The position numbers and the translations under genes were made by a program. Positions 1-64,000 of a stretch of DNA of 64,000 nt are shown piece after piece. Within the stretch, counting starts at the first letter, position 1; every line of letters begins with the position of its first letter. Where the stretch lies: positions 1 through 64,000 of the forward strand of contig JAJPJV010000023.1 of NCBI GenBank assembly GCA_021324045.1. Direction: 5' to 3'. The DNA comes from Actinomycetota bacterium. Its GTDB lineage: Bacteria; Actinomycetota; Acidimicrobiia; Acidimicrobiales; RAAP-2. The notes under the pieces are model-generated. The model ran no database searches, was not told the DNA's origin, and saw only the letters and a list, made by a program, of their open reading frames with translations.

Positions 1-124
1 CGTCACGTGCGAGTCCGACGAGATCAGACGGTAGGTGGCCATGGCGGTCCTCCTGGGTTCTCCCTCGCCCTCCCCATTCGCTGCGGTGGGGTACCCCGAT
101 CCTTTCGATTCAGGATCCTAAATC

Positions 125-173
125 GATCGATCTTCCTTGCGCAAGCCTTGAGCGTGCGCAAGGAAGATCGATC
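125..173. repeat. 19-bp perfect inverted repeat
   Basis: Arms 125-143 and 155-173 are exact reverse complements (19 of 19) around an 11-base loop. The arm contains GATCGATC followed by TTCCTTGCGCA. The right arm runs straight into the tandem repeat starting at 170. No T-run follows, so a simple terminator is doubtful; a recombination or protein-binding site, or an RNA hairpin, is possible. Confidence 0.8.
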
Positions 174-219
174 CAATGCAATCGATCCGATCCAGATCCA
201 ATGCAATCGATCCGATCCA
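170..219. repeat. 25-bp tandem repeat, two copies
   Basis: Two identical 25-base units (170-194 and 195-219) lie head to tail, each containing CAATGCAATCGATCCGATC. They are rich in GATC/ATCGAT and overlap the end of the preceding inverted repeat. Function unknown. Confidence 0.8.
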
Positions 220-301
220 TCAGTCCGGCTGAGGGAGATGAGGGAGCGAGTTCGGATCTCGGTCAGAGGACCCACTCAGGGAAACAGGTACCTATTCAAA
301 G

Positions 302-727
302 ATGAGCACCTGGGAGGACGTCGCCATGAACGTCGGCAACGATGCCGACCGAGCAGCTGAGGTCATCGGCGCGAAAGCCCACTTCGTTCAGATCGTGTCT
401 CTGCGCTGGCGGTTGTCGGGACTTCGGAGGTGGCATGATCTGGTCGAGGCACGTCGGTGGCCAACGTGTCGGCGATCCAAGTCTGCAATGTCGCAATGTC
501 CTCCTGAGCTTGATGCCCTCACTGATTGGCGCAAGGCATGCCTTTCGGGAATCGAAAGGCATGCAGTTCGTTGGACAATCGTCATACAGCGGCCATTTCC
601 CGAAACCGACGCGCTCGGCGAGCGGATCGTGAACGAGCAACTCGCTTCGAGTACAGGGACGGAGGAAGTCGACAGAAGCTCGTTCGCACCCCTGAGAGGG
701 GTCTTCACGCATGGAGGAATCAGGTGA
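302..727 (+). CDS. uncertain hypothetical ORF upstream of acyl-CoA synthetase
   Basis: A 141-codon open frame begins with ATG and its TGA (725-727) overlaps the ATG of the acyl-CoA synthetase at 727, an arrangement typical of translational coupling. Only about the first 30 residues show coding-like codon use; the rest is rich in Arg, Trp and Cys and resembles no family I know. No clear Shine-Dalgarno sequence precedes 302. It could equally be a non-coding leader. I assign no function. Confidence 0.25.
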   Translation: MSTWEDVAMNVGNDADRAAEVIGAKAHFVQIVSLRWRLSGLRRWHDLVEARRWPTCRRSKSAMSQCPPELDALTDWRKACLSGIERHAVRWTIVIQRPFPETDALGERIVNEQLASSTGTEEVDRSSFAPLRGVFTHGGIR

Positions 728-2268
728 TGGCGGTGGACATCGAAGTTCACGGACAGCACGTCCCAAACAAGCTCGCGTTGGTGATGGGATCTGGTGCGCA
801 GCGTACGTACGGTGAGCTCCTCAGACGCTCGAATCGCGTTGCGAACCTTCTGCACGCGGCTGGTCTACGACGCGGCGACGGGCTGGCAATCATGCTCCCG
901 AACCGCCCTGAGTTCTTCGAGATTGCCTGGGCTGCGCAGCGCTCCGGCCTCTATTACACACCCGTGAATACCCACCTTGTCGCCGACGAGCTCGCTTACA
1001 TCGTTGCCGACTCAGGGGTAAAAGCGCTCTTCGTCGATGCCGCATTCTCGGGGATTGTGAGCCAGATCGAGCAAGCCGCTAGCAACGTCGACCTGCGTGT
1101 GATGGTCGGAGGCCTCATTGCAGGATACGTCGAATATGAGGAGGCTTTGTCCCGGTCAGCCGATGGGCCCCTACCAGAACCTTCGCAGGGAAGCGAGATG
1201 ATGTACTCGTCCGGGACCACGGGCAGACCAAAGGCCGTGCGCCGCCCGCTCCCGGGACCGGAGGGGTCGTGGGCGCAGCGGACGGTAGAGGAGGGGCTCC
1301 GCGCGCTCTATGGCATGACGCCCTCTGACGTCTATCTGTCGCCAGCACCGCTCTACCACAGCGCGCCAATCACCTATTGCATGGCAACGATGCGCCTGGG
1401 CGCCACGGTCGTCGTCATGGAACGTTTCGACCCCGAGCAGTGCCTGGCACTGATTGAACACCACCGCGTCACCCATGCCCAGTTCGTTCCTACCATGTTC
1501 GTTCGCCTACTGAAGCTCCCCAGTGAGGTTCGTCACCGTTACGACGTCTCGAGTTTGCGAGCGGTGATTCATGCAGCAGCCCCCTGCCCGGTCGCCGTGA
1601 AGAAGGAGATGATGGAGTGGTGGGGTCCGATTATCTACGAGTACTACGCCGGAACCGAAGGTTTTGCGGCTACGTTCATCGGGCCAGAGGAGTGGCTGGC
1701 ACACCCCGGATCAGTAGGAAGGTCGCAGAATCCGGTACACATCATGGGCGAAGACGGCGAGCTTCCGCCCGGAAAGCCTGGGTTGATCTATTTCGAGGGT
1801 GGTCCAGCCTTCGAGTACCACAATGACCCGATCAAGACGGCCTCGGTGAGCAATGAAATGGGATGGAGAACCCTCGGCGACGTTGGTTATCTCGACGCCG
1901 ATGGCTACCTCTATTTGACCGATAGGGCAACGTTCATGATCGTGTCTGGGGGGGTCAACATCTATCCGCAGGAAATCGAGAACGTGCTCATCCTCCATCC
2001 CAAGGTGATGGACGCAGCGGTCTTCGGAGTCCCGAACGCGGAGTTCGGCGAGGAGGTCAAAGCGGTGGTCCAGCCGAAGGACTGGGAAGAGGCCGGAGAA
2101 GCGCTGGAGGCTGAGCTGATCGACTACTGCAGGTCCCACCTCGCTGGCTACAAGTGCCCTCGCAGCATCGACTTCGAACAGACGCTGCCACGCGATCCGA
2201 ACGGGAAGCTCTACAAGCGCCACCTCCGCGATCGGTATTGGACAGGTCACCAGACCCGGCTGTTGTGA
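727..2268 (+). CDS. AMP-dependent acyl-CoA synthetase (FadD-like)
   Basis: Predicted ANL-superfamily ligase (513 residues) that activates a carboxylic acid to its acyl-CoA through an acyl-adenylate. The nucleotide-binding loop MMYSSGTTGRPK lies near residues 157-168, the YEYYAGTEG segment near 303, the adenylate-contacting LGDVGYLD near 383, and the C-terminal catalytic lysine in RDPNGKLYK near 495. The ATG at 727 is chosen because GGAGGA (713-718) lies 8 bases upstream; the frame is open further upstream but without conserved sequence. The substrate cannot be told from sequence. It converges on mca across a 440-base gap holding a strong hairpin. Confidence 0.88.
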   Translation: MAVDIEVHGQHVPNKLALVMGSGAQRTYGELLRRSNRVANLLHAAGLRRGDGLAIMLPNRPEFFEIAWAAQRSGLYYTPVNTHLVADELAYIVADSGVKALFVDAAFSGIVSQIEQAASNVDLRVMVGGLIAGYVEYEEALSRSADGPLPEPSQGSEMMYSSGTTGRPKAVRRPLPGPEGSWAQRTVEEGLRALYGMTPSDVYLSPAPLYHSAPITYCMATMRLGATVVVMERFDPEQCLALIEHHRVTHAQFVPTMFVRLLKLPSEVRHRYDVSSLRAVIHAAAPCPVAVKKEMMEWWGPIIYEYYAGTEGFAATFIGPEEWLAHPGSVGRSQNPVHIMGEDGELPPGKPGLIYFEGGPAFEYHNDPIKTASVSNEMGWRTLGDVGYLDADGYLYLTDRATFMIVSGGVNIYPQEIENVLILHPKVMDAAVFGVPNAEFGEEVKAVVQPKDWEEAGEALEAELIDYCRSHLAGYKCPRSIDFEQTLPRDPNGKLYKRHLRDRYWTGHQTRLL

Positions 2269-2483
2269 GTCCGGTCGACTTGTGACCCCAGAGGTGCCAG
2301 CCGCTGGCGCGACCCCCTGGAACGCCGGAGTCAAGTGGTGGTCAAAAGGAGGCCTTCACCTGGGGCTGTTCGAGCTCGCTCCTCGGTGAGGGGTCGCTGG
2401 CGGAGGGAACGCCGAGTACCGACGAGCTGCAGTGATTCGCTCCAATGTCCGTGTCGCTCAATGTTGCGGTTCTGGGTAGCGCG

Positions 2484-2525
2484 CCCTCAACACCGAGGTG
2501 CCGATGGCATTCTCGGTGTTGAGGG
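2484..2525. terminator. 14-bp perfect hairpin between convergent genes
   Basis: Arms 2484-2497 and 2512-2525 (CCCTCAACACCGAG and its exact complement) enclose a 14-base loop. It lies between the 3' ends of the acyl-CoA synthetase (+) and mca (-), so a bidirectional terminator or mRNA-end hairpin is the simplest reading. There is no U-tract, as is common in actinobacteria. The rest of 2269-2710 shows no gene. Confidence 0.5.
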
Positions 2526-2710
2526 TCGGAGAAGTCAGCCATCTCAAGATGGGCTCGTCGCGTGGGGTCGTGAGCCTGCTGTTCCTGCAAGAAGCCCGAA
2601 GCAGTGGTGTTCCTCGATGGCAATGCCGAGAAGGTGGCGGGGTGCGAGAACCGGTTGCCCGTGAGCGTCTTCGCAGGGCTCATGTTGCCACGCGAAGCCC
2701 GATCATTTGC

Positions 2711-3604
2711 TCATTCAGCGATGCCCTCGAAGAGATCGCGTTCGACGTTCTCGACTGCTGCGAGAACCGGGCCACCGACCCTGCTGGCGGCCAAGGTGTA
2801 GTCGTCCCAGGGGTACAGCTCCCGTTGGACTTCGACCGGTACGCGGAACCAGTGGGCATCCGGCGATATTTGCGTGGCGTGGGCAGCGAGGGCATCACGG
2901 GCCACCTGGAGCCAGTCGCCGACATCGATTTGCGTGGTAACCGGCCTGGGAGGTTGTCGATCCGCCTTCCGGTCCTCCTCGGCCCATCGCTGGATCCATT
3001 GCTGGTAGGGGCTTTCCAGATGGTTCGCTTCGAACCACGCATGCAGCCTTCTGACCCGGGGCCGGGTGAACACGATGGTGTAGTAGAGCTTGGCAGGCGC
3101 CCATGGCGCACCTGCCTCCACGTACCAACTGGGGTCAGCGGCGCGGTCGAACGCGAGGTGGCTGATCTGGTGCACACGGATGTGATCGGGATGACCGCGT
3201 CCCCAGTCCCAATCATAGGACACCAGAACCTGAGGGCGTTCTGCTCGAATGATACGCACGAGAAGACCCGTGGCTTCGTCGAGATCGGCCTGGGCAAAGC
3301 AGTCGGGATGATTGTTCGGCTCCGTGTCCGGCATGCCCGAGTCTCGGTAGCCGAGCCGGTAGACGCGGTGGTAGCCGATAATGCGTGCGGCTGCGTCGAG
3401 CTCACGAGCCCGCACCGCGGCGAGGTCGCGTCGAGCCTCTTCGCTCGCCGCTGCTTCGTTGAGGATCTCCCCTGCTTCACCGCCGGTGCAGGACACGAGG
3501 ACGGTCCGGACTCCCTCTGCAGCGTAGCGGGCGATCGTCGCGGCGCCCTTCGACGACTCGTCGTCAGGGTGGGCGTGGACGGTCAGGATGCAACGTCGTG
3601 TCAT
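2711..3604 (-). CDS. mca: mycothiol S-conjugate amidase
   Basis: Mca hydrolyses mycothiol S-conjugates to glucosaminyl-inositol and a mercapturic acid, a cytosolic detoxification step. The 297-residue protein has the PIG-L/LmbE zinc motif HAHPDDE at residues 10-16 followed by SSKGAAT, which is typical of Mca rather than MshB. A second histidine motif, GHPDHIRVH, lies in the middle. The start at 3604 puts the metal motif at its usual distance from the N terminus; the longer open frame upstream is Arg-rich and unconserved. The gene is divergent from the LLM oxidoreductase, with 125 bases between. Its presence indicates an organism that makes mycothiol. Confidence 0.9.
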   Translation of the reverse strand: MTRRCILTVHAHPDDESSKGAATIARYAAEGVRTVLVSCTGGEAGEILNEAAASEEARRDLAAVRARELDAAARIIGYHRVYRLGYRDSGMPDTEPNNHPDCFAQADLDEATGLLVRIIRAERPQVLVSYDWDWGRGHPDHIRVHQISHLAFDRAADPSWYVEAGAPWAPAKLYYTIVFTRPRVRRLHAWFEANHLESPYQQWIQRWAEEDRKADRQPPRPVTTQIDVGDWLQVARDALAAHATQISPDAHWFRVPVEVQRELYPWDDYTLAASRVGGPVLAAVENVERDLFEGIAE

Positions 3605-3729
3605 GACGATGAGGATCCTACGTTTCGCTCTCCAACTGAGTGAGCGGCGCCGCGCCCAGAACCAGGAGCGATCGGGCGGATTACGCTGCTTGGATTGGCG
3701 TCGTCTTGACAGCGCAGAGGAGGTGGAGC

Positions 3730-4647
3730 TTGCGCCTTTGCTTGATGATCGAGGGCCAAGAGGGCGTCCTCTGGGACGAATGGCTCGCGCTCGCTCGCGC
3801 CGTCGAGTCGGTAGGACTCGAAGGCCTCTTTCGTTCGGATCACTACACCTCCTTCCATGCTGCGCCCGGGCCAGCCATGGACGCATGGGCAACCATCGCC
3901 GGCCTCGCAGCAGCAACCAGTCGGATCAGGCTCGGGACGCTGGTGACCCCCGCCACGTTTCGGCCGCCCAGCGAATTGGCTCGAGTTGTGGTGACCGCCG
4001 ACCACATCTCGGGCGGCAGGGTATCGCTCGGGCTCGGTGCCGGCTGGTTCGAGAAGGAGCATCGCCAGAACGGGTTTCCCTTCCCACCCACGGCCGAGCG
4101 ACTCTCGATGCTCGCAGAGTACGTTGAGGTTCTCCTTCGGAGCTGGCGCGCGAGCCAGTTCGATTTTCGTGGCAAGCACTTCACCATCGAGGGCCAACGT
4201 GCCCTACCCGCTCCGGTACAACGTCCTCATCCTCCGTTGATCTTTGGCGGTAGTGGTGGCCCGAGGTCGTTGCGGCTCGCGGCGCGGTTCGCGAACGAGT
4301 ACAACGCAGCGTTCTTGACTCCAGAAGAGGCAGCTGACCTGCGCCGGCGACTGGACGAGGCCTGCCGTGTCGAGGGACGCGATCCCGGTGCCGTGGCTCT
4401 TTCCCTCATGACGTTGGTGGCGCCTGGAACGGACACGGCGGACGCTGAGGCGCGGCTGGACCGAATGCTTTCGGTCTTTCGGGTGCCAAGGGCACGTTGC
4501 CAGAGCGGATCGCTCGATGAGGTCGAATCGTCGCTGCGTGACCTCGAAGACGCGGGGGTCAAGAGGATCTACTCGCAGCACCCGGATCGTCACGACTTCA
4601 AGTCGATCGAGCTTCTCGGAGAGTTGGCAGCGCGCTTCGAAGAGTGA
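3730..4647 (+). CDS. LLM-class flavin/F420-dependent oxidoreductase
   Basis: Predicted luciferase-like (beta/alpha)8 oxidoreductase of 305 residues. Family features include an N-terminal strand ending MIEGQEG, SDHY near residue 37, the segment around ISGGRVSLGLGAGW and a C-terminal LLGELAARF. The TTG at 3730 is preferred because GAGGAGG (3717-3723) sits 6 bases upstream and the protein then begins MRLCLMIEGQE; the open frame begins earlier (3640) without conserved sequence. Whether it uses F420 or FMN cannot be decided here. Its stop overlaps GTG at 4644, where a degraded methyltransferase region begins. Confidence 0.85.
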   Translation: MRLCLMIEGQEGVLWDEWLALARAVESVGLEGLFRSDHYTSFHAAPGPAMDAWATIAGLAAATSRIRLGTLVTPATFRPPSELARVVVTADHISGGRVSLGLGAGWFEKEHRQNGFPFPPTAERLSMLAEYVEVLLRSWRASQFDFRGKHFTIEGQRALPAPVQRPHPPLIFGGSGGPRSLRLAARFANEYNAAFLTPEEAADLRRRLDEACRVEGRDPGAVALSLMTLVAPGTDTADAEARLDRMLSVFRVPRARCQSGSLDEVESSLRDLEDAGVKRIYSQHPDRHDFKSIELLGELAARFEE

Positions 4648-4895
4648 CCCGAGACAGACCTGCGCGGCCGGGGCCAATGGCGACTGTCCGGGACGAAGGC
4701 AACGTTGCCGTTCGCCCCGGCAGGACGAGGGTTGGGATCGCTCGGGAAGAGATGCACGTGGCGTCTGCGGAGACCGATGGTCTTGTAAGCGCCCATTCGC
4801 CGATTTCCTACATGCCGACCGGTCTGGTTCTGTCAGATGGGAGCTCGAGGGCCGTTTCCGGCGATGCGCCCAAATCTCCTTCAAGAGCACGCTAT

Positions 4896-5365
4896 TTCGG
4901 ATGCCCCCTCCTGGGTGGTGATGTGCTCGATCTGATGAGCTCGTGGACCTCACACTTCCGTACTCCGCCAACTCGGCTCGTCTTGCTCGGCATGAACGCT
5001 GTGGAGCTGCGCGCCAACGCGATGGCGGCGGCAGCCGTCGTCTATGATCTCAATGCGAATCCGTTCCTGCCCTTCGCCGATCAATCCTTTGACGCCGTGT
5101 GTGCTACGCGTCAGTCGACTACCTGATACGACCGGTCGAAATCCTCGCCGAGGTGGCCCGTATCGTGCTTTCAGGCGGTCCCTTCGTTTGTTCTTTCTCC
5201 AACCGCTGCTTTCCGACGATCGTGGAACAGTATTTTTGGCTTGCCGAAGGTTGGAGTGACGTCTGCAGCGAAAGGCGGACGCCTTCGGACCATGACGGCG
5301 ACCCGTTGTTCGCGGTGTGGGCCTACCAACTCCATGGCGCACCTTCTATGGCCGGCTCGAGGTGA
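4896..5365 (+). pseudogene. remnant of a class I SAM-dependent methyltransferase
   Basis: The segment from 4896 encodes VLDLMSSWTSHF, then LGMNAVELRANAM and VVYDLNANPFLPFADQSFDAV, the usual blocks of a class I methyltransferase. At about 5097 one base is missing: the next block (VCYASVDYLIRPVEILAEVA, GGPFVCSFSNRCFPT) is in the frame opening at 5099. After NRCFPT the expected stretch of about 15 residues is absent and the tail (YFWLAEGWSDV, GDPLFAVWAY) follows directly. The region upstream of 4896 does not resemble the family N terminus. A frameshift plus an internal deletion indicates a dead gene. Confidence 0.7.
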
Positions 5366-5464
5366 ATGGCGCCGCCTCGGTCATCGGACAGCGCACCTGT
5401 TGTCGCGGGGGTTCTTATCACATAACATTCCGGTCCTGTTCCCTACGGGGCACGGAGTCAGGGG

Positions 5465-6730
5465 GTGGAGGCGATGCGTGTCCTGTGTCCGCTTCGTTCG
5501 ATCGCCTGGGGAAGTTCCTTGGTCCTCCTCGTCGCGATCATCACTTTCGTGTCACAGATCCCCTCGGGGGCATCGACCGCGAATAATTCCAGTGCTCCGG
5601 GGGTGACCCCTCATTCCATCAAGGTTGGTCTCATCACCTCGCTCACCGGCTCCGATGCGTCGAACTCGAACCCTGGCATCCCCAACGGCTTCAAAGCGCG
5701 CATCGACCTCCAGAATGCCCAAGGCGGCGTCTACGGGCGCAAGATCGAATACATCGTTGAAGACGACCAGTCGAGCCCTGGTCAAGCCCAGACGGCCGCT
5801 GCCGCGGAGGTCACAAAGGGCGTCTTCGCCATCGACTACAACAGCCCGTTCGCATTCGGGGCGGCCCAGTACCTCCAGCAGCAGGGCGTCCCTGTCGTCG
5901 GTGGCGGCTACGACGGACCCGAGTGGACATCGACGAACTACCGGAACATGTTCTCAACCGTCCCTGCCGTTTTTGCCAATCCGCCGCGCTACAAGACCAA
6001 CACGACGCTGCTGAAGAAGGCCGGCGCTCGGCGCTTCGCTGTCATCGGCTATGGCATCTCTCCCAGCTCGTCGCAGGCGGCGGCGAATGCTGCGATCTCG
6101 CTGAAGCAGGCAGGGTTCCAAGTCCCGTACCTCAACACGTCGCTGCCGTTCGGGACCGTCAACGTTACTGCTGTCGCACTCCAGATGAAGGCTGCCAATG
6201 TCGACAGCATGGAGGCAGAGATCGACGGGAACACCGAGCTCGCACTGGTCACCGCCGGCGAGCAGACCGGGATCAAATGGCGGTACGTCGTCCTCGCGAC
6301 CGGCTACGGGCAGGCATGGCTCGACAACCCCCAGGCTGTGGCCAGCAGTCAGAGGCTTTACTTCGGGGTCCTCCAGACGCCCGTTGAGCTGCACACGCCG
6401 GCAACCATTGCCGAGCAGGCAGCCTTCAAGAAGTACACGGGTTTCACGGGTCTTCCCGACTTCGGTTGGACCGAGGGGTGGGAGTCTGCGGGACTGCTGA
6501 TCAAGGGTCTCCAGGTCGCGGGGAAGAACCCCACCAGGGCGTCGTTCATCGACAACCTGCGCAAGGTGACGAGCTGGAACGATGACGGGTTGCTCGCGGC
6601 ACCGACCAACTTCGCGCGTTGGACGTCGCCTCCCCCGGAGCAGTGCGGCTACACCGAGCAGCTGATCGGTCATCGGTTCTTCCCGACATCGACCAAGCCA
6701 TTGTGCGCCGCTTTGGTTCGCGGAACCTGA
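5465..6730 (+). CDS. ABC transporter substrate-binding protein (branched-chain amino acid/amide type)
   Basis: Predicted exported type I periplasmic-binding protein (421 residues) that would deliver a small organic ligand to an ABC importer. The N terminus has a signal-like segment (a short basic stretch, then SLVLLVAIITFVSQI), followed by IKVGLITSLTGSDAS, the family start of the mature domain. GGVYGRKIEYIVEDDQ and GVPVVGGGYDGPEW follow the LivJ-like fold. GTG at 5465 has GGAG 7 bases upstream; ATG at 5474 is an alternative. No permease or ATPase gene of a Liv-type importer lies nearby, so it may serve a transporter encoded elsewhere. Confidence 0.85.
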   Translation: MEAMRVLCPLRSIAWGSSLVLLVAIITFVSQIPSGASTANNSSAPGVTPHSIKVGLITSLTGSDASNSNPGIPNGFKARIDLQNAQGGVYGRKIEYIVEDDQSSPGQAQTAAAAEVTKGVFAIDYNSPFAFGAAQYLQQQGVPVVGGGYDGPEWTSTNYRNMFSTVPAVFANPPRYKTNTTLLKKAGARRFAVIGYGISPSSSQAAANAAISLKQAGFQVPYLNTSLPFGTVNVTAVALQMKAANVDSMEAEIDGNTELALVTAGEQTGIKWRYVVLATGYGQAWLDNPQAVASSQRLYFGVLQTPVELHTPATIAEQAAFKKYTGFTGLPDFGWTEGWESAGLLIKGLQVAGKNPTRASFIDNLRKVTSWNDDGLLAAPTNFARWTSPPPEQCGYTEQLIGHRFFPTSTKPLCAALVRGT

Positions 6731-6788
6731 TTTTCCCTCGAGGGGACCGGATAGGCTAGGGCCCTCCAGGGCTGAGAACGCCCTGCTA

Positions 6789-6860
6789 GGCGGCGTGGCC
6801 GAGTGGTTGAGGCAGGGGCCTGCAAAGCCCCGTACGGCGGTTCGATTCCGCCCGCCGCCT
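6789..6860 (+). tRNA. tRNA-Cys (GCA)
   Basis: A 72-base cloverleaf: acceptor GGCGGCG (6789-6795) pairs with CGCCGCC (6853-6859), the T arm is GGCGG-TTCGATT-CCGCC and the anticodon loop reads GCA. Discriminator base T (6860) is the identity base of tRNA-Cys. No CCA is encoded. Confidence 0.95.
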
Positions 6861-7030
6861 CGAGGGTTGGGCAGGGATGCCCGTTCAGCGTGGAGTGATC
6901 GAGGATCAGGGCCCGGGGGGCCGAGGCGTCCCTGGTCTCGCAGGAAGATCTTGCAAATCGGCGCTTGTTCCGTGGGTACTTCAAGAGCTCGGCGAGCGGT
7001 GGGGGATTTCGTCAGTGGGGCGCTCCACGG

Positions 7031-7891
7031 TCAACGGAACATCTCATCTGCCCACTCGATCAGCTGTGGCACCAGGAGAGGCCAGCGCTCGAACAAGGTC
7101 CCACCGCGTTGGGCCGAATCTTGGCGTTCGATCCATTCACGGTCGCCCCAGGGTGGTTCGACCAGGCGGGCAGTGGGAAGGTTGGCCGCGAGGCGTTCGG
7201 AGGTTTCTCGGGGGTGGGCCATGTCAGCGGCACCGCTGCGGAATACCAGGACCGGTATCGTCACCGCGGCGGCCTCTTCGTCGGTGAGACCTGGCACGAG
7301 TGGATCGCCACAGGCACAGTAGGCGTGCATCCAGCGTTCCATGGTCGCCTTGAATTCAGCTGGGTCGAGTGCCAAGAAGCGCTCTCGGTTGCGAGGATTG
7401 CGCCGGACGACCTCTTCCCACTGCGGGAGATTGGCGACGTCTTCCATGGTCCCGTTCCAGATCGCGGCGATCGACGGGGCGCAGTAATAGTTCCCGAGGC
7501 TCATCAACCCGTAGACCCCTCCACTGATCCACCAGATCGCGAGTCCGCGGGCGAGCTCGGGGTGCCGAGCTGCAGTCAGGAGGGAGACTCGAGCGCCGCC
7601 CGAACCGCCGATGATGACAGTAGGGCCAAAGTCGAGCTGTTGCAGAAGCTGCGCGAGGGAGTCGGCCTGGATCACCGACTCCGATGGGCCCGAGAAGCTG
7701 ATCGCCGATGCACCGCAGTTGAGGCGGTCGTAGATCAAGACCTTCTTCCCGTGAGCAGCAAGCGCCTCTGCCATCTGGCGGACGCCGCCGTAGTCCTTGC
7801 TGAAGCGGCCCCCTGGGGTCAGCACCCATGGCTGACCTTCACCGATGACCTCGTAGGCGATCTCTAGATCACCCTGCTGTGCAAATGGCAT
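7031..7891 (-). CDS. alpha/beta hydrolase
   Basis: Predicted soluble alpha/beta-hydrolase of 286 residues. The oxyanion-side block WVLTPGGRFSKDYGG and the strand LIYDRLNCGAS precede a nucleophile elbow IIGGSGGARVS, where the usual GxSxG serine is present (GGSGG). A late acidic/cap segment, VFRSGAADMAH, and the C-terminal EPPWGDREW follow; a canonical catalytic histidine is not obvious. The ATG at 7891 has AAGGGAG just upstream. Neighbours are divergent (a MaoC-like gene starts at 8084). The substrate is unknown. Confidence 0.8.
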   Translation of the reverse strand: MPFAQQGDLEIAYEVIGEGQPWVLTPGGRFSKDYGGVRQMAEALAAHGKKVLIYDRLNCGASAISFSGPSESVIQADSLAQLLQQLDFGPTVIIGGSGGARVSLLTAARHPELARGLAIWWISGGVYGLMSLGNYYCAPSIAAIWNGTMEDVANLPQWEEVVRRNPRNRERFLALDPAEFKATMERWMHAYCACGDPLVPGLTDEEAAAVTIPVLVFRSGAADMAHPRETSERLAANLPTARLVEPPWGDREWIERQDSAQRGGTLFERWPLLVPQLIEWADEMFR

Positions 7892-8083
7892 CGATCTCCC
7901 TTCCTGAGATGCACCTGCCTCCTTCCGCAACGCCACGTATCGCATTCCAGTGACGGCTCGCGTTCGGAGCCCCGCCCATCGAGGAGCACAGTATTACCGA
8001 TGTCCTGCTCGAAGCGCCTGATCCCCTTCGAGCGATGCACGATGACCCGGGTCCGATCGATGCGATCTGGCAACATTCCTCGC

Positions 8084-8941
8084 ATGGCAGAGCCGACGAT
8101 CCATGTGGGGCGGTCCTACCAACGCTACGAGGGTCGTATCGATGAGGATGCCACGGTGGCGTTCGCCCTTGCGACCAACGATCCGAACGAGATTTGCAGA
8201 CAGGGTCGTGCTGTGCCCCCTTTGTACACAGTCTCGCTGATCCTTCCTGCATACATGGAGGCTCAACAGAAGGCCGCGGATCCGGGTGCCATTCGAAATG
8301 TTCGCGGCGGGATGGCAGGCGGTCATGACGTTCACATCATCAATCCCCTCCGAGCAGGAATGGAGGTGTCCTGGCAGGCCACGACGTACAACGCGAGGCA
8401 GACGGCGAAAGGCGCGGTGGTGACGCAGCGCATCGTCGTCAGCGATCGGGAGGGGGCACCGCTGGTCGAACATTTCTGGTGGTCGTTTCTGATCGGTGGT
8501 GAGATCGACGAGGACGTAGGCCCTGATCTAGCCGACCACCGGTTCCCAGCCGGGGTCCGCGAACGAATCGTCGCGACGCACACCATCGAAGTGGCCCGTG
8601 ACCAAGGTTTCCGCTTCGCTGGAGTTTCCGGTGACCACAATCCGCATTCGATGGACGATGAAGCCGCTCGCCGAGAAGGGTTTCCGGGAAAGATCCTCCA
8701 AGGGATGTGCACGTTCGCCATGTGCGGTGGAGCGATCGTCAAGGTCGGCGCTGGGGGAGATCCGAACCGATTGCGTCGGCTCGCCGGGCGGTTCTCAGCT
8801 CCGGTGTTTCCGGGTCGTCCAATCGTCGTGCACGCCTACGATGCAAGCGAAGGTGAACAGGGGCGCCGAATCCTCGCGTTTGAGGCGACCCAGGATGCGA
8901 GAACCGTTCTCGAGCACGGACGAGCCGAGCTGTCGGCTTGA
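8084..8941 (+). CDS. MaoC-like hot-dog acyl-CoA hydratase/dehydratase
   Basis: A 285-residue protein with two hot-dog halves. The second half carries the hydratase-like motif FAGVSGDHNPHSMDDEAARREGF, with the Asp/His pair expected in R-specific enoyl-CoA hydratases, then GKILQGMCTFAMC and RFSAPVFPGRPIVV. The first half (FALATNDPNE, VPPLYTVSL) looks like the non-catalytic partner domain. ATG at 8084 begins MAEPTIHVG, close to the family start; upstream in-frame ATGs are less likely. It would hydrate an enoyl-CoA, fitting the CoA-ester theme of the window. Confidence 0.82.
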   Translation: MAEPTIHVGRSYQRYEGRIDEDATVAFALATNDPNEICRQGRAVPPLYTVSLILPAYMEAQQKAADPGAIRNVRGGMAGGHDVHIINPLRAGMEVSWQATTYNARQTAKGAVVTQRIVVSDREGAPLVEHFWWSFLIGGEIDEDVGPDLADHRFPAGVRERIVATHTIEVARDQGFRFAGVSGDHNPHSMDDEAARREGFPGKILQGMCTFAMCGGAIVKVGAGGDPNRLRRLAGRFSAPVFPGRPIVVHAYDASEGEQGRRILAFEATQDARTVLEHGRAELSA

Positions 8942-8981
8942 CCAGCGGACCACCGCCGGCGCTGTGCCCGATAAGGCTGGT

Positions 8982-10082
8982 TCAAGCGCCGAGACTGGCC
9001 AAAGCCTCGAGGGTTCCGAGCTCGGCGAACGCGACTGCATATCGTTCGCACAGGGCCAGGCAGACTTCTCTTCGTTGGGCGGTCTCGGAGGCGAGGGTCG
9101 CGAGCCAGACGGCCAATCCATAGGCTGGTGACGCGCGGTACCGAAGCCATGCTTCTTCGGCGCTGGGTCGTTGCTCACGCGCAATGCCCAGCGCCTCGCA
9201 ATATCCCTTGATGAGATCGTCTTCGTAATGTCGCCGGTCCTCCGTCGTGAGCGCGCTGATGAGGAAGTAGCCGACGTCTTGAGACCAGTTGCCTCGACGG
9301 GTGACCTGCCAGTCGAGAAACCCGACGTTGTCGTCTGGCAAGACGTAGGTGTTCCCGATATGAGCATCCGCATGAAGGAGTGTGAGGGGATCTTGACCCA
9401 CTGAGCTCACGTAACGGGCCCAGGTGTCCACAATTGCGTCTGGATGCATCCGAGCGATCTGGCGGGGAAGGCAGTCCGCCGCGCGTTCGAGTCCGGTCGG
9501 AACTCGGGTTCTCAGGCCGACCGCGAATCCCTCGGTCGGTCTCCACGTCTGCACCCACGCGAGTTCCGGATGCGTCACTTCGGACAGTCCCCAGTACTGG
9601 CTGTGCAGGCGGGCCAGGCCGGTCAATCCGTTCGTCACCTGGTCGACCGTCATCGGTCGGGTGGCATCTCTGGGATCCGCGCCCCGCTCGGTGACGTCTT
9701 CCATGACGATCACGTAATCGAGGCTGGGCCGGTCGATGAGGACCCTGTAGACCAGGGGATGGTCGACGGGCAGTTGCGCTCCGGAGGCCATCAGGTCTGG
9801 CTCGTTGAACAAGTTCCCGTTGCGGGCGTGGGTGTCGCGGAAATTGCCTTCGGCCTTGACGAAGACGATCTCCGGACCGTGATGCTCGTCGTAGACGAGG
9901 CGGAAGCGCGCTCGCCGGTTGGTCCCGTTGTCCTCACTGACGAGCGTGACGTGCTTCACGCTGATGCCCGGGTAATGACCAGAGAGGGCAGCCGTCATCC
10001 ATGCCGGCGTGACGTCGTGCCAGTCGGCCGGGATCGCCAGTTCTGGAGCGACCTGGGCGGGTCGCGGATCTGCCGCGGTCAT
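8982..10082 (-). CDS. APH-like phosphotransferase family protein
   Basis: A 366-residue protein of the aminoglycoside-phosphotransferase/choline-kinase-like fold. The catalytic loop LLHADAHIGNTYV (Asp and Asn) and the metal-binding GFLDWQ are both present, as is an N-lobe with FVKAEGNFRDTHARN, whose Lys is the likely ATP ligand. Such proteins in actinobacterial lipid-degradation regions phosphorylate unknown small molecules; antibiotic resistance should not be assumed. It lies tail to tail with the MaoC-like gene, with a 40-base gap. Confidence 0.8.
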   Translation of the reverse strand: MTAADPRPAQVAPELAIPADWHDVTPAWMTAALSGHYPGISVKHVTLVSEDNGTNRRARFRLVYDEHHGPEIVFVKAEGNFRDTHARNGNLFNEPDLMASGAQLPVDHPLVYRVLIDRPSLDYVIVMEDVTERGADPRDATRPMTVDQVTNGLTGLARLHSQYWGLSEVTHPELAWVQTWRPTEGFAVGLRTRVPTGLERAADCLPRQIARMHPDAIVDTWARYVSSVGQDPLTLLHADAHIGNTYVLPDDNVGFLDWQVTRRGNWSQDVGYFLISALTTEDRRHYEDDLIKGYCEALGIAREQRPSAEEAWLRYRASPAYGLAVWLATLASETAQRREVCLALCERYAVAFAELGTLEALASLGA

Positions 10083-10124
10083 TGCCCATCGGCCGACGTT
10101 ACGCGGGGAGGTTCCATCGTGGAA

Positions 10125-10589
10125 CTAGACGGTCGTGGGTACCCGTTGGAGGCCAACCCCGGGAACCCGCACAAATCCGTCCGGCACGCATGCTTCCATT
10201 GCCTTGCCCAGCTTGTCCGCATGACGCGCAATCTCATCGAAATCGACGGTAGGCACTACATGGGAAAAGCCGGCCCGCTTGAGCAATTCGGCGAGATGGT
10301 TGCGCACCTGATCGACGTACCATGCCAGCGGCTCGCCGAACGATGCACGGTCGAAGGGGATTTGATCGCCGCTTGCAGGGACATGAAAGTGGGGAGAGTC
10401 GACGAAGTCGTCGAAGCGAAGCATCTCCGTCCACTCGCCGTTTACGCGTCCGTGGACTCGCAAGGTGGCACCGATATTTCGGAAGGATACGTCGAATCGC
10501 AGTCCGCCAAACTCAAGCACTGTCGACGTTTGGCGTTCTTCGGCTTGGCCTGCATGTAGCCGTCCGTCGGCTGCCGGATTCTCCTCCAT
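10125..10589 (-). CDS. conserved hypothetical protein
   Basis: A 154-residue soluble protein with a beta-rich middle (LEFGGLRFDVSFRNIGATLRV), an acidic patch MLRFDDFVDSPHFHVPASGD and an amphipathic helix WYVDQVRNHLAELLKRAGF. I recall similar unnamed proteins (possibly DUF7700) in actinobacteria but cannot confirm. The ATG at 10589 has AAGGGAG upstream. The gene lies 42 bases before the APH-like gene on the same strand, so the two could be co-transcribed. Confidence 0.6.
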   Translation of the reverse strand: MEENPAADGRLHAGQAEERQTSTVLEFGGLRFDVSFRNIGATLRVHGRVNGEWTEMLRFDDFVDSPHFHVPASGDQIPFDRASFGEPLAWYVDQVRNHLAELLKRAGFSHVVPTVDFDEIARHADKLGKAMEACVPDGFVRVPGVGLQRVPTTV

Positions 10590-10649
10590 TCCGGTTCTCC
10601 CTTCCGCATCACCACGCGACTTTGCCAGGATAGTGGCGGACAGCAAGGA

Positions 10650-10694
10650 CCGGTGGTGGAGCGCCGGCAGGTGCCGATGCTGCACCACCACCGG
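10650..10694 (-). terminator. hairpin downstream of the small membrane protein
   Basis: Perfect 10-base arms (CCGGTGGTGG at 10650-10659 and its complement at 10685-10694) lie about 75 bases past the stop of the membrane-protein gene and before the start at 10589. It may end the upstream transcript. No T-run follows. Confidence 0.35.
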
Positions 10695-10768
10695 AGCCTG
10701 CAGAAACGACTGCGGTCAACGCCGAGAGGAGGTCCTCATTCGGCGATCGGAGAGCCGGCGAGCTGCGG

Positions 10769-11122
10769 TTAGGAAGCCCTCGAAAGTGGCTCGACCTTGG
10801 TGAGCTCTTGGCGTTCCAGCTGAACGGCTTGGTCTTCGAACTTGCGGTAGAGGCCGCTGAAGAAGCGCACCAATGCGTGCATGAGAAGCGCCGAGCCACC
10901 GAGCGCGGCACCAGTGAGGGTTACTCCGACCCATGCGTAGCGCAGGTGACCGATGTGCCAACCGATCCACATGTTGAAATTCGCGAGCCATGCGAGGGCA
11001 ACTCCCCAACCACCGGCCAGAAACGCCCGTACGTCGGGTAACCGCCATGCGACTCTCTCAGCGAGCATCGTAAGACCCATGACACACAGGGCCAGGAAGA
11101 AGAAGACTGCGAAAAAGTGCAT
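10769..11122 (-). CDS. small integral membrane protein
   Basis: A 117-residue protein with an N-terminal hydrophobic helix (FFAVFFFLALCVMGLTML), a second stretch around GWGVALAWLANFNMW, a third around YAWVGVTLTGAALGGSALLM, and a charged C terminus (FEDQAVQLERQEL). The ATG at 11122 follows an excellent AAGGAGG, which fixes the start inside a longer open frame. No family recognised. Confidence 0.65.
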   Translation of the reverse strand: MHFFAVFFFLALCVMGLTMLAERVAWRLPDVRAFLAGGWGVALAWLANFNMWIGWHIGHLRYAWVGVTLTGAALGGSALLMHALVRFFSGLYRKFEDQAVQLERQELTKVEPLSRAS

Positions 11123-12217
11123 TGACGCCTCCTTTCCTTTCGGTCTTGAACCGATTCTATGGATCCTCAAGGCTTCTCTGCGCGATGGGACCATTGGACA
11201 CGTTATTGGGGATCTGGCTCATGAGATTCACTGGAAAACGGGGTCATCTATCAAACGTTGGATCGGATCAAGGCTCCCCACCGAGGCAGGAGCTCAGAGC
11301 GGGCATGTTTCCAGCTCGCCAAGGGCCGGTGCCCGAAGGGCGACGAGAGCGAACTTCGATGCTCGAGCCCGATGGCGCACATGGAGGTTCCCCTGGTAGC
11401 TCGTGGCGAGTCGTGACATGACGAGGCGTCACCAGTGGGATCAACGGGCCCCCGGCATCGTGGTGGAGATCGCTCGCAGCCCTGGGCGGTGCCGGTCTGG
11501 CGGCGTTGTTGGGATCTACGGATCGGGCTGCTCGGACGCAGCATTGGTTGGATCAGCGTGGCGATGTGCTCGGGGCCAGAAGTCCAGAGGGGCTGCCCGC
11601 CGCTCCGCACGCAACGCTCGCAGTCTGGGTCCGGTCGCGGCTTCGGTGACGAGCCGGTTCGGTGTTGTGCACGCAGTGCGGCAATCTCGGCTCACCGCTT
11701 GACGCCGAGGCCGAGTTGATCCGGACGAGCCGGCTGCCGGCTTGCCATCCGCAGCGACGATGTCGAGTGGCTCACCCAAGGCGTCGAGGAATTCGTCACA
11801 ATGTGCGCCGACAACTGGCTCTAGAGCGCTCGACGGGTGGCAGGATGAGGTCTCTTCGAGGGGTCCTACCTACCTCGCCGTGGCCCCTCACGTTCGACGC
11901 ATGAATCGGGCTGTGCGTCCGGGGTTCTTCGGTGCCGACGGGCATCAGGAGACGAGCATGCCATCGACCAACGCCAGACGGCCGCCAGTTGTCTGCTCAA
12001 CCCGCCCCGATTCGCCACGTTGCGTTCGGAAGCTGTGTGCCGACCAAGGCGACCGCTGCCGCACGCATCGAGTCCTCCGACGGGGTTACCATCTGCCCAC
12101 AGCGCGTTCGTGCGGAGATCACGGTGCCCGCTTTCGGGGCTGGACTGAGTGGAGCGTGACCAGAGCTACGAGCGACCTGGTCGTGAATCTCGTCTGGACG
12201 AGGGTTGCAGGAGGACG
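11123..12217. other. gene-poor stretch of 1.1 kb
   Basis: No convincing gene. Short open frames switch frame every 100-200 bases. Two plus-strand pieces look protein-like: about 11461-11649 (WRSLAALGGAGLAALLG, then QHWLDQRGDVLGARSPEGL) and about 11745-11823 (DDVEWLTQGVEEFVTMCADN), the latter ending at a TAG. They may be remnants of one or more decayed genes; I cannot name a family. Confidence 0.4.
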
Positions 12218-12859
12218 GTGTTGGAGCGCCCGTCGCTCGCCGAGCAGTTGCGGCAGAAGCGTTCAGAGACGGTGATCTCGGAGCTGGAGTCCACCGCGCT
12301 CCGACTCTTCGAAGAGCGCGGCTTCGGTGAGGTTACGGTCCAGGAAATTGCCGATGAGGCGAGAATCTCGGTGCGAACCTTCTATCGCTACTTTCCAACA
12401 AAAGAGGACGTTTTGCAACGAAGGCTCGACCAACGCAGTGATGCGCTCCGTGCGGCACTCGCGCACCGGCCAGTCGAAGAAACCCCGCTGCATGCGCTTC
12501 GTGCCGCCTTGGCCGAGGTCGTCTCAGCCGAAGACGCCGTGCTCCTTCGCCGCTGGATCAGCGTCGTGGCCACCACGCCGAGCCTCCTGCGAGCGGTAAT
12601 CGGTGGGATCCACCTCAAGACTCTTCGCGTGATCGCCGAGTTCTTCGGGGCGAGGCTCGGAACGTCAAGCGATGACCTCATCCCCACCGTGCTCGCCGCA
12701 GCGACCGGCGGTGTCCTCCAAGCGGCCCATACGCAATGGTTCCTTCACGGCGGTGACCTGTCCACGAAGATCTCCGAGTGCCTGGAGGTGCTCGAGCGAG
12801 GGGTCCCCAGCGTCGTTGACGACTGGCTGCCGACGGTGGTCGAGGGGGTGTCGAGCTAG
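12218..12859 (+). CDS. TetR-family transcriptional regulator
   Basis: A 213-residue one-component regulator. The N-terminal HTH reads STALRLFEERGFGEVTVQEI, then ISVRTFYRYFPTKEDVL, the standard TetR recognition helix. The C-terminal ligand domain is generic. AGGAGGA at 12209-12215 supports a start at GTG 12218 or TTG 12221; a longer GTG start at 12149 lacks a clear ribosome site. The nearest genes (aceA, convergent; a gene-poor region upstream) do not reveal the target. Confidence 0.85.
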   Translation: MLERPSLAEQLRQKRSETVISELESTALRLFEERGFGEVTVQEIADEARISVRTFYRYFPTKEDVLQRRLDQRSDALRAALAHRPVEETPLHALRAALAEVVSAEDAVLLRRWISVVATTPSLLRAVIGGIHLKTLRVIAEFFGARLGTSSDDLIPTVLAAATGGVLQAAHTQWFLHGGDLSTKISECLEVLERGVPSVVDDWLPTVVEGVSS

Positions 12860-13060
12860 CGCGTGAGGGCTTCTCACTGTTGCGGCCTCATCGTGGTTGT
12901 CCATCAGCGCTGATCCCGTGCGGGCCGTATCGCTGTCCGCCCAGGGCATTGACGCGACCATCGAAGCGTTCAGCGCGTTGTAGTGAACGCCAGCTTGACC
13001 ATTCGTTCCCGACCTCTCAGGTGGACTTTCCTTCGGCAGAGCCGGACCGAGCGGCGGGCC

Positions 13061-14365
13061 TCAGGGGTTCGCGAACTGGGCAACCTCGGTCGATCCCTGG
13101 AGTGCGAGGGTAGAGGCATTTCCGGCGGTGAGGGCCGTCACCACCTCGTCGAAGTAACCGGCACCGACCTCACGCTGGTGGCGGGTCGCCGTGTAGCCCT
13201 CGGCTTCGGCGGCGAACTCCCGCTCTTGGAGCTCGACGTAGGCAGACATCCCCCGTCTCGCATAGCCGCGGGCCAGCGTGAAGGTCGACTCGCAGAGAGC
13301 GTGCCAGCCCGCCAGCGTCACGAACTGGAACACGTAACCCATCGCTCCGAGCTCCTTTTGGAATCGGGCAATGGTCTCGTCGTCGAGATGCTTCTTCCAG
13401 TTGAACGACGGAGAACAGTTGTAGGCAAGAAGCTTGTCCGGAAACTGCGCCTTGATGCCCTCGGCGAAGCGGCGGGCCTCATCGAGGTTTGGCGTCGACG
13501 TCTCGCACCAGATGAGGTCCGCGTACGGTGCATACGCACGCCCGCGAGCGATCGCAATGTCCATTCCTGGACGCACGAAGTAGAAGCCCTCGGCAGAACG
13601 TTCGCCCGTGAGGAACGGGCGGTCCCGTTCGTCGATATCGCTGGTGAGCAGGGTTGCGCCTAGGGAGTCGGTGCGTGCGATCACGATCGTTGGGACTCCG
13701 CAGCAATCCGCGGCAAGACGGGCAGCGTTGAGGGTTCGAATGTGCTGAGCGGTCGGGATGAGCACCTTTCCACCCATGTGCCCGCACTTCTTCTCCGATG
13801 AGAGCTGGTCTTCCCAGTGGACGCCGGCGGCGCCGGCTTCGATCATGGCCTTCATGAGCTCAAAAGCGTTGAGCGCCCCGCCAAACCCCGCCTCGGCATC
13901 GGCGACGATGGGGACCATCCAGCGGCGGTGCCCTTCGGCGGTTCGCCCGCTTGCTTCCGCCCACTCGATCTGGTCGGCACGGCGGAGGGCATTGTTGATG
14001 CGGCGGACCACCGCAGGGACACTGTTGGCGGCGTACAAGCTCTGGTCGGGGTAGACCTGTTCGGACAGGTTGGCGTCGGCGGCCACCTGCCAACCGGAGA
14101 GGTAGATTGCCTCAAGGCCGGCCTTGACCATCTGCACTGCCTGCCCGCCGGTCATCGCTCCCAAGGCATTGACGTAGTCCTTGTTCTGCAGCAAGGACCA
14201 AAGTCGCTCAGCTCCCTGACGAGCCAAGCTGTACTCGACGGTGACGGAACCGCGTAGGCGTACGACGTCGGCGGCGCGGTAGGGCCGCTCGATGCCTCGC
14301 CAACGCGGATCGGTTGCCCATTGGTGCTCCAGCTCGCTCACGGCGGTGTCGAACGAAGTGGTCAT
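13061..14365 (-). CDS. aceA: isocitrate lyase
   Basis: Cleaves isocitrate to glyoxylate and succinate, the first glyoxylate-bypass step. The 434-residue length matches the prokaryotic AceA class. The catalytic loop KKCGHMGGK is intact, with WEDQLSSE before it; the Mg-binding [11 protein letters not shown] and the [14 protein letters not shown] block are also present. It lies 43 bases downstream of aceB on the same strand with a purine-rich AAAGGAAA upstream of its ATG, so it is probably co-transcribed with aceB. Confidence 0.97.
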
Positions 14366-14408
14366 CGCGGTGATTTCCTTTCGGTGATCCTCTTGCGATC
14401 CTTTGACG

Positions 14409-15983
14409 TCAAGCCAGGAGCTCGTAGGCAGGGAGCGTCAGGAAGCTCATGAAGTCCTCTGCCAGGGCAACCTGCTCGAAGACTTGCCGCGCCCCACGGA
14501 TGATCTCCGGTGGATATCCGGCATCGGCTAGATCAGGCTCGGTTTGGTCAAGAAGCTGGCGGACCAGGTCGGCGGTGACCACAGTCCCCTCCGGACCCCC
14601 GAGGCGCACCCCGTGGTGCACCCATTGCCAGACCTGGGCCCTGCTGATCTCGGCGGTGGCGGCATCCTCCATCAGGTCGTCGATGGCGGCAGCCCCGGTG
14701 CCCGAGAGCCACGAGGCCACATAGCGCATGCCGACCGAGATGTTGGTGAGCAGGCCGGCCATCGTGATGCCATCGGCAGGCCGCTCGACGGCCAGGAGCT
14801 GGTCCTTGGTCACTTCCACGTCAGGCCGGAGGCGATCGAGCTGGTTGGGTCGGTCTCCCAGGATGGCGTCGAAGCAGGCCATAGCGGTGGGCACGAGGTC
14901 TGGATGGGCAACCCAGGTGCCATCGAAGCCGTCCGCGGCTTCACGTCGCTTGTCCTCGGCCACCTTTGTCAGTGCTGCCTCGGTCACCTCGGGTTTCTTG
15001 CGGTTGGGGATGAACGCCGCCATGCCGCCAATGGCATGGGCACCCCGCCGGTGGCACGTCGCGACCAGAAGCTCGGTGTAAGCGCGCATGAACGGCGTGG
15101 TCATGGTGACCAAGGAGCGGTCGGGGAGCACGAAGTTGGGGTCCCTATGGAAGCGCTTCGCGATGGAGAAGATGTAGTCCCAGCGCCCGGCATTCAGCCC
15201 GCAGACGTGCTCTGCAAGCTCGTAGAGGATTTCCTCCATCTCGAATGCGGCAGTGATCGTCTCGATCAGTACGGTTGCTTTGATGGAGCCTCGCCCGATC
15301 CCCAGGAGGTCTTCTGCAGTGCAGAACACCTCGTTCCACAGACGGGCCTCGAGGTGGCTCTCGAGCTTGGGGAGGTAGAAGTAGGGGCCGAAACCGCGAG
15401 CAAGACTTTCGCTCGCGTTGTGCAAGACATAGAGCCCGAAGTCAAAGAGGCTGGCCGACATTGGCCGCCCATCGATGCGGACGTGCTTTTCCGCGAGGTG
15501 CCAGCCGCGGGGTCGCACCATCAGCGTGGCGATGTCCTCCTGCAAGCGGTAGGTCTTCTCGCTTGTGGAGAGCGAGATCGTCTCTCGAACCGCGTCTTGC
15601 AAGTTGACCTGGCCAGCCATGATGTTGTCCCAGGTAGGGGAGTTGGCATCCTCGAAGTCCGCCATGAAGACCTTGGCCCCGGAGTTGAGGGCGTTGATCA
15701 TCATCTTGCGATCGACCGGCCCAGTGATCTCGACACGGCGGTCTGCGAGGGGTTTTGGTGCCTCCGGGACGCTCCAGCTGCCGAGCCGGATGGCCCTGGT
15801 CTCTTCCAAGAAGTCCGGTCGTTCGCCGCGGTCAAAGCGCGCTTGACGGTCGGCGCGAAGGGCGAGGAGCTGGCGACGACGGTCGTCGAAGCGGTCGTGG
15901 AGCTCGACGAGGAACTCGATGGCCTCCGGGGTGAGGACCCGCTCGGTAAGGGGGTGCGGTGTGTGGCTGAATTGCGGGGTCAC
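14409..15983 (-). CDS. aceB: malate synthase A
   Basis: Condenses glyoxylate with acetyl-CoA to malate. The protein (about 524 residues) has the A-type blocks [35 protein letters not shown], the [16 protein letters not shown] strand and a C-terminal [20 protein letters not shown] at 15983 ([12 protein letters not shown]) is preferred over the upstream in-frame starts because a near-consensus promoter lies at 15991-16019, so an upstream start would not be in the transcript. No Shine-Dalgarno precedes it, which fits a leaderless or near-leaderless mRNA. First gene of the aceBA operon. Confidence 0.95.
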
Positions 15984-15990
15984 ATCAGGG

Positions 15991-16019
15991 ATTATGAAAA
16001 AGAATCGAATACTTGTCGA
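15991..16019 (-). promoter_or_regulatory. sigma-A-type promoter of aceBA
   Basis: On the minus strand TCGACA (16019-16014, 5 of 6 to TTGACA) and CATAAT (15996-15991, 5 of 6 to TATAAT) are separated by exactly 17 bases. Transcription would begin around 15983-15986, at or within three bases of the GTG start of aceB. Confidence 0.7.
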
Positions 16020-16024
16020 GCAGA

Positions 16025-16039
16025 AACTCCGATGGAGTT
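16025..16039. promoter_or_regulatory. candidate operator palindrome upstream of aceB
   Basis: AACTCC-GAT-GGAGTT is a perfect 6-base dyad with a 3-base centre, 5 bases upstream of the aceB -35 hexamer and 17 bases before the RamB-like gene. The position fits an activator or shared operator; which protein binds is inference. Confidence 0.45.
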
Positions 16040-16056
16040 GCGTTTTATAGAAAGAA

Positions 16057-17706
16057 GTGAAAAACTTTACTTTCATGGTGCCGGAGCGCGGGAGAGCGAC
16101 CGAGGACGGTCTCGGTCGATCCGTGGCGGAGCGCGAGCGGCCAGCTCAGGGCAAGCAGCTGGGCGAATCGGTCGAAGGAGGTGCAGGGGTTGGGGAAGAC
16201 GTCCTCGACCTCCTGATTTTCGGGCAACGGTTGAGACACTTCAGGCGGAAGGCTGGCATGACGCTCGAGGCCTTGAGTACTGCGGTCGGACGGGCGCCGT
16301 CGTACCTCTCCCAGCTTGAGAACGGTCATCGCGAACCACGGCTGTCGACGGTCAATCAGTTGGCGGCTGCCCTCGGTTGCCGCCCGAGCGACTTGCTCGC
16401 TCCGAGGCCACCCAGTCGGCGTGCCGAACTCGAGGTGGCCCTGGAGCGGATTCAAGAGGACCCCCGGTACCAAGCCCTGCGGCTCCCATACCTGCGACCG
16501 AGTAGTCGCCTGGACGACACGGCCCTCGAGCACGTGGTCGCGTTGTTCGAGCGGGTTCGAGAGCTGTCGGTCCAGGCCGCAACGAACGGTGTCTCCGGTG
16601 AGCGATCCGATGCTGTCAGCTCGGTCGGTGCTCGGGCGGCCAATGCGGCGATGCGCAAAGAGATGCGCAAACGAGACAACTATTTCCCAGAAATCGAGAA
16701 GGTTGCCGGAGCCGCGCTCGCCGCCGTCGGGTACGGGAGTCAGGGGGTGGTGTCTGAACGCAACCTCACCGACCTCGCCGCCTATTTCGGCTTTTCGATT
16801 GCCAGGGTGCAGGACTTGCCGCCCTCCACTCGCTCGATCAGCGACTTGCGCCACCGGATCGTGTTCGTCCCCCAACGCAATTTCACGGGGGGCATGCGCT
16901 CGGCGCGCTCAGTGATCGCACAGACGCTGGGGAGATTTGCCCTCGGACATCGCGATCCGACCGACTTCGAGAGTTACGTGCGCCAGCGCGTCGAGGCGAA
17001 TTACTTCGCCGGTGCGCTGCTCGCCCCAGAACGAGCGGTCGTGAAGGCGCTCCGGGAAGCCAAGGCTCGGGAGGACATCTCGGTCGAGGACCTCAAGGAG
17101 ATGTTCTACATCTCTTACGAGATGGCAGCACACCGGTTGACCAATCTCATCACACGTCACTTCGGGATCCCGGTGCACTTCCAGCGTTCCGACCCCGAGG
17201 GACTGCTCTGGAAGGCCTACGAGAACGATGGCGTCCTGTTGCCTGCGGACGCGGATGGCACGATCGAAGGTCAACGTCTGTGTCGTTGGTGGTCCGGCCG
17301 GCAGGCATTCGAGTCCGAGGACTCCTATGCCTTGCACTACCAGTACACAGAGACGGTCACCGGTACCTTCTGGTGTGCTACGCACATCGGTGTGGAGCGA
17401 GAGCGGGGTGAGGCGATCACCATCGGGACGGTGGAAAAGGAGGCCCATTGGTTCCGGGGGAGTGAGACCGGTCGCCGAATGGTGTCTCGCTGCCCCGATC
17501 CGGAATGCTGCCGGCAGCCGCCCGCCGAGGTCGTCGATCGCTGGGAGGGTTGGGCTTGGCCCTCCGCGCGGGATCACAGTCATTTTGTCTCGGGCTTGCC
17601 CACCGACACCGTGGTGTTCAGCGCGTATCCAGGGGTTGACCTCACCGATGTCTACGCGTTCTTGGACCGCCACTCACCTGGTCAGCATGCGAACCACACG
17701 CAATGA
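16057..17706 (+). CDS. ramB: RamB-like (ScfR family) regulator of the glyoxylate bypass
   Basis: A long one-component regulator of 549 residues. An XRE helix-turn-helix ([20 protein letters not shown], then [19 protein letters not shown]) is followed by an IrrE/ImmA-like middle domain and a C-terminal Cys-rich segment CPDPECCRQ, the layout of RamB, which controls aceA/aceB and acetate genes in corynebacteria and mycobacteria. It is divergent from aceBA, supporting that role. About 55 residues precede the HTH, more than usual, so the true start may be ATG 16075 or GTG 16123; none has a good ribosome site. Confidence 0.82.
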
Positions 17707-17730
17707 TGCGGCCTACTGAGGCTCGTCGGA

Positions 17731-19014
17731 TCAGACGTTCTTCCGAAGGTCCCTGAATGGTGTCGATCGTTCGTCGCCGGGCTCCCGGGGGAGCCCCAGG
17801 ACTCGTTCCGCGAGGATGTTGCGCTGGATCTGGTCAGACCCCCCGTAGATTGATGGGGCCGGTGACCAGAGCGCAATTTCGAGCACTGCACGATCGGGGT
17901 TGACATTCGAGCGGTCGTGCCCGCGGTAGTCGTGGAGCATGCCCCTGGCACCGAGGATGCCGAGTCCCACCTCCCTGCCGAGCCGGAAGAGCTCGCTCAT
18001 CCGCAACTTGGCGATATTGGGAGCGCCGGGGATGTCGCTACCGCTGGCGCGAAGGGCCCGTAAGCGCAGCGTGAGGTAGCGACCGACCTCGTTCTCGATG
18101 TACAGCGCAACGAGATGTTGCCGGGTGAGCGGGTCGTCGACCTTGGCATGGCGGCGGGCTGCTTCGATGTAGAGCTCCGGCCTCACCGTGAGGCTCATGC
18201 GCTCCTGACGACCGCGCACGAAGTCCCCCGCTCGCTGCGTGAGGTGACCTGCGATCGTGCCCGGCGCCGCCGATGAGTTGGCAGTGCCGTCGGCACCGGC
18301 GCCCGTACCGGTTCGCTCGAAGGCGAGGGTTGTGTTCGCGACCGCCCAGCCGGCATCGAGACCGCCGAGGATGTCGTCGTCACGGACGCGAACGTCGGTG
18401 AGGAACACCTCGTTGAACAGCGAACGGCCGGTGAGCTCTCGCAGCGGGCGGACGTCGACACCGGGTTGGTGCATGTCGAGAAGGAAGTAGGTCAGGCCGC
18501 GGTGCTTGGGGACATCGGGATTCGTCCGAGCGAGCAGCATCCCCCGATCGGCGATCTGCGCGTTCGATGTCCACACCTTCTGGCCGTTGATCACCCACTC
18601 CGCGCCGTCGCGCACGGCGCGGGTCTGCAGGCCGGCCAAGTCGGAGCCTGCAGCCGGTTCGCTGAACAGCTGGCACCAGCCTTCCCGGCCGCACACGATG
18701 TCTTCGATGTAGCGCCGTTTCTGCTCGTCGGTTCCATGGGCGACGATCGTTGGCGCGGCGAGGAGGAGCCCAAGACCACCGGGAGGCCCGAGAGCACCGA
18801 AGTCACGGATCGCCCTGTGAACCCGGGCGCTGTCGGCGGTGGAGAGGCCTCGGCCATACCACTCGGTGGGGAGGGTCGGCGCAGACCATCCGGCCTTCCC
18901 GAGCCGCTCCCACCACTCACCAACCGTGAGATCGGGGTCCCAGTGTTCCTGCAGCCACGCCGTCACCTCCTGCACCGGGTCAGCGCGCACGTGTTCCACC
19001 GGGTCGTTCGTCAC
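17731..19014 (-). CDS. acyl-CoA dehydrogenase
   Basis: FAD-dependent oxidation of an acyl-CoA to the enoyl-CoA (about 427 residues). Family blocks: QLFSEPAAGSDLAGLQTRA (flavin loop), WVINGQKVWTSNAQ, YFLLDMHQPGVDVRP, and at the C terminus IYGGSDQIQRNILAERVLGL. The GTG at 19014 matches the usual N-terminal length; the frame is open to 19092. Converges with ramB, 24 bases apart. The catalytic base cannot be assigned with certainty. Together with the adjacent enoyl-CoA hydratase it forms the start of a beta-oxidation-like set. Confidence 0.9.
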   Translation of the reverse strand: MTNDPVEHVRADPVQEVTAWLQEHWDPDLTVGEWWERLGKAGWSAPTLPTEWYGRGLSTADSARVHRAIRDFGALGPPGGLGLLLAAPTIVAHGTDEQKRRYIEDIVCGREGWCQLFSEPAAGSDLAGLQTRAVRDGAEWVINGQKVWTSNAQIADRGMLLARTNPDVPKHRGLTYFLLDMHQPGVDVRPLRELTGRSLFNEVFLTDVRVRDDDILGGLDAGWAVANTTLAFERTGTGAGADGTANSSAAPGTIAGHLTQRAGDFVRGRQERMSLTVRPELYIEAARRHAKVDDPLTRQHLVALYIENEVGRYLTLRLRALRASGSDIPGAPNIAKLRMSELFRLGREVGLGILGARGMLHDYRGHDRSNVNPDRAVLEIALWSPAPSIYGGSDQIQRNILAERVLGLPREPGDERSTPFRDLRKNV

Positions 19015-19154
19015 TCGTCGGGCCCAACCTCTCTCATCGGGTTCTCGGGCTGCACCACCGAAATCATTGGATCTCCCAAGCTGTGGTTGCAAAGATCACG
19101 CCCGTGCGGCATGCCCCTTTCGGCATCGAAGCGATCGTCCATGGGGTTGGCACC

Positions 19155-19898
19155 TCAGGCCGGTGCAGTGCCGAACCGCCTGGCGCCGGCCGCACCCAAC
19201 GCCTCGGCGAAGCGGTTCGACACCGCGGTGTCGGCGGTCAGTTGCCAGCGTGCCACCTGCTTGGCGTTGGCGACGGCGCTTGGATCGCATTCGGCGATCT
19301 GTGCCGCGAGCTGCAGGGCGACCTCCAGCGCGCCGTCGGCGTCGGGAGCAACCTCTTGGACGAGGCCCACAGCATGTGCGCGTGCGGCATCGATCGGTTG
19401 GGAGGTCAAAAGGAGCCGCAGCGCCTCACCCATGGGGATCATGCGGGCCAGGCGGTGCACAGCGATGCCGGCCATGGCTCCGATCGTACGTGGCTCGGGG
19501 AGAGCGAAGCGCGCATCGGCTGCCGCGACGCGCAGGTCGCAGCACAGCGCCAGCTCGAGTCCACCGCCGACCGTCCACCCATGGACCACCGCGATGAGAG
19601 GCTTGCGGGTGGCATCGAGCCGCACGAAGTGGCGGAGGACTGCTGCCCGGTGAAGATCGCGGTGATCGCTGGTGGGCTGGGCGACGCCCTCCTTGAGATC
19701 GGCGCCGGCCGAGAAGGCCCTGCCGGCACCTCGAATGATCCCAACCCGCAACGCATCGTCGCGATCGAGGCGCTCGAGCGCGTCGACCAGGCGATCCCGC
19801 ATCGCCTGATTGTGGGCATTGAGGGCGTGAGGCCGGTCCAAGGTGATCAAAAGGACCCGGTCGCGCACTTCGAGCTGGATCGGTTCTTCGTCGGACAT
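19155..19898 (-). CDS. enoyl-CoA hydratase/isomerase family protein
   Basis: A crotonase-fold protein of 247 residues. Oxyanion-hole strands SAGADLKEG and WTVGGGLELALCCDLRVA are present, and ITLDRPHALNA marks the N-terminal core. In the second active-site helix, the glutamate of PEPRTIGAMAGIAVHRLARM occupies the region where hydratases carry a catalytic acid. It is divergent from the fused CoA transferase (40-base gap). It would hydrate or isomerise an enoyl-CoA; substrate unknown. Confidence 0.88.
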   Translation of the reverse strand: MSDEEPIQLEVRDRVLLITLDRPHALNAHNQAMRDRLVDALERLDRDDALRVGIIRGAGRAFSAGADLKEGVAQPTSDHRDLHRAAVLRHFVRLDATRKPLIAVVHGWTVGGGLELALCCDLRVAAADARFALPEPRTIGAMAGIAVHRLARMIPMGEALRLLLTSQPIDAARAHAVGLVQEVAPDADGALEVALQLAAQIAECDPSAVANAKQVARWQLTADTAVSNRFAEALGAAGARRFGTAPA

Positions 19899-19938
19899 CG
19901 CCGGTAATGCTTTCAGCTTCGGAGCAAGGAGGTCGAGC

Positions 19939-22317
19939 GTGACCCAGGGGGCCCTGGAGGGGGTGCGAGTCCTCGACGTCGCTGGCCCGATCGCGGCGTA
20001 CTGCACCAGGATCCTCGCCGACCTCGGTGCTGACGTCGTATTGATCGAGCCCCCAGGCGGCGACCGGTTGCGCAGGGTCCCCCCGTTTGCCGATGGCGCC
20101 GAGGTCGGTGGTGACAGCCTCCTGTTCTGCTACTACCACGCCGGCCAGCAGGCCGTGACGATCGACATGGACTCCGACGACGGGCGTCGTCGGCTCGAGA
20201 TCCTTGGTGCCGCTGCTGACGTCGTCCTCATCTCGCCATCGGCGCGCCAGCCCCTCCCTGGTTGGGATCGAGCATCGAAGAGGCTCTTGTGGGCGGCGGA
20301 GGAGGCCGTGGTGTGTGCGTTGACGCCGTTCGGCCTGACGGGGCCCTTCCGTGATTGGCGGGCGACCGCATTCACCTCTTTCGCCATGGGCGGGAGCATG
20401 ATCCGGGCCGGGCCGCCCGATGGCCCACCGGTCACCATCCCGGGCCGTCAGCAGTGGGACGAGGCAGGCGTCCACGCTGCGCTTGCGATCCTGGCGGCGC
20501 TGCATGCTCGTCCGCGGGCGGGCGGGCAGCTGATCGACCTTGCCGTCCACGAACTCGCCGTGATGCGCGACTTCGTCATCGAGCGCTATTCCGCCACCGG
20601 AATGGATCCGGCGGGACGCGCGGTCTCCATCGGCATTCCTCCCTCGGGGACCTATCAGTGTGCGGACGGGCCCTTCGATGTGGCCGCGCACCAACTCCGG
20701 CACTGGGACGCGTTCTTAGAGATGCTGGGCAATCCCGACGAACTGAGCGAGCCTTCGCTCGCGGACCCGATGATCCGGCGCCACGTCTTCGATGGACTGC
20801 TCGAGGTGATCGACCGCCTCGTCGTTACTCGGTCCCGCCAAGAGCTCGTCGAGCGTGGGCAAAGAGCCGGCCTTCCGTGCTCCTTGCAGCACACCCCCAC
20901 CGCGTTCGTTTCCGATCCCCAACCCGCGGCTCGAAACGCCTTCGTCTTGACCCCGCTTCCTGGAGGCGGCGCCATGAGAGCCCCGGGCCCGGGATTCCGT
21001 GCGCAGCCACCACTCACGGTTGACCGATGGAGACGTCAGGGGGCCCCGGCGGCCGGCGAGGCTGCCGATCCAGGCTGGATTCCTCGTGTCAGCGCTTCCT
21101 CACAGCGATCGGGCGCCGTTGCTGGTGGGCCGCTGGCGGGCGTCCGGGTCCTCACCTTCGGCGCCTTCGTCGCTGGGACGTTCGTAGGTTGCCTTCTGGC
21201 GGAGCTCGGTGCCGATGTCGTCAAGATCGAAGCGCGGAGCCACCCGGAGGTGGTCCGCATGCCAGTCTATGCGCTCGGCCCCCCTTGTACCGAGCCCAGC
21301 GGTGTGCCGAACAACCTCATGTATGCCTCGCTGAACCGCAGTGTGCGGAACATCTCCATCGAAATGGGCTCCGAAGCGGGTCGTGACCTGTTCCGGCGAC
21401 TGGTCGCGCACGCCGACATCGTGATCGAGAACTTCAGGGCAGGTGTGTTGGCGCGCTGGGGGTGCGGGTTCGACGCGCTGATGCAGGTCAATCCGTCTCT
21501 CGTGCTCACTTCGGTGTCCGGGTACGGGCGGACGGGTCCGCGCGCCCGCTACCTCGCCTACGGCACGAACATCGCCAGCTTCACAGCGCTGACCCATTGC
21601 TGGGGCCATTCGCATGCCACCCACAGCGACTACTTGGGTGGCGAGCACGCGGCGCTCGCCACCCTCGCCGCGCTTCGCTGGGCACAGGCAACGGGCCAAG
21701 GGGTTCACGTCGACGTCGCACAGACGGAGGCGCTCGCAGCCGTGATGCCAGAGATCCTCCTCGAGGCGCTCGTGAACGGCCGTGACCCGCCTGCACGGGG
21801 CAATGCCGTGGCTGGATCACTGCTGTCGGGTGTTTACCGGGCGGTGGGTCATGACGCATGGTTGGCGATCGAGCTCGAGGACCTCGACGACTGGAATCGC
21901 ATCTGCTCGGTGACCGGACGCGAAGATCTGTTGGCTCGGGCCGAGGCCGACGCACACCGACGGCGGGTCGCGCTCGACGCCGCGATCGAAACGTGGTGCG
22001 CGCGATGGACGAGCCACACCGCCGTCCACCATCTGCAACGGGCCGGCATCGCGGCCGGCGTGGTGCAGACCGCAGAGGACGTTTGGCGCGATCCGCAGCT
22101 GCGCAGCCGCGGATCCGTTGTCGAACTGGACCAGCCTGATCTCGGTCCCTACGACTACTGGGCCAACCCCTATCGGTTCAGCGTCACGGCACCGGGACCC
22201 TCATCAGCAGGCGCACGGCTCGGTGGGCATACAAAGAAGGTGCTCCGGGAGTGGCTGGGCATGGACCCCGACGAGATCGACGCGCTCATTGAAGGAGGCG
22301 TTGCATTCCAGGGGTGA
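19939..22317 (+). CDS. fused double-domain CaiB/BaiF (family III) CoA transferase
   Basis: A 792-residue protein with two complete CaiB/BaiF domains in tandem. Domain 1 starts LEGVRVLDVAGPIAAYC and ILADLGADVVLIEPPGGDR; domain 2 (about residue 395 onward) starts LAGVRVLTFGAFVAGTF and LLAELGADVVKIEARSHPE. Family III enzymes move CoA between acids through an aspartyl/glutamyl-CoA anhydride; the nucleophile region reads LIDLAVHELAV in domain 1 and VDVAQTEALAAV in domain 2, both with Glu in the usual acidic position. AAGGAGG before GTG 19939 fixes the start. It leads into the thiolase and DUF35 genes, suggesting one transcript. Confidence 0.88.
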   Translation: MTQGALEGVRVLDVAGPIAAYCTRILADLGADVVLIEPPGGDRLRRVPPFADGAEVGGDSLLFCYYHAGQQAVTIDMDSDDGRRRLEILGAAADVVLISPSARQPLPGWDRASKRLLWAAEEAVVCALTPFGLTGPFRDWRATAFTSFAMGGSMIRAGPPDGPPVTIPGRQQWDEAGVHAALAILAALHARPRAGGQLIDLAVHELAVMRDFVIERYSATGMDPAGRAVSIGIPPSGTYQCADGPFDVAAHQLRHWDAFLEMLGNPDELSEPSLADPMIRRHVFDGLLEVIDRLVVTRSRQELVERGQRAGLPCSLQHTPTAFVSDPQPAARNAFVLTPLPGGGAMRAPGPGFRAQPPLTVDRWRRQGAPAAGEAADPGWIPRVSASSQRSGAVAGGPLAGVRVLTFGAFVAGTFVGCLLAELGADVVKIEARSHPEVVRMPVYALGPPCTEPSGVPNNLMYASLNRSVRNISIEMGSEAGRDLFRRLVAHADIVIENFRAGVLARWGCGFDALMQVNPSLVLTSVSGYGRTGPRARYLAYGTNIASFTALTHCWGHSHATHSDYLGGEHAALATLAALRWAQATGQGVHVDVAQTEALAAVMPEILLEALVNGRDPPARGNAVAGSLLSGVYRAVGHDAWLAIELEDLDDWNRICSVTGREDLLARAEADAHRRRVALDAAIETWCARWTSHTAVHHLQRAGIAAGVVQTAEDVWRDPQLRSRGSVVELDQPDLGPYDYWANPYRFSVTAPGPSSAGARLGGHTKKVLREWLGMDPDEIDALIEGGVAFQG

Positions 22318-22365
22318 CCGCGGTGTCCTTTGCACGAGGTGGCGTCGCACCATAGCGTTCCGGGC

Positions 22366-23550
22366 ATGCCCCAGTTTGCTGACGCGGCCTTTGCCGGGAT
22401 CGCCATGACGCCGCAAGGCGACCTGAGCGATCGGGACCCGGCCGATGTGTACTGGGAAGTCGTCCAGGAAGCCCTTGCCGATGCAGGCCTCACCCTGGCT
22501 GATGTCGACGGGCTCATCGGTGACGCTCCGCCCGGCGTCGGCATTCGTTCCGCCCTCCCCGGAGGCGCCATGGCCGACCTGGTTGGTCATCCGTTGCGTT
22601 TCCAGGCCTCGACGAGCATCGGCGCCGCAGGCCAGTCCGCGGGGATCGGCCTCGCTGCGCTGGCCATCGCGCACGGCCTGGCGTCCGTTGTCGTGATCCC
22701 GACCGTCGCTGCTGGAGGGGGGAGCGGATACCTCGGCGCAGACCGCAACGCCGCCGTGGCGCACATGGCGCGGCTCGGTAGCCCCTATGAGTACGTCTGG
22801 GGGACCACTCGCGTCGCCGACTATGCCGTGATCGCACGTCGCCACATGTACGAGTACGGCACCACAGAAGAGCAGCTCGCCGAGATCGCTGTGGCACAGC
22901 GTTACGGTGCGACGCTGAACCCGCTCTCGGTCAACGGCAAGCGCGGCGAGATCACCATCGACGACGTCATGGCTTCCCGGCCCATCGCCGAACCGTTGAA
23001 GTTGCTCGATTGCTGCCTCGTCAACCAGGGCGCGGGATGCATCGTGATGACCTCGGCCACCGATGCAGCGGCCCAGGGCCGGCATCATCCGGTCCTGCTC
23101 CTCGGTTGGGGCGAGGGCCAGAGCTATCTCGACCCTTGTAAGGCACCGAGCTTGGCGAGCTTCGAAGGTGGGCGCCTGGCAGCTGACACCGCATTCGGTC
23201 TCGCCGGCGTCGGCCGGGACGAGATCGATGTGGCAGGGATCTCGGATCATTTCACGATCGGGGTCATTGTCGAGTTGGAGGCCGCCGGGTTCTGCGCCAC
23301 AGGCGAGGGTGGCTCGTTCGTGGAGGGGCAGGCGACGCGGATCGGCGGCCGCCTCCCCGTGAATACCGACGGCGGGTTCCTGTCCAACAGCCACGCGGGA
23401 AGCTGCGGCGTGTTCACCGTTATCGAGTTGGTCCGTCAGCTGCGCCACGAAGCTGGCCCACGCCAGGTCGAGCAGGCCTCGCTCGCATACGCCCATGGCG
23501 TCGGTGGGGTCTCTCAAGTGCAGTACGGCGCGGTCTTGGGGAGGGCCTGA
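22366..23550 (+). CDS. thiolase-fold protein lacking the nucleophilic Cys (lipid-transfer/Ltp2-like)
   Basis: A 394-residue thiolase-superfamily protein. The SCP-x/Ltp family blocks GTTEEQLAEIAVAQRYGATL, PLSVNGKRGEITIDDVMASR and VELEAAGFCATGEGGSFVEG are clear. Where degradative thiolases carry their nucleophile the sequence reads QASTSIGAAGQSAGIGLAAL, with no Cys. The late motif reads ISDHF and the C-terminal loop SHAGSCGVFTVIEL. This resembles Ltp2-type retro-aldolases more than true thiolases. ATG 22366 is chosen; an in-frame TTG at 22330 is possible. The DUF35 gene follows 5 bases later. Confidence 0.85.
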   Translation: MPQFADAAFAGIAMTPQGDLSDRDPADVYWEVVQEALADAGLTLADVDGLIGDAPPGVGIRSALPGGAMADLVGHPLRFQASTSIGAAGQSAGIGLAALAIAHGLASVVVIPTVAAGGGSGYLGADRNAAVAHMARLGSPYEYVWGTTRVADYAVIARRHMYEYGTTEEQLAEIAVAQRYGATLNPLSVNGKRGEITIDDVMASRPIAEPLKLLDCCLVNQGAGCIVMTSATDAAAQGRHHPVLLLGWGEGQSYLDPCKAPSLASFEGGRLAADTAFGLAGVGRDEIDVAGISDHFTIGVIVELEAAGFCATGEGGSFVEGQATRIGGRLPVNTDGGFLSNSHAGSCGVFTVIELVRQLRHEAGPRQVEQASLAYAHGVGGVSQVQYGAVLGRA

Positions 23551-23555
23551 AGGTC

Positions 23556-23963
23556 ATGGCAGCGTACGAAAAGTTCGTCCCGGAGATCCCGCCCCTGCAC
23601 GAACCATTCTGGGCAGCCCTTCGCCAGCACCGCGTCGAGCTCCAGCAGTGTCGCCGATGTGGGCAGTTCCGCTTCGTTCCCAGTGAACTCTGCCCGTGCG
23701 GCTCCCCGGAGTATTCGTGGGCGCCGATCGCCGGAACCGGCGAGGTGTATACCTACACGATCGTGCACCGGGCACCGACGCCTGCATACCAACAAGACGC
23801 GCCTTATGTCATCGCGCACGTGACGATGGACGAGGGGCCGCGCATGATCAGCAACGTGGTCGGTTGCGACCCGTCGGATGTCTTTATCGGAATGCCGGTC
23901 GAAATCGTGTTCGACGACGTGACACCGGAGCTCACGCTCTATCGCTTCCGACCGCGTTCGTGA
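23556..23963 (+). CDS. DUF35/OB-fold zinc-ribbon acyl-CoA-associated protein
   Basis: A 135-residue partner protein. An N-terminal helix (PPLHEPFWAALRQHRVELQQ) leads into a rubredoxin-like zinc ribbon CRRCG...LCPCG (four Cys near residues 32, 35, 47 and 49), followed by an OB fold with GTGEVYTYTIVHRAP and PRMISNVVGCDPSDVFIGMP. Such proteins form complexes with thiolase-fold enzymes (Ltp2) or MaoC hydratases and bind the CoA part. It starts 5 bases after the thiolase stop and its 3' end overlaps the convergent synthetase gene by 25 bases. Confidence 0.9.
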   Translation: MAAYEKFVPEIPPLHEPFWAALRQHRVELQQCRRCGQFRFVPSELCPCGSPEYSWAPIAGTGEVYTYTIVHRAPTPAYQQDAPYVIAHVTMDEGPRMISNVVGCDPSDVFIGMPVEIVFDDVTPELTLYRFRPRS

Positions 23964-25867
23964 GCGAGCGCGATGAAGGCTTCGAGGGCACGCGGGTCGG
24001 CGAGAGAGCCGGCGCTCACCACGCTGCTCGGAGATGCACCACCAAGGATCTGTTTGATCGGGACCTCGAGCTTCTTGCCCGAATGCGTTCGCGGGATCGC
24101 CGGAACGGCGTAGATTTCGTCAGGTGCGTGGCGAGGAGAGAGCCCGGATCGCAGCGCGCGGACGATCTTCTCCTTGAGCGGTTCGCTCAGGACCGTCGTC
24201 GATTGCAGCTTGACGAACAGGAGGAGTTGCCCGGGACCTCCGGCGGGATCCTCGAGGTGCACGACAAGGCTGTCGTCGATCTCGGGTAGGTCCTCGAGCA
24301 CTGCATAGAACTCGGCAGTCCCCAGTCTCACGCCGCCGCGGTTGAGCGTGGCGTCGGAGCGACCCGTGATGACACACGACCCGCGTTCGGTGATCGTGAT
24401 CCAGTCCCCATGGCACCAGACACCGGGGAAGCGGGAGAAATAGGCGTCCTTGTAGCGGGTGCCGTCCTTGTCACCCCAGAAGCCAACCGGCATCGACGGG
24501 AGTGGTGCCGTGATCACGAGCTCACCTTGTCGGCCGACGATCGACCGACCATCTTCGTCGAAGGCCTCGACCGCGGCGCCGAGATAACGGCAGCTGATCT
24601 CGCCGGCAACGACAGGGACGAGCGGGCACCCACCGACGAAGGCAGTGCAGACGTCGGTGCCGCCACTGACGGAAGTGAGCCAGACGTGAGGAAGCTCTTC
24701 GTAGACCCACTCGAAGCCGGCGGGAGAAAGCGGCGCTCCCGTCGATCCGACGGAGCGAAGGCGCGTGAGATCGCCACAAGCGCGAGGGTGAAGCGATGCG
24801 GTCCGACACGAGGTGAGGAACGGGGCACTGACGCCAAACGTGGTGACTCGAGCCGAAGAAGCCATCCGCCAGAGGGCACTGAGATCGGGCCAGGTCGGGT
24901 CGCCATCGAACAGCACGATGGTCGCACCGACACAGAGTCCGGAAACGAGCAGGTTCCACATCATCCATCCGGTGGTGGAGAACCAAAAGAACCGGTCGCC
25001 AGGCCCGAGGTCCTGGTGCAAGGCCAGGGCCTTGAGGTGCTCGAGAAGGATGCCGCCATGGCCATGGACGATCGGTTTCGGCAGACCGGTGGTCCCCGAC
25101 GAGAACAGCACGTACAACGGGTGATCGAAGGGAAGTTGCTCGAAGACGAGGGGACCGGGCTCCGCGAGAAGGGCCGCCCAGTCGGCGTCGACGTCGATCA
25201 CTGCGTGGAGCGATGGGAGCTCCCTGACGACGGCGTCGACTTCTGTGGCGCGGTCGATCTCCTTGCTCCCGTATCGGTATCGGCGCACCGTGAGGAGGAC
25301 GGCCGGCTCGAGTTGCCCGAGCCGATCGAGCACGCTGCGAACCCCGAATTCCGGTGGGCAGGAAGCCCAGATGGCTCCGAGGCTGGCGGTCGCCAGGAAC
25401 GCCACCAACGCTTCGACGCCGTTGGGGAGGTAGGCGACCACGCGGTCGCCCCGACGAACTCCGAGTGCCCGGAGCCCTTGACGGCAACGCCGGACCAGGT
25501 CGGCAAGCGCGTCCCACGAGAGCTCGACTGGCGGTCGTGATTGGGAATACGCGACCACGGCGGTGCTGCTCCCGCTTGTCGACAGTGCGTGCTGCGCATA
25601 GTTGAGGCGAGCCCCGGGGAACCACTCGGCACCGGGCATCTCTCGACGTCGGAGGACAGTCTCATAGGGTGCCGACGCTGCCACGTTGAAAAAGGCCCAG
25701 ATCGAGGACCAGAAGGATTCGAGGTCGGCAACGGACCACTGCCACAGCTGGTCGTAATCAGCGAATCGCAGTCCGCGCTCGGTTTCGAGCCATGACAGGT
25801 ACCGGCCGATCACGGTCGTGGCGCGGGCATCCTTGGGGGGGTCCCACAGGGGCTTGGGGTCAGGCAT
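23939..25867 (-). CDS. acetoacetyl-CoA synthetase (acetoacetate-CoA ligase)
   Basis: An ANL ligase of 642 residues, the normal AacS length. N-terminal blocks PLWDPPKDAR, YDQLWQWSVADLESFWSSIW and WFPGARLNYAQHAL are characteristic of acetoacetate-CoA ligases. YVLFSSGTTGLPKPIVHGHG is the nucleotide loop, TGWMMWNLLVSGL the acyl pocket, WCHGDWITITERG the hinge-proximal motif, and RTHSGKKLEVPIK carries the catalytic Lys. Its ATG lies 8 bases inside the CitE-like gene, so it is translationally coupled as the last gene of the operon. It may also take related oxo-acids. Confidence 0.9.
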   Translation of the reverse strand: MPDPKPLWDPPKDARATTVIGRYLSWLETERGLRFADYDQLWQWSVADLESFWSSIWAFFNVAASAPYETVLRRREMPGAEWFPGARLNYAQHALSTSGSSTAVVAYSQSRPPVELSWDALADLVRRCRQGLRALGVRRGDRVVAYLPNGVEALVAFLATASLGAIWASCPPEFGVRSVLDRLGQLEPAVLLTVRRYRYGSKEIDRATEVDAVVRELPSLHAVIDVDADWAALLAEPGPLVFEQLPFDHPLYVLFSSGTTGLPKPIVHGHGGILLEHLKALALHQDLGPGDRFFWFSTTGWMMWNLLVSGLCVGATIVLFDGDPTWPDLSALWRMASSARVTTFGVSAPFLTSCRTASLHPRACGDLTRLRSVGSTGAPLSPAGFEWVYEELPHVWLTSVSGGTDVCTAFVGGCPLVPVVAGEISCRYLGAAVEAFDEDGRSIVGRQGELVITAPLPSMPVGFWGDKDGTRYKDAYFSRFPGVWCHGDWITITERGSCVITGRSDATLNRGGVRLGTAEFYAVLEDLPEIDDSLVVHLEDPAGGPGQLLLFVKLQSTTVLSEPLKEKIVRALRSGLSPRHAPDEIYAVPAIPRTHSGKKLEVPIKQILGGASPSSVVSAGSLADPRALEAFIALAHERGRKR

Positions 25868-26681
25868 CACTGTTCTGGGCAGCGGCGAGCACCGAACGAG
25901 CCTGGGCAGCGACGACCTCGTCGACCATCTGGCCTTCGAAGGCGACGACGGCGCCGCCTGCCTCCTCGAACGCGGCCAGCAGACGGCGTGCCCGATCGAT
26001 TTCCCCGGGCGAGGGGGCGAACGCCTGGCGGGCGAGCGAGACCTGTCGCGGGTGGATGCAGACCTTTCCTGCATACCCCATTGCGCACGCCTCCTTTGCC
26101 TCACGGAGGAATCGCTCCTCGTCGTGGAGGTCGAGCGTGACCATGTCGAGTGCCGGGATGCGAGCGAGTCGCGCCGCCATCCCCACGAGCGCCCTCGCGG
26201 TCAGAAGCTCGAGGTTGCTCTCGGTTCGTCTGCCGCCGAGGTCGGCGACGTAGTCCTCTGCACCGAAGTAACAGGCGACGACCGGTGCTCGGAGCAGCTC
26301 ACGAGCCTCGAGCACCCCGCGGACGGTCTCGATTCCAGCGACGACCGGGCGATCCTCGAGGGCCTGGGCAACCTGGGCAAGCTGTCCCCGGGACTCGAGC
26401 TTCGGGACCACGACGGCAGCGAGGTCGCCAGGGAGTCCAGCGACGTCGTCGTCGAACCAGGGAGTCCCCGGGGGGTTCACCCTGATGCACGTGGGGACCT
26501 GGGTCGTCAACAGGTGAGCCGCCTCGGCGGCGATGTGGCGTGCTGATTCCTTTGCCGCCGGGGGAACGGCATCTTCAAGGTCCAACACGACTAGGTCAGC
26601 GCCGTACCTGGGCGTCTTGGTTGCCAGGTCAGCGCGGTTTCCGGGGACGAACAGCAGACTCCGCCAATGTCTGATCGTCAT
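25860..26681 (-). CDS. CitE-like CoA-ester lyase (HpcH/HpaI family)
   Basis: A 273-residue TIM-barrel lyase that would cleave a hydroxy-acyl-CoA (malyl-, citramalyl- or methylmalyl-CoA type) to two fragments. RSLLFVPGNR at the N terminus, LVVLDLEDAVPP, the metal-binding VAGIETVRGV and FGAEDYVADLGG, and GYAGKVCIHPRQV are the CitE/Mcl signatures. The gene lies between a MaoC hydratase (10-base gap) and the ligase at 25867, a context seen in mesaconyl/itaconate or methylmalyl-CoA pathways. Exact substrate not decidable. Confidence 0.88.
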   Translation of the reverse strand: MTIRHWRSLLFVPGNRADLATKTPRYGADLVVLDLEDAVPPAAKESARHIAAEAAHLLTTQVPTCIRVNPPGTPWFDDDVAGLPGDLAAVVVPKLESRGQLAQVAQALEDRPVVAGIETVRGVLEARELLRAPVVACYFGAEDYVADLGGRRTESNLELLTARALVGMAARLARIPALDMVTLDLHDEERFLREAKEACAMGYAGKVCIHPRQVSLARQAFAPSPGEIDRARRLLAAFEEAGGAVVAFEGQMVDEVVAAQARSVLAAAQNSDA

Positions 26682-26691
26682 CTGGGGGAGA

Positions 26692-27210
26692 TCATTGGGG
26701 CCGACAGTGCATCAAGGCGGTGCGGCGACAGCGGGCCACGAGCTCGTCGCGCTGGTTGTACGCGCGGTGTTCGAAGACCACGATTCCCTGTCGTGGCCGG
26801 GAACTCGAGGGACGGGTCGACACGACCTCAGTCTGCGCTCGAATGGTGTCTCCGTGAAAGACCGGAACCGGAAACTCGATGTCGGAGAATCCTAGGTTCG
26901 CCACGGTGGTTCCCAACGTGGTCTCGAGCACGGTGAGACCGACGAGGAGCGACAGCGTGAGCATGCTGTTGACGAGGCGAGTGCCGAACTCACTCGCTGC
27001 CGCGAAGGACTCGTCGAGATGGAGCGGCTGCGGATTCATGGTGAGAAGCGAGAACAAGGTGTTGTCGGCTTCGGTCACTGTTTTTCGGATGGCATGGTCG
27101 ATGACGAGCCCGGGGCTGAGCTCTTCGAACCATCGCCCCGTCACCGGCCGGCCGTCGCCTACCGGCTTCGAGGCCGCCTCCCGGGTTGTGCGCGCAGGTC
27201 TCTGGCTCAT
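26692..27210 (-). CDS. MaoC family dehydratase
   Basis: A 172-residue single hot-dog protein. [20 protein letters not shown], then [32 protein letters not shown] carries the hydratase pattern, with Asn/His replacing the common D...H pair of (R)-enoyl hydratases; [20 protein letters not shown] completes the fold. Similar proteins act as mesaconyl-C1-CoA or itaconyl-CoA hydratases, and a citramalyl-type lyase lies next to it. ATG at 27210 overlaps the stop of the preceding ligase (ATGA). Confidence 0.85.
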
Positions 27211-28829
27211 CAGAGTGCTGTCGCCCCCTCCGGCGTCCGGTGCGCTATCCACTCGGTGCGCAACTGGTGCTTGACGACCTTTCCAGTGGGGGTTTTCGGC
27301 AACTCCTCGAAGCGTATCCACCACTGCGTCGGCAATTCGAAGTGGGCCAAACGAGGACGCAGGAAAGCCTCGAGGTCTTCGGCGGTCGCCTTGGCAGCCG
27401 GGTGCAGGCAGACGATGGCCCCCACTTCCTCTCCGAGGTCGGCATGCGGCAGGCCGACGACCGCGACCTCGTCGACGTCTGGGTGCTCCAACAGGTTTGC
27501 CTCCACATGGGCAGGGGCGATGTTCTCTCCTCCGCGGATGATCAGGTCCTTGGCGCGGCCCGTCACGTACAGAAACCCGTGGTCATCGATCCATCCGAGA
27601 TCTCCGGTGCGCAGCCATCCGTCCGCATCAAGGATGGGATCGTCGGGTGAGCCCCAGTAACCTTCCATGACGGCAGGCGAGCGCGCCCAGATCTCGCCGA
27701 TGCCGGTCTCGTCGGGCTGGTCGATGCGGATCTCTGCAACAGGGACGACCCGGCCGACGCAGCCAGGCCGGCGGTAGAGGTCGTCCCCGACCCCAGTGGA
27801 CAGCACGCCCCCGGCTTCTGAGAGGCCGTACGACTGTCCCACGCGGGCCGAGGCGCTCGGAAAGGCCCGTGCCACTCGTTCAAGGAGCCCGTGGGGCACA
27901 GAGGCTCCGCCCATGACCACCGTGCGCAGGGAGCTCAGGTCCCGCGTGTGGAGGTCGGGATGAGCCAGGACTCGCTCGACCATGGTGGGAACGGCCGACC
28001 AGGTCGTGACTCGCTCGGCCTCGATGAGCCGCAGCACCTCGCCCGGGTCGAACTTTCCCTCGGGGAACACGAGCTGCGCCCCCACGACGAAGGGGAGCAG
28101 CAAGAGCTGGATCGCTCCGATGTGGAAGAGGGGGAGGTTGGTCAGCGTCACGCTTGGCCGATGGTCGTCGGTGAGTTGGTGGGGAAGACGGTGGGAGATG
28201 ACGAGCAGGCTCTGGAGATTGGCGATCAGCGAGCGGTGCGAAAGCGTTGCGCCCTTGGGGAATCCCGTGGTACCGGACGTGAACAGGATGATCGCGGGAT
28301 CGTCTTCATGGGCGTCGTCAGGGGCTTCGGCGAGTTCGTGACGGTCCTGGGGGATACGGTCCACTAGTTCGCGTAGCTCGTCGATCGAGACGACTTCGAG
28401 CCCCGATGGGAGCCGAGCGCCATGGTGCGCATCAGCGACGACCAGTGCTGGCTCGACCAGCTGGCAGGCGTGCTCGACTTCACGCTTTGACCACCAAGTG
28501 TTCAAAGGTACGACGATCCCGTTGAGTTCCAACGTGGCGAAGAACGCCACGGACCACTCAGGGCAATTCGCGCTCAGCAGGGCGACTCTGGTTCGCCGGC
28601 CGACTCCGCGGGAAGCCATGAGATCAGCGGCTCTTCGAACTGCTGCCTCATGCGTTCCGAAGTTCAGATGGCGAGATCCGTGGACGACGAACGTCCGGTC
28701 ACGCCAACGTCGCGACTCGCGCAGCACGGCGCCGAGTGAGTGAACCCGGTGGTCGTAGACCAGGCATGGGTGACCCCGGACTGTCGAGCGAACGACGCTG
28801 TCGCCCCATCGAGGTTCCTTCGAGTTCAT
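27210..28829 (-). CDS. AMP-dependent acyl-CoA synthetase
   Basis: An ANL ligase of 539 residues. [19 protein letters not shown] is the nucleotide loop, [11 protein letters not shown] the A5 region, [12 protein letters not shown] the hinge motif, and [15 protein letters not shown] with the C-terminal [11 protein letters not shown] supplies the catalytic lysine. It activates a carboxylic acid at the top of the operon's route. It overlaps both neighbours by 4 bases (ATGA at 28826-28829 and 27207-27212 region), so the genes are expressed as a set. Confidence 0.9.
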
Positions 28830-29998
28830 CCGAGGACCGTGGCCTCCTCGGTGCGGGAGGGCAGCCGGACCATGCCCATGCCTGTTGCCGACAGCTCGCC
28901 GTCTTGGTTGAGGGCCCGCTGTTCGATCTCGACACAGCGCTGGCCTGCATCGTCGCCGGTGATGGCTCGGACCCGTCCCTCGATCGTGATGAGGTCCCCG
29001 ACCAGGTTGTGACGGCGAATCTCGCAGCGATGGTTGACAATGAAACCGTCGTCGCCCATCCAGTCAGTCAAATGATGGATCAGCCAGGAGCAGCGCTCCG
29101 GACCGTAGTCGTACGCGCGCGGGATCCCCACCAGGCGGGCCAGGCGATCATCCCAGTGGACGCGTTCGGGCACATCGGGAATTCCGAAGCGATCAGGGAT
29201 GCCCAGGCCCGGATGCTTGCGGAGCTGCTTCCATGCGAGCCGGTTGGCGCGGAGATAGAGGCCGCCCCAGCCCTGGGCGAAGCTGATGAAGCCCGTGACG
29301 GTCATCGGTCCCTTGAGCATCGTCGGTAGCGCTTGGCCGACCGCGACGTCCTCGATGTAGAGCGTCTTCGCTCCACGGGGCTTCTCGCTCTCGTAGTGGG
29401 CCCACACGCGTTCGAGCTCCTCGTTCGTATACGGCGCCGGCTGTTCGTTGACCGCGTCGTACTTCGTTCCGACCTCGCGGGCCCGATCACGTTCGGTACG
29501 GAAGCACCAAGAGTCGGCGCTGACTACGAGAGCACCGGTCTGGTCGTAGAAGTCGACGTGGTAGATCTGTTGGATTGCCCGGCCCGCAAAACGGGTTTGG
29601 TGCTCCACGAGGTCCTTCAAGTAGGCCTCGCTGTGGATGACATCGCCAACCACGAGCGGTCGATGCCACGTGATGTCGGAGCCGGACCACATGGCGTGGA
29701 CTCCAGGAAGGCCACTGACAGAACCGGAGAGGATCCGGTTGAGCGCGAACACGAATGACGGAGGGGCGACGAGACGTCCATATCGGCTCCGCGTGGCGTA
29801 CTCGGGGTCGCACCACAGGGGGTTGTCGTCGCCGATCCCGTGTGCGTAATGGCGGATGTTGTCCCGACTCACCTCGTAGCACCAGGGTTCGACGACCTCC
29901 TCGATCTTCGTGCCGATCGTCCGCCGCAAGGCGTCAAGCCCCGCATCGGTGATGACGGGGAATCGTGGCTCACCTCCTGACAACTCCAAGCGCGTCAT
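28826..29998 (-). CDS. FAS1-like/MaoC two-domain acyl-CoA dehydratase
   Basis: A 390-residue protein with two hot-dog halves. The N-terminal half has SRDNIRHYAHGIGDDNPLWC and YGRLVAPPSFVFALNR, as in FAS1-like dehydratase domains; WSGSDITWHRPLVVGDVI follows. The C-terminal half (VAVGQALPTMLKGPMTVTGF, SWLIHHLTDWMGDDGF) is divergent. Catalytic Asp/His in the N-terminal domain are visible. The ATG at 29998 opens the operon; the upstream frame is Arg/Ser-rich and not conserved. First gene of a five-gene run to 23939. Confidence 0.82.
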   Translation of the reverse strand: MTRLELSGGEPRFPVITDAGLDALRRTIGTKIEEVVEPWCYEVSRDNIRHYAHGIGDDNPLWCDPEYATRSRYGRLVAPPSFVFALNRILSGSVSGLPGVHAMWSGSDITWHRPLVVGDVIHSEAYLKDLVEHQTRFAGRAIQQIYHVDFYDQTGALVVSADSWCFRTERDRAREVGTKYDAVNEQPAPYTNEELERVWAHYESEKPRGAKTLYIEDVAVGQALPTMLKGPMTVTGFISFAQGWGGLYLRANRLAWKQLRKHPGLGIPDRFGIPDVPERVHWDDRLARLVGIPRAYDYGPERCSWLIHHLTDWMGDDGFIVNHRCEIRRHNLVGDLITIEGRVRAITGDDAGQRCVEIEQRALNQDGELSATGMGMVRLPSRTEEATVLG

Positions 29999-30418
29999 CG
30001 TTTCGTATAAATCATTCTTTGACTTTCCTACTTTTGACGAAGCGAGGCCACTATACCCAGGGGTTTCGAGCGCGTCTTTTCCGGGGAGCTGGGTCGGCTG
30101 ACCCGCCTCGGCGGCCGGCCAACGTGGGCTCCTCGGTTCTGTTCGTGCCCGCCGCTTCTGCGGCTGGGATGCGATAGGGCGAGGAGCGTCGGGGCTCGTG
30201 GCCGATCGGGATCGGCGACGCAATCGACACTTCGACGAGGATCGTCGTGACCCCGCTGGGATCACATCGGGCTCCATGGGGTGGGCAAGAGCCCGGCCTG
30301 ACCTAGAAACCCCCAGATCAGAGACCCATTTTCGTGTTGGCGGTCAAACCCCTTGCGAAAAGCGTTGCAAAGGGGTACAGCAGAAGGGGAGGCGTGAGAA
30401 CAGCGGCTGGAGGGTGCG
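29999..30418. other. intergenic region between divergent units
   Basis: No gene seen. The first 70 bases (30000-30060) are AT-rich compared with the surroundings and probably hold the promoter of the operon starting at 29998 (TTATAC on the minus strand near 30003-30008 is a possible -10). CCCCTTGC at 30351-30358 and GCAAAGGGG at 30366-30374 make a short dyad with one bulge, before the gene at 30419. Confidence 0.4.
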
Positions 30419-30817
30419 ATGAAAGACCTGGCACAGGTTACCCGAGGAAGGCGTGAACTGCGGCGGTCCACGGCCACGTTGTTGGAGGCGTTGGGAGCGA
30501 CGAGCGACGAGGTGGCGTCGAGATTGGAGGAGTTCGGCGTACGTGGCTTCGTTGCCGACAGCCGTGGATGCGCGGTAGCCACCTACCTGAATGCCGTTGT
30601 CGGAAGCGATCCGCAGGTGCGTTCGGTCGCCGTCCTCGCTGAACGCGTCCTGATCTCGCCGATGAAGCGCTGGCGGCCTCCCGTCACGGTTGCGCTCCCT
30701 GAATCGGTGCGACGATTCGTGGCCGAGTTCGACGCGGGGAAGTACCCGAGGTTGGTCCGGCGACCCGGCGACCCGTCGCCAGCACCGCAGATCCCGGGCC
30801 TTGCCGATCGAAGCTGA
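30419..30817 (+). CDS. hypothetical protein
   Basis: A 132-residue soluble, basic protein beginning MKDLAQVTRGRRELRRSTA. The start has GGAGGG upstream. It contains a helix-rich N-terminal half (LLEALGATSDEVASRLEEFG), a Gly/Ala core and a Pro-rich tail. No family recognised. It is divergent from the CoA-ester operon and 72 bases before the alcohol dehydrogenase, and might share the latter's transcript. Confidence 0.55.
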   Translation: MKDLAQVTRGRRELRRSTATLLEALGATSDEVASRLEEFGVRGFVADSRGCAVATYLNAVVGSDPQVRSVAVLAERVLISPMKRWRPPVTVALPESVRRFVAEFDAGKYPRLVRRPGDPSPAPQIPGLADRS

Positions 30818-30889
30818 CCGTCACTGGAGCTGCTGCACAGCGGTGGGGCCGCGGTGATGGGTGCTATGCCGGCCGTGCGAGGATGAACC

Positions 30890-31891
30890 ATGCTCGCATG
30901 GCAGGTGGTGGAGCCTCGTCCTATTGACGATGGGCCGCTCCGCTTGGTGGAGCTTCCGCTCCCAGTTCCTCAGGGTCACCAAGTACGCCTACGGATTGCT
31001 GCCTGTGGGGTATGCCGAACGGACCTCCATGTCGCCGAGGGGGACCTTGCGGTCCATCGTCCGCGGGTCGTGCCCGGCCACGAGATCGTTGGTCGGGTCG
31101 ACGCGTTGGGTCCTCTCGCCACGAGGTTCGCCGTCGGCGATCGCGTCGGGGCTGCCTGGCTTGCCTCCACGTGCGGAACCTGCCGCTTCTGCCGGAGCGG
31201 CCGCGAGAACCTCTGTCTGAACGCGACGTTCACCGGCTGGGACCACGACGGTGGTTATGCCGAGGCCACTTTGGTTGATGAACGCTTTGCATACCGGCTT
31301 CCCGATGAGCTCTCCGACGAGCAAGCGGCCCCGTTGCTCTGTGCCGGCATCATTGGCTACCGGGCGCTGCGCCTCAGCAGTCTTCGTCCTGGTGGTCGCC
31401 TTGGCCTGTATGGCTTCGGGGGTTCTGCCCATCTGACTGCGCAGGTGGCAATCGCCGAGGGTGCAGAGGTCTTCGTCGCCACCAGGTCGCCAGAAGCCCG
31501 CCGCCTCGCAAGCGACCTCGGTGCGGTATGGGTCGGTGACGCGGCGGAACCACCACCCGAGCCACTTGATGCTGCCATCCTGTTCGCTCCCGCCGGTGAT
31601 CTCGTGTTGCCCGCACTCGCTGCCCTCGATCGCGGGGGTGTCCTTGCCGTCGCCGGGATCCACCTGAGTGACATCCCGGCGCTCGACTATGCCCGTCATC
31701 TCTTTGAGGAACGGGTACTGCGTAGCGTGACCGCGAATACGAGAGCCGACGGTGAGGAGCTGTTACGGCTGGCTCCGAGGCTCGGGGTGAGGGCGACGAC
31801 GACCCCGTTCTCGCTCCGCAACGCGGACAAGGCGCTCTCTGAGTTGGCCCATGACCGACTGGTGGGGGCGGCGGTCCTCCTGGCTGAGTGA
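30890..31891 (+). CDS. zinc-dependent alcohol dehydrogenase (AdhA-like)
   Basis: A 333-residue MDR-family dehydrogenase that oxidises an alcohol or reduces an aldehyde with NAD(P). [14 protein letters not shown] (catalytic zinc Cys), [15 protein letters not shown] (GHE), and the structural-zinc set [15 protein letters not shown] are intact. The Rossmann motif reads [12 protein letters not shown]. Length is normal for the AdhA group. It precedes a CoA transferase by 44 bases on the same strand. Confidence 0.9.
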
Positions 31892-31935
31892 GCAGGCCTT
31901 CGACTCCGGGCGCCCCCATGCAGTAGACCGTGCGC

Positions 31936-33153
31936 ATGGAGCAACCATTGCGCGGTATCAGAATTCTCGATCTGTCGCGCGTTCTTGCGGGTCCCTTTTG
32001 TACGTCGCTCCTCGGTGACCTCGGTGCCGAGGTCGTGAAGGTGGAGTCCCTTCCCAACGGGGACCACACGCGATCGTGGGGGCCATTTGCCGGTGAGCAC
32101 AGCGTGTACTTCCTCAGCACGAACCGCAACAAGCGTTCTATCGCCATCGATTTCAGAGCTCCGGCCGGGAAGCGGTTGCTCGCCGAGCTCGCGGACGCTT
32201 GCGACGTGATCGTCGAGAACTTCCGGCCAGGGATCATGGCGCAGCTTGGCCTGGACCCCCAGGAGCTCCGGAAGCGGCGTCCGGAGCTGATCATCACCAG
32301 CATTTCTGGGTTCGGACCTGTGGGCCCATATGCGAACGAGGGGGCCGTCGATCAGGTTGCACAGGGCATGTCCGGCCTTATGTCGGTCAACGGCTTGTCC
32401 GGAGGTCAACCCTTGCGGATGGGCGTCCCTGTGGCGGACCTGTTCGCTGGGCTCTTCGCCGCGCTGGGGACCGTAGCGGCGCTCGCTCGGCGAGGGACTG
32501 ACCGCCCTGGTTCGCTCGTGGAGACCTCGCTCCTTGAGAGCGGGATCGCTGCCCTGGCGTTCCAAGCGCAGCGTTACCTGAGCCTTGGTGAGGTCCCCGG
32601 GAGGAATGGCAACGACCATCCGATCATCACCCCTTACGGCGTGTTCCAGGCGTCCGATCGGCCGATCAACATTGCGGTCGCCACCGACGAACAGTGGAGG
32701 ATCTTCTCCGAAGTCCTGGGGGATCGGGGTCTCCTCGACGAGCCGATGTTCGCCGATTGGACGGCTCGGGCGGCAAACCGCGAGGCGCTCCGAGAACGCA
32801 TCGAGGCTTGTCTCGCACGCTGCACCGCGGCGGAGTGGGTCGCGCGCTTGCGCGCTGCGGGGGTTCCGAGTGGGCCGATCTACACCATCGAGGAGATGCT
32901 CACGGATCCGCAGGTCGAGGCTCTCGAGGTCACAAGAGAATGCACGCTTCCCGCCGAAGGCTCGGGGGACGATGCAACGGTCGCTCAACGGATGCGCCTC
33001 CTGCGGGGCCCGCTGCGCTTCGACGGCAAGCTCGGGCCAGTCGCACCACCGCCGTTGCTCGGCGAGCACACGACCGCCGTCCTCCGTGAACTGGGGAAAA
33101 CCGAGGCAGAAATTGGGTGGCTGTTCGACCAGAAGATCGTCGCTGGACGCTGA
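31936..33153 (+). CDS. CaiB/BaiF (family III) CoA transferase
   Basis: A 405-residue single-domain family III CoA transferase. LRGIRILDLSRVLAGPFC, LLGDLGAEVVKVES, NRNKRSIAIDF, ADVIVENFRPG-like CDVIVENFRPG and ISGFGPVGPYAN are the standard blocks. In the nucleophile region the sequence reads LVETSLLESGIAAL. ATG 31936 is used; a GTG two codons upstream is also possible. No ribosome site is visible. It ends 92 bases before tRNA-Val(GAC). Confidence 0.9.
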   Translation: MEQPLRGIRILDLSRVLAGPFCTSLLGDLGAEVVKVESLPNGDHTRSWGPFAGEHSVYFLSTNRNKRSIAIDFRAPAGKRLLAELADACDVIVENFRPGIMAQLGLDPQELRKRRPELIITSISGFGPVGPYANEGAVDQVAQGMSGLMSVNGLSGGQPLRMGVPVADLFAGLFAALGTVAALARRGTDRPGSLVETSLLESGIAALAFQAQRYLSLGEVPGRNGNDHPIITPYGVFQASDRPINIAVATDEQWRIFSEVLGDRGLLDEPMFADWTARAANREALRERIEACLARCTAAEWVARLRAAGVPSGPIYTIEEMLTDPQVEALEVTRECTLPAEGSGDDATVAQRMRLLRGPLRFDGKLGPVAPPPLLGEHTTAVLRELGKTEAEIGWLFDQKIVAGR

Positions 33154-33245
33154 GCCGATTCGTTGCAGGTGCGGCTGATGGACAATTTCGTTGAGGGCTC
33201 CAGGTTCGGGGGCTTCCGGGCGGTGATGGTAGGGTGCATCGCTGA

Positions 33246-33318
33246 GGGCCGTTGGCGCAGTTGGTAGCGCACTTGCATGACGCGCAAGGGGTCAGAGGTT
33301 CGAGTCCTCTACGGCCCA
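33246..33318 (+). tRNA. tRNA-Val (GAC)
   Basis: A 73-base cloverleaf. Acceptor GGGCCGT (33246-33252) pairs with ACGGCCC (33311-33317), with discriminator A at 33318. The anticodon stem CTTGC/GCAAG encloses loop ATGACGC, giving anticodon GAC (codon GUC, Val). The sequence immediately 3' resembles that following tRNA-Val(CAC) at 59341. Confidence 0.93.
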
Positions 33319-33425
33319 CTTCTTTGTCACGGCACGAGAACGTGTTTGCGCGGCGTGTCGATGGTTCCGCGTGGGGCGTGGCTCAAGCTCGACGCACTGA
33401 CACACCCGTCTCGTACCCTCGTCGG

Positions 33426-33580
33426 GTGGACGAGGCTCCGCAGCTCCCTTCGCTGGCCATCGTGCTCTCACACAGGTTGCCGCAGAACGAGAGACGATGC
33501 CTGCGCACGCCGAGGGTCTTGACGGCAAGGCTGGCGTCGTTCTCGGTTTCGCTGGCGCCTTGGTGGGGCTTGCGCGGTGA
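33426..33580 (+). pseudogene. broken copy of the tRNA-Val-linked membrane protein gene
   Basis: GTG at 33426 starts VDEAPQLPSLAIVL, matching VEEDQELPSLAIVL of the intact gene at 59521. After VL a frameshift occurs; the next blocks (AERETMPAHAEGLDG, KAGVVLGFAGALVGL) continue in another frame and stop at a TGA near 33580. The first membrane segment is therefore present but the remaining two thirds of the gene are gone. The upstream box CTCGTACCCTCG is also conserved between copies. Confidence 0.8.
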
Positions 33581-33676
33581 CAACCAGAGTAAAGGGCCAT
33601 CTACCTGGAGGAACACGCCGTCGGAGGTTGTCTCGTACTGTGCCAACGAAAGCCACCTGCCGGGAGACCGCAGCAA
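33575..33676 (-). pseudogene. 5' remnant of the tRNA-Val-linked HTH-protein gene
   Basis: On the minus strand LQVDGPLLWLSPRKP parallels AQVDGPVLQLPPLG near the N terminus of the HTH protein at 60185-60682, and the DNA further upstream (TTGGCACAGTAC, compare TTGTCACAGTAC) also aligns. The HTH-encoding part is absent: the remnant joins directly to the membrane-protein remnant, implying an internal deletion of about 0.9 kb relative to the intact locus. Confidence 0.65.
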
Positions 33677-33834
33677 GAAGAGCGGCTCATCGGACTCTGC
33701 TACTCCTGACCCGGTTCACTTGAGACACGAAGGTGCGTTTCCACCGCCTCGGGCTCCGTTCCTTTTTTGTTTTTATTCTTCTTCGCTTCATCCGCCGAGA
33801 GACCCTGTGTCGCTCTACGAACTGCCTTGTGCGG

Positions 33835-34244
33835 TTACGGCGCCAGGATCGTCTTGAAATGCTGGCGCCCTCGGAACTGCTAGATCTGGAGATCGGCTTC
33901 GAGGTTGGAGATGAACCATCGCCGCGCGCTTTCGCCAGTGCCACGAGGCTGGCGTTCGCCAGCTCCATCGGTCGATCCGCGTACCGTTCCATCAACCGAA
34001 CGCTCCGGTCGACGGCCGAAAACGAGAGGTCTGCGACGACGAGGCGGTCAGTCGGCACGAGGCGCCAGCGTGCCTGTTGAGCTCGGATCCCTCGGGCGTG
34101 AGCGAGCAGGTACATCGCTTCGGTACATCCTGGCCCGTCGTGACAGTGGGAGGGTCAGCCGATCGATCGCATCCATGCACGCAGCACGATCAGGTTCGTC
34201 GACCTCGATGATCGCGATGAGGGACCGGCGTCGGTGAGCGTCAC
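33835..34244 (-). pseudogene. vapC: decayed VapC-type PIN toxin
   Basis: Pieces of a PIN-domain ribonuclease lie in order in three frames: VTLTDAGP, then LIAIIEVDEPDRAACMDAI, then MYLLAHARGIRAQQA with TDRLVVADLSFSAVDRSV and ELANASLVALA, then FISNLEADLQ and QFRGRQHFKTI, ending at TAA (33835-33837). The catalytic N-terminal Asp and later acidic positions are recognisable. At least three single-base indels (near 34220, 34135 and 33912) and one in-frame stop break it. Its GTG overlaps the vapB stop (GTGA), the native operon layout. Confidence 0.78.
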
Positions 34245-34505
34245 CGGCGCGCTCGGTCCTCCGCCAGCCTCGCGCTGAAGGCGGCACCGGTCCGGCGAGC
34301 TCGGCAGCCACCGCCGTGGGATCACCCCAGCCACGTCCGCAAAGCACTCGCTCAGGTCACTGGCGAGGGTCTCCTCGGCTCGTGCTGCCGCGGCTCGGCG
34401 GAGGAATTCAGGCACGGACTCGCCCTTCATGGCTGCCGCACGGCGGACCTTCTCGTCAAGTCCAGATCGAGCCGAAGGCTTCGCATAGCGCTCGTGCTGT
34501 GTCAT
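34241..34505 (-). pseudogene. vapB: decayed VapB-type antitoxin
   Basis: ATG at 34505 starts an antitoxin-like protein: LDEKVRRAAAMKGESVPEFL, then ARAEETLASDLSECFADVAG. One extra C within the run at about 34318-34320 shifts the frame; the tail HGGGCRARRTGAAFSARLAE continues in the new frame to TGA at 34241-34243. Restoring one base would give a complete antitoxin of about 87 residues. Paired with the broken vapC. Confidence 0.72.
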
Positions 34506-34586
34506 GTCCGTGGGCAAACGTGACACAGGCGCCTCTACGGCAAGCGTGCGAGCTGACGCGGGACTGGTGTCGGGGATACGTTCGCC

Positions 34587-35495
34587 TCACAAGGGCCCAG
34601 CCGGTGCCTTGCCGGGGCCGGGGAGATGTTCGCCTTGGGTATCGAGGTAGGTGACTCCGCTCGTGCCGAGGCGTCGCCGGATGACTGCGAGCGCTTCGGG
34701 ATTGTTGTCGATCAGGACCGTTCTCCGACCGAGTTGGCGAGCGACCGCACCAGTCGTTCCGCTCCCCGCAAAGAAGTCCAGAACCCAGGCTCCTGGCGAA
34801 GAGGACGCCTGCACGACGCGGCGAAGGATCCCTTCAGGTTTCTGGTTCGGGTACCCTGTCTTCTCCTGGCCGTTGGTCGGCACGATGGTGTGCCACCACA
34901 CGTCCGTGGGCACCTTGCCACGCTGTGCCTTCTCGTCGGTGACCAGACCGGGCGCCATGTAGGGGATCCGTTCGACGGCATCTTGGTCGAAGTAGTAGCG
35001 GCCCGGGTCGCGGACGTAAACCAGGATCGTGTCGTGCTTGGCCGGCCATCGGTTCCTCGATCGACCCCCGTAGTCGTAGGCCCAGATCACCTCGTTAAGA
35101 AAGCACTCACGACCGAAGATCTGGTCCAGGAGGATCTTGCAGTAGTGAGCCTCCCGGTAGTCGATGTGGAAGTACAGGGTTCCATCGTCGGTGAGCAGGC
35201 GGCGAGCTTCTTCGAGCCGTGGTCCGATGAAGCCGAGGTAGTCGTCGAATTCGTCCCCGTAAGACTGACGTCCGGTCTCGACGGTCACGTAACGTCGCCC
35301 ACCGAAACCCGTGCGGTCCCCACGCTGAGATCGGCGGGTCTGGAGCATCAGGCGTTGCTGAACCTTCCCGGTGTTGAACGGCGGGTCGATGTAGATGAGC
35401 TGGAACGACTGGTCCGGCAACTTCGGGAGCACGGCGGCGTTGTCCCCGAGCACCACGTAATCACCACTGCTTCCGGTGAGGTCAAGCACGGTCAT
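34587..35495 (-). CDS. site-specific DNA methyltransferase (N4/N6 amino type)
   Basis: A 302-residue DNA amino-methyltransferase. YIDPPFNTG (catalytic motif IV, DPPF) comes near residue 37 and VLDFFAGSGTTGAVA (SAM-binding motif I) near 245, so the permuted order is that of beta-class enzymes. YFHIDYREAHYCKILLDQIF and VIWAYDYGG lie between. ATG 35495 is chosen; a GTG precedes it by one codon. No restriction endonuclease is adjacent, so it appears solitary and may have an epigenetic or cell-cycle role. It sits beside the broken vapBC and tRNA-Val. Confidence 0.88.
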   Translation of the reverse strand: MTVLDLTGSSGDYVVLGDNAAVLPKLPDQSFQLIYIDPPFNTGKVQQRLMLQTRRSQRGDRTGFGGRRYVTVETGRQSYGDEFDDYLGFIGPRLEEARRLLTDDGTLYFHIDYREAHYCKILLDQIFGRECFLNEVIWAYDYGGRSRNRWPAKHDTILVYVRDPGRYYFDQDAVERIPYMAPGLVTDEKAQRGKVPTDVWWHTIVPTNGQEKTGYPNQKPEGILRRVVQASSSPGAWVLDFFAGSGTTGAVARQLGRRTVLIDNNPEALAVIRRRLGTSGVTYLDTQGEHLPGPGKAPAGPL

Positions 35496-36278
35496 CACCC
35501 TCTCGGCCCGTTCCGGCTGGGACGATAGTGCGGGGGTTTGTCAAGGTCGGGGACCGCCCCTTGGCACCGGCTCGGACCGGGCTGACCAGGTTCGGTTTGG
35601 TGGTGGGGAAAACGACTTGGCGTTGCCCAGCATCCACTGGTCATTCCGACCGAAAGGACGACCTCGTTCACTTGGGGGGTCACTTGGGGGCAGCGCGTCG
35701 CAGGCCAGGTCTGTCGCGAACGGAAGGAAGATCACCCCCTTCGTCGCCCGCGGGCGAGAAAGGTTGTGGTCAGGGCGTCCTGGTTCGGTTCGGTGTGCAT
35801 GTCGGCCAGTCCCCATCCGACGACTCGGGAACTCGTCAGGTCCATCAGCGTCGCTAGATCGGTCAGAGAGGGCCTCGGTCACGTTCAGGCGTCTCGGCGA
35901 TGAGAGGCCTGGGAGGGCCCCTGACGCAAGGGATCCCTTCGATGGCGTCTTAGTGGCGGCGTGCTCCGATGGACACAGGCTGCCTGGTGGCCGACCGGCT
36001 CGTGCGAAGCGTCCCGGACGTGCACAAGGGCCTGCCTTCGGGGTGAAGTGAACGACCCCGCTCGCCGAGGACGTGGTGATGGCTGCCCTGGGCACGAGGG
36101 CCGGCTCGGGGCTTCTGCCCAGGCCATGCCGTGACCGACCTGGGTCCGTGAGTGGGGGTCCGACAAACACGCGGACGGGGCGCTCCTCTGCGAAGGCAAC
36201 CGTTCGTCGGTCACCGAGATGGGGTGCTGACGACGTTCCGGCGACAGTAGGTTGGCTCGGAGAATGCCGGCCGGTGAT
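35496..36278. other. 780-base stretch with no recognisable gene
   Basis: Open frames exist on both strands but are Arg/Ser/Pro-rich and resemble no protein family. It separates the divergent DNA methyltransferase and ABC exporter genes, so promoters for both should lie at its ends. I see no tRNA, terminator with T-run, or repeat array in it. Confidence 0.5.
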
Positions 36279-37349
36279 ATGAACCGAGGCACGGACCGCT
36301 TCGCGGCCGTCGTCTGTCACGACCTCGTGGTGCGCTACGGGGATCGCACCGCGGTTGACCGTGTCTCCTTGACGGCCGAGCGCGGCGAGGTGCTGTGCAT
36401 CCTTGGACCCAACGGCGCGGGCAAGACGTCGACGGTCGAATGCCTCGAGGGGTACCGGCGTCCGGTTTCTGGCTCGGCGCTCGTCCTTGGACTCGATCCC
36501 TGGAAGGAGCACCGGGTCCTCGTGCACCGGATTGGCGTCATGCTCCAACGCGGTGGTGTCTACCCGATGCTCGGACCGCGCCGGGCGCTTTCGCTCTTCG
36601 CTTCCTATTACGAGCACCCGGAGGACCCTGACGCGCTCTTGGATCTCCTCCGTCTCCGAGAGGTCGCTACGACGCCGTGGCGGCATCTCTCTGGGGGAGA
36701 GCAAGCCCGTCTATCGCTGGCGCTGGCGCTCGTCGGTCGGCCCGAAGTCGTGTTCCTCGACGAGCCGACAGCCGGCGTGGATCCGGAGGGGCGTCTCGCG
36801 GTGCGCGACGTCGTCGCAGGGCTGCGCGAGCGGGCCGTGTCCGTGGTCCTCACGACCCACGAGCTTGCCGAGGCAGAACGGCTCGCCGATCAAATTGTGA
36901 TCCTTCATCGCGGGAGCGTGGTCGCAGAGGGCCCACCGGCGAGCCTCGCGTCCCACGCAGTCGAGCCGGCGGGGAGTGCGGGCACCGGTGAAGAGATCGT
37001 CTTCGGCGCCGCCCCTGACCTCGACGTCGCAGCGCTCGGGTCTGCAGTCGGCGCCGTCGTCGTAGAGGAGTCCCCAGGCCGGTACCGCGTCACGCCCCCA
37101 TCAGAAGTCAGCGCCACCGCAGTGTCCGCTGCTGTCGGCGCCTGGCTTGCGGAGAAGGGCCTTGCACTGCGCGACCTGCGGATCGGGCAGTCGCTGGAGG
37201 AGGCCTACCTCACGATCGTCGGTACGAGCGAGGCGGAGTCCTCGACGTTCGCGCAGCATCGAGGGAGACGCTCGAGGGGGTGGAGAGCGCCGGGTCTTCG
37301 GAGCCGCTGGGGTCCGCGTCGGCGCGGCACCCGTGCGGGACGGTCGTGA
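36279..37349 (+). CDS. ABC transporter ATP-binding protein (ABC-2 exporter type)
   Basis: ATPase subunit of an ABC-2 exporter, about 356 residues. Walker A GPNGAGKTS, Q-loop MLQRGGVYP, signature LSGGEQARLSL, Walker B VVFLDEPTAGVDP and the H-loop TTHELAEAERL are all intact. A C-terminal extension of about 120 residues follows, ending in an Arg-rich tail. ATG 36279 is used; ATG 36264 is possible. Its TGA overlaps the permease ATG (TGATG at 37347), so the two are coupled. Confidence 0.9.
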   Translation: MNRGTDRFAAVVCHDLVVRYGDRTAVDRVSLTAERGEVLCILGPNGAGKTSTVECLEGYRRPVSGSALVLGLDPWKEHRVLVHRIGVMLQRGGVYPMLGPRRALSLFASYYEHPEDPDALLDLLRLREVATTPWRHLSGGEQARLSLALALVGRPEVVFLDEPTAGVDPEGRLAVRDVVAGLRERAVSVVLTTHELAEAERLADQIVILHRGSVVAEGPPASLASHAVEPAGSAGTGEEIVFGAAPDLDVAALGSAVGAVVVEESPGRYRVTPPSEVSATAVSAAVGAWLAEKGLALRDLRIGQSLEEAYLTIVGTSEAESSTFAQHRGRRSRGWRAPGLRSRWGPRRRGTRAGRS

Positions 37350-38089
37350 TGCGCGCCATCGCTGCACTGCGGCCGCTTGTGGCCCAAGTGGAGGCGGAGA
37401 CCTACATGACCCTGCGACGGGGGGAGACGCTGCTGCTCACGGTGGGGATCCCGGTTGCTTTCCTCGTCTTCTTCTCGACGTCGCACGTCGTCTCGACAGG
37501 GCCAGGACCTTCGGTGTCCTTCTTCGCTCCTGGGATCCTCTCCCTCGCCGTCATGTCGACCGCAATGGTGTCCCTGGGGATCGCCACAGGCTTCGAGCGA
37601 GGCTATGGGGTCTTGAAACGCTTGGGGTCGACGCCGCTCGGGCGGTCGCGACTCCTCGCGGCAAAGGTCGCGACCGTGTTTCTCGTCGAGGCGGTTCAAG
37701 CGGCGGTACTCGTTCCGGTCGGATACGGGCTCGGTTGGTCGCCACCGGGCAGCGGTGCAGGAGCGGCGCTCGGCGCGGTGCTGCTGGCGACCGTGGCCTT
37801 TGGCAGCCTGGGGCTCCTGCTCGCGGGGGTTCTGCGCGCCGAGGTCAACCTCGCGGCCACCAACGGGCTGTACCTCGTGCTGCTCCTCCTCGGTGGGATG
37901 ATCGTGCCGCTTGCCAAGCTCCCGCGCGCTCTTGCGTCCGTAGCCCGCGTACTCCCCGCTGCAGCACTGTCCGACGCGCTCCATGGGTCCCTGACCGTCG
38001 GCAGCGTGCCGGCCGAGTCGTGGGCGGTACTCGCGTGCTGGGCGTTGGGCGCCTCGGTGATCGCGGCAGGTACGTTTCGGTGGGAATGA
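37349..38089 (+). CDS. ABC-2 type transporter permease
   Basis: A 246-residue membrane protein with about six hydrophobic segments, including LLLTVGIPVAFLVFF, ILSLAVMSTAMVSLG, VFLVEAVQAAVLVPVG, GAVLLATVAFGSLGLLL, LYLVLLLLGGMIVPL and VLACWALGASVIAAG. The motif GYGVLKRLGSTPL after the second segment is typical of drug/polysaccharide ABC-2 permeases. It is coupled to the ATPase; a substrate cannot be inferred. Confidence 0.87.
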   Translation: MRAIAALRPLVAQVEAETYMTLRRGETLLLTVGIPVAFLVFFSTSHVVSTGPGPSVSFFAPGILSLAVMSTAMVSLGIATGFERGYGVLKRLGSTPLGRSRLLAAKVATVFLVEAVQAAVLVPVGYGLGWSPPGSGAGAALGAVLLATVAFGSLGLLLAGVLRAEVNLAATNGLYLVLLLLGGMIVPLAKLPRALASVARVLPAAALSDALHGSLTVGSVPAESWAVLACWALGASVIAAGTFRWE

Positions 38090-38161
38090 CCCCTGTTGAC
38101 TGCCTTGTGGGGTGCCCGAAAGGGCGAGAACCTTGTGCAGCGCTTGAAGGGGTTTGCTCGT

Positions 38162-38965
38162 TCACGCACCAGCTGACGGCGCTGTCGCGCCGAGGTGAGT
38201 AGCGACGAACGCCACCGCGTCAACCCAGGCGGCGCGTGCAGCGTCGGCATGGTGCAATGTCGGAGCTGGCGAGCAGAATGCGTGGCCCGCGTTCGGATAC
38301 GTCCGAATTCGGTGAGCAATGTGCCACCGCGTCAAGCGTTGTCGGACCTCGGCGAGGAGATCGCTCGGCCAGACCGGGTCAGCTTCCCCGGTGATCCACA
38401 GCACTGGGGAGCGAATGTTCCAGATCAGGTCGATCGGATGAATCGGGGTCTTCACGCCCAGCGCCGTGAAGCGGGGTTGACTTGGGTAGAAAAGGATGGA
38501 GGCGCGGACGGTGCGGTCGAGAGCGGCCGCCAGGAGCGCCATCGTGGCGCCTGTGCAGTATCCCCATACACCGAGACGTTGGGGATCGACGCTCGCAAGG
38601 CTCTTGAGGTAGTCGATCCCCGCGATCATGTCGTCAGCGCCGCGTCGAAAGTCGAGGTCTGCCATGTGCTCTACGATCCCGTCGAGGTCCTCGTAGTTCT
38701 CGGGATCGGACGGTCCGCCGCCGTGGTAGTAGTCCGGGACCACCGTGGCGTAACCGAGGTGCGCGAGCGTGGCAGCGACCGATCGGATGAACGTGTTGGG
38801 TCCGGTTGCTTCCTGGCCGATGGCGATCCCCGGAACGGGTCCTGGGGATGAGGGATGGAAGACCATGGCGGGCGTTCGTTCACCCTCGACGAGCAACGTC
38901 ACCGTCGAAGGCGTCACGTCGTCATAGTGCTCCCGTTCGGGCTGAGGGATGTCGGCTCCGTTCAT
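38162..38965 (-). CDS. dienelactone hydrolase family protein
   Basis: A cytosolic alpha/beta hydrolase of 267 residues with a cysteine nucleophile: GVWGYCTGATMAL holds the GxCxG elbow, WITGEADPVWP the Asp and PNAGHAFCSP the His of the triad. GIAIGQEATGPN and VVPDYYHGGG are N-terminal family blocks. GGGAGG upstream of ATG 38965 supports the start. It lies tail to tail with the ABC permease. True dienelactone hydrolase activity is not assured. Confidence 0.88.
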   Translation of the reverse strand: MNGADIPQPEREHYDDVTPSTVTLLVEGERTPAMVFHPSSPGPVPGIAIGQEATGPNTFIRSVAATLAHLGYATVVPDYYHGGGPSDPENYEDLDGIVEHMADLDFRRGADDMIAGIDYLKSLASVDPQRLGVWGYCTGATMALLAAALDRTVRASILFYPSQPRFTALGVKTPIHPIDLIWNIRSPVLWITGEADPVWPSDLLAEVRQRLTRWHIAHRIRTYPNAGHAFCSPAPTLHHADAARAAWVDAVAFVATHLGATAPSAGA

Positions 38966-39134
38966 TCGCTGCCTCCCTGCATGGCGGCAGTATTCCAGAC
39001 CGGTCGTCCGCCTGCCGGGTCCATCGGGACCTTGGACCCTAGGCAGCCTTCCCGGCACCCATCACACTTTGCGCTGTTCGCGAGGAATCGTTGCGGCGTT
39101 GGGTGACGTCGCGCACATCGGCGAGAGGAGACCC

Positions 39135-39338
39135 ATGGTGAACGTTGGCGACGCGATGGACCCGGTGCTTCAGATCTGGGTCGACGAGGGGAACGACGAC
39201 GTCGTCGTTCGCTGCGAGGGGACACTGAACGTCGCGACGAGAGGTGTCCTGCTTCAGGTCGTCGCCGAGGTCCTGCAGAAGCCATGGCGGCGCTTGTGTT
39301 GTGATCTCGCAGGGGTCGTGGCGGAAGTGGGAACTTGA
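39135..39338 (+). CDS. short STAS-like protein, probably truncated
   Basis: A 67-residue protein starting at an ATG with AGAGGAG upstream. VVVRCEGTLNVATRGVLLQV and RRLCCDLAGVV resemble the first half of an anti-sigma-factor antagonist (STAS) domain, but it stops just before the position of the phosphorylatable Ser/Thr. Either a truncated relic or a minimal STAS-like peptide. Confidence 0.4.
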   Translation: MVNVGDAMDPVLQIWVDEGNDDVVVRCEGTLNVATRGVLLQVVAEVLQKPWRRLCCDLAGVVAEVGT

Positions 39339-39455
39339 CTGCAGCGCCCGGCATCGTCGGTACATCTGCACCCGGCGTCTTCCCACGATTCGCGCTCGGG
39401 AGCCAGCCTCCTGTCCCGAGGAGCGGAGGGCGAAGGAGCGATAGGGTGGGGCGGA

Positions 39456-40478
39456 GTGCCAGGGCTCCTTCGAGCGACCAGCAGCGGAGAGCCTCCCGAG
39501 CGGCGGCGCTCGAAGCGCGCCGTGGTGCCTTGGGACGCTGTCCTCGGGGCCTTCGCCTGCCGGGCGCGACGGAGCGTGCGCAGCGCCGGACGCACGGTCC
39601 TCAGCCGGCTGGCGTCACGGATCTCGTATCGATCGCTCCCCGCAGAGGTTGCCATTCAGCTCGCCTACCAGGTTCTTTTGAATCGGGACCCCGATCCGGA
39701 GGGAATGCGTTCCCTGCTCGACCACCTGGCATCGGGTGCCTTCACGATCGCCGACATTCCACAAGCGATTCGCGGCTCCGAAGAGTTCCAGAACTTCGTG
39801 CGGTTCCGGGGGTCGATGCTGGGGTTCTCGATCCATGCCGGCCGATCGCAGTTCGTCAAGAGCCTTCCGCGGGCTTCACGAATCGTCGACCTCGGGGGCA
39901 CGCATCTGCACTGCGCCGAAGGTGCCCTGTACCGCCTCGGTTACCCCTATGCCTTCGATGAGCTCACGATCATCGATCTGCATCCCGACGAGCGTCACGC
40001 GTTGTATCGCGCTGGGCTCAATCCCGGCCAGGTCCAGACGGACCTTGGGCCCGTTCGATACCGCTATCACTCGATGACCGACCTTTCGTCGTTCGAGGAC
40101 GCAAGCGTGGACCTTGTCTTCGCTGGGGAGTCGATCGAGCACGTCACCCGGGAAGATGCTCACGTCGTACTGAAGGAAGCGTTTCGCATCCTGCGCAGGG
40201 GAGGCCATTTGGCCATCGACACGCCGAACCGCCGGGTGACGCGGATCCAGCAGGAAGCGTTTATCGACCCCGACCACAAGGTCGAGTACACCTATCCAGA
40301 GCTTCGCGATGCGCTGGAGGAGGCGGGCTTCGCAGTGGTCAGAGCCCATGGGCTCAACCTTGCCCAGCGTTCCGTCGCCACCGGAGTCTTCGATCCCGAT
40401 GAGGTCGCAGGGCACTGTGGGCTCTTCGACGAGATCGAAGACTGCTACATCCTCTGTGTCGTGGCCCAAAAACCGTGA
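39456..40478 (+). CDS. DUF4214 domain plus SAM-dependent methyltransferase
   Basis: A 340-residue fusion. The N-terminal part (about residues 60-110) is a DUF4214 helical domain: QLAYQVLLNRDPDPEGM and FTIADIPQAIRGSEEFQ. The rest is a class I methyltransferase: SRIVDLGGTHLHCAEGA (motif I region), LTIIDLHPDERHALYR, VDLVFAGESIEHVTRED and LRRGGHLAIDTPNRRV. DUF4214 occurs in cell-surface and glycan proteins, so the substrate may be a glycan or lipid. GTG at 39456. Its TGA overlaps the archease GTG by 4 bases. Confidence 0.8.
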   Translation: MPGLLRATSSGEPPERRRSKRAVVPWDAVLGAFACRARRSVRSAGRTVLSRLASRISYRSLPAEVAIQLAYQVLLNRDPDPEGMRSLLDHLASGAFTIADIPQAIRGSEEFQNFVRFRGSMLGFSIHAGRSQFVKSLPRASRIVDLGGTHLHCAEGALYRLGYPYAFDELTIIDLHPDERHALYRAGLNPGQVQTDLGPVRYRYHSMTDLSSFEDASVDLVFAGESIEHVTREDAHVVLKEAFRILRRGGHLAIDTPNRRVTRIQQEAFIDPDHKVEYTYPELRDALEEAGFAVVRAHGLNLAQRSVATGVFDPDEVAGHCGLFDEIEDCYILCVVAQKP

Positions 40479-40984
40479 CCACCGAAGATTGGCCGAGCCA
40501 ACGTGCGAAGCTCGGATCGATCCCACCTGCTTCCGAGATGATCCCGGTGCCCGGCGAGCTTTCCCGGCAGGGCGCGGGCCATCGTCTGGTTCCCCACACG
40601 GCGGATTGCATCATCGAGTCCTGGGGACCGGACCGGCCCACGTGCTTCACGGAGGCGCTCTACGCGCTGGTCGAGGAATTCGCCGAGGTTGGTGACGCAC
40701 CGGCCACCGAGGTCCTTCCCCTCGCGGCGAGCTCGGCCGGCAGCGAGGAGGCGCTGGTCTCCTTGCTTGAGGAGGTGATCTACAACCTCGACGTCGCCTC
40801 CGTCGTCCCCCTCCGCTTCCACCTCGCCGAAACCGACACCGGCGAGGTTGCCGGCGACATGGAGGTCGTACCGCTCGATCGGGTCACCATCGTGGGACCA
40901 GCGCCCAAAGGCGTCTCGTACCACGAGCTCTTTGTCAGGCTCGAGAGTGGCCTTTGGCGATCCCATGTGGTCATCGATGTCTAG
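40475..40984 (+). CDS. archease
   Basis: A 169-residue archease (MTH1598 family). GHRLVPHTADCIIESWGPDRP contains the HTADC/I metal-binding pattern with Asp, followed by CFTEALYALVEEFAEV, ALVSLLEEVIYNLDVASVVP and, at the end, KGVSYHELFVRLESGLWRSH with the terminal D residue. Archease activates RtcB RNA ligase; no rtcB is seen in this window. The first about 30 residues are an extra non-conserved extension. GTG start overlaps the methyltransferase stop, implying co-translation. Confidence 0.82.
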   Translation: MTTEDWPSQRAKLGSIPPASEMIPVPGELSRQGAGHRLVPHTADCIIESWGPDRPTCFTEALYALVEEFAEVGDAPATEVLPLAASSAGSEEALVSLLEEVIYNLDVASVVPLRFHLAETDTGEVAGDMEVVPLDRVTIVGPAPKGVSYHELFVRLESGLWRSHVVIDV

Positions 40985-41089
40985 GGAATGCCCGTCGAGC
41001 GCCGCGCTTGCTCGACGCCTCGGTGGCGGCGCGCCATGGTCGAACCCGGCTCGTGGTAGATCGTGCACCGCCTTCGGCGAGCGGTGTCC

Positions 41090-41527
41090 TCATGCCTCCT
41101 CGGCAAACGGGGTCGCTCCACTGTGGATCCGGATGAGGATGCCGTCGGGGTCTTCTACGTCGATGAAGGGACCGATATGACCTTGCGTCAACGGTCCATG
41201 GGCAATGCCCAGTCGGTCGAGGGCGTTGGCCCACCGTTCCAGGCCTTCAACATTGGCGACGGCCAAACCCATCAGCGCGAAACCGCGGAGCGCTCGTGCG
41301 CGCTCGGGGTCTTGGTGCAGGCCGACCACGAGCCCGCAGGCGTGGCGAAGCACCACCCCTACCAATCCGTTCTCCTCCTCCAAGTCCAGGACAGGGGAGA
41401 ACCGCAGCGCGGTCATGTACCAGTCGCGGCTCACCCAGGCGTCCTGGACCGGAACACGGACGTGGTGGAGGCCAGTGATGGGCGAGAGAACGTCCAGCAC
41501 GTCGAGCTGGTCATCTTCGCCGCCCAT
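41090..41527 (-). CDS. VOC (glyoxalase/bleomycin-resistance fold) protein
   Basis: A 145-residue vicinal-oxygen-chelate protein with two beta-alpha-beta-beta-beta modules: ITGLHHVRVPVQDAWVSRDWY in the first (metal His) and GPFIDVEDPDGILIRIH in the second (metal Glu/Asp). GFALMGLAVANVEGLERWA links them. ATG 41527 has GGGAGG 12 bases upstream. No substrate is implied. Confidence 0.8.
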   Translation of the reverse strand: MGGEDDQLDVLDVLSPITGLHHVRVPVQDAWVSRDWYMTALRFSPVLDLEEENGLVGVVLRHACGLVVGLHQDPERARALRGFALMGLAVANVEGLERWANALDRLGIAHGPLTQGHIGPFIDVEDPDGILIRIHSGATPFAEEA

Positions 41528-41712
41528 CACTGGGTCACCCCTCCCTGTCGGCCGCGCCGCCATCGCCATCTGCTTCGACCATGAGCGCACCATCGTAGGG
41601 GTTCGCGGCAGACGCAGTCGGCGCCTGCCGGGCGCTGATCGTGGGCGATGCGGGAACAGCGCCGGTCCGACTTGGCCGCGTGCTGCAGGCCTCGCCTAAC
41701 CTTCGAGACACC

Positions 41713-42195
41713 GTGCACATCTTCTTCGACGTCGATTACACCATCCTTTCGTTCGACCAAATTCTCCGACGTGGGACGGTCGAGGTCTTCGCGCGCTTGG
41801 TCGATGAGGGCCATCAGGTCTATGTGTGGTCCGGAGAAGGCGTGCGGTGGGGGGTCGTGCGCGGGTTCGGTCTCGAGCCCTACGTGAGCGGTGTCTTCGC
41901 AAAGCCGCTGGGGGACTTCGCCAACGGCCTCCGTCGATTTCGGGTCTCCCCTGTGCCCGAGTTCGTCGTCGACGACTACCCCGAGATCGTCTCGTACTTC
42001 GGTGGCTTTCACATCCAAGAGTTCTTCCACTCACGCGACAACGACGACGAGCTCGAGACCGTGTACGAGGTGATTCGGGATCTCGCCAACGGGGGTCACG
42101 TCGACCATCCACGCTGGCGTCCGCGTTCCCCTGAGTGCGTCGCATTGCTGGAAGCCTCAAAGCTTGGGACCGGGTCCGAGGAGGGTCTCGGCTGA
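41713..42195 (+). CDS. HAD-like hydrolase
   Basis: A 160-residue protein beginning VHIFFDVDYTILSFDQ, with HAD motif I (DVDYT). YVWSGEGVRWGVVRGFG holds motif II (Ser), FAKPLGDFANGLRRF a lysine region, and PEFVVDDYPEIV motif IV (DD). A minimal HAD phosphatase fold. GTG 41713 is chosen because motif I is then at the N terminus; TAACCT (41697-41702) may be its -10, leaving almost no leader. Confidence 0.7.
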   Translation: MHIFFDVDYTILSFDQILRRGTVEVFARLVDEGHQVYVWSGEGVRWGVVRGFGLEPYVSGVFAKPLGDFANGLRRFRVSPVPEFVVDDYPEIVSYFGGFHIQEFFHSRDNDDELETVYEVIRDLANGGHVDHPRWRPRSPECVALLEASKLGTGSEEGLG

Positions 42196-42290
42196 CGGTC
42201 CTTGTGACCGCGCCCGCAGAGCTCAAAACGCGTCGTCGCCAAGGACCTCGGATGCACGTCAGCGACCGCGCTTGCTGGAAAGATACCTGC

Positions 42291-42773
42291 GTGCAGATCT
42301 CCGCCAGGGTGGATTACGCGATGCGCGCGCTCCTCGCCCTTGCCGAGCGTGGCGAACCGATGACCGGCGAGGCACTGGCTCGTGCGCAGGGCTTGCCGGC
42401 GAAGTTCCTAGGCGCGATCCTCGGTGATCTCCGGCGTGCCGGCCTCGTCCTGAGCCGGCGAGGAACCGACGGTGGCTTCCAGCTCGCTCGTCCCGCTTCT
42501 CGGATCAGCGTGGCTGACGTCATGCGTGCGCTCGAGGGTCCGCTCGCCGAGGTCCGTGGGCTGCGTCCGGAGTTGGCGCACTACGAAGGGGCAGCCGAGC
42601 ACCTCCAGGAACTGTGGGTCGCGTTGCGAGCGGCGTTGCGGTCAGTGCTCGAAGAGGTCAGTCTCGCTCATGTGCTCGGGGGGCGGTTTCCCGCGCCGGT
42701 TGCCCGGATGACTGCGAATCCCGATGCATGGGCGCCACGTCGTCCCGATGATCAGCCTGTCGCCTCGGATTGA
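42291..42773 (+). CDS. Rrf2 family transcriptional regulator without cluster cysteines
   Basis: A 160-residue Rrf2 regulator. VQISARVDYAMRALLALAER is the classic N terminus, GEALARAQGLPAKFLGAILG the HTH and RRGTDGGFQLARPASRISVADV the wing and dimer helix. It has no cysteine in the region where IscR/NsrR bind an Fe-S cluster, so it likely senses something else. GTG 42291 matches the normal family start. It is immediately convergent with the gene ending at 42774. Confidence 0.85.
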   Translation: MQISARVDYAMRALLALAERGEPMTGEALARAQGLPAKFLGAILGDLRRAGLVLSRRGTDGGFQLARPASRISVADVMRALEGPLAEVRGLRPELAHYEGAAEHLQELWVALRAALRSVLEEVSLAHVLGGRFPAPVARMTANPDAWAPRRPDDQPVASD

Positions 42774-43427
42774 TTACTGCTGGCGGATCCGGCGACCGGT
42801 GATCTCTTCGATCGGGATGGCGACGAACAGCGTTCGCCCCTCACTTCCGGCCCATGGTTCGACGCCTGCCGCGCTGACTCGAGCGAGTTCGGCGGGATCG
42901 TCAATGCTTCTCGCCGTGCCATGGAGCAAGACCGACCACCCCTCGCTCGTGGCTTCGTCGATATGGTCGACCTCGAAGCCAACGCGCTGCCCGATCGTCG
43001 CTCCCAAGGTGCTGTCGGGTTTGGTTCGAAACACGACCTCGTTTCCGACGAGCCGAAAGTTCACCGGGAGGGCAGCCGGATCGCCGTCGAGGACGAAGAC
43101 CAGCCGTCCGACTCCGCCGGGGTGGAGATGTTCGCGGCACTGGCGCTCCTCGAGTTCCTCGAGCACAGGGCGTGGACCAGGGCGGCCGATTCCCGGTGGC
43201 CGCTCGATCTCTCCCCCGATCAGAGCGGACGGTGTGGTCTCGAGACCAACGGCGAGGCGCACCAGCGCGCTATGGGTGACCACCGCGGTCGGGTTTTGCT
43301 CGATGTACTCGAGGTAGCGCGGGTCCATGCCGGCACGGCGCGCGAGCTCCTCGCCGGTCAGGCCGAGCTCCTGGCGACGAAACGCTAGTCGTCGACCGAG
43401 GTCACTGGTGTGCAGTCCGTCGGACAC
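42774..43427 (-). CDS. XRE helix-turn-helix fused to pyridoxamine 5'-phosphate oxidase-like domain
   Basis: A 217-residue fusion. Residues about 8-65 form an XRE DNA-binding domain (RRLAFRRQELGLTGEELARR, MDPRYLEYIEQ). Residues about 85-215 form a PPOX-type split-barrel (VGRLVFVLDGDPAALPVNF, VVFRTKPDSTLG, VGFEVDHIDEATSEGWSVLL). This layout is common in actinobacteria; a flavin/F420-binding sensor-regulator is the usual suggestion. GTG at 43427 gives the normal start. Stop abuts the Rrf2 stop (42773/42774). Confidence 0.82.
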   Translation of the reverse strand: MSDGLHTSDLGRRLAFRRQELGLTGEELARRAGMDPRYLEYIEQNPTAVVTHSALVRLAVGLETTPSALIGGEIERPPGIGRPGPRPVLEELEERQCREHLHPGGVGRLVFVLDGDPAALPVNFRLVGNEVVFRTKPDSTLGATIGQRVGFEVDHIDEATSEGWSVLLHGTARSIDDPAELARVSAAGVEPWAGSEGRTLFVAIPIEEITGRRIRQQ

Positions 43428-43601
43428 CGCACCGCCTTTCTCCGGAGCGCCCGGTGATCGTCCTTGGGAGTGTAGGGGGCACCGGCGCATGCTGACCTTG
43501 GAGGCGCCGGCCGCAGGAGACACGAGCGGCCGGAAGGTTCGCGTTGGCGGCAACGTCGGCGCCAGGAGCAACCGATCTCGGCCAACCAGGGCACCTGTGG
43601 G

Positions 43602-43796
43602 TCACGGCCGCTGACAGAACAGGTGCCAGCCCGCTGCCAGCCATCCACATAGCAACAGGGTCCGGCCCAGCCAACTGCGCAAGAACCACGCGAGGACGTC
43701 GACGATGCTGGTCAGGCGCGGGCTGGCAAACGTGATGGCGGTCCAAATTGCGACCGCGGTGGCGATCACCATCCAGACGACACCACCGATCGTCAT
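43602..43796 (-). CDS. small membrane protein (DUF6186-like)
   Basis: A 64-residue protein with an N-terminal hydrophobic helix (GGVVWMVIATAVAIWTAITF), a middle LTSIVDVLAWFLRSWLGR and a second hydrophobic helix LLLCGWLAAGWHLF. The pattern and size match DUF6186 proteins as I remember them. ATG overlaps the preceding stop (ATGA at 43793-43796). It is coupled to the membrane protein upstream. Confidence 0.65.
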   Translation of the reverse strand: MTIGGVVWMVIATAVAIWTAITFASPRLTSIVDVLAWFLRSWLGRTLLLCGWLAAGWHLFCQRP

Positions 43797-44224
43797 CGTG
43801 CCGGTCGTCGATTCGCTCCGGCGATGGTGCCGCCGAGTGCGCACCAGAGCGCAAAGACGAGGCTTCGTCCCCACGAGGCATGGGTGACGGCACCGATGAT
43901 CCGGCTGAGCGTGGGCAGGTCATGGGCTTGATGGACGAAGCTGTTGAGGTCCCATCCGACCACTGCAGCAAAGAGCACGGCCCAGACCGCGGCCGCGGCG
44001 ATCGCGGCCGGTCGCTCGCGCCATCGGAGGAGCGTTTGCACGGAACATCCGATCCATGTGCTCGTGCGCTCCTTTTGGCGGGCCCTGCCCAGCGCCACCA
44101 TGGCGATCGCGGTGACGACGATGACGGCTGCGATGCTGGCGTGTGCGCCCGTCGTGGGGTAGCGCTGGTCCCCTTCCCACCACACGAGGGCCCCGGCCCC
44201 GCAGGCGGCGGTGATCCCCAGCAC
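43793..44224 (-). CDS. integral membrane protein
   Basis: A protein of about 143 residues with four hydrophobic segments: VLGITAACGAGALVWW, ASIAAVIVVTAIAMVALG, AAIAAAAVWAVLFAAVVGW and GRSLVFALWCALGGTIAGA. The frame is open back to 44428 inside the upstream gene, but GTG 44224 has GGAG four bases upstream and starts directly at the first membrane segment. Unknown function; paired with the DUF6186-like gene. Confidence 0.6.
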   Translation of the reverse strand: MLGITAACGAGALVWWEGDQRYPTTGAHASIAAVIVVTAIAMVALGRARQKERTSTWIGCSVQTLLRWRERPAAIAAAAVWAVLFAAVVGWDLNSFVHQAHDLPTLSRIIGAVTHASWGRSLVFALWCALGGTIAGANRRPAR

Positions 44225-44315
44225 TCGACTCCAGACGCGTGACGGCTTCCCTGGCCCGGCCGCGGAGTCGCCCCGACCACCGGCGGGGCCGCTGCGACCC
44301 CTCTGGCCACCGCGG

Positions 44316-45035
44316 TTAGGGGCCGAGGTGCTGATCGAACCACTCGAGTGTGCGCTGCCACGCATCATGCGCAGCCGTCGGGTGGTAGACCGCCGGACGA
44401 TCATTGCAGTTGAAGCCGTGCTGGGCATCGGGATACCGCACGATCTCGGTCGGCACGGCGAGCTTCGCGGTCGCAGCTCGTAGCGCCTCGACCTGGTCGA
44501 CCGGGATCGATTGGTCGAGATCCCCGTAGAGGCCGAGCCAGGGCGACTGCAGCGCCGGGGCCAGGTCGATCAGCGGGGGGAACCCGAAACGCCCTTCACC
44601 CACGCCCCCGCCGTAGAAGGTGACGGCCGCGCCCAGTGGACGCAGCGTCGCTCCGACGAACGCGACGGTTCCGCCCATGCAGAAGCCGACGATCCCCATC
44701 CGTGCGAGCGAAAAACCTGCGGCTTCGAGGAAGTCGAAGGAGGCCTCGAGGTCCGCGGTGATCCCTGCGGCATCGATCTGGCTCATCAGCTCCATGACCT
44801 TCTCCATGTCGTCGTAGGCGAGGACTGGTGAGCCCTGGCGATGGAACAGCGCAGGCGCAACCGCGCGCCAGCCGTCGTCTGCAAGGCGTCTGGCGATGTC
44901 CTGGATGTGCGCGGTGAGACCGAACGCCTCCTGGATGACCACGACGGCACCCTTGGGCTCGCCATCAGGGAGTGCCTCGAACACCGGCATGGGCCCGTCA
45001 TCGGTGTCGATGACGATCTCCGCGCTCGTGGGCAC
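44316..45035 (-). CDS. dienelactone hydrolase family protein
   Basis: A second Cys-type alpha/beta hydrolase of 239 residues, unlike the one at 38162 in detail. GAVVVIQEAFGLTAHIQD and GWRAVAPALFHRQG are N-terminal family blocks; MGIVGFCMGGTVAF holds the nucleophile, GLYGDLDQSIPVDQV the Asp and YPDAQHGFNCNDRPA the His. The start at 45035 (MPTSAEIVIDTDDGPM) fits the family. Function in lactone or ester hydrolysis is inferred from family only. Confidence 0.88.
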   Translation of the reverse strand: MPTSAEIVIDTDDGPMPVFEALPDGEPKGAVVVIQEAFGLTAHIQDIARRLADDGWRAVAPALFHRQGSPVLAYDDMEKVMELMSQIDAAGITADLEASFDFLEAAGFSLARMGIVGFCMGGTVAFVGATLRPLGAAVTFYGGGVGEGRFGFPPLIDLAPALQSPWLGLYGDLDQSIPVDQVEALRAATAKLAVPTEIVRYPDAQHGFNCNDRPAVYHPTAAHDAWQRTLEWFDQHLGP

Positions 45036-45110
45036 GGCTCCAGTGTCGCCCGCTCGTCTGGCAACTGCAACTCGCCAGCCCGAACAGCTTCCGGCCCGAG
45101 GGGTACTCGC

Positions 45111-46514
45111 TCAGGAGGCGGCGCTCGTGGAGCTCATGTTGAAGTCGGGAATCCGCAACGCGGGCATTGCCGTTCGGTTCATCCATTCCCCGAACTCCCG
45201 CCCAAGGGTCCGCACGGGTGACCCCGCCTCGGTGGCTCGCGCGAGGAGGTCCACCGGGCTCTCGTTGAAGCGAAAGTTGTTGACCGCAGCGACAACCTCG
45301 CCGCGCTCGATCAGGTAGACGCCGTCACGGGTGAGCCCAGTGAGCAGGAGCGTGGCCGGGTCTGCCTCCCGGATGTACCAGAGGCAGGTGAGCAGGAGGC
45401 CTCGGTCGGTCGAGGCAACGAGATCCTCCGAGGTGCCTCGAGCGCCGTCGAGCTCGAGCACAAGGTTGTCGATGGGCGGGGTGAACGCGACGCCGGAGCG
45501 GCGTGCCCCGGCGCGGTGGTAGCGGAGGCGCTCCAGTCTTCCGCCCGTGATCCAGGTGGTCCGAGCGAGGGGGAGTCCGTTGTCAAAGACGGAAACGTCG
45601 GGGCCCGAGGCCTCGGCGACGAGGAACGGCAAGCATTCGAGGCCAGGCTCGAAGGGGTCGCTGCGCAGCTCGAACGGGGAGGTCGCGAGCTGTTCACCGA
45701 CCCTCGTGGCGCCGTGACCCGCGGAGAACACCGTGCGACCTTCCTCGGCCTCCGGCCCGCTCGCCGCGTCGACCAGGGCCACCATGAGGTCGGCCACGGC
45801 CGCCGGTGGGAGCACGACCTCGTAGCGGCCCGGTTCGAGGGTGACGGTGCGACGCGCCCATTCCAGCCGTTGCGCGAGGTGAGCCTCGAGCGACTCGATC
45901 GAGACCGCGTCGAGCTCGGGCCCGGCATGCCCGACCCATGCCGACCGCCGACCATCACTACTTCGACCGACGAGATTGATCGCGCCGGTTGCCTGGACAT
46001 GGCGCCTGCGGACGCCCGCTGAGGTGCCCAGGTAGACCGTGTCGAGATGGTGCTCGGCGAATCCGGCCAGCACGTTGCCTGCGCTCGACGCCCGGTGAAA
46101 CGCCGCCGCCAGGCCTTCGACGACCGGGCGCAGTACTGAGGGTTCGGTCTGGGGTGCGGGCTCCTCGAAGAACGGGTCCGCGGCTCCGGTCGCTAGCGGG
46201 CTGGCATCGTTGGCAGCCGGGGTGCTCTGTGCATCAGCCTGGGCGGCGGCAACCAGGTCGTCGAGGTCGGCTGCACCACTGCGGCTGGCACTCCCCACGC
46301 TCGTGCCGGTTCCGTCGGAGCTGGGGAGCAGGCAGATCAGGGTCACCCGTCGGCTGCGACGTCTTCCGTTGGTGGTCGTGGTGTTGTTGGCGAAACGGAC
46401 TTCGACCTCGCTGGATTCTTCGACGATGGCAATCCCCTCGGGGACCGCCGCCAAGAGCTGCTCGACGACGAGGTGGGCGGCAGGTAGCCCTCGGTCTTCG
46501 GAGGCGGTGCTCAC
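45111..46514 (-). CDS. tldE: TldE/PmbA metalloprotease subunit
   Basis: A 467-residue partner of TldD in the TldD/TldE heterodimeric protease, which matures peptides (microcin B17) and degrades CcdA in E. coli. VRFANNTTTTNGRRRSRRVT in the N-terminal part, the NNFRFNESPVDLLARATEAG block and the EWMNRTAMPALRIPDFNMSS C terminus are TldE-like, with no HExxxH, as expected. GTG 46514 overlaps the tldD stop (GTGA), so the two are translated together. Confidence 0.88.
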   Translation of the reverse strand: MSTASEDRGLPAAHLVVEQLLAAVPEGIAIVEESSEVEVRFANNTTTTNGRRRSRRVTLICLLPSSDGTGTSVGSASRSGAADLDDLVAAAQADAQSTPAANDASPLATGAADPFFEEPAPQTEPSVLRPVVEGLAAAFHRASSAGNVLAGFAEHHLDTVYLGTSAGVRRRHVQATGAINLVGRSSDGRRSAWVGHAGPELDAVSIESLEAHLAQRLEWARRTVTLEPGRYEVVLPPAAVADLMVALVDAASGPEAEEGRTVFSAGHGATRVGEQLATSPFELRSDPFEPGLECLPFLVAEASGPDVSVFDNGLPLARTTWITGGRLERLRYHRAGARRSGVAFTPPIDNLVLELDGARGTSEDLVASTDRGLLLTCLWYIREADPATLLLTGLTRDGVYLIERGEVVAAVNNFRFNESPVDLLARATEAGSPVRTLGREFGEWMNRTAMPALRIPDFNMSSTSAAS

Positions 46515-48022
46515 CGACCGGCCTCCTGCTTGGTGTTGAGCACCCGGACGTCTCGGACGAGCACTGACGGACAGCCGTGGCTGACGGGCGCGACCTGACC
46601 GGGCTGGCCCTTCCCGCAGTTGAACGCCCCACCGAGAAGGTAGGTCGATCGGCCCCCCAAGGCCTCGAGGGAGCCCCAGAACTCGGTGGTGTTCGCCTGG
46701 TACGCGACGTCGCGAAGCTGTCCGGCGAGCTGGCCGTCCCGGATCCGGAAGAAGCGCTGGCCGGTGAACTGGAAGTTGTGGCGCTGCATGTCGATCGACC
46801 AGCTCTTGTCGCCCACGATGAAGATCCCGTCCGAGACGCGGGCAATGAGCTCCTCGGTGGGGGGTCCTTCGTCTGGCGCAGGAGCGAGGGAGACGTTTGC
46901 CATCCGCTGCATTGGGATGTGCAACGGTGAGTCGGCGAAGGCGCACCCGTTGGAGCGCCCGAACCCGCTGATCGCCGCGATCGAGCGGTCGAGCTGGTAG
47001 CCGACGAGGACGCCGTCTTTGATGAGGTCGAACTGCTGGGTCAGCACTCCTTCGTCGTCGACGGCGACCGTGGCCAGGCCATGGGGCGCGGTCCGATCGC
47101 CGGTGACCTGGAGCAGCGGAGAGCCGTACCGAAGCGTGCCGAGCTGGTCGGGAGTGGCGAACGACGTACCGGCGTAGGCAGCCTCGAACCCCAGGGCGCG
47201 GTCGAGCTCGGTGGCATGGCCGATGGACTCGTGAATGGTCAGCCACAGATTGGTTGGGTCGATCACGAGGTCGTAACGCCCGGGTTCGACCGATGGTGCG
47301 CCGAGCTTGTCGGCGACGAGGGTCGGGAGGAGATCGAGCTCGGCCTCCCAATCCCAGCCCTCACCTTCCAGGTACTCCCAGCCCCGGCCGACCGGTGGTG
47401 CCAGGCTGCGTTGGGTTTCGAAGTCGCCATCTTCGGCGACCGAGAGCACCTCGACGGTGGGCGCGATCCGTACCCGTTGTTGGCGAGCAACGGTGCCGGC
47501 GAGGTCGGCGTAGTACTTGTCCTCGGCGACGGCCATGACCTCTGCGGTGACGTGTTCGATCGAGGGGGATGCCAGCAAGCGTTTGCTCCAGTCGCGCAGC
47601 ACGGCGTCTTTGCTCGCGAGCGCGACCTGCGTCGGGTCCGTGCGGTAGGGGGAGATCCACTCGATCGTGCCGTGGGAGGGCTCAGGGGCCAGCTCCAGTG
47701 GGTGAGCGAGCCCGATCCTGCTCACCTGTGCGCTCTCGATGGCTTGGGTCACGAGCTCGTCTGTGACCCGAGGCGTGGCCGCGACCGTTGCGGCGAATCC
47801 GATGGCACCGCTATGGACCACGCGGAGCCCAATGCCAAACTCGATGTCGTCGACGGCGGTCTCGAGTGCACCATCACGCAGCCGGACGAACTGGGATCGG
47901 ATCCGTTCGATGCGGACCTCGGCGTTCGTGCAGCCCCGAGCGGCTGCGCCTTCGAGCGCCCGAACCCGGATCGCCTCGACCGTGCTCGAGTCCAAAGGAT
48001 CGAGGTTGTCCACCTCGAGCAC
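46511..48022 (-). CDS. tldD: TldD metalloprotease subunit
   Basis: A 503-residue zinc-protease subunit. The metal motif IHESIGHATELDRALG (HExxxH) is intact and the downstream CGKGQPGQVAPVSHGCPS contains the family Cys that binds zinc. LWLTIHESIGH and RSNGCAFADSPLHIPMQRM are other TldD blocks. GTG 48022 is the start; no ribosome site precedes it. No obvious RiPP precursor or other peptide-maturation gene lies nearby, so the client peptide is unknown. Confidence 0.9.
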   Translation of the reverse strand: MLEVDNLDPLDSSTVEAIRVRALEGAAARGCTNAEVRIERIRSQFVRLRDGALETAVDDIEFGIGLRVVHSGAIGFAATVAATPRVTDELVTQAIESAQVSRIGLAHPLELAPEPSHGTIEWISPYRTDPTQVALASKDAVLRDWSKRLLASPSIEHVTAEVMAVAEDKYYADLAGTVARQQRVRIAPTVEVLSVAEDGDFETQRSLAPPVGRGWEYLEGEGWDWEAELDLLPTLVADKLGAPSVEPGRYDLVIDPTNLWLTIHESIGHATELDRALGFEAAYAGTSFATPDQLGTLRYGSPLLQVTGDRTAPHGLATVAVDDEGVLTQQFDLIKDGVLVGYQLDRSIAAISGFGRSNGCAFADSPLHIPMQRMANVSLAPAPDEGPPTEELIARVSDGIFIVGDKSWSIDMQRHNFQFTGQRFFRIRDGQLAGQLRDVAYQANTTEFWGSLEALGGRSTYLLGGAFNCGKGQPGQVAPVSHGCPSVLVRDVRVLNTKQEAGR

Positions 48023-48087
48023 GCTACCGGCAGTGACCAGGCGCCGCGCATGACGCGTCGCCCCGCGCCGTCATCCAGGTCGCGACA

Positions 48088-49008
48088 TCACTCGCGACGG
48101 AGCGCTCGGAGGCCTTCAGGTCGCGCGCAGGCGTCGTCGACGACCTCGTACAGCAGGTCGATGACCGCGCGGGTCGGAGCCGAGGGCAGTCCGCGCTGGC
48201 GCAGGGTGACACCGACGCGCCGGGCCGGGAGGTCCTCCACGGAGAGAAGGCAGAACTGGTCACGCAGGTGGTTCGGCACCGCCGTTGCCGGCAGGATCGC
48301 AGGGCCGTACCCGTCGAAGGTGAGCGAGGCAATGAGCCGAACGCCGTCGACCTCCATTGCCGAGCGGAGCTTCACCCCGGCACGGCGGCACGCGGCGTCG
48401 ATATTGGCGCGCAGCGCCGTGTGGGGCATCGGCAAGATGAGCTCCAGGTCGGTAAGGAGCGAGATCGGCAACGGGGTCTGCTTGCTGGCGAGGGGATGGT
48501 CGACGGGCACGACGAGCATGAGGTCCTCTTCGAAGAGCGGTGTCACCGCGAGCTCGTCGAGCAGGACCGGCAGAGCGACGACCGCGACATCGAGCTCGCC
48601 GGAGAGCAGCCGCGGTTCCAGCGTCGAGTTGATGCCGTCGATGGCACAGACCTGCACACCGGGATGACGGGCCCGCAGCTGCTCGAAGAGGCGGGGCACG
48701 AGCCATCGGCCGGTGGTGCCGATGACACCCATGCGGACCAGCCCTGTGATCTCCCGGCGCATGGCCGCAACGTCGGCGACCATCGCGTCGAGTTCGGCCA
48801 TCATTCGACGCGAGCGCTCCACGACGACGATCCCTTCTTCGGTGAGCCGTCCCGACGAGCGGTCGACGAGCACTGCGCCGAGCTCGCGCTCGAGCCTGGC
48901 CACATGAGCAGAGACATTCGACTGGACGGTCCCCAGCGCGTCGGCCGCGGCAGAGAACCCGCCGTGGTCCGCGATGCCGACGAGTGCTTGCAGGTGGCGG
49001 AGCTCCAT
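48088..49008 (-). CDS. LysR family transcriptional regulator
   Basis: A 306-residue LTTR. N-terminal winged HTH: MELRHLQALVGIADHGGFSA, then ALGTVQSNVSAHVARLEREL. The C-terminal effector domain follows (GLVRMGVIGTTGRWLVPRLF, ELDVAVVALPVL, HPLASKQTPLPI). ATG 49008 is at the normal position. A near-perfect dyad at 49027-49054 lies 19 bases upstream and probably autoregulates. It is divergent from murT-gatD and 66 bases upstream of tldD on the same strand. Confidence 0.92.
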   Translation of the reverse strand: MELRHLQALVGIADHGGFSAAADALGTVQSNVSAHVARLERELGAVLVDRSSGRLTEEGIVVVERSRRMMAELDAMVADVAAMRREITGLVRMGVIGTTGRWLVPRLFEQLRARHPGVQVCAIDGINSTLEPRLLSGELDVAVVALPVLLDELAVTPLFEEDLMLVVPVDHPLASKQTPLPISLLTDLELILPMPHTALRANIDAACRRAGVKLRSAMEVDGVRLIASLTFDGYGPAILPATAVPNHLRDQFCLLSVEDLPARRVGVTLRQRGLPSAPTRAVIDLLYEVVDDACARPEGLRALRRE

Positions 49009-49026
49009 CGCAATAAACGATATTAG

Positions 49027-49054
49027 CTATCTCTCAAAGCTGTTTGACAGATAG
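49027..49054. promoter_or_regulatory. LysR-type operator dyad
   Basis: CTATCTCTCAAA and its counterpart TTTGACAGATAG make a 28-base dyad in which 11 of 14 position pairs are complementary; the mismatches are at 49033/49048 and in the four-base centre. It sits in the AT-rich strip just upstream of the LysR start and contains T-N11-A spacing. A LysR box for autoregulation and possibly for the divergent transcript. Confidence 0.6.
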
Positions 49055-49337
49055 ATGCGGCGTCCTCCAGAATGGATGCAGACCGCAGGGATGAGGAACC
49101 CCCCCTCCCATTCCGAAGCGGCATTAGTGAAGGGATCGCTAGCCCCCCCGGCGATCCCTTCACTCGCGTTCGGGCCCGTGGAAGTCTGCCACTTGGTGGC
49201 CGAGACCTAGTCCGGCACCCGTCCTGTTCCGGGCTCGTATCCTCGGCCCTGAGATGGCCGGTTCGAAGCGAACGCAACAGGGTCCGCGGGGCCTGCGCGC
49301 CGGCGCGGGCTGGGGATTTCGATTCGCCCGGAGGCCG

Positions 49338-50711
49338 ATGTCCTCACCGGAGGGTCTCGGAGCGCCTTCACCTGCTGCGTCGTGGCGCCTGGGGCTCGCC
49401 GTACGGGCCGTGCGCGTGATCAACCGCGGAGTTCGCCTCCTGCGGTTGGGGAGCGGAACGGTCGCTGGAGGACGAGTCGGGCTGGCCATCGCCCCAGGCC
49501 TGCTTAGGAGCTTGTTGGCCGGACGGACGACTGCCCTGGTCAGCGGGACGAACGGGAAGACCACGACGACTCGCTTGCTCGCCGTCGCGCTGGGGGCGGG
49601 GTCGGGAGCTGGCTCGACGGAGGTCGCTGGACCCGGAGCGACCGCGGTGGTGACGAACGCGACCGGATCGAACATGCCCGCTGGTCACGTTGCCGCGCTT
49701 GCCGACGCCGCGCCCGGGGCCATGGCCGTGCTCGAGGTGGATGAGGGGTATCTGCCCGAGCTGGTGGCAACGGCGCGGCCGGCGGTCGTCGTGCTGCTCA
49801 ATTTGTCACGGGACCAGCTCGACCGCACGAACGAGGTGCGGATGACCGCGAACCGATGGAGGGCAGCGCTCGCGGGATCGCCGGCGACGGTAGTGGCCAA
49901 TGCCGACGATCCCCTCGTGGTCTGGGCCGCCGGGGGTGCTCAGCGGTGCGTCTGGGTCGCAGCAGGGCTTCGTTGGCGCTTCGATGCCGTCGGATGCCCC
50001 GCCTGCGAGGGCCGAATTCGCTTCTGCGATGGTTGGGGATGCGACTGCGGGTACCGGCGCCCGGAGCCCGCCGTCGCCGTTGAGGACAGCGGTGGGGGCG
50101 TCGTCGCTGCCTTTGCAGACGGGCGTCGCCTTCCAGTGGAGCTCCGGATCCCCGGCCGCTTCAATCAAGCCAACGCCGTGCTGGCGGCGGTCGCGGCCGA
50201 GGCGTTGGGCGTCAGAGCGGCAGTGGGCCTTCGAGCGATGCAATCGGTCGATGCGATCGCCGGCAGGTTCGCCGTCCACTCGATTGCTGGGGCGCAGGCG
50301 AGGCTTTTGCTTGCGAAGAACCCTGCCGGGTGGGCGGAGCTCCTCGACATCGTGGGTCCCAGCCGACAACCGGTGGTCGTGGGGATCAACGCCCGCGTCG
50401 CCGACGGAAGGGATCCGTCTTGGCTCTGGGACGTCCCCTTCGAAGCACTGCGAGGGCGCCGAGTCGTCGCCACCGGCGAGCGCTGCCTCGATCTGTCGGT
50501 TCGGCTGCGTTATGCCGAGGTGGATCATGACATCGTTCGGGATCCCCGGCACGCGATCGCACGGGCTGCCGGCTTCACCGGGGTAGCCGATCCGTCGGTG
50601 GCGTTGAACCGGGGCGCAGATGGCGCGACGGATGTTGGCGCCGTCGAGGTGAACGCAAAGGTCGAGTTCATCGGGAACTACACGGCCTTTCACGATCTTC
50701 TGGGACGTTGA
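49338..50711 (+). CDS. murT: lipid II isoglutaminyl synthase, MurT subunit
   Basis: MurT with GatD amidates the D-Glu of lipid II. The protein (457 residues from ATG 49338) has the Mur-ligase P-loop LVSGTNGKTTTTRLLA, the NLSRDQLDRTNEV segment, and the four-Cys zinc ribbon CPACEGRIRFCDGWGCDCGY that sets MurT apart from other Mur ligases, then the C-terminal VEVNAKVEFIGNYTAFHDL. ATG 49338 has GGAGG four bases upstream; ATG 49254 is an alternative. gatD begins two bases after its stop. Confidence 0.93.
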   Translation: MSSPEGLGAPSPAASWRLGLAVRAVRVINRGVRLLRLGSGTVAGGRVGLAIAPGLLRSLLAGRTTALVSGTNGKTTTTRLLAVALGAGSGAGSTEVAGPGATAVVTNATGSNMPAGHVAALADAAPGAMAVLEVDEGYLPELVATARPAVVVLLNLSRDQLDRTNEVRMTANRWRAALAGSPATVVANADDPLVVWAAGGAQRCVWVAAGLRWRFDAVGCPACEGRIRFCDGWGCDCGYRRPEPAVAVEDSGGGVVAAFADGRRLPVELRIPGRFNQANAVLAAVAAEALGVRAAVGLRAMQSVDAIAGRFAVHSIAGAQARLLLAKNPAGWAELLDIVGPSRQPVVVGINARVADGRDPSWLWDVPFEALRGRRVVATGERCLDLSVRLRYAEVDHDIVRDPRHAIARAAGFTGVADPSVALNRGADGATDVGAVEVNAKVEFIGNYTAFHDLLGR

Positions 50712-50712
50712 C

Positions 50713-51453
50713 GTGGCGCCGCTCAGGGTGATCGTGGTCTATCCCGAGTTGCTCGGAACCTACGGCGACGGCGGGAACGGCGTGGTGCTGGCGAAGCGCG
50801 CGTCATGGCGCGGGATCGACACGACCTTGATCGAAGCGACGGCCGACCAGCGTCTTCCTGAAGGCGACCTCTACTGCTTGGGCGGAGGTGAGGATGCCCC
50901 TCAGACCGAGGCGGCTGAGATCCTGGCGAGCGACGGCATGCTCGGACGATCGGTTGCCAATGGTGCGGTCGTGCTGGCGGTCTGCGCGGGGTACCAGATC
51001 ATCGGCAGGACCTTCACCGATGCTCACGGCGTTGCCCACCCCGGCCTTGGGCTGCTCGACGTCGAGACCAAAAGGGGCGCAGGGCGCAGGGCTGTTGGCG
51101 AGTTGGTCGCCGAGCCGATCGGGGCGGGCCTCGACATCCCCACGCTCAGCGGATTCGAGAACCATGCTGGCCTGAGCGTCGTGGGTCACGGCGCGCAACC
51201 GCTGGGGCGCGTGCGAGTCGGCGTCGGCAACGGGGATGGAACCGAAGGCGCGTGGTCGGGGCGAGTCGTCGGCACGTACTGCCACGGTCCTGTGCTGGCG
51301 CGCAATCCGGCGCTTGCGGATCTTTTGCTCGGATGGGCGTTGGGGGTCGACACGCCCCTGGCGCCACTCGGGGATCATCGCGAGGAGCTCCTGCGCGCCG
51401 AGCGCCTCCGAGCGGCATCCCGGTTCCGTTCCTGGCGATTCCGCTCGCACTGA
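50713..51453 (+). CDS. gatD: lipid II isoglutaminyl synthase, GatD glutaminase subunit
   Basis: A 246-residue CobB/CobQ-like glutamine amidotransferase that supplies ammonia to MurT. VIVVYPELLGTYGDGGNGVVL is the GatD N terminus, LAVCAGYQIIGRTF contains the nucleophilic Cys, GFENHAGLS and GTYCHGPVLARNP the catalytic His. GTG at 50713 follows the murT TGA by one base. Length is normal. Confidence 0.95.
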   Translation: MAPLRVIVVYPELLGTYGDGGNGVVLAKRASWRGIDTTLIEATADQRLPEGDLYCLGGGEDAPQTEAAEILASDGMLGRSVANGAVVLAVCAGYQIIGRTFTDAHGVAHPGLGLLDVETKRGAGRRAVGELVAEPIGAGLDIPTLSGFENHAGLSVVGHGAQPLGRVRVGVGNGDGTEGAWSGRVVGTYCHGPVLARNPALADLLLGWALGVDTPLAPLGDHREELLRAERLRAASRFRSWRFRSH

Positions 51454-51538
51454 GTACCGTAAGGAAGACTGCTGGCGGTCGACTCGGGTCAGGACACCAC
51501 CGTTCTTCGGCGCCAAGCAGCCGGCACGCCGTAAAGAG

Positions 51539-52474
51539 TCACGACACGGGCCAGTTGCCCCCCCGGGATGGCGAGCGCCGTGGTGTCGCATCCCGTGCCC
51601 AGGCTCTTCGCCACGGGGAGACGTCAGGTCCACGCAGGGCGGTCATGGCCGCATCAGCACCCGCTCGTCGGGCCCCCCACCAGTCGGATCGGACTTCTTC
51701 GGCGAGCTGTGCGACTGCACGTTCGATCCGTGCCGCGAAGTGTCGCGCGTCCTCGCCCTCCTCGAGGCGCAGTGGAGGCCCGAAGAGCACGCTCGTCGGG
51801 GAGCGCCGAAGGCCGCGATGGCGCATTTCGCTGCCCGAACCACCGGCGGGGCGGTCGTCACGGAGGCTCTTGGGGAGCACGCGGAACATGCCGTGGATGT
51901 AGACAGGGACAACGGGGCGCTTGGTTCGGTGGGCGAGGTATGCGGCCCCGCCGCGGAACGGCTGCGCCCAACCATCGGCAGTGCGCCCGCCCTCGGGGAA
52001 GATGATGAGGTTCCAGCCCTCCTCGATGATGCGCGCCGCGTCGTCGCCGGATCGGCGGTTCACTCGGTTCCGGTCGATGGGGATCGCCGCGAGGGTGAGC
52101 GACCACCACAGTGCCTTCCAGGTGCGATCGAAGAAATAGTCCGACGCCGCGCCCACGACGCTTTTGTGGCGAAATCGAGCGGGAAGGGCATGGAGCAGCA
52201 GGGGCGTGTCGAGGTGACTGGCGTGATTGGCAGCGAAGATCACCGGTGCCTCGAGGTGCTCGAGATACTCGACTCCCCTTGTCGTCGTCGCAGTGACGAG
52301 CCTGATCGCCGGGCGCGTCACGTTGTCGAGGAGCAGCGCACGGGCCAGGCGCGCCGGGTAGCGACGGGACCAGCCGTGATCGAACGCGAGCCCGACCCGG
52401 CGCTTTGGAGCCGGGCGCTCGACGTTCGCCGGCCATGTCGGCCGCGCCAAGGGAAAGTCGAGGCCGCGCTTCAT
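51539..52474 (-). CDS. 1-acylglycerol-3-phosphate acyltransferase-like (PlsC) protein
   Basis: A 311-residue acyltransferase. Block I NHASHLDTPLLLHAL has NHxxxxD, block II-III WNLIIFPEGGRTADGW has the FPEG(T) motif, and RPVVPVYIHGMFRVLP is block IV. A N-terminal extension of about 70 residues precedes block I. It acylates lysophospholipid-like or other alcohol acceptors. ATG 52474 has an in-frame GTG one codon upstream. It is the last gene of the operon from 57863, 42 bases after the LarA-like stop. Converges with gatD. Confidence 0.88.
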   Translation of the reverse strand: MKRGLDFPLARPTWPANVERPAPKRRVGLAFDHGWSRRYPARLARALLLDNVTRPAIRLVTATTTRGVEYLEHLEAPVIFAANHASHLDTPLLLHALPARFRHKSVVGAASDYFFDRTWKALWWSLTLAAIPIDRNRVNRRSGDDAARIIEEGWNLIIFPEGGRTADGWAQPFRGGAAYLAHRTKRPVVPVYIHGMFRVLPKSLRDDRPAGGSGSEMRHRGLRRSPTSVLFGPPLRLEEGEDARHFAARIERAVAQLAEEVRSDWWGARRAGADAAMTALRGPDVSPWRRAWARDATPRRSPSRGGNWPVS

Positions 52475-52516
52475 CACGTGCGCCTTCCCTCACGTCGGCC
52501 CATCGTTCGGAGCAGC

Positions 52517-54106
52517 TCAGCTGACATCGGCCATGAGGAGCGGCGGTGCGTGCAGGTGGGTGATGGTGGGAGACGGGCCGACGACATCGGTCGCCATCTC
52601 GAGCGCGTCCTGGAGCGTGGACGCCGGGGAGAAGCCCATGCGACGGACGGCGCTCGGGTTACCACCGAGCACGATCACGCGCCCGAGGTGCTCGAGTGCA
52701 TGCGCGCACCAGTACCACATGTAGAAGGGGTGCACGCCGTGGTAGGCGTGCCCAGTGCGATAGAGATGGACGTACCAGGGGTCGGTGGCAAATGACTCCT
52801 CGTAGACCTTGTGCATCTCGATCGGGTCCGTGGTCTGCGTGAGCACCTGCTCGTAGAAGTCGATGTAGCTCGGGTGATGTCCTGGGTGGAACTCGGGTCG
52901 CGTGGGATGGCGAAGGATGAGGACGCCACCCTCGCGCACCAGTGGTTTCCCTCGGTAGAGGTTGAAGAAGTACCCCAGACCGAGGCAGGCGACCAGGATC
53001 GGGTTCATGATCGAGTTGACGTTGTAGGGGCAGATGTAGGGCAAGCCCATGGTGAGGACATCGGTTTGTCCCTCGACGGCGACGCCCTGCTGGCGCCAGA
53101 CGCTGGCGATCGCTCGCTCGTGGACGGCCTCGACCTCGCCCGCCTGGACGGACAGCATCGCTTGAGGTGCACGGATTGCGTGGAAGATCTGGCGCGCTAG
53201 ACGCGCTGGCATCCGGTCGAGCGCGGCAGCAGTTGCGGCATAGGTCGCGCGGTCGCGAAGGGTCCATTCCCACTCTCGTCGCTGCAGGAAACCGAACTGC
53301 GCGGGGAAGGTGTCGGTATTGAGCGTGGTCTCGATCTGAAAGACGCGAATCCCGCTCTCAGCGATCAACCGACCCATTCGCCAGTTCGAGGAGTGCAGTT
53401 CCGACGCGGGCGCATCCATGAACGATCGGCTGTGGCGCATCGTGTGCGGATTGTGGTGGTGGCGAAGGCTCCGGTAGCTGGCGAGACCAGTGGCGATGCT
53501 CTTGTGACCGCCATCCATGGTCACGAGCGTGATGTTGACGTAGACCACCAGGTCGCTCTCGGCCGCGCGCCGATTGATCTCGACGTCCTCCCCTTGTTCG
53601 GTCCGACCGAGGTGGACGAGGCCTTCGGGATCCTCGGCATCGTGCTGGGTCAGCAATCCGTGCGGGGCGAAGGCATCGTAGATGCGGTCACCAAGCGCGT
53701 GTCGGAGCTCCGGCTCGGTCATCCGCCGATGGAGCGCGAGCGCTGCAATGAGCACGACGTCGTCAACCCCGGCCTCGGCAGCCAACTCAAGCACCTGCTC
53801 GATCACGAGCTGGCGGACATCGGGCGATCGCATCGGGGGCAGCGGCAGCGAGACATCGTCGAAGCAAATGGTGAGGCGCATGCCAGGCCGCAGCAGCGCC
53901 GAGAGCGGCTCCATGTCGCCGACGGGGTGCTCGAGGGCGTGCCGGATCGCAGCGATCGGATCAGCGAGCGGGGCCAGCGGTTCCGGCGCGTAGACCACGC
54001 GCGTCCCCTCGGGGAGGCGCTCGAGTCGGAATCCCTCTCCGTTCCAGAACAACAGGGGTGGTGTCGAGCCGTCGACCTCCATGACGAGGCCGGGTCGCGG
54101 GGTCAT
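52517..54106 (-). CDS. LarA-like (lactate racemase domain, DUF2088) protein
   Basis: A 529-residue protein of the LarA superfamily, enzymes that use a nickel-pincer nucleotide for 2-hydroxy-acid racemisation or epimerisation. The N-terminal half contains LTICFDDVSLPLPPM, a conserved acidic loop; DGGHKSIATGLASYRSLRHHH contains the His/Lys cluster; FHPGHHPSYIDFYEQVL follows later. It is about 100 residues longer than classical LarA (about 420). AAGGAGG precedes ATG 54106. It overlaps the dehydrogenase gene by 4 bases. No larB/C/E cofactor genes are seen in the window. Confidence 0.78.
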   Translation of the reverse strand: MTPRPGLVMEVDGSTPPLLFWNGEGFRLERLPEGTRVVYAPEPLAPLADPIAAIRHALEHPVGDMEPLSALLRPGMRLTICFDDVSLPLPPMRSPDVRQLVIEQVLELAAEAGVDDVVLIAALALHRRMTEPELRHALGDRIYDAFAPHGLLTQHDAEDPEGLVHLGRTEQGEDVEINRRAAESDLVVYVNITLVTMDGGHKSIATGLASYRSLRHHHNPHTMRHSRSFMDAPASELHSSNWRMGRLIAESGIRVFQIETTLNTDTFPAQFGFLQRREWEWTLRDRATYAATAAALDRMPARLARQIFHAIRAPQAMLSVQAGEVEAVHERAIASVWRQQGVAVEGQTDVLTMGLPYICPYNVNSIMNPILVACLGLGYFFNLYRGKPLVREGGVLILRHPTRPEFHPGHHPSYIDFYEQVLTQTTDPIEMHKVYEESFATDPWYVHLYRTGHAYHGVHPFYMWYWCAHALEHLGRVIVLGGNPSAVRRMGFSPASTLQDALEMATDVVGPSPTITHLHAPPLLMADVS

Positions 54107-55368
54107 TGCCTTCCTCCTTGCCGGTTCGGGGCTCCTCGGAGGTCGAAGGTGATCTTGATCGCCCCGCGGCGTCCTGCAGCCCCGGCGTGGGCGATCGCCT
54201 CCTCGAAGCGGTCGATCGGGTATGTGGCGGAGACCAGGCGCCCTGCCCGGCACCGTGCCGCCACCTCGAAGGCCAGGTCGAACGCGTGACGCCCGCCGGG
54301 TTCGATGCCATAGGCATAGGACCCGACCAGAGCGATCTCGCGGTGCCACAGAGGGGCTAGGTCCAAGTGCACCCGCCCCGGCATCCCCACGAGGACGAGC
54401 CGCCCGCGCGGACGGGTCATCGCCAGGGAGGCTTCGATCGATCCGGCGGAGCCGACGCAGTCGAACACGATGTCGGCGCCGCTACTCAAGCGCGAACCAA
54501 CGGATCCTCGAAGCGATGGGCCCCCGATCACCTTCGAGCCACAGTGACGCCGAATCGCACGGGCGAGTTGATCCTCGGGAAAGACCGCGGTGGCACCGAG
54601 CTCCTCGGCGAAGTGGCGTTGGTGGGCGTAGCGTCCACCAACGAGCGTGGCGCGCGGAGCGGGGATGTAGCCATCGGCGCTCAGGGTGCTGATCGCAGCG
54701 ACGGTGGCAAGACCAAGGGTGCCTGCACCGACGATGCCCACCAGATCGTCCTCGCGGAGACCCGCCGACATGACGGCGTGAATGGCACAGGCGAGCGGCT
54801 CCACGGTGACCGCGTCGTTGTCGCTCAGGTGATCGGGGACCGCATGGAGTTGGCTGCTGTGTGCCGCGATCCCCGCTGTCGACCAACCGCCGCCGACATC
54901 TGCGCAGTACCCCGTTTGCAGTCCGGGACGGAGATGACCGAAGGCGACGCGCTCGCAGGCTCCGGTATTGCCCTGCGCGCAGGCGCTGCAGGGGGGATCG
55001 ATCCCTCGCGCGGCACAGGCGAGCACTGGCTCGAGCACGACACGCGTGCCGGCCTCCAGCGAGGAGCCCATAGCGGAGCGTGCGGGACCCTCGAGCGTGC
55101 CGACCACCTCGTGACCAGGTACGAAGGGAAAGCTCACCAGCTCCTCGAAGTAGCGGGAGCTCTGCCCGTCGATCGTCGCCAGGTCGGAGCCGCAGATCCC
55201 CGACAAGAGTGGTCGGACGTGCACCCATCCTTCTCCGGGCAGCTCCGGCGGTTCGACGTCGGCCAGTCTGAGTGGGCCGATTCCCGCAGCGCGGCCGGAT
55301 CCCAGCCTCGAGACCGCTCGCGCCGCCAAGAAGCGCGCAACGTTGCGCTCGAAGACGAGGGCCTTCAT
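54103..55368 (-). CDS. zinc-dependent alcohol dehydrogenase
   Basis: A 421-residue MDR dehydrogenase, longer than AdhA because of an insertion after the first zinc ligands. SGICGSDLATIDGQSSRYF holds the catalytic Cys, FPFVPGHEVVGTL the GHE, and CAARGIDPPCSACAQGNTGAC the structural-zinc cysteines. VGIVGAGTLGLATVAAI is the NAD motif. It overlaps the reductase (55365-55368) and LarA-like (54103-54106) genes by ATGA, so the three are co-translated. Confidence 0.9.
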   Translation of the reverse strand: MKALVFERNVARFLAARAVSRLGSGRAAGIGPLRLADVEPPELPGEGWVHVRPLLSGICGSDLATIDGQSSRYFEELVSFPFVPGHEVVGTLEGPARSAMGSSLEAGTRVVLEPVLACAARGIDPPCSACAQGNTGACERVAFGHLRPGLQTGYCADVGGGWSTAGIAAHSSQLHAVPDHLSDNDAVTVEPLACAIHAVMSAGLREDDLVGIVGAGTLGLATVAAISTLSADGYIPAPRATLVGGRYAHQRHFAEELGATAVFPEDQLARAIRRHCGSKVIGGPSLRGSVGSRLSSGADIVFDCVGSAGSIEASLAMTRPRGRLVLVGMPGRVHLDLAPLWHREIALVGSYAYGIEPGGRHAFDLAFEVAARCRAGRLVSATYPIDRFEEAIAHAGAAGRRGAIKITFDLRGAPNRQGGRQ

Positions 55369-57863
55369 TGCCGGACCTCGCTGCGAACCGGGCGTGGGTC
55401 GAAGGGACCGAGGGGGAGCGGCCGGTCAGCGCCACCAGGCGCCTTCGACCAGTACTCGACGTGCCAGCCGCGCCGACGGGCGAGTGCCGCCAGACGGGAA
55501 TCGGGGTTCACGGCGACCGGGTAGCCCACGGCTTCGAGCATGGCGAGATCGCTCGTGGAGTCGCCGTAGGCGACGGATTCGGCCAAGGACAGCCCGTGAT
55601 CGCGCGCGTAGCGTTGTAGCATCGCGGCGCGGGCTTCGCCGGTCGGGGGGAGCTCCTCGAGCTGTCCGGTGAAGTACCCGTTGTGGCGCCCGAGGCGAGC
55701 ACTCACCACGTCGTCGAACAGCGGCACCAGGGGGGCGACGATCACGTCGAGTGCACCGGTGATGAGCAGGGTTCGGTGGCCAAGGCTGCGATGACGGCGG
55801 ACGCGGGCAAGCCCTTCGGGGAACATCCGAGTGATCAGGAAGCGGTGGAACAGCTCCCAGGCATCGGCTTCGACCGTTGCGACTGGCGCCCCCTCGTAAC
55901 GCCGGTAGAAGCTCCGGAGGAAGTCGCCGCGATCTCGGCGGTCCAGTGCCAGCCATCGCGGCGCCCCCGCCAGCAGCTGCCCGACGAATCGGATGCGCCG
56001 GTCGAAGGGGAGATGGCGGCTGGCGAGCCATGAGTAGGAGTCGACGACGTTCGAGGACAAAAGGGTGTGCTCGAGGTCGAAGACCGCCAGGTGGCGATCG
56101 GGCGAGAGAATTGCCCGGCGCGCTCGCTCGGCTCGGCTGATCCCGGCTGGGCGACCCGGCGTCGTCTTCACTCGGGCGCGCGCGACGACCGAGGGCAGAT
56201 GGATCTCCGACACGTAGCGCTCCCAATCGATGGCCGCTGGATCGAAGCAGAACCGTTCCTGTTCTTCCGACGACATCCGCTGCCAGAGCTCGAGCAAGCG
56301 GTCGACCCGATATCGCGCCTCGGTCTCGGTGTACGCACCGTAGAGCTCGACGTAGCTCAAGGCACGCTGAGCGAGCCCTTGGCGGTCCTCGAGCGTGGCG
56401 GCCCAGTTCGCGACGCGCTTGGCGCGGCCGGGGAAGGCCGCAAGCAGCCGCTCTCCGGCACGCATGAGCTGAGTGGCCCGTTGGAGCTGCTGTTGGACGC
56501 GCCCGCGTCCGGGCAGCGACCACTTCGGCACGCTGATCGGTTGCCCCCGGTCGTCGTAGAGGGGATGGCGTGAGAACCAGTCGTAGACCAGCTCGTGCAT
56601 CTGCCCGTACCGCAGCGGCCTGCGGACACTCGACGCGACGTGGTAGACGGCGGGCGGGCTGGTCGCTCCGGCTGCGGCGATCGCAAGGATCGCAGAGACC
56701 ACGAGGTCCACAGGGATGACGTCGATCACCCCCTCGGGGACGCCGGGGAACTCCCGGAGCAAGCCCCGTGCGTAGGAGATGATGATGGGCTCAGCCATGC
56801 GGAACCCGCGGATCCAACCCGGGAACGGTTCTGCGAGGGCCGATTCGATGATGGAGGGACGGACGATGGTGATAGGGATCTGGTTCCCTGCATCGCCCTC
56901 CGTTGTGTTGGCCGCGTTGGCAGATCGCCCTCCATGCAAGCGGTTTCGGCCGTGGGCCGAAGCTCCAGCAGAGGGGGCTGAGTGCCCGAACTGGGCGACC
57001 AGGGCAATCTCGCCCAGTGCCTTGGTGTAGGCGTAGGTGTCGGGCCACCCGAGGGCCTTGGCGCGGGTGAGCCCGGCTTCGACGAGCGACTGGCTGACCC
57101 AGTCTTCTCGGAGGCGTTCTGCCCTCGTCGCGAGGAGATGGCTGCCAGCCGCGCCCTGCTCGGCCCGAGCGCGTTCGATGAGCTCCCTGAGCCGCTGCGG
57201 CTGGCGTGACTCGAGCTCGAGTTCGGCGCGCAGCTTTCGGGCGAAGTCCACCTCTCCTTGCCAGTCGACCGGGGGGACCAGCGGGTTCTCGGTGAGGAGC
57301 TGCTCGTTCGCTTCCCCTTGGTGCGTGCCGGCGACGTAGGCGGTCGAGACGGCGATGAGGTGCGGCCGTCGAGACCCTGGCCCATCGGTGGTCCATGCCC
57401 GCTGAATGGCGTCGGCAACACGAGACGGCCCCAGCAGGTTGACCTCGACTGCTTGGTCGAGAGGCGCATCGAAGCTCACGGTGGCGGCCGAATGGACGAC
57501 CACGTCGCAGCTCCGTAGGGTCTGCAGCCCAGCCTCGTTCAGGCCGAGCGCGTCCTCGCTGACGTCACCGGCGACCGTGGTCAGACGGCTGGCGATGGTC
57601 TCCTCGAAGGAGTCCCCAAGGAGGCGCCGCAACGGGTCGAAGCAGTCGTTGCGGACGATCTCGCGCAGCGCTCGCTCGTGTGCACTCGCCCGACGGCCGG
57701 GGCGCACCAGCGCGACGACCTCTGCGTCGGGGATCGAGCGGAGGAGCCGTTCGATGAGCGCGGTCCCCAAGAAGCCTGTTCCCCCGGTGACGAAGAATCG
57801 CTTCGCGCGCAGCCTCTCGCGGATCGACAGCCGGCGTTCAGCCACGCCGACAATGTCTACCAT
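55365..57863 (-). CDS. thioester-reductase (male-sterility SDR) fused to HAD-IB phosphatase-like domain
   Basis: An 832-residue fusion. Residues about 20-420 are an NAD(P)-binding reductase of the fatty-acyl-CoA reductase type: FVTGGTGFLGTALIERLL, VAGDVSEDALGL, VVVHSAATVSFDAPLDQAVEVN, and the YAYTKALGE active-site Tyr/Lys. Residues about 600-800 are a SerB-like HAD-IB domain (FDLEHTLLSSNVV, LLITGALDV, SVAYGDSTSDLAMLEAVG). Motif I reads DLE, not DxD. Similar fusions occur in mycobacterial lipid clusters. ATG 57863 lies inside the operator; GTG 57845 is an alternative start. Confidence 0.83.
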   Translation of the reverse strand: MVDIVGVAERRLSIRERLRAKRFFVTGGTGFLGTALIERLLRSIPDAEVVALVRPGRRASAHERALREIVRNDCFDPLRRLLGDSFEETIASRLTTVAGDVSEDALGLNEAGLQTLRSCDVVVHSAATVSFDAPLDQAVEVNLLGPSRVADAIQRAWTTDGPGSRRPHLIAVSTAYVAGTHQGEANEQLLTENPLVPPVDWQGEVDFARKLRAELELESRQPQRLRELIERARAEQGAAGSHLLATRAERLREDWVSQSLVEAGLTRAKALGWPDTYAYTKALGEIALVAQFGHSAPSAGASAHGRNRLHGGRSANAANTTEGDAGNQIPITIVRPSIIESALAEPFPGWIRGFRMAEPIIISYARGLLREFPGVPEGVIDVIPVDLVVSAILAIAAAGATSPPAVYHVASSVRRPLRYGQMHELVYDWFSRHPLYDDRGQPISVPKWSLPGRGRVQQQLQRATQLMRAGERLLAAFPGRAKRVANWAATLEDRQGLAQRALSYVELYGAYTETEARYRVDRLLELWQRMSSEEQERFCFDPAAIDWERYVSEIHLPSVVARARVKTTPGRPAGISRAERARRAILSPDRHLAVFDLEHTLLSSNVVDSYSWLASRHLPFDRRIRFVGQLLAGAPRWLALDRRDRGDFLRSFYRRYEGAPVATVEADAWELFHRFLITRMFPEGLARVRRHRSLGHRTLLITGALDVIVAPLVPLFDDVVSARLGRHNGYFTGQLEELPPTGEARAAMLQRYARDHGLSLAESVAYGDSTSDLAMLEAVGYPVAVNPDSRLAALARRRGWHVEYWSKAPGGADRPLPLGPFDPRPVRSEVRQ

Positions 57864-57893
57864 TCGGTAGAGACGCTGTCTACCATTTGGTAG
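57857..57893. promoter_or_regulatory. tandem palindromic operator of the TetR regulator
   Basis: Two copies of CTACC-ATTY-GGTAG (57857-57870 with ATTC, 57880-57893 with ATTT) stand 23 bases apart, centre to centre, exactly between the divergent starts at 57863 and 57894. A half-site, CATTTGGTAGTC, recurs inside the regulator gene near 57939. This is the expected position of a TetR operator; binding would block both promoters. Confidence 0.75.
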
Positions 57894-58523
57894 GTGGCGA
57901 CCGACACCCGGGAGCGGATCCTCGAGGCGGCAACGACGTCATTTGGTAGTCGGGGGTACGACGCCACCTCGCTCGATGCCCTGGCGGCGTCTCTCCAGAT
58001 CCGCAAGCAGACGATCCTCTACTGGTTCCCGAGCAAAGAGGTCCTGCTCGAAGCGGTCATCGCCCGAGCGGCGCTGGAGCTGTCGACGACAATGCAAGCT
58101 GCCCTCGACGGTGCCGGAGTGGGTTGGGCCCGGGTGGAAGCCGTGGTGAAGTCGGTGTTTCGCCTGGCCTCCAGGCGCCCTGAGCTGCTCGGCCTCGTCC
58201 GCGAGGTCACCCGTCGTGGGCCGCAGGCCACTAGCCAGCTGATCAGCGCCATGGGCCCGTTGGTGGAACGAGCTTCGGAGTTCCTCCGCGCCGAGATGGA
58301 CGCTGGTCGGATGCGACGTCACGACCCGCGCTTGCTGCTGCTCGCGATCTATTCGACCGTCATCGGAATGGTCACAGAAGTCGAAGTGCTTCGGGCGTTG
58401 GGGGAAGAACCGACGCCTCGATCCCTCGTCCGGCGCCGCGCCGATGTCCTCGCCTTGCTTCGCTCGGCGCTCTTGGTGCCGGACGAGGAAGCTCGTGCTC
58501 AGCGTGAGGAACGCGTGGGCTGA
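57894..58523 (+). CDS. TetR-family repressor of the divergent lipid-like operon
   Basis: A 209-residue TetR regulator. RERILEAATTSFGSRGYDATSLDALAASL and IRKQTILYWFPSKEVLLEAV form the HTH. The start is GTG 57894, one base after the second operator palindrome and without a ribosome site, suggesting a leaderless mRNA. Its 3' end overlaps the convergent membrane protein gene by 25 bases. Confidence 0.88.
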   Translation: MATDTRERILEAATTSFGSRGYDATSLDALAASLQIRKQTILYWFPSKEVLLEAVIARAALELSTTMQAALDGAGVGWARVEAVVKSVFRLASRRPELLGLVREVTRRGPQATSQLISAMGPLVERASEFLRAEMDAGRMRRHDPRLLLLAIYSTVIGMVTEVEVLRALGEEPTPRSLVRRRADVLALLRSALLVPDEEARAQREERVG

Positions 58524-59254
58524 GCGCGCTTTTTCGGTGCGGCCTTTGGCGTGTAGCGCTTGTTGGGGCCCGGTGCTCGGCGCGGTCCGGTCGTTGCGGC
58601 TTGGCCACTGGCGCGTGTCGCGGATCCCGCCTTCTGGGTGCTGGCTGCCGTGCTCGATCCGGCAGTGCGGGAGGCTCGAGCAGCCCCCTTTGCGGTCGGA
58701 GTCCCGTATCGCTGCACGCGCCAGGAGCGGATGAGGAGCCAACCACCTCCGGCCAGGAAGGGCAGTCCGAGGATGCCGACCTGGGTTTCGTATGCAAGTC
58801 CGGTGAGGAGGGCAGTGAAACCGAGAGCCGAGCGCCGGCCAATGCGGACGCTGACGAAGATCGCCAGGGCGAAGACGAGCATGAGAAGCAGGACTTCGAC
58901 CCAATGGCTGCGGGGGTAGACGACTGAGCACTCGTGGATCGACGCCACGTACTTGAATGGCGCCGTACAGGAGTGGTTCTTCCCCGCTGCATGCCGGATC
59001 GGGGTGTTGGGATTCGCGACATAAGGGAGCGTGGTCGCCACCGCCGCGACGGCAGCGACGATCGCCCCGATCGTGCCGACCTTGCGTTCGGTGGGGTCGA
59101 GGGTCTTGATTCGCCGGGCGCGTTCTTCGTCGGACAGGGGCGCCTCGTCGGCCTGGCCCGAAGCACGTGGCGGTGGCTTGAGCAGCGAGGCAGCCTGCAT
59201 CCGGAGGCGGCCCCAGCTGCCGCCAGCAGGAACAGGCTCGAGATCGCTCGCCAC
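58499..59254 (-). CDS. membrane protein with basic C-terminal tail
   Basis: A 251-residue protein. A soluble N-terminal 50 residues (LSDEERARRIKTLDPTERK) is followed by a hydrophobic segment (GAIVAAVAAVATTLPYV), a Cys-containing loop (AGKNHSCTAPFKY, HECSVVYPRSHW), two more segments (VLLLMLVFALAIFVSV, ALGFTALLTGLAY and LGLPFLAGGGWLLI) and a long basic Ala/Thr/Arg/Lys tail ending PTRSSR. No family name recalled with confidence. Confidence 0.65.
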   Translation of the reverse strand: MASDLEPVPAGGSWGRLRMQAASLLKPPPRASGQADEAPLSDEERARRIKTLDPTERKVGTIGAIVAAVAAVATTLPYVANPNTPIRHAAGKNHSCTAPFKYVASIHECSVVYPRSHWVEVLLLMLVFALAIFVSVRIGRRSALGFTALLTGLAYETQVGILGLPFLAGGGWLLIRSWRVQRYGTPTAKGAARASRTAGSSTAASTQKAGSATRASGQAATTGPRRAPGPNKRYTPKAAPKKRAQPTRSSR

Positions 59255-59340
59255 AGACCCGCCAGGTTACCGGTTCATCGCTGCTGCGCTATCGTCGGTT
59301 CCTCGTATCGCGCGGTCGCGGTGGGGCAACCACGATCCCC

Positions 59341-59414
59341 GGGCGCTTAGCTCAGTTGGTTAGAGCGCAGCCTTCACACGGCTGAGGTCGGAGGTTCAAG
59401 TCCTCTAGCGCCCA
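59341..59414 (+). tRNA. tRNA-Val (CAC)
   Basis: A 74-base cloverleaf. Acceptor GGGCGCT (59341-59347) pairs with AGCGCCC (59407-59413), with discriminator A at 59414. Anticodon stem CAGCC/GGCTG encloses TTCACAC, giving anticodon CAC (codon GUG, Val). Confidence 0.95.
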
Positions 59415-59520
59415 CTTTCTTGTCACGGCGCGAGATCATGTCTGACGGCGTGTCCTACCGCCGGGGAAGGCTGGGGTGGAGTCCGGCTCGCTGACACACC
59501 TACCTCGTACCCTCGGCGGA

Positions 59521-60000
59521 GTGGAGGAGGATCAGGAGCTTCCGTCGCTGGCGATCGTGCTCGCGCAGGTCGCGGCAGAGCGAGAGACGATGAGCGCGCA
59601 TGCAGAGAGTCTCGACGGCAAGGCTGGCGTCGTCTTGGGTTTTGCTGGTGTGCTGGTGGGACTCGGCGCCACCGCACAGGCCGCTGGCTCGGATCGGATC
59701 GTCTTCCAGATAGGACTCGCGGTTGCCGTCGTTGCCGCCCTTCTCGCGGCGTGGGCGTTCCTCCCTCGTCGCTTCCCAGTGCTGGAGGTGGAGCGACTCC
59801 GGCAGGCCAACCTCACCGCGTCGCAGGCGGAGACGCGCCTGGAGTTGCTGGACACCCAGATTGTGATGGTCAAGGAGGCTGCTACGTTGGTCAGGCAGAA
59901 GGGATTGCGGGTTCGTGCCGCCGTCGTCTCGTTGGCCACCGCTGCCGCCTTGGTCGTCGCCGGTATACCCACTTCAATGGGAGGTCGCTTGCATGCCTGA
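59521..60000 (+). CDS. tRNA-Val-linked membrane protein (2TM plus C-terminal TM)
   Basis: A 159-residue protein. A short acidic N-terminal helix (VEEDQELPSLAIVLAQVAAE) and AHAESLDGKAG lead to two membrane helices (VVLGFAGVLVGLGATAQA, VFQIGLAVAVVAALLAAW), then a cytosolic amphipathic segment (LEVERLRQANLTASQAETRL, DTQIVMVKEAATLV) and a last hydrophobic helix (VVSLATAAALVVAGI). The D-x-KA before the first helix resembles 2TM effector proteins (SLATT/Pycsar type); that is inference. GTG start 59521 follows TACCCT by 7 bases. Confidence 0.7.
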   Translation: MEEDQELPSLAIVLAQVAAERETMSAHAESLDGKAGVVLGFAGVLVGLGATAQAAGSDRIVFQIGLAVAVVAALLAAWAFLPRRFPVLEVERLRQANLTASQAETRLELLDTQIVMVKEAATLVRQKGLRVRAAVVSLATAAALVVAGIPTSMGGRLHA

Positions 60001-60151
60001 CGACAAGGCGCCTCAAAGCGCATCAGTCCCGCAACCGGCGAAGAGCCGGCCTGAGCCGCCTCCCCTTCGGCCGAACAAGGATCTCATCGGCTATATCGAG
60101 AAGGGCCAGAAGCCGCCCGTTCGGCCGGCTTCGCCGTCCGAGAAGCCATAG
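59993..60151 (+). CDS. 52-residue Pro/Lys-rich protein coupled to the membrane protein
   Basis: Begins at ATG 59993, inside the last codons of the membrane protein gene (8-base overlap), with GGGAGG about 8 bases upstream. The protein (DDKAPQSASVPQPAKSRPEP, then LRPNKDLIGYIEKGQKPPVR) is basic, Pro-rich and has no membrane segment. No family recognised; coupling implies it works with or regulates the membrane protein. Confidence 0.6.
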   Translation: MPDDKAPQSASVPQPAKSRPEPPPLRPNKDLIGYIEKGQKPPVRPASPSEKP

Positions 60152-60184
60152 CCACCGCTTGCCCTGAGGACTTCGTAGCAGGTC

Positions 60185-60682
60185 CTATCGGCCGGCGATA
60201 GGTTGCCGTCCCCTTGGTCGCAGGGTGACGCCGGCGTCCTTCAAGGCACGCCGCACCGTGCTCGGCGCCACCCACAGCTCGGCAGCTACCCAGTCCGCAG
60301 ATCGCCCTTCGGCGTAGAGCTTCACGGCCCTTTCGACGTCGTCCTGTCGGAGCGCCCGGCGGTCCCGCTTGGGGACCCCATGGCGCCTGACGTGCCCGAG
60401 GACGGTCGTCCGGTTGATTTGGAACGATGCGGCCAACTCCTCCACGGGGATACCCTGGCCGTAGGCCGCGACCAGCTCGGTCACTTCGTCGGGTCCGAGG
60501 CGTCGCTGGATCGGGAGAGTGGCAACGAGAGGGGCGGTCGGGTGGACAGGCGGTTCGCCTGGGCTCGGCCGTAGCGCGGTCCCCAGCGGCGGCAGCTGGA
60601 GCACCGGCCCGTCTACCTGCGCAAACGTGCTGCTCCGGGCCGTAGAAGGTGGTCGTGTACTGTGACAAGGTAAGACCACCAA
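60185..60682 (-). CDS. double helix-turn-helix DNA-binding protein (resolvase-C-terminal type)
   Basis: A protein of up to 165 residues. Two consecutive HTH units are visible: LGPDEVTELVAAYGQGIPVE with LAASFQINRTTVLGHVRRHG, and LRQDDVERAVKLYAEGRSAD with AAELWVAPSTVRRALKDAGV. These resemble the DNA-binding end of Hin-type recombinases but there is no catalytic serine-recombinase domain. The exact start is uncertain (MVVLPCHS at 60682 or downstream). Convergent with the 52-residue protein gene. Confidence 0.65.
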   Translation of the reverse strand: MVVLPCHSTRPPSTARSSTFAQVDGPVLQLPPLGTALRPSPGEPPVHPTAPLVATLPIQRRLGPDEVTELVAAYGQGIPVEELAASFQINRTTVLGHVRRHGVPKRDRRALRQDDVERAVKLYAEGRSADWVAAELWVAPSTVRRALKDAGVTLRPRGRQPIAGR

Positions 60683-61152
60683 GTGCCTGGGGGTCCCACT
60701 TCATGTTTCGGGCTGGCGTCATCGTCGCACAGGGCTATGACGTCGCTGTTGCGCGTTGTCCCTCCAGGCGCTCAGGTCCGGATGGTCCGGATGAGCCAAT
60801 ACTCCCAGGCATCTGGGCCAGGGGCTTCCGAGGAAAGGCCCCGACTACTGCGTTGTCCTGGGGCCGATGCCGCGGCGAGGTCGCCGATGGTCCGGCGCGT
60901 CGGCGCCGGGGCTGTGGTGCGAGGCGCGCGACCACTCGTCGCTTCTCGTCGGCTGGTGCATTTCGAACGCGTCGACCTCGATCCGAGCTCGATTGCCCGG
61001 CCCCCGGCCGGCAACGGTGCCGGGTTGGATGTCGGCCGCGATCCTCACACCGCGGTGCGGACCGCAAAATGGTCGTCCGGCCAGACCCGAAAGTCCGCGA
61101 ACGGCCCGAAAGCCCGACGAGGGAGCGAACAGAGGAGCCAGCGAAGGGGGCC
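60683..61152. other. 470-base stretch without a recognisable gene
   Basis: Frames on both strands are Arg-rich with no family likeness. Sequence near 60650-60720 aligns with the collapsed copy at 33.6 kb. No terminator or repeat stands out. Confidence 0.45.
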
Positions 61153-61794
61153 TCAGACGTCGGCGAGCACCACGTACCACAGGCGGTCTGCGACGGCCTC
61201 GAGCCGGTCCGCCGCCCGTGCGGAGGTGCAGGGACGGTAGAGCTCGCGACCGATCACGGCGGCCTGGAGGTCGTCTGAGCGGTAGATCGCTGCGATGGCG
61301 TCCCAGTACCGCCCCACTACCGACCGGGCCTGCGCCCTGGCCTGGTCGGCAGCCACCCCTGCCTGGTCGAAGTCGTGGCGGAGCTTCGCGAACCCATCCA
61401 CGAGCGCGGGCATACCATCGTGGAGATGCCCGGCCATGAGGGCCGCATGTCGGTCAGGCCTCCATGCCAGTGCTTCGGCCTCGACGGTGATGTCCCTGAC
61501 GACGTTCACGACCCGGTCGCAGCGCTCCGAGAGGACGTAGACGTCCTCCTGGTCGATCGGGGTCACCAGCGCCGATCGCAGGGCGGCCAAGAGCTTCGGC
61601 CGCGCCTGGTCCGTCTGACTCTCGAGTGCCGTGAGCGCTTCGGCGCTGCCGCTGCCTCTGGACCACTCGAGGAAGGCGGCGGTGGCCAAGACGCTGATGT
61701 CGCCCCGCGCCACGAGCAGGCCGACGACGTCCGGCGCCGCGCCTTGGAAGAACCGCCGGAACCCATGGTGCTGCCAGCGCCGCTGCGCGCTCAC
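61153..61794 (-). CDS. DUF47/PhoU-like protein, Pit accessory
   Basis: A 213-residue helical-bundle protein of the DUF47 (PhoU-like) family that partners with Pit-type phosphate transporters. FFQGAAPDVVGLLVARGDIS, LRSALVTPIDQEDVYVLSER (the metal/phosphate-binding DQED region) and VVRDITVEAEALAWRPD are typical. GTG 61794 overlaps the stop of the upstream Pit gene (GTGA), the usual pit-pap operon layout. The transporter gene is broken, so this may be an orphan. Confidence 0.8.
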   Translation of the reverse strand: MSAQRRWQHHGFRRFFQGAAPDVVGLLVARGDISVLATAAFLEWSRGSGSAEALTALESQTDQARPKLLAALRSALVTPIDQEDVYVLSERCDRVVNVVRDITVEAEALAWRPDRHAALMAGHLHDGMPALVDGFAKLRHDFDQAGVAADQARAQARSVVGRYWDAIAAIYRSDDLQAAVIGRELYRPCTSARAADRLEAVADRLWYVVLADV

Positions 61795-62794
61795 GGGATC
61801 CTCCGCAGGAGCTCAAACACGCCGGCTGCGGCCACGCCGCAGGCCGGCACGTCGGTACCCAGACGACGAAGATGGGGAGCACGCCTGTCCAGCGCACGTG
61901 TCGCCGACGGGCGGCTACCCCGGCTCCCACCATCGACGAGGTGACCACGTGGAGGTGGAGAGCGGCAGTCCTACGGTCGCGCAGGCCAGGATCACGCCCG
62001 CCGAGGCGCACTGCGCCGCGAGGTCGTCGACCGCTCCTCCTCGGGCGAGCCCGTGCGAGACCCGTGCCACCACCCTGCGGCCGCCGATCACCGTGAAAGC
62101 GCCAGGGATGAGCGCGCAGGCCACGCGTTCCCACGACGTGATGCCACCGGGACCGTCGAGCGATCCGGCCGCGGAGCCCATGACCGCGAGCAGGCCCATC
62201 GCCTTTTGCCCGTCGTTGGTTCCGTCGGCGAGCGCGACGGCGGCCGAGGCGAGTCACAGGCCTGCGTGCAGCTCCGGCCTGGCCGCTCGGGCAGGTGGTA
62301 GGCAGCCCGCCGGGCGAGCTGGTCGACGATCCCGGCCGAGGTGGCGGCGAGGAAGGGCGCGAGCAGGATGCCGATCAGGACTCCAAGCACGCCAACGGGC
62401 CGTACGCCCGCCAGCCCACCCCAGTGGACGTCCCTAGCGCCGCCAGCGGCCACCCCGGCACCCGCGAGCCCTCCCACGAGCCCCACGCTCGCGCTCGTCG
62501 GTAGTCCTCTGCGGGTGGTCGCCCACGTGAAGCCGACGGCCGCAGGGCTGGCTGCCGCCAGGACCGCGACGGTGGACGCCGCTCCGACGTGGAGGATCCC
62601 CACGATCGTGCGCGCCACCGGACCCCGGCGAGGAGCCCCCCGGCGACGTGCCAGGCAAGCGACCAGGCTGCCATGGCGGGATAGGAGCCGGCGCGTGCGG
62701 CAAGCAGCGTAGCCGTGGCGTTCGGGGCGTCGCTGACGCCGAGAAGCGCGGCCAGGGCCAGGGCGCCGGCCACGCCAATTGCGGACAGGATCAT
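61791..62794 (-). pseudogene. Pit-family inorganic phosphate transporter, frameshifted
   Basis: Both Pit signatures are seen: near the start ALLGVSDAPNATATLLAARA (compare GFNDPPNA), and in another frame ADGTNDGQKAMGLLAVMG. Between them IVGILHVGAASTVAVLAAA, GLVGGLAGAGVAAGG and VGVLGVLIGILLAPF are in a third frame. The C-terminal VILACATVGLPLSTS, then HVVTSSMVGAGVAA and GVFELLRRIP end at TGA 61791-61793. At least four frameshifts (about 62605, 62270, 61945 and 61855) separate these pieces. The ATG at 62794 has GGAGG upstream. Confidence 0.78.
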
Positions 62795-62893
62795 CAGGCC
62801 TCCGAGCGCAGTCGACGGTCGCGGTCGGCTCGCCGTCGAGGTTCTCGCGTCGCGAGCATGCCATGACGCGGCTCAGGGGTGCTCGGGCGGGAC

Positions 62894-63361
62894 TCAGCGC
62901 CTCACCACGAGGTCCAGTCCATCGGCGGCATTACTCCGACGCCCCCAGCGCCAGTTGCGCACCTCAGGCAGGTTTTCTCCGGTGGCGACGATGTAGCGCT
63001 CGTGCTCGGCGAGCTTGTCGCGGCGCTATTGCCTGGTTGACGCCGCGTGCGGCGCCGGTTTCGGTACCCACTCGACGATGTCGGCGACGAGGTGGAAGCC
63101 GAGGTTGTTGGCGACCGCCGTGTCGAACGGGGTCATAACGCCGCCCTCCTCGTTGTCGCCGCGGACGTGGATGTTGCCGTGGTTGGTGCGACGGTAGGTG
63201 GGACGATGGATCAGCCACGGATAGCCGTGGTAGGCGAAGATGACGGGCTTGCCCTTCGTGAAGAGGTCGTCGACATCCTGGTCGCTGAGCGCGTGGGGGT
63301 GCTCGCCGAGGAGCTGGAGGACCATGAGCTGGAGGACCATGAGGTCGACGACGTTGACCAC
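62894..63361 (-). pseudogene. C-terminal remnant of phosphoketolase
   Basis: [57 protein letters not shown], and after an in-frame TAG (63026-63028) RRDKLAEHERYIVATGENLP, EVRNWRWG and the TGA at 62894 are the last roughly 155 residues of D-xylulose-5-phosphate/fructose-6-phosphate phosphoketolase. The catalytic thiamine-diphosphate domain (about 640 residues) is missing. A 15-base tandem duplication (63314-63343) and the internal stop confirm decay. Confidence 0.8.
63314..63343. repeat. 15-bp tandem duplication
   Basis: CTGGAGGACCATGAG occurs twice in direct succession (63314-63328, 63329-63343). It duplicates the LMVLQ codons in the phosphoketolase relic, an in-frame slippage-type change. 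Confidence 0.85.
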
Positions 63362-63920
63362 GCGACGCCATCAGGCTTCTTCGAGCGCCGAGGGACCACG
63401 ACGAGATCGGCGACGGTGGCCCCAGCATCCACCCAGCTCGGCCGAGAGGCCTATACGAGAGGCCTATCAGTGAGGCCGCTCCCGCACCAGGTCGATGGCC
63501 ACCTGGCCGGTCGCGACGGGCATTACGAAGACCCAGGGTCTGCGTCGCCGCGAGCCGCCAGTTCATGCATGTCGCGTCCGACGAGGGAACTGGCGAAGGC
63601 GAAGCCCGCCAATGGGTCTGCAGGTGCTCGGTCGTTGCTTCCCGGGCATGTTCCGTCGACACTGGCACCGTCATCGCGGATGGACCTTTCTTTCCGATGG
63701 ACCGGCGTGCTTTGGATCCCGTCCCGCTTCGGTGGCCACGGCACGGCTGCGTGGTCGTTCGGGTAGTCGGCCTGGTGGCTGGGAGGGATCAGCCAGCGCT
63801 CAATGGCGCTCGAGGGGTCGGGCGGGTGTGTCGAACAGGACGAGCCTGTGGTCTGAACGGCTTGTCTCCTATCGTTTCAGGAAGGTCGCCGTGGAAGACG
63901 AGCTCGAGAGGAGATCAGGC
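63362..63920. other. 560-base stretch without a recognisable gene
   Basis: No family-like frame on either strand. A promoter for the gene at 63921 is expected near its end. An acetate kinase gene often follows phosphoketolase but I find no trace of one here. Confidence 0.4.
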
Positions 63921-64000
63921 ATGAGCACCGAGGAGCGAGCAGCGTTGTCCGAGGCGCATATCGCCGTGCATTGGCGGGAAGAGGGGTACTACTACCCACC
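63921..64000 (+). CDS. start of acyl/acetyl-CoA synthetase-like ligase (partial)
   Basis: ATG 63921 has GAGAGGAG about 8 bases upstream. The first 26 residues (MSTEERAALSEAHIAVHWRE, EGYYYPP) resemble the N terminus of acetate-CoA ligase-like ANL enzymes with a YYPP motif. The gene runs off the window, so identity rests on this short stretch. Confidence 0.45.
   Translation, partial: MSTEERAALSEAHIAVHWREEGYYYP

Follow-up and report, generated by a model that had tools for sequence, protein, structure and literature searches.

A conserved Actinomycetota operon pairs a LarA-like protein with fatty acyl-CoA reduction and acyl transfer, and may serve ether-lipid synthesis

Several described systems bear on the locus reported here. 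LarA of Lactiplantibacillus plantarum combines a lysine that bears the nickel-pincer nucleotide (NPN), a nickel-binding histidine, two catalytic acid/base histidines (H108 and H174) and an arginine, R75, that contacts the cofactor phosphate and the substrate carboxylate (residue numbers follow the published LarA literature). The single-histidine enzymes of Streptococcus plurextorum and Blautia (9q3k and 9q3j) have one catalytic histidine together with the lysine and the nickel histidine; they sit among sugar genes, and carbohydrate substrates have been proposed for them (PMC12611868). The NCBIfam family NF052592 carries the name LarAH14/15/16, which we read as referring to groups of PMC7583248. 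When LarAH14 of Frankia was purified it showed none of the seven racemase or epimerase activities tested, and the portion of the main text available to us gives neither a substrate nor a lipid link for it (PMC7583248).

On the lipid side, two bacterial routes to ether bonds are known: AGPS, which uses flavin chemistry and would draw on a fatty alcohol derived from a fatty acyl-CoA reductase (FAR) together with acyl-glycerone phosphate, and Ger/PlsA, which works by ester reduction. For Actinobacteriota, AGPS has been reported alongside some homologues of Ger (4 of 146 MAGs; PMC11868695). The elb genes of Myxococcus xanthus combine a FAR domain and an acyltransferase domain with a HAD protein and proteins of the NAD-dependent epimerase/dehydratase type, and they include ElbD with its acyl-CoA ligase and acyl carrier domains; the sections of that account at hand describe no LarA-like gene (PMC9131029).

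The operon described here lies in a 64-kb stretch of Actinomycetota DNA (the window), and has the following features.

51539..52477, minus strand: PlsC-like acyltransferase, 312 aa, last gene (PF01553, 74.8 bits; motifs)
52517..54106, minus strand: LarA-like protein, NCBIfam NF052592 (LarAH14/15/16), 529 aa, start ATG 54106 (895 bits; predicted fold)
53501..53503, minus strand: codon for Lys202 in the LarA-like protein, matching the NPN-bearing lysine (aligned to LarA_Sp Lys195)
53729..53731, minus strand: codon for His126 in the LarA-like protein, matching the first catalytic histidine, LarA His108 (aligned to LarA_Sp His115)
54103..55368, minus strand: Zn-dependent medium-chain dehydrogenase, 421 aa (families, motifs, solved relatives)
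55365..57863, minus strand: fatty acyl-CoA reductase (NAD_binding_4 + Sterile/FAR_C)/HAD-IB phosphatase-like fusion, 832 aa, first gene (Pfam, NCBIfam, homologue motifs, structure relative 7eoz)
57857..57870, no strand: operator-like palindrome CTACCATTCGGTAG (motif scan of the TetR/reductase gap region)
57880..57893, no strand: operator-like palindrome CTACCATTTGGTAG (same scan)
57894..58523, plus strand: divergent TetR-family regulator, 209 aa (PF00440)

All four operon ORFs were found on one strand and at the place where a first-pass annotation of this DNA had put them, and the ATGA overlaps that it described form two junctions linking three genes, with the dehydrogenase gene overlapping both neighbours; the PlsC gene starts 39 bases past the LarA-like gene. 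For the LarA-like gene, the ORF called mechanically begins at 54349 and would encode a 610-aa protein. We dropped that start in favour of a likelier one, the ATG at 54106, because the NF052592 model begins there and a ribosome-binding site, CAAGGAGGAAGGCA, directly precedes it; the resulting 529 aa agree with the earlier estimate of about 100 residues more than LarA. The Pfam domains of the operon are those of the reductase, HAD, dehydrogenase, Lar_N and acyltransferase families only. The operon resembles elb in its FAR, HAD, NAD-dependent and acyltransferase components, but Pfam detected no acyl-CoA ligase or acyl carrier domains of the ElbD type, and, in contrast to the AGPS pathway, there is no AGPS gene among the four.

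The LarA-like protein is a full-length member of NF052592, scoring 895.3 bits against a curated cut-off of 740 over profile positions 2-519 of 520, whereas its score for L. plantarum LarA was 74.6 bits against a cut-off of 460. Its predicted model (pLDDT 88.3) is closest in fold to 9q3k (Z 40.4, rmsd 2.4 over 453 residues), with 9q3j (Z 36.8) and 5huq (Z 30.6, rmsd 3.1 over 405 residues) behind, and the model indicates that the protein has the LarA fold. Identity to 9q3k and 9q3j is 25-27%. Alignment to LarA_Sp placed the NPN lysine, the nickel histidine and the first catalytic histidine, all of which are kept: Lys202, His217 and His218 are invariant in alignments of 14 and 33 sequences, as is His126, and the surrounding motifs recur in 108/108 (GG.K) and 107/108 (HRR) homologues. 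A structural comparison with LarA, which the first-pass annotation had proposed as a check, therefore finds both the fold and the cofactor-anchoring residues retained. The loop before the lysine, YVNITLVTMDGGHK, has no histidine at the place aligned with LarA His174, and in the sequence alignment Arg75 is replaced by Leu/Ile87. As the second acid/base histidine of the known inversion mechanism and the carboxylate-holding arginine are both absent, the residue pattern makes plain 2-hydroxy-acid racemisation unlikely, and the stereochemical inversion step originally suggested for this operon loses its footing. The protein also departs from the single-histidine enzymes, with Leu87 and Pro360 in place of LarA_Sp Lys76 and His306, and with lipid genes rather than sugar genes as its neighbours.

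Searches for LarC and LarE found neither within the 64-kb window, as had been observed at first sight, and no further Lar_N protein was found in the window's genome. The expectation that the cofactor would come from elsewhere holds for the window itself, but ‘elsewhere’ is only another contig of the same genome, where larB, larC and larE are present. Within the window's class, LarC occurred in 15/17 genomes with the operon protein versus 0/10 without it, although these are related genomes and not independent observations. The window's own family includes genomes that have the operon and others that lack it. In three loci lar genes lie beside the operon: larC and larE in L119, all three genes in L121, and larC in L127. 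The suggested search for larB/C/E across carriers gave a divided answer, since 7 of the 72 genomes with the LarA-like protein had neither LarC nor LarE over the cut-off, including G263 (98% complete), G294 (96%) and G106 (95%). Five of the seven, whose loci were inspected, keep the cofactor residues, and in-house NPN supply may therefore not be universal among carriers.

The first gene was originally read as a thioester-reductase/HAD fusion. Whilst the HAD fusion stands, the thioester reductase assignment was rejected, with TIGR01746 reaching 79.5 bits against a cut-off of 213, and fatty acyl-CoA reductase is preferred: NAD_binding_4 is followed by a Sterile (FAR_C) domain, the best solved relative is 7eoz ‘Fatty acyl-CoA reductase’ (E 1.6e-66), and both the cofactor motif TG.TGFLG and Tyr/Lys motifs of the Y..TK type are common among homologues. 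Judged by the general HAD motifs, the HAD domain is atypical in sequence, with Glu in motif I (DxE in 89/103 homologues) and ADS in motif IV (86/103). The dehydrogenase is nearest, among solved structures, to ketose reductase and to idonate, xylitol and sorbitol dehydrogenases, and its GICGSD and GHE motifs are each found in 104/107 homologous ORFs. Nearly all of 99 PlsC homologues carry the NHxSHxD and FPEG/YPEG motifs.

The gene order is conserved beyond chance, and well beyond the genus, which bears out the synteny that the first-pass annotation had set as a test. The four genes follow one another on one strand in 57/57 Acidimicrobiia-type loci with enough flank (80 fetched), in 12/12 judged loci (14 fetched) that belong to other families within the phylum and in 6/6 judged loci (7 fetched) from the order, so that the order was intact in all 75 judged loci outside Rubrobacter; two exceptions emerged on later check. 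In 5/5 Rubrobacteraceae loci the first three genes are kept without PlsC. Five extra loci, chosen for odd coordinates or missing larC, contradict a strictly invariant operon: G263 has the reductase, LarA-like and PlsC genes with no dehydrogenase between them; in G065 PlsY and the reductase share one contig, the LarA-like gene lying inside another (the fifth locus is the other half of this genome); and in G119 the LarA-like gene is 6.5 kb beyond the dehydrogenase. The G220 locus is cut by a contig end. Across 296 Actinomycetota genomes the reductase was found in 72/72 of those with a LarA-like protein over the cut-off, and 8 of the 80 genomes with the reductase had no full-length LarA-like protein, 4 of these 8 holding pieces; the profile searches scored first-look candidates, so a missing match is not proof of absence. 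Neighbours were read from locus maps, which include some wrong ORFs, as de novo clustering was blurred by antisense ORFs.

This context is not common to all LarA-like proteins, as none of the operon neighbours was found in 13/13 loci of distant relatives. In two of those loci (L135 and L139) a CoA-transferase III gene adjoins the LarA-like gene. A plasmid search returned ordinary and partial LarA matches only. The divergent TetR gene is no constant partner: among 52 Acidimicrobiia-type loci whose upstream flank, counted from the LarA-like gene, reaches 5.5 kb or more, it accompanies 33 and was not found at the other 19. Where a divergent TetR gene is present, the palindrome TACC-N4-GGTA occurs in 44/45 loci (gap plus 60 bases each side), against a background of 0.03 per kb.

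Rubrobacteraceae provide the link to glycerolipids. PlsY belongs to a glycerol-3-phosphate acyltransferase family, and in G076, which is Rubrobacter indicoceani (a 6,647-base match at 100%), the gene row runs PlsY, reductase-HAD, dehydrogenase, LarA-like; PlsY is likewise directly upstream of the reductase in the five other Rubrobacteraceae loci first fetched. The LarA-like protein is over the cut-off in 30/39 Rubrobacteraceae. By eye, 24 of the 30 have their best-scoring PlsY upstream of the LarA-like gene, on its contig and strand and no more than about 10 kb away, and in 14 of these 24 it is the sole PlsY match. A clear AGPS relative was seen in only 1/39 Rubrobacteraceae. Rubrobacterales are reportedly dominated by ether/ester lipids, and Sinninghe Damste et al. 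in 2023 are said to have described abundant 1-O-alkyl glycerol lipids in five Rubrobacter species, along with a putative 1-O-alkyl glycerol phosphate operon similar to one found in other aerobes. Should it be the operon described here, the lipid link is partly in print already. Judged on titles and the starts of abstracts, our literature search found nothing linking these genes to lipids or lactate racemase to ether lipids, and no lipid report for Acidimicrobiia.

We tentatively favour a model, to which we give a little under an even chance, in which the operon is a dedicated pathway for ether-linked (1-O-alkyl) glycerophospholipids and the nickel enzyme acts at the glycerol carbinol. The synteny, the co-occurrence with the reductase and with LarC, the retained cofactor residues, the Rubrobacter evidence and the likeness to elb speak for it. 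The pathway would operate in several Actinomycetota lineages, including Acidimicrobiia and Rubrobacteraceae, and would often be controlled by a divergently encoded TetR protein. Going by family, the reductase would convert fatty acyl-CoA to a fatty aldehyde or fatty alcohol, glycerol phosphate would receive acyl chains through PlsC (in Rubrobacter, PlsY), and the dehydrogenase, of the sorbitol/ketose-reductase type, would act at a polyol carbon, converting secondary alcohol to ketone or the reverse. As a new proposal, the NPN of the LarA-like enzyme would abstract a hydride from C2, the carbinol carbon, of a glycerol-phosphate intermediate, opening a ketone (DHAP-like) stage that would assist in adding or processing the alkyl chain; because the enzyme has a single acid/base histidine where two are known, the hydride would not simply be returned to the other face. 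A bolder variant, which we consider doubtful, makes the LarA-like protein itself an ether-forming ‘hidden redox’ synthase needing neither AGPS flavin chemistry nor Ger-type ester reduction: C2 of a glycerol-phosphate intermediate would be oxidised, the reductase product, a fatty alcohol or aldehyde, would join at C1, and the hydride would be returned or passed on to give 1-O-alkyl glycerol phosphate. Against the ether reading stand G263, which lacks the dehydrogenase, and G065, in which the LarA-like gene is apart from the reductase, as well as the seven carriers with neither LarC nor LarE over the cut-off and the atypical HAD domain. AGPS is not missing from every carrier either: AGPS-like proteins occur in the window's genome, on another contig (C23), and in two others of the 12 searched (L180, L186, L185; four of the 34 PF02913 matches, two in G226 and one each in G075 and G080, were left unclassified), so ether lipids in the window's genome could arise by the known route.

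The initial proposal of an unusual lipid, whether ether, hydroxy or wax-like, keeps its lipid-synthesis context, but PlsC and PlsY make glycerophospholipids the likelier product, with wax and hydroxy lipids as less likely alternatives. A hydroxy-lipid or 1,2-diol pathway, with the LarA-like protein isomerising 2-hydroxy fatty acids or aldehydes, the reductase yielding diols and PlsC acylating them, would suit both the reductase and the acyltransferase, and LarA homologues with reported activities use 2-hydroxy acids in the parts of PMC7583248 and PMC11770544 available to us. The substitution at Arg75 and the missing second histidine speak against it, as does the identity of the Rubrobacter acyltransferase, and we regard it as improbable. 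Equally improbable is remodelling of a sugar or polyol headgroup by the LarA-like protein and the dehydrogenase, with reductase and acyltransferase attaching the lipid; the single-histidine structures and the polyol dehydrogenases are indeed the nearest relatives, but no recurring sugar gene was seen by eye in locus maps whose ORFs carried no family assignment, and His306 of LarA_Sp has become proline. Catabolic genes are commonly controlled by TetR proteins, and seven carriers lack larC and larE, both of which would fit storage or catabolism of fatty alcohol and wax-type neutral lipids, with the LarA-like protein in a side or non-NPN role; its phylum-wide co-occurrence with the reductase, its invariant cofactor residues and the PlsY linkage again leave this with a low probability.

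The operon gives a handle on the function of a nickel-enzyme family whose purified and tested member gave no substrate. For Rubrobacter, in which AGPS is all but missing, it supplies a concrete candidate for a gene of ether-lipid synthesis. If the ether-lipid reading is true, NPN chemistry, so far a matter of small hydroxy acids, would extend to membrane lipids.

The first-pass annotation had placed four genes on one strand, three of them with ATGA overlaps; the gene map and domain profile searches bore out the single strand.

51539-57863, minus strand: four-gene operon
57894 (start), divergent from the operon: TetR gene

In order of transcription the operon encodes a fatty acyl-CoA reductase fused to an HAD-IB domain, a Zn medium-chain dehydrogenase, a LarA-like protein and a PlsC-like acyltransferase. 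Two ATGA overlaps link the first three genes, but PlsC stands apart, starting 39 bases past the LarA-like gene, whose likeliest start, the ATG at 54106, gives 529 residues. The divergent TetR gene is common but not universal: among Acidimicrobiia-type loci whose upstream flank spans 5.5 kb or more, 33 of 52 have it. Two CTACC-N4-GGTAG palindromes occupy the 30-base TetR/reductase gap and the reductase start, and TACC-N4-GGTA is present at 44 of 45 divergent-TetR loci, against 0.03 per kb generally. These candidate operator palindromes (57857-57893) overlap or abut the start codons of both reductase and TetR, and no ribosome-binding site was seen before the reductase in the window, an arrangement that would fit leaderless mRNAs. 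A MurT/GatD pair of the lipid II amidation family (49254-51453) converges on the operon; among 80 Acidimicrobiia-type loci, 35 showed GatD and 33 showed MurT.

The gene order, which the first-pass annotation had proposed to follow across Actinomycetota, is widely kept. A scan of the named-genome collection, from which the best 80 of at least 586 loci were taken, yielded sequences titled Acidimicrobiales/Acidimicrobiaceae or Actinomycetes/Actinobacteria/Actinomycetota, mostly metagenome-assembled genomes but including the named strain Acidithrix ferrooxidans, and two titled Acidobacteriota; all 57 of these best loci with sufficient flank to be judged carry the four genes in the same order and strand. 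Among further loci from the phylum, picked for carrying the LarA-like protein, the arrangement is kept at 6/6 judged loci within the window's order and at 12/12 outside both that order and Rubrobacteraceae, and Rubrobacteraceae retain the first three genes without PlsC (5/5). Distant LarA-like loci had no operon neighbours (13/13). Extra loci, chosen for odd coordinates or missing cofactor genes, provided exceptions that leave the class- and phylum-wide counts standing: the unit is divided between two contigs in G065, the dehydrogenase lies 6.5 kb from the LarA-like gene in G119, and the dehydrogenase is absent from the unit in G263. The last locus (L199, G263:C32:82000-96000) reads TetR, reductase-HAD, LarA-like and PlsC with no dehydrogenase between, a natural reduced version; this genome of the window's order (98% complete) has neither LarC nor LarE over cut-off. 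A different context was also seen at two loci (L135, L139), where a member of a LarA-like subfamily of approximately 41-45% identity adjoins a CoA-transferase family III gene. On the Rubrobacter indicoceani plasmid NZ_CP031116.1 (59765-65614, L188), genes for MaoC, MmgE/PrpD and acyl-CoA dehydrogenase come after an annotated larA.

Against NF052592 (cut-off 740) the LarA-like protein reaches 895 bits; its score with the lactate racemase model is just 75 (cut-off 460). Structure comparison with its AlphaFold model (pLDDT 88.3) places two single-histidine LarA-like structures nearest, followed by lactate and malate racemases. Aligned by sequence, rather than by superposed coordinates, to LarA_Sp, the single-histidine protein of Streptococcus plurextorum, it appears to retain Asp84 (nearly invariant), His126, Lys202, His217/218, Tyr361, His456 and His459; Leu87 would occupy the position of LarA Arg75, and Pro360 that of LarA_Sp His306. 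Of the His/Lys cluster that the first-pass annotation proposed to compare with LarA, Lys202 and His126 align, but the second catalytic site seems to lack its histidine, with an invariant Asn191 in that loop. The family is already named and its missing histidine already known, groups 14 and 15 being described by Gatreddi et al. (PMC12611868) as lacking His174.

The cofactor, nickel-pincer nucleotide (NPN), had been expected to come from elsewhere; its genes do lie on another contig, but within the same genome (larB, larC and larE at about 48-53.6 kb of C49). The operon protein is the only Lar_N protein found in this genome, and the cofactor therefore has one visible client. Elsewhere the cofactor genes adjoin the operon: larC and larE in L119, all three in L121, larC in L127. 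Across 296 Actinomycetota genomes, the LarA-like family exceeds its cut-off in 72, the reductase (E 1e-30 or better) is found in 80 and LarC in 193. The reductase accompanies the LarA-like protein in 72/72; a full LarA-like match is missing from eight reductase genomes, four with partial matches (G095, G138, G141, G287) and four (G040, G064, G259, G290) with no partial match to the operon protein, G040 having only a distant relative. LarC is present in 63 of the 72, and the phylum-wide association is moderate because it also occurs in 130 genomes without the LarA-like protein. Within the window's class the association is sharp (15/17 with the operon protein vs 0/10 without), in genomes that are related and not independent. 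Nine LarA-like genomes have no LarC; LarE exceeds its cut-off in two of them but not in the other seven (four 81-91% complete, three 95-98%), and these seven speak against NPN being made strictly in-house in those lineages. LarA-like protein, reductase and LarC were all unmatched in four sampled relatives from the window's own family (G166, G210, G230, G241), which suggests joint loss or gain.

A lipid link emerges from Rubrobacteraceae. Genome G076 matches the Rubrobacter indicoceani plasmid at 6,647/6,647 bases and so is this species or very close to it, which makes family code f24 Rubrobacteraceae; there PlsY is followed by the reductase-HAD, dehydrogenase and LarA-like genes. All five other first-fetched loci of the family with the unit (L132, L133, L134, L148, L149), and likewise L196 and L197, have PlsY immediately upstream of the reductase. 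The LarA-like protein exceeds cut-off in 30 of 39 Rubrobacteraceae genomes; counted by eye, 24 of these 30 carry their top-scoring PlsY upstream of it, no more than about 10 kb away and sharing its contig and strand, and for 14 of the 24 this is the genome's sole PlsY match. PlsY is on another contig in G065, G184 and G301 and had no match in G216, G296 and G300. PlsY starts phospholipid synthesis, and its place beside the unit ties the operon to membrane lipids. A title cited in PMC11150832 reports that mixed ether/ester lipids dominate in Rubrobacterales.

Searching the 39 Rubrobacteraceae with the AGPS-like protein of the window's genome, a relative of the known ether-bond enzyme, gave one clear match (G173, 322 bits); other best matches reached at most 145 bits at 29-36% identity. 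With AGPS nearly absent there, a gap at ether-bond formation and an enzyme in want of a role thus come together in one operon. The query itself, an FAD protein at C23:142912-144474 (L180:679-2241), has alkyl-dihydroxyacetonephosphate synthases (4bby, 2uuu) as its best solved relatives; inspecting the starts of neighbouring ORFs by eye brought up no recognizable lipid genes.

From family knowledge, the reductase would yield a fatty alcohol or aldehyde, the dehydrogenase, whose closest solved relatives are ketose reductase and sorbitol-type enzymes, would exchange ketone and alcohol at a polyol carbon, and PlsC or PlsY would transfer an acyl group onto glycerol phosphate. If an NPN enzyme no longer recognizes a carboxylate, the glycerol C2 carbinol would be a natural site for its hydride chemistry, and the LarA-like enzyme may either form the ether bond or prepare the substrate for it. 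In 89 of 103 homologues the HAD domain carries Glu in motif I, and in 86 of the 103 its motif IV reads ADS rather than GDS, which leaves a plain phosphatase role uncertain.

Among the open-licence PMC papers listed, none was found that ties the LarA-like family to lipid synthesis; a 2023 paper on Rubrobacterales may mention the operon. The fold and cofactor family are known, and the chemistry and pathway, though unproven, are probably new.
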